NCBI GenBank assembly: GCA_938022935.1
Contig: CALIHL010000211.1
Location: forward strand, 1-33,476
Length of the DNA: 33,476 nucleotides
Direction: 5' to 3'
Origin: an uncultured Saprospiraceae bacterium
GTDB lineage: Bacteria; Bacteroidota; Bacteroidia; Chitinophagales; Saprospiraceae
Of the stretch, positions 1-33,476 are shown piece after piece. How positions within the stretch are numbered: position 1 is the stretch's first letter; each line of letters opens with the position of its first letter. The translations under genes were made by a program, and so were the position numbers. The notes beneath the pieces were generated by a model, which did not search any database, had not been told where the DNA came from, and worked only from the letters and a program-made list of their open reading frames with translations.

Positions 1-98
1 GAAGATTGTCCTACCGAAAGAGCTAATAGACTCTCTTGTGCTGACCCGTTAGTTAGTAAGCCAAAGGTGAGCAGTATGTATATCGTTAAGTTCTTCAT
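1..98 (-). CDS. Secreted protein, N-terminal fragment (runs off the window)
   Basis: The minus strand opens with ATG at 98 and stays open to the window edge (32 complete codons). The translation begins MKNLTIYILLTFGLLTNGSA followed by QES: a short basic start, a hydrophobic core and a small-residue cleavage site before Gln. This is a typical Bacteroidota Sec signal peptide, with cleavage probably after Ala20. The start lies 21 bases after the stop of the DUF6265 gene on the same strand, so the two are probably co-transcribed. The rest lies outside the window, so no function can be given. The call rests on signal-peptide quality and operon-like spacing only. Confidence 0.6.
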   Translation of the reverse strand, partial: MKNLTIYILLTFGLLTNGSAQESLLALSVGQS

Positions 99-119
99 AT
101 TTCAATCTTGCGATAAATG

Positions 120-629
120 TTATTGAGCCTCTCTCTTATATATGAACGGTACTTCTTGAACCTTACCGTCTTCTTCAATATTGACATAGACGTGGAGTTC
201 ATCATTCGATATCCGCTCAAACGTGATGCCATCGAAGTATACGGCATCCTTCGTTATCTTGACAAAAGGGAAGTCCACAGTCTTGTTTTGTTCTTCCCAG
301 CCTGTTAGATCAGCGTTAAAGTGCTTGAGCTGAAACAAAACGGTCTTATCCACTTCTCGAAAGACGCATAGCTCATAGAAGATAACCTTATCTCCTTCGC
401 TCAACTTAAACGATCCCATCATAGAACCAGCAGTTGGCTTTGACCATATCTCTTCTGTCTGTCCTCCAAAGGCTTCTCCTTTCCAGTGTCCAGCTATCCA
501 AGCAAATTGTTCTATCGATGCTTCAGGCGAAGATGCTCCTTCTTCAAGGCTCATGACATGGGACTGCCCAAAGATCATATTTGGCGCAAGCCACAAACTC
601 AAGATGAGTGAAAAGTACCGCATAGTCAA
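120..629 (-). CDS. DUF6265 family secreted protein
   Basis: 169 aa. Residues 1-21 form a signal peptide (MRYFSLILSLWLAPNMIFGQ); Met3 (ATG at 623) is an equally good start. The body matches the DUF6265 pattern as I know it: FAWIAGHWKGEA near the start, then EEIWSKPTAGSMMGSFK, a LKHFNADLTGWEEQ block, and VYFDGITFERISNDELHVYV near the end. These are calycin-like beta-barrel proteins of unknown ligand, usually exported. Nothing here identifies a catalytic site. It is the first gene of a probable two-gene minus-strand unit and is divergent from the gene at 836; the shared 206-base gap carries repeated CTTAACA boxes. Confidence 0.8.
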   Translation of the reverse strand: MTMRYFSLILSLWLAPNMIFGQSHVMSLEEGASSPEASIEQFAWIAGHWKGEAFGGQTEEIWSKPTAGSMMGSFKLSEGDKVIFYELCVFREVDKTVLFQLKHFNADLTGWEEQNKTVDFPFVKITKDAVYFDGITFERISNDELHVYVNIEEDGKVQEVPFIYKREAQ

Positions 630-663
630 TCGTTTGCATGCAATTTAAGATAATTGTTAAACC

Positions 664-724
664 CTTAACAGGGTCCTTAACACTTCTTGACAAGATCTTA
701 ACTGGATCAAAGGAGCCTTTAACA
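664..724 (+). promoter_or_regulatory. Array of CTTAACA-like direct repeats
   Basis: In the divergent gap, CTTAACA occurs at 664-670 and again at 676-682, then CTTAACT at 697-703 and TTTAACA at 718-724. Spacing between copies is 12, 21 and 21 bases, close to one, two and two helical turns. Direct heptamers at about one turn are the usual half-site arrangement of OmpR/PhoB-type response regulators. That makes this a candidate activator site for one or both flanking genes. The binding protein is unknown. Confidence 0.35.
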
Positions 725-835
725 TCTATAAAGTAGAGATTGGAAGTATGAAATGAATAAGTAGTAAATGATGAGTAATAATTGACCCATCATCACTACG
801 TCAAGAATATTACTTAACCATTAAATCTAGCAGTT

Positions 836-1366
836 ATGAATGCAATGAAATTAGTTATTCTGCTGGCCTTGGTACCTACACTTTTACTTTCATCAGACTC
901 CAGAGGAGAAGAACTTTATGGCTTATGGTATGACGATTACTCAGACACCAAATTGGAAATCAAGCATACTCGAAAGGGTATAAAAGTCAAACATCATGGA
1001 GGTCTATTTAGTCGATGGCGCACCTACAATTATATGGGGCGCGGACTCTATGACGACTGTGATGGGAAAGTGATCATCTTACGAGGTTATGATCAGATCG
1101 AGTGGCGCAAAGGCCGGAGACGCTCTATTGTACTGAGTCGGTATGGTGACTATGGCGGTTACAATCGCTATCGTGATAGAGATTACTATCCGACCAGTAG
1201 AAGTCGATCCTATGATCGCAATTATCGTAGACCAATTACTAGGAATTCCTACTATGGTAATTGGTACAATAATGATCGAGGTTTCAACTTGTCTATCGAG
1301 TCTTATGGACGTCGTGGCTTTAGAGCGTGGTTTGATAACAGATGGACCTACTATGAAACCATATGA
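836..1366 (+). CDS. Secreted Tyr/Arg-rich two-repeat protein, frameshifted near the C-terminus
   Basis: 176 aa as read. Residues 1-24 form a signal peptide (cleavage near SDSRGEE). Repeat 1 (about residues 26-102) runs from LYGLWYDDYSDTKLEI to IEWRKGRRRSIVLSR. A Tyr/Arg-rich linker follows, and repeat 2 starts at YYGNWYNNDRGFNLSI. Repeat 2 is cut by TGA at 1364-1366, but the matching second half (YDDHYRDRRGNRYYF...LSWRSSDGRRRIRF) continues at once in the +1 frame to 1472. Dropping one A near 1361 would restore a 211-aa protein with two complete repeats. This is either a real disruption or a sequencing error. I do not recognise the family. The repeats look like a small beta-rich module, function unknown. 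Confidence 0.7.
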   Translation: MNAMKLVILLALVPTLLLSSDSRGEELYGLWYDDYSDTKLEIKHTRKGIKVKHHGGLFSRWRTYNYMGRGLYDDCDGKVIILRGYDQIEWRKGRRRSIVLSRYGDYGGYNRYRDRDYYPTSRSRSYDRNYRRPITRNSYYGNWYNNDRGFNLSIESYGRRGFRAWFDNRWTYYETI

Positions 1367-1472
1367 TGATCACTACAGAGATCGACGTGGCAACCGCTAT
1401 TACTTTACAGATGGATATCTGAGTTGGCGAAGCTCAGATGGCAGACGCCGCATACGGTTTAGAAGACGCTAA
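1367..1472 (+). pseudogene. Out-of-frame C-terminal remainder of the two-repeat protein
   Basis: This stretch encodes the second half of repeat 2 in the frame one base ahead of the upstream gene, ending at TAA 1470-1472. Its YDDHYRDRRGNRYYF and LSWRSSDGRRRIRF match YDDCDGKVIIL and IEWRKGRRRSIVL of repeat 1, which argues that it belongs to the same protein. It has no start of its own with any sign of independent expression. Confidence 0.65.
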
Positions 1473-1500
1473 GATTGTTTTTTGTTGTTATAATATGATG

Positions 1501-1540
1501 AGCGGCCTATATTGTAGAGGTATAGGTCGCTTTCTATTTC
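1501..1540 (+). terminator. Rho-independent terminator after the two-repeat gene
   Basis: AGCGGCCTATA (1501-1511) pairs with TATAGGTCGCT (1521-1531), giving an 11-bp stem with one G-U pair and a 9-base loop. It is followed by TTCTATTT. It lies 29 bases after the frameshifted gene's restored stop at 1472, so it marks the true end of that transcript and fits a gene ending at 1472 rather than 1366. Confidence 0.65.
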
Positions 1541-1590
1541 CTGAGTTTTGTAATCTATAACAACTCTGGGTGTTGCGTCGTTATATATGA

Positions 1591-2430
1591 GTGAATCATC
1601 AGAGACAACTTCATCCTATCTTTCTTGTAGGACTCATAGTCCTCATCATCAATGATGCTTTTTTAAAGTGGCACTATTCTAATTTTCTTACGGGAAAGCT
1701 TTCTGACTTCGCCGGTTTATTGATCTTTCCGATTTTTGTCGCTTTTGTTTTTCCAAGAAGCAAGAAGTACGTGTGTTGTGTAGTTGGATTAGGTTTTATT
1801 TTTTGGAAGTCTCCATACAGTTCTTTCCTTTTAGACTGGCTTAACTCTGTTTCTATATTCTCTTTTAGTAGAGTTGTCGATTGCACCGACTTATGGGCAC
1901 TTGCTATGCTTCCCTTCAGCCACAAGATCATCAATAAGCACAATAGAGCATGGAATCTGAAGCCTGTAATGACCGGTAGCTGGCGAGTTGTCGTTCTTAT
2001 ATTGGCGGCCATGTCATTTATGGCTACCTCCATGTCGAGATTTGAAATACCAAAAGGGACTATCTACATAGGTAAGAGTTATAAAATCAAAAACACGAAA
2101 GAAGGATTATTAGAGAAGTTAAGTGCTCTTGGGTATGAGTGGACGTATCTATCTGATACTTTAAGTTCAGCTAATTACCGGTATGAAGAAGGGTTTTATC
2201 AAGTAGAAAATGTCGTATTGGATAATGGCTTTATGACTGCTGATACGCTTAAGAACGTTAAGTTTTTTGTAGAAGAGATTAATGAATCTAAAGTGCGACT
2301 ACATATTATCAACGTAACATTAATGAAGGAAGGAGATATCCAAGATTGGCGAATCTTAAAGAGCTTTCATCGTAGTTATAAAAAAAGAGTCAAGAAGCAG
2401 CTAATTGAAAAATTACAAGCTACTAATTAA
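1591..2430 (+). CDS. Membrane protein of unknown function with HP...KLSDFAGL motif
   Basis: 279 aa, GTG start. The nearby ATG at 1587 is in another frame. The N-terminal half is membrane-embedded, with hydrophobic segments at about residues 9-24, 36-55, 59-76 and 131-149. It carries the block LHPIFL...NDAFLK...LTGKLSDFAGL, which I recall from other uncharacterised bacterial membrane proteins. Residues 150-279 are soluble and charged, with no motif I recognise. The gene is convergent with the amidohydrolase (23-base gap) and stands alone on its strand after a terminator. Role unknown; the conserved KLSDFAG segment suggests a defined family rather than a chance frame. Confidence 0.7.
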   Translation: MNHQRQLHPIFLVGLIVLIINDAFLKWHYSNFLTGKLSDFAGLLIFPIFVAFVFPRSKKYVCCVVGLGFIFWKSPYSSFLLDWLNSVSIFSFSRVVDCTDLWALAMLPFSHKIINKHNRAWNLKPVMTGSWRVVVLILAAMSFMATSMSRFEIPKGTIYIGKSYKIKNTKEGLLEKLSALGYEWTYLSDTLSSANYRYEEGFYQVENVVLDNGFMTADTLKNVKFFVEEINESKVRLHIINVTLMKEGDIQDWRILKSFHRSYKKRVKKQLIEKLQATN

Positions 2431-2453
2431 AATTCCTTAGACCGCTCATTGTT

Positions 2454-3908
2454 TTACTTGTTGTCCAATATTGCTAACTTTTTATCAAGCGCTGCTCGAT
2501 CCATGACATTGCCTTGCTTGATGACAGCATCGATCTTGAGTGTGTTGTTGATATCGTCTAATGGGTTAGCATATAGTATCAGTAAGTCGGCAAGCATAGA
2601 TTCTTGTATACGACCGAGCTCGCCTTCTATGTTAAAATATTCTGCTGGACGAGTGGTGGCAGTTCTAAGCACTTCTAAGTTTGAAAGACCGGATTTTGCG
2701 AGAACTGCAAGTTCTTCATGCAAACTTCTGCCAGGCGTTAAAAAGAAAATAGGGCAATCTGTGCCTGCCATAATGCCAATGCCTTTTTCGTTGATCTGAT
2801 TGATCATTTTATAATTATACTCTGTCCAAGCATGATTGGTCTCTGAAGCGGGATTGGCTGAGAAAGCTGCGATCCGCTCTTTCCACTTTCGTTCGGTAGA
2901 ATCAGGAAGATATTGAAAGCTTTCTTGAAACTCTGCTCTAACAAACGGCCGTTCAGTCATCGCAGTATTCAACGCTGAAGTAGGTATCTGCCAAGTTTGA
3001 TTTTTATAAAGAGCATCTAAAACTTCGTCTGCTTTTTCTTGACTATAGTTTTCGACGGCTATGGTACGCTGTGCACTATGGATACGTGACCTTAAGATGC
3101 CTCCTTGGTCTTTACGACCATCATGAAGTAGCTTTTTTCTTTGCTCATAGAGTACATCACTATTGGTGGCGCAGGACAACTCTAAGTTGCGCATGTGCTC
3201 GATACTATTGAGGCCGGCATCAGAAGCACTGATGACATCCATACTAAGCGGTACGTGACCAGTTACTTTTAGATTGTTCTTTTTTGCCGATGCAGTTAGC
3301 GCTTTGAATTGTTCTGGACTGAGCATCTCGTAAGCTTTGAGGAGATCTACTTCATTGTCTACTAAGTTATTAATCACTGATTCTACATCTTCTATCGTAG
3401 CTAACCCAACAGACAACTCAGGCCGTGTTGGAGCGCTTCCATCGTAGACATTGGGCATGCCATCAAGTAGGGGGCCTGCATACTTGACACGTGGTGTTGT
3501 GGTTGGGTTTTGTAAGGACTTGTCTCGCCATTTTTTGACAAAAGCTGTCTTGCCGCCCGTGTCCCTTACACTGGTGATGCCATAGACTAAGAACAAATCG
3601 AACATCCGTGGAGCTAAGTTTTCCATGTAAGCAAAGTGTACATGTGCATCCCACAAACCTGGTATCATATACTTTCCTGTCCCATCGATGATGTTGTTGT
3701 CTTTCGACAAATGCAGTTCATTTGTCGCTGCCACCTTTGTGATCTTGCCATCCTGGATGACGACTGTCTGACTACTTTTTAAGCCATCCTCAGGGTCAAT
3801 AGTCGATATGTTGGTGATGCAAGTAGCTTGATCAAAGTATAGCTCATCTTTTTTGCAACTGAAGAAGCATAAAGTAGTCGCTAATAGGAGTAGGATAGAC
3901 TTTTTCAT
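2454..3908 (-). CDS. Amidohydrolase family lipoprotein (imidazolonepropionase-like)
   Basis: 484 aa. Residues 1-17 are a lipoprotein signal ending in FFSC, with Cys18 lipidated and KKDE following, a pattern seen in exported Bacteroidota lipoproteins. Metal-dependent amidohydrolase features are visible: DAHVH (His89, His91) at the first strand, the LLKAYE lysine region, VTGHVPL, SIEHMR and MAGTDCP, with the C-terminal composite domain (ADLLILYANPLDDI). Substrates of this subfamily are cyclic amides, dipeptides or similar compounds and cannot be told from sequence. The gene follows the cytochrome/LRR gene by 79 bases on the same strand. It may be the last gene of the SusCD unit or have its own promoter in that gap. 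Confidence 0.85.
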   Translation of the reverse strand: MKKSILLLLATTLCFFSCKKDELYFDQATCITNISTIDPEDGLKSSQTVVIQDGKITKVAATNELHLSKDNNIIDGTGKYMIPGLWDAHVHFAYMENLAPRMFDLFLVYGITSVRDTGGKTAFVKKWRDKSLQNPTTTPRVKYAGPLLDGMPNVYDGSAPTRPELSVGLATIEDVESVINNLVDNEVDLLKAYEMLSPEQFKALTASAKKNNLKVTGHVPLSMDVISASDAGLNSIEHMRNLELSCATNSDVLYEQRKKLLHDGRKDQGGILRSRIHSAQRTIAVENYSQEKADEVLDALYKNQTWQIPTSALNTAMTERPFVRAEFQESFQYLPDSTERKWKERIAAFSANPASETNHAWTEYNYKMINQINEKGIGIMAGTDCPIFFLTPGRSLHEELAVLAKSGLSNLEVLRTATTRPAEYFNIEGELGRIQESMLADLLILYANPLDDINNTLKIDAVIKQGNVMDRAALDKKLAILDNK

Positions 3909-3987
3909 AAGCGTAAGTTATAAGATGCTTAGAATTCTTTGAGTATGACGTTAAGAATATTAACCTTCGATAATTAGATGATTCTTA

Positions 3988-6045
3988 TCAATTGACTAAA
4001 ACCTCATCAATAAACAACCAGCTCTTGCCGCCAGGATTTGGATGCCATTCTGGATTATTCAATTGGCTCTTCACTTTTATCTTGACATATCTGGCCACTT
4101 CAGGTTCAAATGATTCCGTAAAGTTTTTCATTGAAGGTGCTGGCGCTTTTTCTTCTCTTTCGAAAGAAGTCTCTTTCTGAAACGTATAATTTGAGCCATC
4201 TTTTGAAGTCCAGATCGTCATACCTGTTGGATAAAAGATCCAAGATCCAAATGCATCTAAAGCACTTATGCTTACACTTGATATCTCTTCTGTTTTCCCT
4301 AAGTCTAAGACAGCGTTCATATGCTTCCCTTCAAAGCCAAGCCAGTTACCATCAGTAAAAGCGCTGGTCCCTTTTTTGAAATCAGTGATAGTCTTGCCAC
4401 CTTCACCTTTGTATTTATCAGCTGGCTTGGTATTGAGCGCTACATTTGCGACAGTATACTTAGCTTGTATAAATTGCTTCTCAGCAACCTCGCTACTTCC
4501 CCAACCTTCTTTAGAGCTGATTACTTTTATTAAGGCGGAGTTGTTGATTGTAAAAGGATCAGTGTACTTCAATGATAAACTATCCGGTTCGCTACCATCT
4601 ACTGTGTAGTAGAAGTCAACGTTCTTAAAGTTTAAGTCAAACTCTATCTCTAAAGAATCTTTAAAGATGTCCTTCTTTGCAACGATGAGTGGCGGTCTAA
4701 GGGATGCATCTCCAAAGATGCCATCGTCTTGTTGGAAGGTGATGTCCAGCAGAGGTTTTTGAGTTTGAAGTTGAGCCACTCCTTCAGTTGTTAGTTTAGT
4801 TTGCCAGAGATAAACGGACTGAAGAGCGGGTAACGCGGCTAATGCCTCCACAATATCATCAGTTACGTCGGTATCATAAAGGTTGAGCGTCTTTAGATAC
4901 TTCAACTTGGATAGGCTCTTGACTGTTTCATCTGTGATTTGTGTGCCTTGCAATTGGAGGTTACGCAGGTTCTTTAAAGATGATAAGGAAGAGAGCATCT
5001 TGTCCGTAACATTGGAAAACCCAAGATCAAGAATAGAAACTTGATCATTTACACTTTTTAAGTTTTGTATAGTTGACTTGGTAAGATCTTTTCGATGAGA
5101 TAGACTTACATCTATAAATGGACTTTCTTTAGAAAGTGTATTCGCGACAATACCTGCAGATAATAAAGTTGCCATCTTGGATGCCGTTGGCATTTCTACT
5201 TCAAGACTAAAGTAGTTGTCTTTAGCTTGAGCATATTTGTCAAGTATGGCACTAATCTTTTCTGATGGTTTTAATGATCCTATAGAAGCGTCATATGAAG
5301 CGCCCTCATTGATCCACCATTCTATCAATGATATCTCATCTTCTGAAAGTTGTTTCTTGCTCTTAGGAGGCATGTGTTCTTTCTCCTCCAGTGGCAGATG
5401 AATCCTTTGGATCATCGTACTTTTTTTCGCATCGCCGGCAACATAGATTACTCCGTTTTTACCTCCAAGTGCTAAACGTTCTGGAGATGTCATCATCAAG
5501 TCTCCTTTAGTTTTAGACTCATTGTGACAAGAGACACATTTTTTCTTTAAGATAGGCTGGATGATGTCTTTATAAGCCAGAGCGCTATTGATATCTACAA
5601 TATTGCTGGCTTCGTTTTGCTCTTGGTCACGCCATAAAAATCCATCGCCATGAGTAATGCTTCCTCCCTGATGCCCAGTTATGGTAAGTAACACAATGAC
5701 CAAGCAGAAGGAGGGAAAATATAATTTGCTCTTTTCTGGGCCTTGTTTCTTTTGTAAGAAGTAAAGTGCACCTGACGCGATGGTCATGGCTATAGCCAGA
5801 TATTTATGCTGATCTACAAGTTCTCCTTGGTAGTCGCCTGTTTCTGCAAGGATGTATCCTGTGATACATGTGCCGATTGAGATAACAAACCCAGACAGTA
5901 ATCCCAAGTTTATAGAAACACGATAATCGTCAGTCTTTTTTAATCTTGAGATGATCTCAAGTAGAAATACAAATAGAAATATACCAATCGGCAAATGCAG
6001 AATAACTGGATGAAATCTACCTATGAAGTCAAAGGTCTCTATCAT
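3988..6045 (-). CDS. Membrane-anchored cytochrome c / leucine-rich repeat / chitobiase-C-like chimera
   Basis: 685 aa in four parts. Residues 1-127 hold four membrane segments (about 12-33, 46-66, 82-98, 108-126) with DUF2231-like FHPVILHLPIG and membrane-edge histidines His12, His17, His80 and His125. Residues 158-250 are a planctomycete-type cytochrome c (PSCyt1): CVSCH at 170-174 binds haem c covalently and HMPP near 224 is a likely distal Met. Residues 330-440 contain leucine-rich repeats (LRNLQLQGTQITDE, LKTLNLYDTDVTDD). Residues 450-527 resemble the chitobiase/hexosaminidase C-terminal domain, and 530-685 an F5/8-type-C-like jelly roll ending WLFIDEVLVN. The last two parts are homologous to the end of the sialidase upstream (2-base gap). 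A role in periplasmic electron transfer plus sugar or surface binding is inference. Confidence 0.8.
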   Translation of the reverse strand: MIETFDFIGRFHPVILHLPIGIFLFVFLLEIISRLKKTDDYRVSINLGLLSGFVISIGTCITGYILAETGDYQGELVDQHKYLAIAMTIASGALYFLQKKQGPEKSKLYFPSFCLVIVLLTITGHQGGSITHGDGFLWRDQEQNEASNIVDINSALAYKDIIQPILKKKCVSCHNESKTKGDLMMTSPERLALGGKNGVIYVAGDAKKSTMIQRIHLPLEEKEHMPPKSKKQLSEDEISLIEWWINEGASYDASIGSLKPSEKISAILDKYAQAKDNYFSLEVEMPTASKMATLLSAGIVANTLSKESPFIDVSLSHRKDLTKSTIQNLKSVNDQVSILDLGFSNVTDKMLSSLSSLKNLRNLQLQGTQITDETVKSLSKLKYLKTLNLYDTDVTDDIVEALAALPALQSVYLWQTKLTTEGVAQLQTQKPLLDITFQQDDGIFGDASLRPPLIVAKKDIFKDSLEIEFDLNFKNVDFYYTVDGSEPDSLSLKYTDPFTINNSALIKVISSKEGWGSSEVAEKQFIQAKYTVANVALNTKPADKYKGEGGKTITDFKKGTSAFTDGNWLGFEGKHMNAVLDLGKTEEISSVSISALDAFGSWIFYPTGMTIWTSKDGSNYTFQKETSFEREEKAPAPSMKNFTESFEPEVARYVKIKVKSQLNNPEWHPNPGGKSWLFIDEVLVN

Positions 6046-6047
6046 TG

Positions 6048-7991
6048 TTATTCAACGATTATTTCATCAATAAATAACCAAGCAGGAGTACCTTTTCCTT
6101 GGTGCCATTCAGGTAGTTTGTTCAAGGCTGTGATAGATATGAACAACTCATCAGTTGTAACATCTTGAAGAGGGACTTCGATATATTTTGATTCTGGAGA
6201 CAATTCCTTTTGAGGTATATCTACTTTTGTTGTATAAGACATGCCATTTATATCAACAGTTACTTCCGTAGGTAAGAATATCCATTGGCTATTGGCAGAG
6301 AGTGCGCTGAGCTTCACTTTGCTTATGTTCTTTTTCTTTTTTAAACTGACATGCACTTGCACAGTGCCGCCTTCAAAACCCATCCATTCTCCATTGCTAA
6401 AGCTGGTAGTGCCTTTGATCATATCAAAAAGAGAGTAGGGGCCACCACCTTGATATTTAGAAGAAGGCTGACGAGATAACGTTACTTCTTTTACATCTTT
6501 TAATTGTGAGGCTTTTGTAAAAGTGACACTTGTTATATCACTTTTCTTGGCATCAGGATGTATAGCAAGCGCTTTGAGCATGCATGATTGATCTATTGAT
6601 ATCTGATTGGTATATTGCTTACTTGAAGTGTTAGGTGTTGTGCCGTCAGTTGTATAGTAGATCTTTCTGCCTGGATAGTCCAAGTCAAAAGTAACAGCTA
6701 TATTTTCTTGAAAAAGAGAAGATGAGAATCGAGGTATAGGCTTAGAAAGTTTGAGTTGATTGGATTGTACAACACTTGGATTAATGACCTTTTTTACCCA
6801 AGCCTTCTTACTATAATTTTCTCCACCTAAGAGCCACTCCATATTGAAAGAAGCGTAATGGATGCCTTCATTATTGCCATGCTCATAAAGCACACCAATG
6901 TCATCATTGTCTTGGATGACGAGATCAGAATAAGCAGACTCACCAGTTCTAACTGTGCGCTTGACCGGCCATGATTGACCTTGGTCGAAACTCATTTTTA
7001 TAGTTAGATTCTCTCTTCTTTTCTTGCTTTCTGGATTAGAGAATAAAATAACCTCCCGTCCTGTAGAAAGTGTATGAGAGATGATGCTCGCTTGGCAGAC
7101 TGGAGAGATCAATGTGCTATCAAAGTAAGTCTCTGACCATGTCGCTCCACCGTCATGACTTTTTGCAACAAGCCTATGTCTCTTTTCTCCGTTTTGCTGT
7201 CTGATGTTTTGCATGATGCTGCCATCTGGTAGTTCTACTGCTATTGATTCGTTAGAGCTTGGTATATCTACGTTTTCTGTAAGCTGCCAAGTTTCGCCAT
7301 GATCATCGCTGTAGAATGCATGTGCTCTATAATCATTGAAGCCTGATTGCGGTTCTCCTTCTGAGTGATTGGCAGGTATAAAGAGTCTTCCTTTATGACT
7401 TCCTTTTTTTAATTGTATCGCATGGCCAGGTGTATTGGCATATGATCTCCAGTCTTCTTTAAAGTTATAGTCTCGGTTTAGATCAGGACGTCGTGGCTTG
7501 TGCACGGATAGAGTGATATCCGTTGGGGCAGACCAAGTGTTGCCAAAGTCCGTACTGGTGATATACAGTATATTTCTCAATCCTTGTCCCAATCTTGTCT
7601 CATGTTCAGATGCGATACCGTTATTATAAACTAAGAATATCCGACCATCCTTGTATCGTGGATCCAAGAGGTCCTCTACGGGAGCTGGATTTCCAGATTG
7701 TAACGATCCGTTGTCTGCAACAACCTTGAGGTTACTCCATGTCTGACCGTTGTCCTTACTGGTTTTTGAAACAATATCCACATCACCAAAGTCATTACAT
7801 CCACTTACGCGTCCTTCTGCAAAAGCAAGGAGATGGCCATTAGACACTTTTATAATAGCAGGTATCCTAAAACAAGCATAGCCGTCTGATCCGTTTCTAA
7901 ATATCGGTTGCTCTTGAAATGACTGTACGTCTTGACTAATACCAACAAAACATACAAGTTGGGCGATAAGAATGTAGAGTACACTTTTCAT
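6048..7991 (-). CDS. Exo-alpha-sialidase (GH33-like) with C-terminal carbohydrate-associated modules
   Basis: 647 aa. Signal peptide at residues 1-19. The six-bladed sialidase fold is shown by the RIP motif (CFRIPAI, Arg42), AEGR (Arg61) with Asp70, and five Asp boxes near residues 78-85 (SKDNGQTW), 147-153, 229-235, 279-285 and 335-341. Candidate catalytic or binding residues are Glu253 (VELPDG), Arg264, Tyr354 (SAYSDL) and Glu370 (LYE). The family releases terminal sialic acids; the exact sialic or nonulosonic acid cannot be told. Residues about 418-492 form a chitobiase-C-like domain and 497-647 an F5/8-C-like domain, shared with the next gene. It starts directly at the stop of the NHL gene. 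No sialic-acid catabolic genes (nan) lie in the window. Confidence 0.88.
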   Translation of the reverse strand: MKSVLYILIAQLVCFVGISQDVQSFQEQPIFRNGSDGYACFRIPAIIKVSNGHLLAFAEGRVSGCNDFGDVDIVSKTSKDNGQTWSNLKVVADNGSLQSGNPAPVEDLLDPRYKDGRIFLVYNNGIASEHETRLGQGLRNILYITSTDFGNTWSAPTDITLSVHKPRRPDLNRDYNFKEDWRSYANTPGHAIQLKKGSHKGRLFIPANHSEGEPQSGFNDYRAHAFYSDDHGETWQLTENVDIPSSNESIAVELPDGSIMQNIRQQNGEKRHRLVAKSHDGGATWSETYFDSTLISPVCQASIISHTLSTGREVILFSNPESKKRRENLTIKMSFDQGQSWPVKRTVRTGESAYSDLVIQDNDDIGVLYEHGNNEGIHYASFNMEWLLGGENYSKKAWVKKVINPSVVQSNQLKLSKPIPRFSSSLFQENIAVTFDLDYPGRKIYYTTDGTTPNTSSKQYTNQISIDQSCMLKALAIHPDAKKSDITSVTFTKASQLKDVKEVTLSRQPSSKYQGGGPYSLFDMIKGTTSFSNGEWMGFEGGTVQVHVSLKKKKNISKVKLSALSANSQWIFLPTEVTVDINGMSYTTKVDIPQKELSPESKYIEVPLQDVTTDELFISITALNKLPEWHQGKGTPAWLFIDEIIVE

Positions 7992-9026
7992 TTATACTCT
8001 CATTAGTTTTATCGGGTAAGACTGACCTGAGTTCCATTGGCAGACATAGATATCTTCATTCTTATCAACGCATACATCATGTGGATGCTTGAATAACTGA
8101 AGAGCTTGATGCATATGGTTTAATTGACCTTTGTTATAAATTGGTGTACTTCCTCCGGGAGCAGAGATGAGCTTGTCATTTTCGTCAAGGATAGATATAA
8201 AGCCAGTGTTGTTACCGCGATCGTTGGACCATATTGTAGCCAAGTAGATGTTATCGCCATGTATGACAGGTCTACAGATGTAAGCTCCAGGGAGATCGAT
8301 CTTAGAGATGTACTCGCCCGACATTGTATACCTTTTAAGTTGGTTTCTATTGCGATCGGTGATCAGTAAGATTGGATCTTTTCCATTTCTCGTATCTATA
8401 CAGATGCCGTGTGCATTGTCTAACGAAGCATCATCTGTACCTCTGCCTCCAAAAGTGTTTTTCAATTTGCCTTTAGCATCATAATGAAGGATATATTGGG
8501 CACCATAGCCATCTGCGACATAGATGTCACCATTGTCGGCTATAGTTGTCTCCGTTGGATCATACTCTTTCGCTTCTTTATAAAGTCCACTTTCTTTTGG
8601 ATATTCCATTGTCATCACAACTCTACCATCCAATGTTGTTTTTACAACTTTGTGAAGGTTTGTATCTGTGATGTATAGAAACTCTTCTCCTCCTTCATCT
8701 CTAAGAGTTAAGCCATGAGCACCTGGAAACTCACTACCCCAGACTTCGATTAAGTTGCCCCCTGAATCATAGATGATGACATTGTTCTTGGTATGATTGG
8801 TCAACATGATGATACGGGCTTTGGCATCGATGACCATTTCGTGACAATCTTTAACCGGATGTGTTCTTGGATTGAGCGCACCCCAGTCTAGGTCTATCTT
8901 GTATTGATGTGATCCATGACCGATTATTAAATCTTTCAAATTATAATCTTTGTTGAGCGGACTCCAATTACTTGATAGTCCAGCAGCTGCTATACCTGTA
9001 TTGATTATAAAGTCTCTTCTCCTCAT
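7992..9026 (-). CDS. NHL-repeat beta-propeller protein with Tat-type signal
   Basis: 344 aa. The start MRRRDFIINTGIAAAG has a twin-arginine motif and a modest hydrophobic stretch, so export by the Tat system is likely. The rest is built of NHL-type blades: HGLTLRDEGGEEFLYITDT, NGDIYVADGYGAQYILHYD, HGICIDTRNGKDPILLITD and HPHDVCVDKNEDIYVCQW. Related proteins are often annotated as peptidyl-hydroxyglycine lyase-like or 6-bladed propellers, and such annotation gives no reliable reaction. Proteins of this type commonly sit beside DUF1501/DUF1553 genes, as here: it begins 1 base after the DUF1501 stop and ends against the sialidase start. A ligand-binding or scaffold role is inference. Confidence 0.8.
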   Translation of the reverse strand: MRRRDFIINTGIAAAGLSSNWSPLNKDYNLKDLIIGHGSHQYKIDLDWGALNPRTHPVKDCHEMVIDAKARIIMLTNHTKNNVIIYDSGGNLIEVWGSEFPGAHGLTLRDEGGEEFLYITDTNLHKVVKTTLDGRVVMTMEYPKESGLYKEAKEYDPTETTIADNGDIYVADGYGAQYILHYDAKGKLKNTFGGRGTDDASLDNAHGICIDTRNGKDPILLITDRNRNQLKRYTMSGEYISKIDLPGAYICRPVIHGDNIYLATIWSNDRGNNTGFISILDENDKLISAPGGSTPIYNKGQLNHMHQALQLFKHPHDVCVDKNEDIYVCQWNSGQSYPIKLMRV

Positions 9027-9027
9027 T

Positions 9028-10506
9028 CTATGCTAATATGTCATTGACAACCTTGCCATGAACGTCGGTCAGGCGGAATCTTCTTCCTTGGTACTTATAA
9101 GTAAACTTCTCATGATCGATGCCCAGGAGATGAAGCATTGTGGCTTGGAAGTCATGTACATGTACAGGTTTGTCTACGATATTATACCCGAACTCATCAG
9201 TTTGTCCATACACCATGCCTGGCTTGATACCTCCTCCTGCCATCCAGATGCTAAAGCATCGTGGGTGATGATCTCGACCATAGTTAGTATCTGTAAGTGC
9301 ACCTTGTGAGTAATTAGTTCTTCCAAACTCTCCTCCCCAGATGACCAAGGTATCGTCCAACATACCTCTTTGTTTGAGATCCATGATCAGTGCAGCAGAG
9401 GCTTGGTCAACATCTTTGGCTTGCTTAGCTATTGCTCCGGGTAAGTTGTCATGATGATCCCAACCCATGTGGTACAATTGTATAAACTTGACATCTTGTT
9501 CTGCAAGTCTTCTTGCCAGTAGGCAGTTGGCTGCAAAGGTGCCCGGTTGTGTAGAATCAGGGCCGTACATTTTATATATATGGTCTGGCTCATTTTCTAT
9601 GTTCATGACATCAGGTACAGAAGTCTGCATTCTGTATGCCATCTCATATTGAGCGATGCGACTGCTGATCTCAGGATCTCCAAACTCTTGTAGTTGCTGA
9701 TCATTGAGGGCTGCGACCTTGTCTAACATAGACCTTCGGCTCTCTCTGGTAACACCGATTGGGTCATTGAGATAGAGTACAGGGTCTTTGCCTGATCTAA
9801 ACTGTACACCTTGATGGAGAGAATGTAAAAAGCCATTGCCCCATAATCGAGAGTATAGGGGTTGCCCCTGTGGACGTCCAGTTCCTCTTGAAAGAAGTAC
9901 AGTGAAAGATGGTAAGTTTTGATTATCACTTCCTAAGCCATAGCTCAGCCAGGATCCTATACTTGGGCGTCCTGGTTGTTGTGATCCAGTTTGGAAAAAT
10001 GTAATCGCTGGATCGTGGTTGATCGCTTCTGTATACATCGAGTTGACGATGCAGATCTCATCTGCTACTTTAGCTGTGTAGGGTAGAATCTCACTTATAT
10101 AAGCGCCACTCTGTCCATGTTGACCAAATTTAAATATTGATCCAGCCAAAGGAAAAGAATCTTGACCTGAAGTCATGCCAGTTAGTCGTTGTCCTTTTCT
10201 GATAGACTCTGGGAGATCCTCACCCATTCGCTTTACAAGCGTAGGTTTATAATCGAATAATTCTAATTGTGATGGCCCACCGCTTTGAAAAAGATAGATG
10301 ACTCGCTTGGCTTTTGGGGCTAAGTGCATATGATCCAATATCCCTCTTGAGCTTTCAGCTATCCCATCTGTTCCTGGGGAAGACATACACCCTGGTCCAA
10401 AAAGGGAAGCCAGTGCAGCGGTGCCTATGCCAACACTGCTCTTTGATAAAAAGGATCTCCTGTTCATCAAGTAAGCTTGCTCGTCTAATATCTTTTTATG
10501 TCCCAT
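9028..10506 (-). CDS. DUF1501 domain protein, Tat-exported
   Basis: 492 aa. The signal lies in residues 14-40 ([20 protein letters not shown], twin arginine); Met14 could be the real start. DUF1501 (PF07394) hallmarks include [37 protein letters not shown]-type text, [28 protein letters not shown], and [15 protein letters not shown] near the end. By family the fold belongs with alkaline phosphatase/sulfatase-like proteins. The many His and Asp residues fit metal sites, but no activity is established for the family as far as I know. It almost always travels with a DUF1549/DUF1553 partner, here 1 base upstream, which implies a shared complex or pathway. Confidence 0.9.
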
Positions 10507-10507
10507 A

Positions 10508-12856
10508 TCAACCTCTGGTTATCGTCTCATCAAGATTCATGATCGCACTTGCAACAGAAGCGTATGCTGCAAATACAGAAGTGTCGACATCGATTCTATC
10601 AATTGTAAAGTTTCCAATTGATAGATACTCTTCAGCCGCTTTTTCATTGTTAGTATACCTTTCTAACTCTTCGTCATAATACGATCTAAGCACACCAACT
10701 TCTTCTTGGTTTGGAGTTCTGGAGGTGGCTAGTTGGAACATATATGAGATTCTATCTTCAGTGGAATTGCCCATTTTATCTATGCTACGCGCTGCTAACA
10801 TGCGAGCGGCTTCTACTATCTGAGGATCGTTAAGCAGAACAAGTGCTTGTAGTGGTGTGCTCGTGTTTTGTCGCTTGACAGTGCAAAGGTCACGAGAAGC
10901 AGCATCAAATGTCATCATGCTCGGTGGTGGAACTGTACGCTTCCAAAAAGTATAAATGCTGCGCCTGTATAGGCCTTCTTCGCTGTCTTCTACATACTTG
11001 GCTGTACTTCCTCCTCCGCCACCGGTGGTCTCTTGCCAGAGACCTTTTGGCTGGTATGGTTTTACACTTGGACCTCCAACTTCTGCCACTAAGAGATCGC
11101 TTATTTTGAGTTCATGATCTCTTATCATTTCTGCGTGAAGTCTTAGTCTAGTGGCTCTTGCCAGTAATCTATTTTCAGGATCTAATTCTAAAAGATCCTG
11201 ATCTATATTGGTCGCTTGCTGATAGGTTGCTGACATCATCATATATTTCAATATCTCTTTTATGTTCCAGCCTTCATTTTGAAATTTTAAAGCCAAGTGA
11301 TCCAAGAGTTCTGGATGTGAGGGTAGTGACCCTTGATTGCCAAAGTCATAAGATGAAGCGACAATACCTGTCCCAAATAATTGTTGCCAATATCTATTGA
11401 CTGCAACTCTTGCTGTCAACGGATGGTCTGGTGAAAACAGCCATTTTGAAAGTCCAAGTCTATTAGATTCGTATTCTTTTCCAAATTGTAATATGCTCTC
11501 AGGGGTATTGGGCTGGACTGGTGTTGTTGGTTTGTCGTAAGCACCTCGGTTGAGTATGTGAGCTTGCCTTGGTTTGTCCATATCTTTCATCACCATATAG
11601 GTGATCTCACCGACAGAATCCAAGGTGTTTATAAAGTCTACTTTTTCTTTGATAACTTCATCTGTTAAAGTAATCGTAGGCTCTGCTTTTTGCCCACCAC
11701 CAACAAATCCTTCTTCAGGCACATTGTTGAAAAAACTATAAAGTTCGTAGTAGTTTTTTTGTGAGAGCGGATCGTATTTGTGATCGTGGCACTTTGCACA
11801 TTCCATGGTTAGTCCTAAGAACGCTGTCGCAAATGTATTGGTTCGATCAGATACATACTCAACTCGGTATTCTTCAGGGATGACACCACCTTCATTGGTG
11901 ATTTTGTGATTGCGATTAAAGCCGGTTGCAATCACTTGCTCTAAGCTTGCATCAGGCAACATATCACCAGCGATTTGCCAAGTCACAAACTCATCAAAAG
12001 GAAGATTCTTTTGATATGCATGTATCACCCAGTCTCTCCATGGCCAATTAAACCTTTCAAAGTCATCTTGGTATCCATTGGTATCAGAGTATCTTGATAT
12101 GTCAAGCCAGTCAGCTGTCATGCGTTCGGCATAAGCAACAGTAGATAGCAGATGATCTATCACTTTTTCAAAAGCGGTTTCAGTCTCATCATTGACGAAA
12201 GCTTCTACTTCTTCTATGCTCGGAGGTAATCCCGTGAGATCAAAGTATGCTCTACGGATCAGGTGTTCTTTTTTTGCCTTGGATGAAGGTTGTAGGTTAT
12301 AAGACTCTATTTTGGAGAGCACATAATTATCAATGTCATTTTCAACCCAAGTTTGATTGTTGACTGATGGTGATGATGACTCTGCTGGTTTTATAAATGC
12401 CCAATGATCCGTCCATTCTGCTCCTTGATTGATCCACTTTTTTAGTATTTCCTTTTCTGTTTCACTAAGCGACAGATTTGATTCTGGAGGTGGCATAACG
12501 TCATCCATGTTGTCTGTGTAGATCCTTTGGATCAAGTGACTGCTATCAGCGCTTCCAGCTATGATTGCATATCGATCTTTGTTTTCACCAAGTCCAGCAA
12601 AAGCGAATTCTTTTAAGTGAAAAGCTAAGTCAGCTTCTCTCGTGCCTTCATCTGGACCATGACAAGTAAAGCATCTATCAGATAGGATAGGCTTAACATG
12701 AAAGTTGAAGTCAACTACATCCGGTACCACTTCTCCTAATACACCAGCTCTGGAGTTATCATCAAGAGATTTACTATTGTTGGTGCAACTTGCCAATGCC
12801 CAGATTAGTAGGATAATGGCAACACTAACTTTTATATGTAGTCCTTTTTCGATCAA
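10508..12856 (-). CDS. PSCyt1-DUF1549-DUF1553 secreted cytochrome lipoprotein
   Basis: 782 aa. Lipoprotein signal with lipobox LASC (Cys24). PSCyt1 domain at about 50-150 with CFTCH (Cys62, Cys65, His66) for covalent haem c and DDVMPPP near 118-124 as probable Met ligand. DUF1549 at about 172-380 ([35 protein letters not shown]) contains a second haem motif CAKCH (353-357). DUF1553 at about 475-740 ([25 protein letters not shown]). This architecture is very common in Planctomycetes and occurs in some Bacteroidota; its function is unknown. The two CxxCH motifs mean it needs periplasmic cytochrome maturation. It is tightly followed by its usual partner DUF1501. Confidence 0.9.
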
Positions 12857-12866
12857 TGTTTTTCTA

Positions 12867-15758
12867 TTATACGTTTAAGATATCGTTCTTTTTTATAAAA
12901 GCCACAATTTCGCTGATATACCCAAAAGCTATGGCTATAGATGTATCCGCTGCCCCGTAATAGATAGCTATGCGATCACCATCTTCGATAGAGGCGCAAG
13001 GGAAGATAACATTGGGTACATCACCAGATTGTTCGTACTGAGCTGCTGGAGATAAGAGGTAAGCCCCCGAGCGATATAAGACAACTGAAGGGTCATCTTC
13101 TTTTAGTATAGATCCGCCCATCGCATATCTAAACCCGTTACAAGTTTGTATAACACCATGATAAAGTATCAACCATCCTTCACTGGTTAATACGGGCACT
13201 GCTCCTGCACCAATCTTTTTAGATTGCCATGCACTTACTTCAAAGTCTGAGACCTTCATGACGATCCTATGTTCGCCCCAGTATTTCATGTCAGGACTAT
13301 AGCTGACATAGATATCACCAAAGGCTGTGTGACCATTATCGCTGGGTCTGCTGAGTAAGGCGTATTTCCCATTTATCTTTTTGGGAAACAAGACACCGTT
13401 CCGATTATATGGGAGGAAGGCGTTCTCACATTGAAAGTAATCTTTGAAGTTGTAAGTATAAGCGACTCCGATGGTTGGGCCGTGATAACCATTGCACCAT
13501 GTCACCCAGTAGGTGTCGTCGATCTTTGTCACACGAGGGTCATACTTGTAGTCCGAGTGTAGCATGTTAGTATTGCCGGCTTGCATTTTTATGGGGTCAT
13601 GCTCGATCTCCCAATGGATGCCATCTTTACTGAATCCCGTATGGATATTCATCCTTACATTCTTATCATCACATCTGAACACACCGGCATAACCATCTTG
13701 ATATCTTACAACTGCACTGTTAAATATGCTGTTAGAAGAAGGTATGTCATAACGGCCAACGATAGGGTTATTCTTGTATCGCCATACTACATCTGCATCT
13801 TTAGAGTGTCGGTCTTGCCATGGCATGTGCGGTGCGTTCTTTGTAGTACCTGATATTGCTGCTGATACTATGGTTGCAGCGTTTAAGGCGTGCGTGTCTC
13901 GGTTTGCACTTGTGGGTTCGTTCATAGGAACAATTGAAAGTGTTGAAAGTTTGTCGTACCAGTTTCTTTTTAAAAAGATGGTTGCTATTGCAAATGTTAT
14001 AAATGCGATAATGAAACTGCTACCGTTTTTTAGAATTAGAAAAATCGGCATCACAGTAAGTGTAGTCTGCCATGCTATGCCAACTAGAACATTGATGCTA
14101 TCTTGTTTTAGATTTGGGTTTGCTTTAAACGAAGAATTAGATTTTTGAATGTGGTTGACTACAGGTTTCCAAAATCCCCAAGGGTATGATATTTTATAAA
14201 AGTCAGCTAAGACGTTTATGTCTTGAGGTTCGGTCATTAGTGTGCCCAGTATAGATCCAGCAAATGAAGCTAAAAGTATAGCAGGGAATAAATAGATAGC
14301 AGAAACATCTGGTAATAATGCCGGTAGTAAAGTCGATGCGATCAGTCCTGCAAGCATACCGAAGAAATAACCATATCCGTTGAATCTCCACCATAGCCAT
14401 TTTAAAACATTTGCGGCAGCGTAACCGCCATACAAAGCAGAAGTAATCCAAAGGGTTAGAGAGTTGATAGATTCAACAAAAAAACCAAAGAATAAACCAA
14501 TAACAACAATACCCAAAGAAGAATAATAGCTATACCTGACATAGGTTCTGTCTGTTGCATTAGGGTTGATATACTTTTTATAAAAGTCATTGACAACATA
14601 GGCTGGTGCTGCATTGATAAAAGCTGCGAATGTACTCATAAAAGCGGCTAATAGCCCAGCCAGTAAGAGTCCCTTGAAACCGATTGGTATAAATCGATCA
14701 ATTGCAATTGGAAGAATGGTTTCAAAGTCAATATTAGAACCCATGCTTTCAAATTCTGGGGTGAGATAAACCACAGCCAGAACACCAAAACCAGCGATCA
14801 TAAAGTATCTTGGAAAGTACAATGCTAACATCGTAAGTCCGCTCATCTTCGCTGACTCCATCGGTGTCTTAGTTGACAATACTCTTTGCATGTCATAGCT
14901 CGGCACGGGGCCAGCCATACTTGCAAAAACACCTTTAAACAACATCATCATAAATAGATAACCGAAGAGTTGAAAACCATCAGTTTCTATTTTAGTATTG
15001 ACAGCATCTAGATAGCCTGTCCAGTCTAAGTCCAGCTGCCAAGAAAAGAACAAATCCTCCCACCCTGATGGGACAGCATTGATGATCTGATCTCTAGAAA
15101 CAGAAGTAAGTGCTATTATGCCAACAACGACGCAAGAGATTGTCATGATAAAGAACTGAAGCACTTCAGTAAGTACCACGCTGTACATGCCACCGGTGAT
15201 CACGTAGACAGTTGTGATTAGAATAATAAGTAGGGCATAGGAGTGCTCCGAGGTAAGATTGATAAGCTCAGTTGTTACTGATAAATCCCAAGGGAAAAAT
15301 ACAGTTGCGAACTTGCCAATGCCAACGAAAAAGTAAGCTATAAATCCAAATACACTGATGATGGCAAAGAAAGTGACAATCATATGTGATAGACGCGCCC
15401 CTCTATCATTGCCAAATCTGTGGGTGATCCACTCGGCACCTGTAAGTACGTTGGACCTCCTAAGCCATATCGCCATGAAGATCATGATGAAGACTTGGTT
15501 CCATACCGGCCACAGCCATGGAAGCCAAGTGCTTTGCGCTCCGTAGACAAAAAACAATGTCACCAGCCACATGGTACCGGAGACATCGAACATGCCAGAA
15601 GCATTGGACAGTCCTAAGTAATACCATGAGATCTCATTGTCTCCGAGGAAGTAAGAGCGTAAACTTTTAGAAGCTTTCTTTGACACCCAAAAGCCAAGGC
15701 AAACTGTGATGATTAGGTAACACAGTATAATGCCAAGGTCTAATGGATGAAAGTGCAT
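12867..15758 (-). CDS. Sodium:solute symporter (SSS) fused to a GH130-family domain
   Basis: 963 aa. Residues 1 to about 610 are an SSS-family Na+/solute symporter with roughly 14-15 membrane segments (start [46 protein letters not shown]). After a polar linker (about 612-644), residues 645-963 are a full-length GH130 domain: [81 protein letters not shown]130 enzymes are beta-mannoside phosphorylases or beta-1,2-mannosidases; which of these cannot be told here. With no signal before it, the domain should face the cytoplasm. The frame is open throughout, so the fusion looks genuine. Transport coupled to cleavage or phosphorolysis is inference. Confidence 0.87.
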
Positions 15759-15772
15759 ACTTTATTATAAAA

Positions 15773-15802
15773 ACTGGCGGACAGATCGCTCCGCCCACCA
15801 GT
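15773..15802 (-). terminator. Intercistronic hairpin between susD and the symporter gene
   Basis: On the minus strand, ACTGG...GCGGA pairs with TCCGCCAGT (9 bp, with a 4-base bulge and an 8-base loop) and is followed by TTTTT. It sits in the only sizeable gap between susC and the cytochrome genes (73 bases). It may act as a partial terminator or as a 3' stabiliser that makes susCD more abundant than the downstream genes. Confidence 0.5.
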
Positions 15803-15831
15803 ATGAAAAAACTATCTATTAGTCATAATCT

Positions 15832-17343
15832 TTAATTTACATCCCACCATACTGGCGCAGACATATATGTCGAGAAATCATTGCTCAATCCTTGAGCTGT
15901 TTTAGCAGCTTCAAATGGCTCTCTTCCTGATTCACCTGCAGGATAAGAAAGTCTCTTGGGTATCTGTCCGTTTGTTACATTGCCAGGATAGTTTACGGGC
16001 GTAAGAGCTGGAAAGCCAGATCTTCTCATATTAGAGAAAGCTTCGTATTCATTTAAGAATGTTGCCATCCAATACTCGTATCCTATTTGTTCCATAGCGT
16101 TGCCTGCATCAAAAGCATTTGCCGCAAGGTATCCGTCGATAGCCTCTTGAGGGGCAGCTAATGAAGCATCATAGTGAGCCCACATACCCATGGCATTAGC
16201 AACACCTTGATTGAAATAAGCTTCAGCGTCACCACCAGTCCATCCCCTCATAGAAGCCTCTGCTGCCAAGAGCTGTGCTTCTCCACTGGTCATGAACATC
16301 ATCGGAGAAGAAACAGAAACTATCATTGGATTGATTCTGTCAAAATCATTGATATTAGTACCCGTAGGATTATCAGCTATCGTTGTCTCATCAAGACCAT
16401 TAGGGAGACCATTATGGCCACCACCGTTCTCTGGAGTAACACCGATAATATCTAATCTTGGATCAGCTCTTTCCAATAGCCCATTAACTAATGTTGCGCT
16501 CAATCGAGGACAATCATCTCCAAAACCATTGCTCTTATCTAAAACTTCTCCCAATCCATTACGATTGACACCAGCGGGTCCATTTGTATGTTCTAAAAAG
16601 GCGTCATCACTATTATCTGTCATAATACCTCCAGAGATTGCCTTGCCAGCAAATGATTGCGCTGTTCCTGCATCAACTTCTGAAACTCTCATAGCTAATC
16701 TAAGCATCATTGAGTTGCCAAACTTTCTCCATTTATCAACATCACCGCCAAAGATAAGATCAGCACTTCCGAAGCCGCCCGAGCCAAGTTGGCCAACTGC
16801 AGATTCTAATTCACTAAGCATATCCATATAGATGGATTGTTGAGAATCGTACTTTGGGAAGTCTATCCCAGCAATCGATCCAAGACCAGCTTCGCTGTAA
16901 GGGATATCTCCATACAAGTCAGTTAGTCTATGGAAGATAACAGTGCGCCAGATCCTTGCCATGCCTAACATTGTCTGATCACCAACTTCTCCTTGTTCAA
17001 GTGTGTTAATCAGATCTTGCATGTCCTTCACTTGCTCTGTATATGCACGGTCAAAGAGCGAAGAGTTATAACCTCCATTAAATGTGTATTTGTCTCCATT
17101 CCAATAGCCACAAAGTGCGGCCATGTGTTGGTTGATCATCGAAGAGTAGATTAAGCCTGCTCTCCAGTTTTCATATCGTCCACCAGAAGTTCTAAGTTGT
17201 ACTCTGGAAAATTGAAATCCAGGGTCTATATCTATTGCAACTGTTGGGTTTGTATTTATTTCTGCAAAGTTGTCGTCACAAGAAGTTGTGAAGAGAAACA
17301 TCGAAATAAGCAGTACACCGATTTTATATGATATTTTATTCAT
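15832..17343 (-). CDS. SusD/RagB-type outer-membrane glycan-binding lipoprotein
   Basis: 503 aa. Lipoprotein signal residues 1-21 with Cys22 (LFTTSCDDNFAEINTNP, the classic SusD-like start). The body follows the SusD-like family that binds oligosaccharide at the SusC mouth: WRAGLIYSSMINQHMA, MARIWRTVIFHRLTDLYGDIPYSEA, FGNSMMLRLAMRV, the late MTSGEAQLLAAEASMRGW helix, and QIGYEYWMATFLNEYEAFSNMRRSGFP at the C-terminus. It lies 18 bases after susC. Substrate cannot be read from sequence; the downstream sialidase and GH130 suggest a sialylated or mannose-containing glycan. Confidence 0.93.
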   Translation of the reverse strand: MNKISYKIGVLLISMFLFTTSCDDNFAEINTNPTVAIDIDPGFQFSRVQLRTSGGRYENWRAGLIYSSMINQHMAALCGYWNGDKYTFNGGYNSSLFDRAYTEQVKDMQDLINTLEQGEVGDQTMLGMARIWRTVIFHRLTDLYGDIPYSEAGLGSIAGIDFPKYDSQQSIYMDMLSELESAVGQLGSGGFGSADLIFGGDVDKWRKFGNSMMLRLAMRVSEVDAGTAQSFAGKAISGGIMTDNSDDAFLEHTNGPAGVNRNGLGEVLDKSNGFGDDCPRLSATLVNGLLERADPRLDIIGVTPENGGGHNGLPNGLDETTIADNPTGTNINDFDRINPMIVSVSSPMMFMTSGEAQLLAAEASMRGWTGGDAEAYFNQGVANAMGMWAHYDASLAAPQEAIDGYLAANAFDAGNAMEQIGYEYWMATFLNEYEAFSNMRRSGFPALTPVNYPGNVTNGQIPKRLSYPAGESGREPFEAAKTAQGLSNDFSTYMSAPVWWDVN

Positions 17344-17361
17344 GTTATACTTATTTTGAAA

Positions 17362-20300
17362 TTAGAATTTAAGCTTAAGGTTCAAGCCAAATGATCTTGT
17401 CACTGGAACACCAAACATTTCAAGTCCTTGTCCGTTACCTGTTGTGTAGGTAGATTCTGGATCTATGTTTGTCGTGTTCTTAGAAAGGATCAGTAGGTTT
17501 CTACCCGCAAATGATAATGAGCCTGATGCAAAAGGAAGTTTTTCTGTAAGACTACTTGGCAAGTTATAGCTAACTATAATCTCACGTAGTTTTACAAAAT
17601 TTGCATTTTCTACAAATTGCTCAGATATACCAAATGCTATACGTTGGTAGTAATCTTCAACGTTTTCTGAAGAGACAGCTCCTATTCCTGATTCTCTTCC
17701 TTCAAGCGTTTCTTGATGCAAACCTCTGAAGTATCCATATGCATTCGTTGCATTATAGATCATTGCTCCTCTCTTCATGTCTAATAAGAAGCTAGCTCCA
17801 AAGTTTCCAAAAGTAAAGCTGTTGTTGATTCCAATTGTTGTTGGGTGTACACCAGTTCCAAATGTTCTAAGTGCTCCTTGAACGGGCAATCCATTTTCAT
17901 CTACCGTTATATTACCACTGCCATCTCTTTCATATTCAAAAGCCATGACTTGGCTATATGGAAGTCCTTCTACTAAGTGGATATATGCATTACGTGTACG
18001 ACTCTCTTGAAGTCTAATCTCCTCTCCATCATTTTCTGGAGTTAAAAGACTCTCAACATTATTCGTATTGTGTGCTAAATTAAGACCTAAAGTCCAAGCA
18101 AAGTTGTTATTGACGACAGGCTGCACTTCTATAAATGCCTCAATACCTTTGTTAGTTATTTTTCCAACATTGACAGTCTTAGAACCAAATCCTGAAGCGG
18201 CTGATATGGAAGCACTCAGTATACCATCTGTTGTTTCTCTCGTATAGTATGCAAGATCAGCATGAACTTTTCCTTTGAACATTCTGACATCTACACCTAC
18301 TTCAAGTTCAGTATTTGTTGATGGCACAAGTCCTAATGGTGGTACAGAGTTATTGTTGATGCCTCCAAGTGGTTGGCCTAAATGACCTTGGTCAAATATG
18401 CCATAGGTCAATCCTAACTGGTACGGATTAGTGGATCCTCCGACCTGTGCCCATGATGCCCTTACTTTTGCAAAGTCAACTACGCTGGGTAATTCTAAAC
18501 CATTGGCAAGATCATATGCTAATCCAACTGATGGATAGAATATTGAGTTTTTAGATTCTGCACCGTTTGGATCCGTTAAAGCAGAGAACCAATCCTGTCT
18601 ACCTGTAACAGTAAGGTACAACGCGCTATTGACAGAAAATTCTGCCTGGCCAAAAACTGAGTTTACTTGAAATTGTGTAAATCCATATGATACACTTTGA
18701 TTTGCTAAGTTTCTAAGTGTATGAAGGAATGGAACATTGAAGTTGCTACCGCCACCACCTAAGAGTTCGTTAGAGTTCTTTTGTTGGTTGCCTCCCACCA
18801 ATAGGTTGATGCCAAAATTATCATTAATGTCTTTTATGTAATTAAGAGTTGCCTCAAGATTTACTTCTTGTACATTTCTATTTGATTCGCTTAGCTGACC
18901 TAATGTGCTGAAAGCTGTACCATAGGGTGTCAAGTTTCTTCTTGATTCTGTGAAGCGATCAATTCCAACTTTACCACCAAGCGTCAGACCATCTATGATT
19001 TCATAACCTACATTGATGTTCCCGAATACACGGTTTTTCCTATTGTTTGCTTGAAATTGATGAGCAGCCCAATATGGGTTGGTCACAAATACATTATCAT
19101 TAAATTGTAACTCTGCTCCTGCGGCATTGGCTCCTGGCTTGTTAGGATCACCAATCATATCTTCTATATTGATGCTCGGAGGAAGTGACCATGCAGTATA
19201 ATTTGCATTTCCTGGGGAGTCAGAAAGTCGTGGTCTATTGTTTACTCCTTCAATTACAAAAGATCCACTGATGCCAGCAGTAAATTTGCCATGAGCGATA
19301 CTTGTGTTAGTTGAAAAGGTTTTTCTATCCAAGTCTGAGTTAGGTAGAATTCCCTTGTTATCTAAGTTGGTAAATGAAAATCTAAAATTGTGATTATCAC
19401 CACCTCCTGATAATGAGAGTGAATTTGTAAATGTTGAACCACCTCTATAAAAACGTCCAAGATTGTCACCGGTTGCTGAGTAAGGTCTTGACTCACCGTC
19501 AAATTGAATAACCGAACTTCCATCAAGTGGAGCGCCCCATGCATATAATCCTTGTGCAAATGCTTCTTCAACGGTAGATGGCTTAGCGCCATTTCGTCCA
19601 TGGCCATACTGTTGTTGGAAGTCATAGTTGTCGATGATGCTCTCTGCTTGAAAGTTACTATTGAACTCTACATTGAGTCCTCCTTTTTTTCCTTTTTTAG
19701 TTGTGATTAGTATGACGCCGTTATCTGCTCGATAGCCGTATAAGGCACCTGCAGTATTACCTTTAAGTACAGTCATGGACTCTACATCATCGGCGTTTAC
19801 ACTACTGAGGCCATCGCCCCAATCATTTCCACCCCACATACCTGCAGATCCAAGGTTGTCGTTGTTGATCGGTACTCCATCGACAACGATGAGCGGTTGG
19901 TTGTTACCACTGATGTTGCTGTTACCACGGATAACGATTCTACTTGAACCACCAGCTCCTGTCGCTGGGTTGCTTACATTCACACCTGCTACTTTGCCAG
20001 CCAGTGCATTTCCAATGTTGACTTCTTTAGCTGTGGCAACACTCGAACCATCGAGTTCTCCAACAGCGTAAGCCAATGCTCGTTTTTTTCTTCCGATACC
20101 CAATGCAGTTACGACGACTTCATCAAGGTATTCTCCTTCTACCATCGCGATATCAATGTAGGATTGGTTGCCTACAGCGATCTCTTGACTTTGAAATCCA
20201 GAATAGGATACGACGAGTATGCCGCCGTCTTGTACATCAAGAGAAAAGGTACCATCGATATCAGATATCGTTCCGTTACCGGTTCCCTTTTCTAAGATGT

Positions 20301-20418
20301 TAACCCCGATGAGCACATCGCCATCGGCAGTTTTGACTATCCCAGTTACTGTCTTTTGACCAAACAATGATGCGGTCATAAAGAGTAGTGGGATAATAAG
20401 TTTAGATAGTTTTAACAT
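17362..20418 (-). CDS. SusC/RagA-family TonB-linked outer-membrane transporter
   Basis: 1018 aa. Signal peptide residues 1-20 (FMTASLFGQ). A carboxypeptidase-regulatory-like domain follows at about 24-95 (VTGIVKTADGDVLIGVNI), with DEVVVTALG as the TonB-box-type segment. The plug (about 115-240) carries GKVAGVNVSNP, RIVIRGNSNISG and PLIVVDGVPINN. The remaining approximately 780 residues are the 22-strand barrel, ending in the usual aromatic C-terminus (SFGLNLKLKF). It imports oligosaccharides or other large solutes using TonB energy, with the SusD lid encoded next. As first gene of the unit, it lies 125 bases from the divergent LacI gene, so the palindrome there probably controls it. Confidence 0.95.
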   Translation of the reverse strand: MLKLSKLIIPLLFMTASLFGQKTVTGIVKTADGDVLIGVNILEKGTGNGTISDIDGTFSLDVQDGGILVVSYSGFQSQEIAVGNQSYIDIAMVEGEYLDEVVVTALGIGRKKRALAYAVGELDGSSVATAKEVNIGNALAGKVAGVNVSNPATGAGGSSRIVIRGNSNISGNNQPLIVVDGVPINNDNLGSAGMWGGNDWGDGLSSVNADDVESMTVLKGNTAGALYGYRADNGVILITTKKGKKGGLNVEFNSNFQAESIIDNYDFQQQYGHGRNGAKPSTVEEAFAQGLYAWGAPLDGSSVIQFDGESRPYSATGDNLGRFYRGGSTFTNSLSLSGGGDNHNFRFSFTNLDNKGILPNSDLDRKTFSTNTSIAHGKFTAGISGSFVIEGVNNRPRLSDSPGNANYTAWSLPPSINIEDMIGDPNKPGANAAGAELQFNDNVFVTNPYWAAHQFQANNRKNRVFGNINVGYEIIDGLTLGGKVGIDRFTESRRNLTPYGTAFSTLGQLSESNRNVQEVNLEATLNYIKDINDNFGINLLVGGNQQKNSNELLGGGGSNFNVPFLHTLRNLANQSVSYGFTQFQVNSVFGQAEFSVNSALYLTVTGRQDWFSALTDPNGAESKNSIFYPSVGLAYDLANGLELPSVVDFAKVRASWAQVGGSTNPYQLGLTYGIFDQGHLGQPLGGINNNSVPPLGLVPSTNTELEVGVDVRMFKGKVHADLAYYTRETTDGILSASISAASGFGSKTVNVGKITNKGIEAFIEVQPVVNNNFAWTLGLNLAHNTNNVESLLTPENDGEEIRLQESRTRNAYIHLVEGLPYSQVMAFEYERDGSGNITVDENGLPVQGALRTFGTGVHPTTIGINNSFTFGNFGASFLLDMKRGAMIYNATNAYGYFRGLHQETLEGRESGIGAVSSENVEDYYQRIAFGISEQFVENANFVKLREIIVSYNLPSSLTEKLPFASGSLSFAGRNLLILSKNTTNIDPESTYTTGNGQGLEMFGVPVTRSFGLNLKLKF

Positions 20419-20474
20419 AGTTACTAATGTTTAATATTTCACTTGATTGAGCCAATGTAACAACTTTGTTGGAC

Positions 20475-20494
20475 TTTGTGTGCGTGCACACAAA
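20475..20494. promoter_or_regulatory. 20-bp palindromic operator between susC and the LacI gene
   Basis: TTTGTGTGC (20475-20483) and GCACACAAA (20486-20494) form a perfect inverted repeat with a 2-base centre. Length and even symmetry fit LacI-family operators. It lies 57 bases before the susC start and 50 bases before the regulator start, so one site could control both directions. A weak box TATATTTA (20506-20513, TAnnTTTG-like) sits just downstream in the regulator direction. Confidence 0.65.
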
Positions 20495-20543
20495 AATATT
20501 ATTCCTATATTTATCGCCAGAACATAATATTATTTCTTAAGTC

Positions 20544-21614
20544 ATGGCTCGGATAAAAGATGTAGCACTGAAAGCAGGGGTGTCAGTTGGGACAGTGGAT
20601 AGGGTGATTCATGACCGAGGGAAAGTAGCTAAGGATGTAGAGCTTAAGGTGAAGGAAGCGATCAGGTTGCTTAACTATCAGCCTAACTTGGCAGCAAGAA
20701 GTCTTGCTAAGAAGGCAAATCACAAGATTGCTATTGCCCTACCAGACCATAAGTCCGATGAGTTTTGGGCCGATCAAAATAAAGGAATACATAGAGCACT
20801 TCACAGTGTTAGAAACTTCGGATTCTCAGGTGATATCTTAAAGTTTAATGATCAAAAGAAAGGAGACTTGCTTAGTCTCAGAGTGTCAATCTTCAACGGG
20901 GATTATGAAGCACTTTTGATAGCGCCAACAATAAAAAGTGAGGCATTAGAGATGATGAATCTTTGCGAAGAAAAAGGTATGCCTTACGTGCAGATTAATT
21001 CTTTGATCGAAAGAGAGGAAGATCAATCGCTGGGTTATGTTGGTCAGGATTCGTTTAAGGCAGGATCATTAGGTGCCAAATTGTTGGATTTTGGAACTCC
21101 CAAAGACGCTAAGTTGGCACTGCTTCATATGGAGTATGATGTGGAAAATAGTACTCATTTGTTGGCTAAAGAAGCTGGATTTAAAAAGTACTGGACGGAC
21201 TTAAATGTGGAAAACAAGGCCGTTTATCTACAAATAGCTGATGTCGAACAAAGTGATAAACTAAAGAGCCAGATTATCCAATTGCTCGAAGATTTTCCAA
21301 AGTTGAATGGGTTATTTATTACAACAAGTAGAGTTCATCTGATAAGTGATGTATTAATGCAGCTTGGTAGAGAAGACATTGCTTTAGTGGGGTTTGATTT
21401 GGTCCAAGAGAACATTGAAGCACTTAAGAAATATCAGAAGCTTTTTCTAATTAATCAAAATCCATCTTTACAAGGATACTATGGTGTGATGAGAATATTT
21501 GATCACTTTTTAAAAAATAAAAGCGTCAAAGAATCCAAATATCTTCCACTGGGTATTGTGACACTTGAGAATGTCGATAACTATCTCTACATGAAAGATA
21601 GAGATAACATCTAA
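20544..21614 (+). CDS. LacI-family transcriptional regulator of the adjacent SusCD unit
   Basis: 356 aa. Residues 1-60 are the LacI helix-turn-helix and hinge (MARIKDVALKAGVSVGTVDR, then LNYQPNLAARSLAKK). Residues about 65-350 are a periplasmic-binding-like sensor domain (IAIALPDHKSDEFW, LLIAPTIKSEAL, GYVGQDSFKAG, GLFITTSRVH, IALVGFDL). The effector is unknown, but sensors of this branch usually bind sugars or sugar acids. The gene is divergent from susC with a palindrome between them, which points to control of the susC unit and of itself. It is convergent with the GH10-like gene (29-base gap). Confidence 0.9.
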   Translation: MARIKDVALKAGVSVGTVDRVIHDRGKVAKDVELKVKEAIRLLNYQPNLAARSLAKKANHKIAIALPDHKSDEFWADQNKGIHRALHSVRNFGFSGDILKFNDQKKGDLLSLRVSIFNGDYEALLIAPTIKSEALEMMNLCEEKGMPYVQINSLIEREEDQSLGYVGQDSFKAGSLGAKLLDFGTPKDAKLALLHMEYDVENSTHLLAKEAGFKKYWTDLNVENKAVYLQIADVEQSDKLKSQIIQLLEDFPKLNGLFITTSRVHLISDVLMQLGREDIALVGFDLVQENIEALKKYQKLFLINQNPSLQGYYGVMRIFDHFLKNKSVKESKYLPLGIVTLENVDNYLYMKDRDNI

Positions 21615-21643
21615 GTACGATTTTCATTATCAGAATTAGGAGG

Positions 21644-22804
21644 CTATGATCTACTTTTTATAATGCTAGCAAGCTCTTCTTTCTGATAGTCTTTTAAGTC
21701 ATGATATGAAAACAAAGTGAAACCTTTTGATCCACCATCATAAGAACTTTGGATAGCTTTAGTAAGAGCACCTTCTTCTTCCATATGTGGTAAAAAGAGT
21801 CCACTGTATATCGGCTTTTTGTGGTTGAGTCGGTCAAGTGCTTTAGTTGTTTCCTTTCCAATCCATGCTATGTCTTCATTATAAAAACCATGGTAGAGCA
21901 TAGGTAAGAAGGCGTCTAAATCAAACTTATGCCATTGTTGTCTTACGCTTTCCCAATTAGGAAAAACTGCGGCTGTTATGGTCTTGTTCTTAGCTTTAGC
22001 TGCCGGGACGAGATAATCATTGACCAGACCAACAACTGCGTCATATCTAAACTGATACCAGTCTTTATCATTTGCTGGATCTTCGATATCCATTGGGTCT
22101 ATGCCTGTCTGTTCTTTAAATGCACTTCTACAAGTCTCGCAGTAGCAGTAGTCATACTCTGGATATTCTTTGTCTTGTACTATGTCATACTTCGGTTGTA
22201 GCGCTTCTGCGAGAATGACATCAGGTAGTCGCACATAATCTAAGTGGACGCCATTTAACTCAGAGATGGAAGCAAGTGCCTCGACTCTCTTTTGTACAAA
22301 TTCTCTGACCTCAGTTTTACGTGGACATAGAAACTTGTAGTAGTTGACATAAGCGGGGGCAGTATCAGCACTTTGCCCTGCTCGATTAACCGCATACCAA
22401 TCTGGATGATCCGCTATAATTCTTGGATTGTTGCAAGGCATCGTCCACATCCATGCATGAAGTTCAAGTCCCGCTTGATGCGCCAATGGAATCATGCGCT
22501 CCAATAGAGGGAGTTCAGTCTCATAGTCTGGGATATTGAAGAGAGCTTTGTTGCTGGCAAAGATTTGCGGAAGCACAGCATCTATGCCTAAAGCCTTCAT
22601 ATCAGCAAATTCTGCTTTGAGTTCGTCATCAGTTGCTCTAGGAGATGGTCTGTGCCATATCCAATATTCTGGAAGCCCTTTATATTCTGATGCTATCTCT
22701 TGTGATACCTCTGCTAACTTAGGTTCATTGCATCCAACTTGAGCACCAATTGATAAGCTAACACCTGTGCCCGCTATATATTTTATAAAGTCTTTTCTTT
22801 TCAA
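21644..22804 (-). CDS. GH10-like (GHL10/COG1649-type) secreted glycosidase homologue
   Basis: 386 aa. The start MKRKDFIKYIAGTGVSLSIG resembles a Tat-like signal with KR in place of RR, ending near AQVGC (possible lipid anchor at Cys25). The body is a TIM-barrel type: DMKALGIDAVLPQIF, LELHAWMWTMPCNN, HPDWYAVNR, FLCPRKTEVREF, GVHLDYVRLP, a CYCETCRSAFKEQTG Cys motif, and ITAAVFPNW. These match the putative glycosyl-hydrolase family GHL10. The conserved LDYVR Asp is a candidate catalytic residue. Substrates in this family are largely unassigned. It is the second gene of a pair, 5 bases after the CBM9-like gene. Confidence 0.8.
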   Translation of the reverse strand: MKRKDFIKYIAGTGVSLSIGAQVGCNEPKLAEVSQEIASEYKGLPEYWIWHRPSPRATDDELKAEFADMKALGIDAVLPQIFASNKALFNIPDYETELPLLERMIPLAHQAGLELHAWMWTMPCNNPRIIADHPDWYAVNRAGQSADTAPAYVNYYKFLCPRKTEVREFVQKRVEALASISELNGVHLDYVRLPDVILAEALQPKYDIVQDKEYPEYDYCYCETCRSAFKEQTGIDPMDIEDPANDKDWYQFRYDAVVGLVNDYLVPAAKAKNKTITAAVFPNWESVRQQWHKFDLDAFLPMLYHGFYNEDIAWIGKETTKALDRLNHKKPIYSGLFLPHMEEEGALTKAIQSSYDGGSKGFTLFSYHDLKDYQKEELASIIKSRS

Positions 22805-22809
22805 TGTCT

Positions 22810-23925
22810 CTACTTTTTCGTTGATCTAATTTCTAGCTTTCCCTTATCATTAAGCGTAAGTATCTCTTCTTTTTTGCCTTGTACACTGATGTGAAACCCA
22901 TTTTCGCTAACATCTATGGATGGCTCAAATGAATAATCTGATATATCGACAGTTGGAAGTGAGACTTGGCTGGCCCTACATGTTATGTTGCTCTTATGAC
23001 ATTCTTTTAGTTGATAGTAGATTTGCCACAATCCCCATTTTACTTTTTCAATTTCTCTTTCTTTAAATTGAACACCAGCTTCTTTTTCAAATTGAACATA
23101 ACCCCATAACTCTGGTTTGTGCATATTGATATAACCAATAGGAGACCAAACCCAGTTGGCTTCAGGTAGTGGTCTGTTCTTCTTTTTGACTTTAGTATAT
23201 CTGTCGTCTTCGATGCTCATAGTCCAGTCAACTCTTGAGAAGTTGATCCGCCATTGGTCGCCAGTTTCTGGTATCCCGCCTCGAACCATGAGATCTTCAA
23301 ATGTCTGCCAAGGAATAGCAACTTCTACGCTCCAATACTTGTCTTGGTCATCGGGCTGGTTAATAGATCCCTCAATGTGGACGGCGGACTTGATACCTCT
23401 GATGTCATAATTCATCAGATAGTTTCTTCCATCATCTATATAGTATGGATAGAGCATAAGCAGATCCCAGATAGCATTGAAAGCGTTCATCTCAAATTCT
23501 AAATAGTTGTGTCCATCACCATCTGGATCTATGAAGATCTCAAAATCATCGTCATGGTACATGATAGCATCTCTTTCTGTCAAAGTCGCCCATATGTGTG
23601 GATCGTACAGGATGGCTCCAACATAGAAGTACTGGCTGTCCCAGGCCATTTTGGCTTTGGTCTGAAGCGAAGGAATTGATTTTAGTGAGCCTTCGATATC
23701 AACAAAATCTTCTGTCCATGATGCGGACGCCCATTCCTTTGATTCTAATTTTCCATCTATTATTATGGGCTCTTCTATAAATTGACATATGTATCTCTTG
23801 GGATGAAAAGGAATCGGGTGCTTGTATTCTAATTCAGATGAAGGCTTATCAAGAGATGATTGCGCCTCAACCTTAAGTATTGCGAACAAGCATAATACAA
23901 ACCAATACACCCACACCTTTCTCAT
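22810..23925 (-). CDS. Secreted CBM9-like carbohydrate-binding protein
   Basis: 371 aa. Signal peptide residues 1-21 (VLCLFAILKVEAQ). The CBM9-like domain spans about 42-275: IDGKLESKEWASASW, FVDIEG, TKAKMAWDSQYFYVGAIL, the calcium/ligand-type HDDDFEIFIDPDGDGHNYLEF block, and WSVEVAIPWQTF. Such proteins in Bacteroidota and Planctomycetes sit beside sugar-active genes and lack a known catalytic site. The C-terminal 80 residues are less distinctive. It heads a two-gene unit with the GH10-like protein, and the LacI-site palindrome is not repeated upstream, so control may be separate. Confidence 0.82.
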   Translation of the reverse strand: MRKVWVYWFVLCLFAILKVEAQSSLDKPSSELEYKHPIPFHPKRYICQFIEEPIIIDGKLESKEWASASWTEDFVDIEGSLKSIPSLQTKAKMAWDSQYFYVGAILYDPHIWATLTERDAIMYHDDDFEIFIDPDGDGHNYLEFEMNAFNAIWDLLMLYPYYIDDGRNYLMNYDIRGIKSAVHIEGSINQPDDQDKYWSVEVAIPWQTFEDLMVRGGIPETGDQWRINFSRVDWTMSIEDDRYTKVKKKNRPLPEANWVWSPIGYINMHKPELWGYVQFEKEAGVQFKEREIEKVKWGLWQIYYQLKECHKSNITCRASQVSLPTVDISDYSFEPSIDVSENGFHISVQGKKEEILTLNDKGKLEIRSTKK

Positions 23926-23998
23926 GGTAGTAAGATACGTCCTATTAAGATGATCTACGATATCATAAATAGATAATTATTTCCAAGAGAGAGAGAAT

Positions 23999-24463
23999 CT
24001 ACTTAAAAGTGTACTTATTCTGTAGGAAGTAACTGTAGCCGACCGAGAGGACAATTGTAAGTATCCTCGATGGCGTTGGGTAAAAGTGAAGTAAATCGAC
24101 AAAAAACTTTATAGCCACGTAGCTGACTAAGATGCCACTAACAGATACCATAAAGTACCTGGAGAACTGAATAGGGGTTTTCAGTGTGGAGTCTGGAAAC
24201 GCGATATATTTGTTTAATCCAAAGCCTGATAAAAACGTGATTGGGTATACAAAGAATAGTGATGCAACATGTGAGCTAAGCGTTACAATCTTTAAGTCTA
24301 AGTCTTGCTTTTGAAAAACAAAATGAAAGAAGACGTAATAAAGAACTACGTCAAGTACAAGATTGCCTCCGCCGCATACGGCATATCTGTAAGTCTTTAA
24401 AGGCATGAAGGATTTAAAGATAAAGTAGAAGGTGTCTATGATTGTAATGAAAAGATCCTTCAC
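23999..24463 (-). CDS. GtrA-like membrane protein
   Basis: 154 aa, with four membrane segments at about residues 28-47, 57-80, 101-122 and 132-148. It matches the GtrA-like pattern: LKTYRYAVCGGGNLVLDVVL at the first helix, FLSGFGLNKYIAF after the second, and NKYTF at the C-terminus. GtrA proteins are thought to move lipid-linked sugars across the inner membrane for glycosylation of surface polymers. The start ATG overlaps the helicase stop (ATGA, 24460-24463), so the two are translationally coupled, though no functional link is evident. Confidence 0.82.
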   Translation of the reverse strand: MKDLFITIIDTFYFIFKSFMPLKTYRYAVCGGGNLVLDVVLYYVFFHFVFQKQDLDLKIVTLSSHVASLFFVYPITFLSGFGLNKYIAFPDSTLKTPIQFSRYFMVSVSGILVSYVAIKFFVDLLHFYPTPSRILTIVLSVGYSYFLQNKYTFK

Positions 24464-25791
24464 CTTCTCCAGAAATTATAAAAGTCAATAATCCGCTCGT
24501 CAACCATGATATCTCTTGGTGTGAGCGGTTGCTTAAGTTGTACACCATGCAATGTCTTACATCTACTGAGCGCTACGTATGTTTGTCCAAACTCAAATGC
24601 ACCACCAGTCATATCGATAAACACTTTTTCAAATGTCTTTCCTTGACTTTTGTGTATCGTCATAGCCCAAGCCAACTTCAATGGATACTGCTCAAATGAC
24701 CCAATGACATCAGCTTCGACGGACTTTTTAGCATCGTCCCATTTGTACTTGATCATTTCCCAAGTAGACTTTTCTAATTCTATGCGATGTACATCTTCGG
24801 CTTCATCTACAATCTCTAAGACAAGATGGTCTATTCCGATTTCAACGATATGTCCTATCGACCCATTTACATATTTCCGTTGAGGGTCATTCTTGAGGGT
24901 CATCACTTGGGCGCCTTTTTTTAAGACTAAGTTAGATTCTGTAGGGTAGACCTTTTGGTCAAACATGCCTTTCACCAAAGCGTAAAAACTGATCCCTTCG
25001 GATTCCAATTCATTCAGTCTGTCTTTATTGATTTGGTTAGCTGTGTCATTTCTCGTTGTAAGCGTGATGCTACCATGTTGTACTTCTTCGCCTTCTTCAA
25101 GAACGCGATGGTTTAGATCTTCTAAGTCTTCCCAGTCGATGGCTTTAGATCTGATTTGATCCAATATGTTGATAAAGTGCCTTTCACTTTGTCTATAGAC
25201 TGTATTCAGCTCTATGATTTCCATCTCGTACATGATGGACTTGTAAGCTCTTGAAGAAAAGAAGTAGGGCGTCTTGTAGCGCTCGGCTAGGTACTTGCGT
25301 TCGAAGTCACTCGCTACAACCGGAGGCAATTGGAACAAATCTCCAAACACGATGACCCTCACGCCACCAAACGGTGCATTCACTTCACGATTGATCCTCA
25401 AGAAGAGATCTATGTTTTCAAACATGTCAGCACGTACCATAGATATTTCATCTATGATCAGTACTTCGAGGTTCTTATATAGCCTCCTGTTTTTGACTTT
25501 CTGTATATCATGAGGAGCCAGGAGCCGTGGCGCAAACTTGAAGAACGAATGTATCGTTTGCCCCGAGACATTAAGCGCTGCGACGCCAGTCGGAGCAACT
25601 ACTGCTATTCTCTTTCTGCTTGTAGATCTAAAGAGCTGGAGTAGAGTAGATTTACCTGTTCCTGCTCGCCCTGATATGAAGACGCTTTTACCCGAATGCT
25701 CTAGTGTATCCAGCGCATACTTCAGCTCGTGACTCAGCGTCAGCGGCTGCTTACTCAGAGAGTTGACATCTGTTTTCTGTGGTAGACTCAA
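24460..25791 (-). CDS. PIF1-like / RecD-type ATP-dependent DNA helicase
   Basis: 443 aa. Walker A SGRAGTGKSTLLQLF (about 40-54), PTGVAALNVSGQTIHSFF (motif Ia region), Walker B LIIDEISMVRADMF, GDLFQLPPV (motif III), and C-terminal LAWAMTIHKSQGKTF with FGQTYVALSRC (motifs V/VI) define an SF1B helicase of the PIF1/AAA_30 type. The family unwinds 5'-3' and acts in repair, replication-fork or G-quadruplex processing. Length is usual for compact bacterial PIF1-like proteins. It is the first gene of a pair with GtrA. A strong terminator at 25877-25908 separates it from the 67-aa gene upstream. Confidence 0.88.
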   Translation of the reverse strand: MSLPQKTDVNSLSKQPLTLSHELKYALDTLEHSGKSVFISGRAGTGKSTLLQLFRSTSRKRIAVVAPTGVAALNVSGQTIHSFFKFAPRLLAPHDIQKVKNRRLYKNLEVLIIDEISMVRADMFENIDLFLRINREVNAPFGGVRVIVFGDLFQLPPVVASDFERKYLAERYKTPYFFSSRAYKSIMYEMEIIELNTVYRQSERHFINILDQIRSKAIDWEDLEDLNHRVLEEGEEVQHGSITLTTRNDTANQINKDRLNELESEGISFYALVKGMFDQKVYPTESNLVLKKGAQVMTLKNDPQRKYVNGSIGHIVEIGIDHLVLEIVDEAEDVHRIELEKSTWEMIKYKWDDAKKSVEADVIGSFEQYPLKLAWAMTIHKSQGKTFEKVFIDMTGGAFEFGQTYVALSRCKTLHGVQLKQPLTPRDIMVDERIIDFYNFWRR

Positions 25792-25876
25792 GGCTATAAA
25801 TGAAGGATGAAAATATAACTTTCTTATGACACTTTTTGATCATATGTTCTTGAACACCTAATATCTCATGCATAAA

Positions 25877-25908
25877 AAAAGCGCAACGACTCAAGTCGTT
25901 GCGCTTTT
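25877..25908 (-). terminator. Strong bidirectional-looking terminator
   Basis: AAAAGCGCAACGAC (25877-25890) and GTCGTTGCGCTTTT (25895-25908) form a perfect 14-bp stem with a 4-base loop. On the minus strand it ends in seven T residues, so it mainly terminates the 67-aa gene that ends at 25928. It also insulates the helicase gene. Confidence 0.88.
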
Positions 25909-25927
25909 ACTAAAAAGTGTTTTTTGT

Positions 25928-26131
25928 CTATTGAGCTGGTGATTCATTATCGTCAAACTTCTTGCCGTTCCACTTACCTAACCACTCACAATTCTTACCT
26001 AACTTTTTGTAAGTGTGAAACATGTTAACAGCGGCAGCCTTTTCGATTCTGTGGATGGTCACAGTCTGCGGCCCTGAAAGCACATTGAAGTAATACTTAC
26101 CAACACCCATTTCAAATTTTTTCCTTCTCAT
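25928..26131 (-). CDS. Small conserved Bacteroidota protein (67 aa), function unknown
   Basis: 67 aa, no signal peptide or membrane segment. The N-terminus is basic (MRRKKFEMGVGKYYFNV), the middle is mixed (TVTIHRIEKAAAVNMFHTYKK), and it ends with CEWLGKWNGKKFDD. I recall short proteins with a GVGKYYF start and WLGKWNGK end from other Bacteroidota, but they have no assigned role. Independent support for expression is good: a TTG-N20-TACTTTTG promoter with an embedded palindrome upstream (26201-26231) and a strong terminator downstream. It could be a small regulatory or ribosome-associated protein; this is a guess. Confidence 0.72.
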   Translation of the reverse strand: MRRKKFEMGVGKYYFNVLSGPQTVTIHRIEKAAAVNMFHTYKKLGKNCEWLGKWNGKKFDDNESPAQ

Positions 26132-26200
26132 ATTGATCTTTATGATAAAAACTATTACCCAATTAGATTCTGAGACTTACATCTCTCCTCTAAAGAGCCA

Positions 26201-26231
26201 CAAAAGTAAGCTTTTTAGCCCTAAAAAGCAA
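26201..26231 (-). promoter_or_regulatory. Bacteroidota-type promoter with palindrome in the spacer
   Basis: On the minus strand, TTG (26231-26229) and TACTTTTG (26208-26201, matching TAnnTTTG) are 20 bases apart, as expected for the Bacteroidota housekeeping sigma factor. The spacer is almost entirely filled by an inverted repeat, GCTTTTTAG at 26210-26218 and CTAAAAAGC at 26221-26229, with a 2-base centre. It drives the 67-aa gene, start about 70 bases downstream. Confidence 0.7.
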
Positions 26232-26338
26232 CCTTTAGAGTGATCTTGGGCACTATATGGCCATAGATCTACCGTAATTCAAATGAGATATTCTTCCTCT
26301 TTAAGAGACTATAAATATCTTGTGGCTTCAATCCTGAC

Positions 26339-26731
26339 ATGGCCCATATAATCACAAGACCTAAGATCAATATTGATCCTTCCTTACTGGAAGAGCTAAG
26401 TGAGCTCACGTATCCTGAGAGTCAAGTGATCGTGCATTGCATCTATAACTCCCCAGTGGGCAACGATGGCATTCGTATATGGCCAACCACTTATCTCTTT
26501 GATCAGCACAGTGATCATGTCTCGACGCTTGCGCACGCAGAGAAGATCTCGATGTATCCAGTGTGGACTTGGACTACAAAGGGTAACAATACCTTCACCT
26601 TGATCTTCACCGGACTGCCTAAGAGTTGTACCGTATTTGACTTGATCGAAGATTGTAATGGCAGCTCAGGGTCATTTAGGATCACCTCTATCACACGGAC
26701 ACAAGATGATGTCTACTATGTGAGTCTGTGA
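26339..26731 (+). CDS. Conserved hypothetical protein (130 aa)
   Basis: 130 aa, ATG start, no signal peptide. I do not recognise a named family. Visible features are a beta-rich, Cys-containing composition, with VIVHCIYNSP, GIRIWPTTYLFDQHSDHVS, MYPVWTWTTKGNNTFTLIFTGLP and CTVFDLIEDCNGSSGSF. Its stop overlaps the next start (TGATG at 26729-26733), so it is translationally coupled to the TSUP transporter. The coupling suggests a cytoplasmic partner or accessory of that transporter, but that is inference. Confidence 0.65.
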   Translation: MAHIITRPKINIDPSLLEELSELTYPESQVIVHCIYNSPVGNDGIRIWPTTYLFDQHSDHVSTLAHAEKISMYPVWTWTTKGNNTFTLIFTGLPKSCTVFDLIEDCNGSSGSFRITSITRTQDDVYYVSL

Positions 26732-27465
26732 TGGACTTAACAACAGCCCAGTGGTTTATAGTTATTGCAGCTTCGTTTTTAGTGGGGGCTACTAAGGCTG
26801 GTTTGAAGGGTTTGGGCATTATAGTGGTTGCACTATTGGTATTGGTTTTTGAAGCCAAGGCGCAGACAGGGATATTGCTGCCGATCTTGATCATCGGCGA
26901 TATTCTGGCGGTTATCTATTATAAGCGACATGTCAAGTGGCACTACCTCGCTAAGTTTCTGCCTGCTATGATAATGGGTGTATTTATAGCTGGTTACTTG
27001 GGGGACCAGCTTCCAGATGAAGCGTTTAAGAAGTGGCTCGGTGGTGTTGTCTTAGTGAGCGTGATCATTATGTTGTGGTGGGACTATAAGGGCAAAGACA
27101 ATGTACCTAACAACTGGCTCTTTGCTGGTTCTTCTGGTGTTGCTGCTGGTTTCGCAACGATGATTGGTAACCTTGCTGGCGCTTTCGCAAATATGTTTTT
27201 CCTAGCCACAAGACTCCCCAAGAATGAGATCATTGGCACTTCCGCTTGGCTGTTTTTTATCATCAATTTGATCAAGCTGCCGATACACATATTTAGTTGG
27301 GAGACGATCAGTATGGAGACTTTTAAGATCGACCTCTTGATGATCCCTGCGATATTGGCTGGATTCTGGGTGGGACAGAAAATTGTCGCCTTGATCAATG
27401 AGCGATATTATCGATATTTTCTACTGATAGCGACTACGATAGGGGCTATTGTTATACTGATTTGA
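26731..27465 (+). CDS. TSUP-family (TauE/SafE-like) membrane transporter
   Basis: 244 aa from ATG 26731; a GTG one codon earlier (26728) is possible. About eight membrane segments. The N-terminal repeat has FLVGATKAGLKGLGIIVVALLV and the C-terminal repeat has GFATMIGNLAGAFANMFFLA, the paired Gly-rich motifs of the TSUP/TauE family, which export sulfite, sulfonates or related organic anions. The substrate is not determined. The start overlaps the stop of the upstream hypothetical gene by one base. Confidence 0.87.
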   Translation: MDLTTAQWFIVIAASFLVGATKAGLKGLGIIVVALLVLVFEAKAQTGILLPILIIGDILAVIYYKRHVKWHYLAKFLPAMIMGVFIAGYLGDQLPDEAFKKWLGGVVLVSVIIMLWWDYKGKDNVPNNWLFAGSSGVAAGFATMIGNLAGAFANMFFLATRLPKNEIIGTSAWLFFIINLIKLPIHIFSWETISMETFKIDLLMIPAILAGFWVGQKIVALINERYYRYFLLIATTIGAIVILI

Positions 27466-27549
27466 CCGTTTAGGGATATCATCGCTGCCCAAATAATATT
27501 TTGAGTGGAAAATTAAAGAGACTCGATATCGCGATCCATAAAATATTTG

Positions 27550-27583
27550 AGAATAAAATCTATATTTGCAAAAATTTTATTCT
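27550..27583 (+). promoter_or_regulatory. Promoter box flanked by a 10-bp inverted repeat (probable Lrp autoregulation site)
   Basis: AGAATAAAAT (27550-27559) and ATTTTATTCT (27574-27583) are perfect inverted repeats. Between them lies TATATTTG (27561-27568), an exact TAnnTTTG box. The regulator gene starts 22 bases later at GTG 27605. Binding here would block the promoter, as expected of an autoregulated Lrp/AsnC gene. Confidence 0.6.
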
Positions 27584-27604
27584 ACAAAACGTCAACTATT
27601 GGAA

Positions 27605-28072
27605 GTGAAGCTCGACAACATAGACCTGAAGATTATCAAGTTACTTCAGGAGAACAGTAAAATAACAAATCTCGATTTATCTAAGCGTATTGGCCTTTCA
27701 CCTGCACCGACACTCGAAAGAGTTAAAAAGTTGGAACATTCTGGTGTGATCCAATCATACCACGCAAAGGTGGATGCAGATAAACTCGGACTTAATATCA
27801 GCACTTTTGTGCTCGTCTCTTTAGCATGGCAGAAGGAGAATGCCCTCGATAACTTTATCGCTAAGATCAAGATGATAGATGAAGTGACAGAAGCATATAT
27901 CATCACTGGAGATGGGGATGCACTGTTACGTATCATCTGTCCTGATATATCTGCCTATGAGCAGCTATTGTTTAAGAAGTTGTCTCAGATAGAAGAGGTT
28001 GAAAAACTAAGAACCTTGATGACGCTATCTAAGGTCAAGAAGTCTAAAGTACTGCCGTACTCTTACGAGTAG
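27605..28072 (+). CDS. Lrp/AsnC-family transcriptional regulator
   Basis: About 155 aa from GTG 27605. The upstream in-frame TTG at 27566 overlaps the TAnnTTTG box and is less likely. The winged-helix domain (LDNIDLKIIKLLQENSKITN, LSKRIGLSPAPTLERVKKLE, GVIQSYHAKVD) is followed by the RAM domain (EAYIITGDGDALLRIICPD). Such regulators bind DNA as octamers and usually respond to amino acids. The gene is downstream of a TSUP transporter (139-base gap) and directly before the TraB-like gene. Confidence 0.9.
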   Translation: MKLDNIDLKIIKLLQENSKITNLDLSKRIGLSPAPTLERVKKLEHSGVIQSYHAKVDADKLGLNISTFVLVSLAWQKENALDNFIAKIKMIDEVTEAYIITGDGDALLRIICPDISAYEQLLFKKLSQIEEVEKLRTLMTLSKVKKSKVLPYSYE

Positions 28073-28075
28073 ACC

Positions 28076-28873
28076 TTGAGAGTCAATAGTCTTTTTTGGT
28101 CCTTTTCAACAGCAGAGCGACCTGATCCATCATTCTTATGTGGTACGATTCACTTGGGGACTGAGGAGTGTGTCAAGCACTGGCCGCTGATCGAGCAGTA
28201 TATCGATAGGTATGATCGTATATATACTGAGTCATCGATTGGCCCAGACGCCTTGTCTTACCTTCAGTCATTTACATTATTGGAGCCTGATTGTGACATG
28301 TATGATTATGTCACCCCTCGTAGATGGGCTAAAATGAAATCCACTTTCGTGAAATATTGTAATGTAGACATCGACAAAATGAAAATGTTCCGGCCGCTTT
28401 TCATTTTGGCTGCTGTACAATCCAATCTGGTCGATGGCACTTCCAAAACACCGTTAGACCATATGATCTGGGAGCGAGCTGAAGAGTTGGGTAAGTCAAC
28501 ACATGGCATAGAGTCGCCTCAAGAGCAAGTAGAGATTATGCTACAGATGGATATGAGGCAACAGTATCTCAATCTCATCAGGATTTCTAAAACCATAACA
28601 AAGACTCGTTCGTTCATTAAGAAGCTCTTGAAGACATATGAAGCACAAGACATCAATCGATTGTATCAGATGAGTAAGGCCAGTTTGGGTGTCGACAGAA
28701 GTTTACTCATACAATCAAGAAATGATATAATGGCTAATCGAATCCTTAATCATCATAATGATGAGCCATCATTCTTTAGCTTTGGGGCAGGACACTTAGG
28801 CGGTGGTAGCGGAGTACTCAGAAAACTAAAACAGCAAGGTGCTACCATAAAGTCGATCGTTCATAAAGAATAA
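28076..28873 (+). CDS. TraB/GumN family protein
   Basis: 265 aa, TTG start. It is the only usable start, as the Lrp stop TAG lies one codon before it in the same frame. TraB/GumN motifs are visible: FLCGTIHLGTEECVKHWPLI near the N-terminus, RIYTESSIG, PLDHMIWERAEELGKSTHGIE, and the C-terminal FSFGAGHLGGGSGVLRKLKQ. These proteins are related to the TIKI/EreA metal-binding fold, and bacterial members have no settled function. There is no signal peptide, unlike many GumN proteins. It is followed by gldC after 6 bases. Confidence 0.85.
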   Translation: MRVNSLFWSFSTAERPDPSFLCGTIHLGTEECVKHWPLIEQYIDRYDRIYTESSIGPDALSYLQSFTLLEPDCDMYDYVTPRRWAKMKSTFVKYCNVDIDKMKMFRPLFILAAVQSNLVDGTSKTPLDHMIWERAEELGKSTHGIESPQEQVEIMLQMDMRQQYLNLIRISKTITKTRSFIKKLLKTYEAQDINRLYQMSKASLGVDRSLLIQSRNDIMANRILNHHNDEPSFFSFGAGHLGGGSGVLRKLKQQGATIKSIVHKE

Positions 28874-28879
28874 ACAACT

Positions 28880-29251
28880 ATGAAAAAAGTAGACATAAAA
28901 CTTCAAGTCGAACTCGACGATAATAACGTACCTAGCTCTATCGTATGGAGTAGTGATGATCCGCCATCCAATGGGCAAGAAGCAGATGCCAAAGCTTTCT
29001 TTCTTTCGATCTTCGATAAGAAGAACCTTGAGACACTCAAGATCGATCTTTGGAATACCGAGTTTGAAGTAGGGGAGATGAACCGTATGACGTACTACAC
29101 GCTCAAGGGTATGGCCGATACTTTCTATCGGGCGACCAACAACAATGAGATGGCCAATGACATCGCTCGCTTTGCGCAATACTTTGGTGAAGAACTGGGC
29201 ATTGTGAAAAAAGAGCAACCTCCTGCAAATCCTCCAGCAGAAACCAAGTAA
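28880..29251 (+). CDS. gldC: Gliding-motility-associated protein GldC
   Basis: 123 aa. It matches GldC as found across Bacteroidota: IKLQVELDDNNVPSSIVWSS at the start, then AKAFFLSIFDKKNLETLKIDLW, EFEVGEMNRMTYYTLKGMADT, and FYRATNNNEMANDIARFAQYFGEELGI near the end, with a short Pro/Lys-rich tail. GldC is a soluble protein that aids gliding in Flavobacterium but is widespread also in non-gliders. It is 6 bases after the TraB-like gene on the same strand, so it is probably part of one transcript with it. Confidence 0.88.
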   Translation: MKKVDIKLQVELDDNNVPSSIVWSSDDPPSNGQEADAKAFFLSIFDKKNLETLKIDLWNTEFEVGEMNRMTYYTLKGMADTFYRATNNNEMANDIARFAQYFGEELGIVKKEQPPANPPAETK

Positions 29252-29330
29252 ATTCTCTGGATTTTCAGTCTTCTAACAATAAGCATATCATTTATATATT
29301 ATAAATTTTTCATATGCGAATAATTTTATA

Positions 29331-29338
29331 TATGTTTG
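29331..29338 (+). promoter_or_regulatory. Promoter -7 box of the XRE/S24-like gene
   Basis: TATGTTTG matches TAnnTTTG exactly. It overlaps the upstream TTG start (29336) and so favours ATG 29354 as the start, with a very short 5' leader. A matching -33 TTTG was not seen. Confidence 0.45.
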
Positions 29339-29353
29339 ACGGGCAGAGCAAAT

Positions 29354-30175
29354 ATGGATACACAGGACCCGATCACAAAAAGATTTATAGAAGTTTTTGA
29401 ATGGCTTAAGGCCAATAACCGAGTTCGATCAGGGCGCCAGTTTGCACTTTCCATAGATACATATCCTCAGAGTCTGAACGACATCCTTAAAGGGAGAAGA
29501 GATGCGACGCTGCAAAACATCCAAAAGACAACTGAAGTATACAATATCAGCTCGCACTTCCTGCTTACAGGGCATGGAGCTTTTGAGCGATCTGATATCA
29601 ACGGTATCAGTACTTCTCCCAAAGTGAATATCACATATCTACAAGCACATGAGTTTTGCGGGTATGCAAGTGCTCGAAAGCATGGTAACTTTGATGATCA
29701 CCAATGGAATGTCTGGGCACTACCTGAGGAGTTAGTAGGACAAAGCATCGGCCTTGCGATACAATGCAATACAGATACAGTCTGCTCAGACATCAGTAAA
29801 GGTGATGTTCTATTTGCGAGAAGCATACCTAAAGAATCATGGAAGTCAAGTATCTCATCTAAGAGAGTGTACGCTATCACTCTTCAAGATTGTATGCACA
29901 TCGTAAGAGTTAATAACAATGATTCAGACGGCATCTATCTCCATACCGATGAAAGAGACCTTCCTTCATTTATATCTTATGAGGATATACTTGAAGTGTG
30001 GAGTAGCATCTCTAAGTGGTCTTATAGTGTCTTGCTCAAAGATCAACCGGAAGTAAGCATCAACAAATTGCAAAGCTTAGAATCATCGATCCAATCTCAG
30101 AACAAGTCAATTGTTACCCTCACTGAGACGGTACAAAGGCTGATGACCCAGCAAGAGCTCCAGAGCCAGTTCTAA
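29354..30175 (+). CDS. XRE-type / S24-like transcriptional regulator (catalytic dyad apparently lost)
   Basis: 273 aa from ATG 29354; the in-frame TTG at 29336 is rejected because it sits on a TAnnTTTG box. An N-terminal helix-turn-helix (RFIEVFEWLKANNRV, GRQFALSIDTYPQSLNDILK, ATLQNIQKTTEVYN) is followed by a LexA/phage-repressor-like S24 fold (WNVWALPEELVGQSIGLAIQ, KGDVLFARSIP, RVYAITLQDCMHIVRV). The C-terminal 45 residues form a coiled coil (LQSLESSIQSQNKSIVTLTE). The Ser expected in the self-cleavage motif before KGD is not apparent, so cleavage is unlikely. Probably a dimeric repressor; target unknown. Confidence 0.75.
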   Translation: MDTQDPITKRFIEVFEWLKANNRVRSGRQFALSIDTYPQSLNDILKGRRDATLQNIQKTTEVYNISSHFLLTGHGAFERSDINGISTSPKVNITYLQAHEFCGYASARKHGNFDDHQWNVWALPEELVGQSIGLAIQCNTDTVCSDISKGDVLFARSIPKESWKSSISSKRVYAITLQDCMHIVRVNNNDSDGIYLHTDERDLPSFISYEDILEVWSSISKWSYSVLLKDQPEVSINKLQSLESSIQSQNKSIVTLTETVQRLMTQQELQSQF

Positions 30176-30203
30176 GTCCAGTTCCATAATTAGCGTTACG
30201 CCC

Positions 30204-31031
30204 TTATCTAAAAAATCCAAATGTCCATCGTCGGTTTATAGGAGACATCTTTACTTCGATACTTTCTTTGACTCTTTTATCATGAAACAAGATGCCAAAG
30301 TGCCACAGATCTAAGGCGACGTTATAAGTATCTGAGGACTTCAGTCGCTCCCAAGCTTGAGTCATGTCTGCTGACCAATAGATATCATCTAAGATCAATA
30401 TGGTCTGATGACTTATAAGCGGTTGAAGAAGATTAATCACTTTGTCTAGGATGTCTGACCGATGACCGCCATCGATATAGACCAGATCATAGCTTTGCTT
30501 CTCTTCACTTAGTGTGACTAACACTTCATCAAATGTCCCTACGAGCGAGCGAACCCCTTTTTGCTCCAATGAAGGTTTAACCATCTCTCCGATCTTCGGA
30601 TCTCCTTCAACAGTTGTCAGATAGCCGCCTTGGATAGCTTGCTTCATATACAATGCAGAGATGCCAAGCGAAGTCCCAAGTTCCAGTATGCTTTCTGCCT
30701 TTAAGTGTTGACATGTTTTATAAAGTAACTGACACTTGGATGGACTTGAGACAGCTGATGATGCGATAGACGATATGCTTCTTTGTTTTGATCGTGATGT
30801 AGATGAGCCTGCACCATGGTCAGTGATATTGATGACTTGATGGTCACTCAGATATTTCTTTCTAAGCCCCTCGATATCACCAAAGACCTCACCATTTAAT
30901 TTTGGTTTGACCACTTGATTGTAGAAGTCATATAGGATCGGCGAATCCAACTGATCAATCGTCTTCGCCTTCTTGAACCACTTCAGAAAGATCATGGCTT
31001 TTGCATATTTGCCGTAAGGCTTAACATCCAT
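30204..31031 (-). CDS. Class I SAM-dependent methyltransferase
   Basis: 275 aa. The Rossmann-fold methyltransferase motif I is ILELGTSLGISALYM, motif II-like is YLTTVEGDPKIG, and motif IV is YDLVYIDGGHRSDIL followed by TILILDDIYWSADM. This arrangement fits the O-methyltransferase / Methyltransf_24 group. The target is not known. There is no signal peptide. The gene is isolated: the neighbours at 29354 and 31157 are on the other strand. Confidence 0.85.
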   Translation of the reverse strand: MDVKPYGKYAKAMIFLKWFKKAKTIDQLDSPILYDFYNQVVKPKLNGEVFGDIEGLRKKYLSDHQVINITDHGAGSSTSRSKQRSISSIASSAVSSPSKCQLLYKTCQHLKAESILELGTSLGISALYMKQAIQGGYLTTVEGDPKIGEMVKPSLEQKGVRSLVGTFDEVLVTLSEEKQSYDLVYIDGGHRSDILDKVINLLQPLISHQTILILDDIYWSADMTQAWERLKSSDTYNVALDLWHFGILFHDKRVKESIEVKMSPINRRWTFGFFR

Positions 31032-31114
31032 GGTTCAAATATAAGCTTTGCTCTTGCCCAAGCTCTTCCTCAGATATAATAATGACCAATTGGCATTTAT
31101 AACTATCTTGTTTC

Positions 31115-31136
31115 TCTACCACATATGGATGGTAGA
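31115..31136 (+). promoter_or_regulatory. Inverted repeat upstream of araD
   Basis: TCTACCA (31115-31121) and TGGTAGA (31130-31136) are perfect 7-bp arms around an 8-base centre, 20 bases before the araD start. Candidate operator or leader hairpin of the araDA unit; no regulator gene is nearby. Confidence 0.4.
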
Positions 31137-31156
31137 CTTAAACATCGCGATATACT

Positions 31157-31858
31157 TTGGAGGATTATAAAGACATAAAGTTAGCTGCCTTTAAGGCAAA
31201 TATGAGGTTGCCAGAACTCGGTCTCGTGCTCTTTACCTTTGGCAATGCCAGTGTTGCAGATCGATCAAAAGGCGTGTTTGCGATAAAGCCGAGCGGTGTG
31301 CCATATGATGTGCTAAAGCCTGAAGACATCGTGATCATGGATTATGATGGGCAGTTGATCCAAGGTGAGATGCGACCATCATCTGATACCAAGACTCATG
31401 CGTTATTGTATAAACAATGGCCTTCGATCGGAGGGGTTGTGCATACTCATTCTACATATGCGACGGCTTGGGCGCAAGCTCAAAAAGATATACCTATTAT
31501 GGGGACAACTCATGCAGACCACCTTACAACTGACGTGCCTTGCGCGCCTCCTATGTCTGATGAGATGATCAAAGGTGATTACGAACATGAGACAGGTTGG
31601 CAGATTATAAACGAACTTTCTAAAAGAGGGTGGTCTCCTTCAGAAGTGGAGATGATGTTGGTTGCTAACCATGCACCATTTACATGGGGAGCTACTGTTG
31701 ATAAGGCAGTTTATAATAGTGCAGTGTTAGAAGAGGTAGCCAAGATGGCTTATATCTCATTGGGTATCAATCCAGAAGCACCAAGACTAAAAGATGCACT
31801 CATCAATAAACACTACGAGCGCAAGCACGGAGCTGGTTCTTACTACGGCCAAAATTAG
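31157..31858 (+). CDS. araD: L-ribulose-5-phosphate 4-epimerase
   Basis: 233 aa, TTG start (DYKDIKLAAFKANMRLPELG aligns with the usual AraD start; the next ATG at 31202 would cut this). It converts L-ribulose 5-phosphate to D-xylulose 5-phosphate, feeding arabinose carbon to the pentose phosphate pathway. Class II aldolase-type features include FGNASVADRSKGVFAIKPSG, SSDTKTHALLY, the zinc ligands HTHSTYATAW, MGTTHADH, and NHAPFTWGA. Length matches AraD. It is followed by araA after 8 bases. No ribulokinase or arabinose regulator lies in the window. Confidence 0.92.
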   Translation: MEDYKDIKLAAFKANMRLPELGLVLFTFGNASVADRSKGVFAIKPSGVPYDVLKPEDIVIMDYDGQLIQGEMRPSSDTKTHALLYKQWPSIGGVVHTHSTYATAWAQAQKDIPIMGTTHADHLTTDVPCAPPMSDEMIKGDYEHETGWQIINELSKRGWSPSEVEMMLVANHAPFTWGATVDKAVYNSAVLEEVAKMAYISLGINPEAPRLKDALINKHYERKHGAGSYYGQN

Positions 31859-31866
31859 AATGTGAG

Positions 31867-33288
31867 ATGATTTCTGATTTTAAAAATAAAGAAGTCTGGT
31901 TGGCCATAGGAAGCCAAAAACTATATGGTAAAGAAACATTAGATAAAGTAGATCACAATGCTAAGCAAATCGCAGAAGCGCTCAATGATTCTAATTCTAT
32001 ATCAATCGTTTATAAATCTGTCGTTACCACAACCGAAGAGATAACCGCTCTAATCAAAAAGATTAATTATGAAGATGATTGTATAGGATTGATCGTCTGG
32101 ATGCATACTTTCTCTCCTGGTAAAATGTGGCTCAACGGATTAAAGCTTTTACAAAAACCATTGCTTCATCTCCACACTCAGTTTAATGAAAAGATACCGT
32201 GGAGTAAGATAGATATGGACTTCATGAATCTCAATCAATCTGCTCACGGAGGCCGCGAGTTCGGACATGCATGTGCACGAGCTAAGGTACAGCGTAAAGT
32301 TGTTGTTGGGTATTGGAAAGATAAGGCGATCTTAAAGTCGATAGATCAATGGTCCAGAGTTGCACTCGCTTATGCTGATAGTCAAGAGATGCGGATCGCT
32401 CGCTTTGGTGACAACATGCGCGAAGTATCAGTGACAGAAGGTGATAAAGTCAGCGCTCAACTACAGTTTGGATATAGAGTGGATGGATATGGCATGGGCG
32501 ATCTGGTAGCGTATATCGACCAAGTTACCTCTGCTGAGATAACTGATCTCATAAGAGTCTATGATGAGGTTTATAGAATAGAAGAAAGCTTGAAAAGTGA
32601 AAACAACTTTTCACTTATAGAAGCGGCTCGTATAGAGCTGGGGATGAGGGCTTTTCTAATAGATGGGGGCTTCTCTGCTTTCACTACGACCTTTGAAGAT
32701 CTAACAGGCCTTAGACAACTGCCAGGCATAGCCGTACAGCACTTGATGGCAACAGGCTATGGTTTTGGCGCTGAAGGAGATTGGAAAACAGCAGCGCTTG
32801 TAAGGAGCATGAAAGTCATGTCCATGGGGCAATCGGGCGGTAGTTCATTTATGGAAGATTATACGTATCACTTTGATGAGATGGGTTCTAAAGTCTTAGG
32901 TGCGCACATGCTTGAGATTTGTCCTACAGTGAGCCACGGGTTTAGAACGATTGAGTGTCATCCACTTGGAATTGGAGGAAAGGAAAATCCAGTTAGGATT
33001 GTGTTTGACATCGCTCCCGGTGATGCAATCAATGCTTCGATAGTAAGTACAGGTGATTCATTTAAATTATTAGTCAATCCCGTAACTGTAGAACTGCCAG
33101 AAAAGCCAATGCCCAATCTGCCAGTGGCAAGAGGGCTTTGGATGCCACATCCTGATTTAAATACAGCAGCAAGATTATGGATAGAAGAGGGCGGTAGTCA
33201 TCATACTTGCTTTAGTCAGAATGTTACAGTTTCTATGTTGCAAGACTTTGCAATGATGATGGACATACCTTGTAGTGTTATAGGTTGA
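31867..33288 (+). CDS. araA: L-arabinose isomerase
   Basis: 473 aa, close to the usual ~495-500. It converts L-arabinose to L-ribulose, using Mn2+. Family marks are VWLAIGSQKLYGKETL at the N-terminus, FTTTFEDLTGLRQLPGIAVQ (catalytic Glu region), YGFGAEGDWKTAALVR, SSFMEDYTYHF, LGAHMLEICPTV, and GGSHHTCFS near the C-terminus (metal-binding His). It is second of the araD-araA pair, with a MazG-like gene 21 bases further on. Confidence 0.95.
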   Translation: MISDFKNKEVWLAIGSQKLYGKETLDKVDHNAKQIAEALNDSNSISIVYKSVVTTTEEITALIKKINYEDDCIGLIVWMHTFSPGKMWLNGLKLLQKPLLHLHTQFNEKIPWSKIDMDFMNLNQSAHGGREFGHACARAKVQRKVVVGYWKDKAILKSIDQWSRVALAYADSQEMRIARFGDNMREVSVTEGDKVSAQLQFGYRVDGYGMGDLVAYIDQVTSAEITDLIRVYDEVYRIEESLKSENNFSLIEAARIELGMRAFLIDGGFSAFTTTFEDLTGLRQLPGIAVQHLMATGYGFGAEGDWKTAALVRSMKVMSMGQSGGSSFMEDYTYHFDEMGSKVLGAHMLEICPTVSHGFRTIECHPLGIGGKENPVRIVFDIAPGDAINASIVSTGDSFKLLVNPVTVELPEKPMPNLPVARGLWMPHPDLNTAARLWIEEGGSHHTCFSQNVTVSMLQDFAMMMDIPCSVIG

Positions 33289-33309
33289 TAGATATAAAGA
33301 AGTTAGAAA

Positions 33310-33476
33310 ATGGATACGGAAGATTATCAGAAGTTAGCCAGGACAACCTTGTTACAACATCCTGATTTTCAAATCAAAGATAAAGAAGTGATGATATCTT
33401 GGTTTGCACTCGGCCTTACCGGAGAGGCAGGCGAAGTGGCAGATTTGGTTAAGAAAGGCATCTATCACCAACAAGG
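33310..33476 (+). CDS. MazG-like nucleoside triphosphate pyrophosphohydrolase, N-terminal fragment (cut by window end)
   Basis: The ATG at 33310 opens a frame of 55 codons to the window edge: MDTEDYQKLARTTLLQHPDF, then ISWFALGLTGEAGEVADLVKK. The GEAGEVADLVKK helix with its acidic residues is the metal-binding motif of the all-alpha MazG/NTP-pyrophosphatase family, which hydrolyses (d)NTPs to monophosphates. It lies 21 bases after araA on the same strand, so it may be co-transcribed, though a functional link to arabinose use is not expected. Confidence 0.8.
   Translation, partial: MDTEDYQKLARTTLLQHPDFQIKDKEVMISWFALGLTGEAGEVADLVKKGIYHQQ

Follow-up and report, generated by a model that had tools for sequence, protein, structure and literature searches.

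A DUF2231-PSCyt1 protein, probably the membrane-side electron-transfer partner of DUF1549/DUF1553 cytochromes

The PSCyt1, PSCyt2 and PSD1 families (PF07635, PF07583 and PF07587) were described in Verrucomicrobia; the sections of that paper dealing with them call their functions unknown and report that the proteins carry carbohydrate-associated and F5/8 modules and adjoin further gene families of unknown function (He et al., 2017; PMC5615132). The locus analysed here shares with those systems the PSCyt1 haem c domain, the association with carbohydrate and F5/8 modules and the position of a PSCyt2 gene beside a second unknown family. It differs in having a membrane-anchored PSCyt1 domain in a protein without PSCyt2/PSD1, and the same sections mention no DUF2231 membrane partner, fusion or co-occurrence. 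Periplasmic oxidation of glycosides by a membrane-bound system is known from the LacABC-type sugar 3-dehydrogenases, which occur with DUF1080 hydrolases in Bacteroidetes and elsewhere (PMC9007349). In the present case the enzyme would instead be the PSCyt2/PSD1 protein, and neither a GMC-type dehydrogenase nor DUF1080 was among the Pfam matches of the genes scanned in the window (the whole stretch of 33 476 nucleotides that was analysed). Prokaryotic cytochrome b561 (PF01292) acting with a soluble cytochrome c offers another functional parallel, a membrane redox module plus a periplasmic c haem. The protein described below, however, has no b561 match by Pfam or by fold, and its candidate ligand histidines all lie on a single face of the membrane, while the haems of b561 proteins are placed towards both. 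Literature searches found no published description of the DUF2231-PSCyt1 architecture.

The window corresponds to contig C211 in a draft genome assigned to Saprospiraceae on the basis of a sister locus that is 77% identical. An intact open reading frame of 685 codons with an ATG start occupies positions 3988-6045 on the minus strand and is the eighth and last gene of a minus-strand operon headed by SusC/SusD. In order, the operon encodes a SusC/RagA TonB-dependent transporter (17362-20418), a SusD-like outer-membrane lipoprotein (15832-17343), a sodium:solute symporter-GH130 fusion (12867-15758), the partner cytochrome PSCyt1-PSCyt2(DUF1549)-PSD1(DUF1553) (10508-12856), a DUF1501 protein (9028-10506), an NHL beta-propeller protein (7992-9026), a BNR sialidase-type, GH33-like protein with a CHB-F5/8 tail of its own (6048-7991) and finally the DUF2231-PSCyt1 protein. 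The intergenic gaps, counted from SusC, are 18, 73, 10, 1, 1, 0 and 2 bp.

The DUF2231 module (residues 1-137, positions 5635-6045) is followed by the PSCyt1 haem c domain (residues 155-252, 5290-5583) with its CVSCH attachment motif (residues 170-174, 5524-5538), by four to five leucine-rich repeats of about 24 residues (residues 336-436, 4738-5040), by an Fn3_assoc/CHB_HEX_C_1 domain (residues 467-524, 4474-4647) and by an F5/8-type C domain (residues ~540-685, 3991-4428), all on the minus strand. Pfam scores exceeded the cut-offs for PSCyt1 (residues 169-227, 45.3 bits against 22), Fn3_assoc (467-524, 45.4 against 23), CHB_HEX_C_1 (467-520, 41.7 against 22) and F5_F8_type_C (563-663, 34.6 against 28.2). 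In the single-protein scan the repeats fell slightly short (LRR_4, 26.8 bits against 27, 6e-6; LRR_6, 22.6 against 23.4, 1e-4), with two relatives passing the LRR_4 cut-off. DUF2231 (PF09990) scored 26.3 bits against 26.4 in that scan, 30.4 bits at the identical place in a genome profile search, and 51.6 and 40.0 bits, well above the cut-off, in two fused relatives. DUF1549 and DUF1553 were not found by Pfam in the 685-residue protein; the neighbouring partner has both, and so do the fused relatives. The single multi-domain protein of 685 residues proposed in an earlier note on this DNA is thus borne out, on the minus strand, which that note did not give. The term chimeric misleads here: this is an old architecture, whose full form is kept in about 30 Bacteroidota genera. 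A shorter DUF2231-PSCyt1-LRR form of 450-530 residues occurs in this same genome (contig C204), in Flavobacteriaceae and elsewhere, including plasmids of Haliscomenobacter and of the gammaproteobacterium Catenovulum, where the NCBI label is `c-type cytochrome domain-containing protein'.

Alignment of the N-terminal parts of 51 relatives shows nine invariant residues (His12, His17, His80, His125, His132, Cys170, Cys173, His174 and Met225), whereas column identity averages 36% in a 48-row alignment. The first four histidines had been singled out earlier as conserved-looking; His132 had been overlooked. The CxxCH motif is that of the haem c domain already proposed, and Met225, within an MPP motif, is likely to be the distal haem ligand. 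The PSCyt1 domain profile matches the haem c domains of FoxE and hydrazine synthase alpha, the genome carries cytochrome c assembly genes, and the protein is predicted to be a haem c carrier. An AlphaFold2 model of residues 1-264 (mean pLDDT 91) shows the expected four transmembrane helices (12-35, 42-68, 75-99 and 104-132). Positive charges lie in regions 36-41 and 98-107, with none in loop 69-74. This distribution makes a periplasmic position of both termini most likely, which the haem c domain also needs, and the five histidines would then sit where helices 1, 3 and 4 end on the periplasmic side. Calculated from helix rise, and not measured as distances, the depth is about 7.5 Å for His17 and His80 and about 10.5 Å for His125, with His12 and His132 at the rim. 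The earlier note had asked of such a model whether the histidines could face each other as haem b ligands. They are not scattered but share one periplasmic face; a match to haem b proteins in the PDB is absent. A Foldseek search of the PDB with the model gave no match at E<=0.001 (the top hit, with E 0.4, was a KCNQ1 model), which leaves a b561-like fold without support. The invariant CxxCH, the methionine and the clustered histidines support the idea of an inner-membrane electron-transfer device.

In the partner, both CxxCH motifs, one Met and His123, His331 and His486 (numbering of the modelled fragment) are invariant, His331 following the second haem motif, a stretch of 12 residues. The partner is very strongly conserved: a 29-row alignment has a mean column identity of 62%, and many of its Arg, Asp, Glu, His and Trp residues do not vary. 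Its sequence suggests that it is an enzyme; a PDB fold search with its model (pLDDT 81) gave no match. It appears to be a lipoprotein: a strict lipobox is present in 18 of 38 PSCyt2 proteins, and the partner in the window has LASC. The DUF1501 protein is almost constant in the cassette and the NHL protein frequent; a twin-arginine motif, which both carry in the window, was found in 58 of 58 DUF1501 proteins examined and in 23 of 26 NHL proteins.

That the DUF2231-PSCyt1 protein might serve the DUF1549/DUF1553 cytochrome as its electron exit had been suggested before, and the suggestion is strengthened by adjacency, by fusion and by phylogenetic profile. A same-strand PSCyt2/PSD1 gene lies within 9 kb at 28 of 30 full-length loci, and a DUF1501 gene is present at 29 of them; the corresponding counts for the LRR-only loci, several of which lie at contig ends, are 11 and 12 of 15. 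At 18 loci DUF2231, PSCyt1, DUF1549 and DUF1553 form one polypeptide, with DUF2231 partial in one (L052) and DUF1501 adjoining in 17; the fusion was checked with Pfam for two proteins. The 17 fused proteins with complete DUF2231 form one clade in the tree. Among 61 relatives, DUF2231-PSCyt1 occurs in all 18 genomes with PSCyt2 and in none of the 43 without. In a phylum sample of 396 Bacteroidota genomes the figures are 46 of 49 and 0 of 347; this profile was obtained by comparing two genome lists by reading, and a Fisher test was applied. The three genomes with PSCyt2 but without DUF2231-PSCyt1 were searched again: two have a divergent PSCyt2 of 619-625 residues and one is a draft. As each of the three architectures is near a single origin in the tree, the loci do not count as independent events, and the evidence is weaker than the Fisher values imply. 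Distance matrices of the two partners correlate with r = 0.64 overall and 0.73 for full-length loci (best of 1000 shuffles, 0.25), which partly reflects shared species history. This genome has five PSCyt2 genes versus two for DUF2231-PSCyt1, some PSCyt2 genes being far from any DUF2231 gene. As PSCyt2 genes often outnumber their counterparts in this way, several PSCyt2 proteins may share one membrane partner. PSCyt2/DUF1501 pairs without an adjoining DUF2231 gene occur on a Singulisphaera plasmid. In the cultured relative Haliscomenobacter hydrossis the cassette is plasmid-borne. Of the two fused proteins encoded at 4748-7576 of L116 and 5732-8152 of L114, the longer has a match to a GH2-type sugar-binding domain inside the DUF1553 region.

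The C-terminal tail is shared with glycosidases. Residues 449-685 match the C-terminus of the Bacteroides GH20 beta-hexosaminidase 6q63 (residues 563-774, E 3e-28), the F5/8 module included, and are 32% identical to the tail of the neighbouring sialidase; Trp568, Trp667, His668 and Trp676 are conserved with glycosidase tails. In 6q63 and the GH33-like neighbour the tail follows a hydrolase, whereas here it follows a membrane cytochrome. It is a putative carbohydrate-binding module. The tail is found at all 28 loci at which the PSCyt2 partner runs from DUF1549 to DUF1553 without an insert, and at none of the 11 at which an insert of 240-410 residues separates the two; of eight inserts scanned, seven are Laminin_G_3 and one is CBM_6-like. 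According to the tree this trade-off is a single ancient switch that was then inherited, and repeated independent origins were discarded since one switch suffices. The trade-off points to a single complex in which either subunit may carry the lectin-like part. Exchange of tails between neighbours within genomes was ruled out, the cytochrome tails clustering apart from those of neighbours. In small samples, genes for GH92, GH20, GH18, BNR, sulfatase, CBM9 and SusD proteins lie near full-length loci and chiefly housekeeping genes near LRR-only loci.

The reading that we favour, with a probability of roughly 0.6, is that the 685-residue protein anchors a periplasmic complex in the inner membrane and acts as its electron-transfer subunit, the probable catalytic part being the PSCyt1-DUF1549-DUF1553 protein with DUF1501. 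Electrons from an imported glycan fragment would enter the two c haems of the partner (we infer this direction), pass to the PSCyt1 haem of the DUF2231-PSCyt1 protein and from there, through the periplasmic-face histidine cluster of the DUF2231 bundle, reach the quinone pool or some other acceptor in the membrane. The leucine-rich repeats are a probable docking part for the partner, a role that covalent linkage would take over in the fused lineage. The CHB-F5/8 tail would be the counterpart of the lectin-like insert carried by the partner in the LRR-only lineage, positioning substrate or subunits.

For the cofactor of the bundle, haem b is cautiously favoured over copper, in view of the tethered haem c and of a single locus on a Saccharobesus litoralis plasmid (L187, NZ_CP026605.1). 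There, genes for DUF1549-DUF1553 and DUF1501 are followed (8857-14806) by cytochrome c' and a b561-type cytochrome b, the latter in the cassette position taken elsewhere by DUF2231-PSCyt1. This pair is a possible non-homologous replacement, although it is one case and c'/b561 pairs are common on their own. The same cassette adjoins two GH88 genes and pectate lyase genes. A less probable reading is that the bundle holds copper or another metal, either as a copper-dependent electron relay or as an anchor with a metal site that keeps the haem c domain at the membrane. Stand-alone DUF2231 proteins, which match the profile and lack a haem c domain, share His12, His17, His80 and mostly His132 with the cytochrome-linked form. 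All those examined on plasmids of Sphingomonas, Sphingobium, Asticcacaulis and Criblamydia (L176, L177, L178 and L179) are encoded in copper-resistance clusters with multicopper oxidase, CopB, CopC, CopD, DUF411, DUF305 and a four-helix copper protein, and two from Saprospirales (L180 and L182) have neighbours of heavy-metal type, as judged by eye from sequence. The fifth histidine, His125, is nevertheless kept in the cytochrome-linked form and absent from most stand-alone forms seen, and in the Saccharobesus lineage it is a b-type cytochrome that fills the position. The CopD-type membrane proteins of copper clusters are, moreover, often tied to b-type cytochromes, which we count against copper.

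Electrons might also run the other way, quinol reducing the DUF2231-PSCyt1 protein and this in turn the PSCyt2 haem for an O2- or peroxide-dependent attack on the glycan of oxygenase- or peroxidase-like type. The invariant His331 behind the second haem motif of the partner, together with His123 and His486, would fit a catalytic site with a haem or a metal, and the genome has COX1 of a haem-copper oxidase and therefore probably respires oxygen. We think this direction rather unlikely: the partner model has no fold match in the PDB, and dehydrogenases just as normally have a chain of c haems that ends at the membrane. Still more improbable is a structural or vestigial haem in a protein acting mainly as a periplasmic scaffold, the repeats and the F5/8 domain holding glycosidases such as the sialidase near the membrane. 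An adjacent sialidase or short protein does carry the CHB-F5/8 module at 15 of 30 full-length loci (0 of 15 LRR-only loci), but CxxCH, Met225 and all the membrane histidines are invariant in 51 of 51 sequences, and the LRR-only and fused forms, which have no tail, still possess the redox parts together with the PSCyt2 partner.

On the favoured reading, that of an electron-transfer subunit, the DUF2231-PSCyt1 protein is probably the membrane-side partner of DUF1549/DUF1553 cytochromes. A broader proposal, which we make only tentatively, is that it represents a new kind of membrane electron-transfer subunit, with four helices, a one-sided five-histidine cofactor site and a tethered haem c, and that it is the obligate partner of a large class of glycan-oxidizing periplasmic cytochromes, PSCyt2/PSD1-DUF1501, across Bacteroidota. 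If so, sugar breakdown at PSCyt2/PSD1 loci would feed the respiratory chain directly. Environmental bacteria have large numbers of PSCyt2/PSD1 proteins, which belong to polysaccharide loci; the near-constant membrane partner and the natural fusions show experimenters what to coexpress and which gene to delete, and a vague pattern of cytochromes near sugars becomes a testable respiratory-complex hypothesis.

Some further genes may be recorded. At positions 6028-6891 of one locus (L062), and at 11 similar loci, a secreted or lipoprotein-like protein of about 275-300 residues, consisting of barely more than a CHB-F5/8 module, is encoded directly upstream of the cytochrome gene. In the window, a PIF1-like helicase (24460-25791, minus strand) with a GtrA/DPMS-type membrane protein beside it is unrelated to the glycan operon, as is that neighbour. 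The symporter-GH130 fusion of the operon has 963 residues, with the symporter at residues 35-470 and the GH130 domain at 639-955; it may couple sugar import to phosphorolysis, and it is also present in the sister genome (L037).
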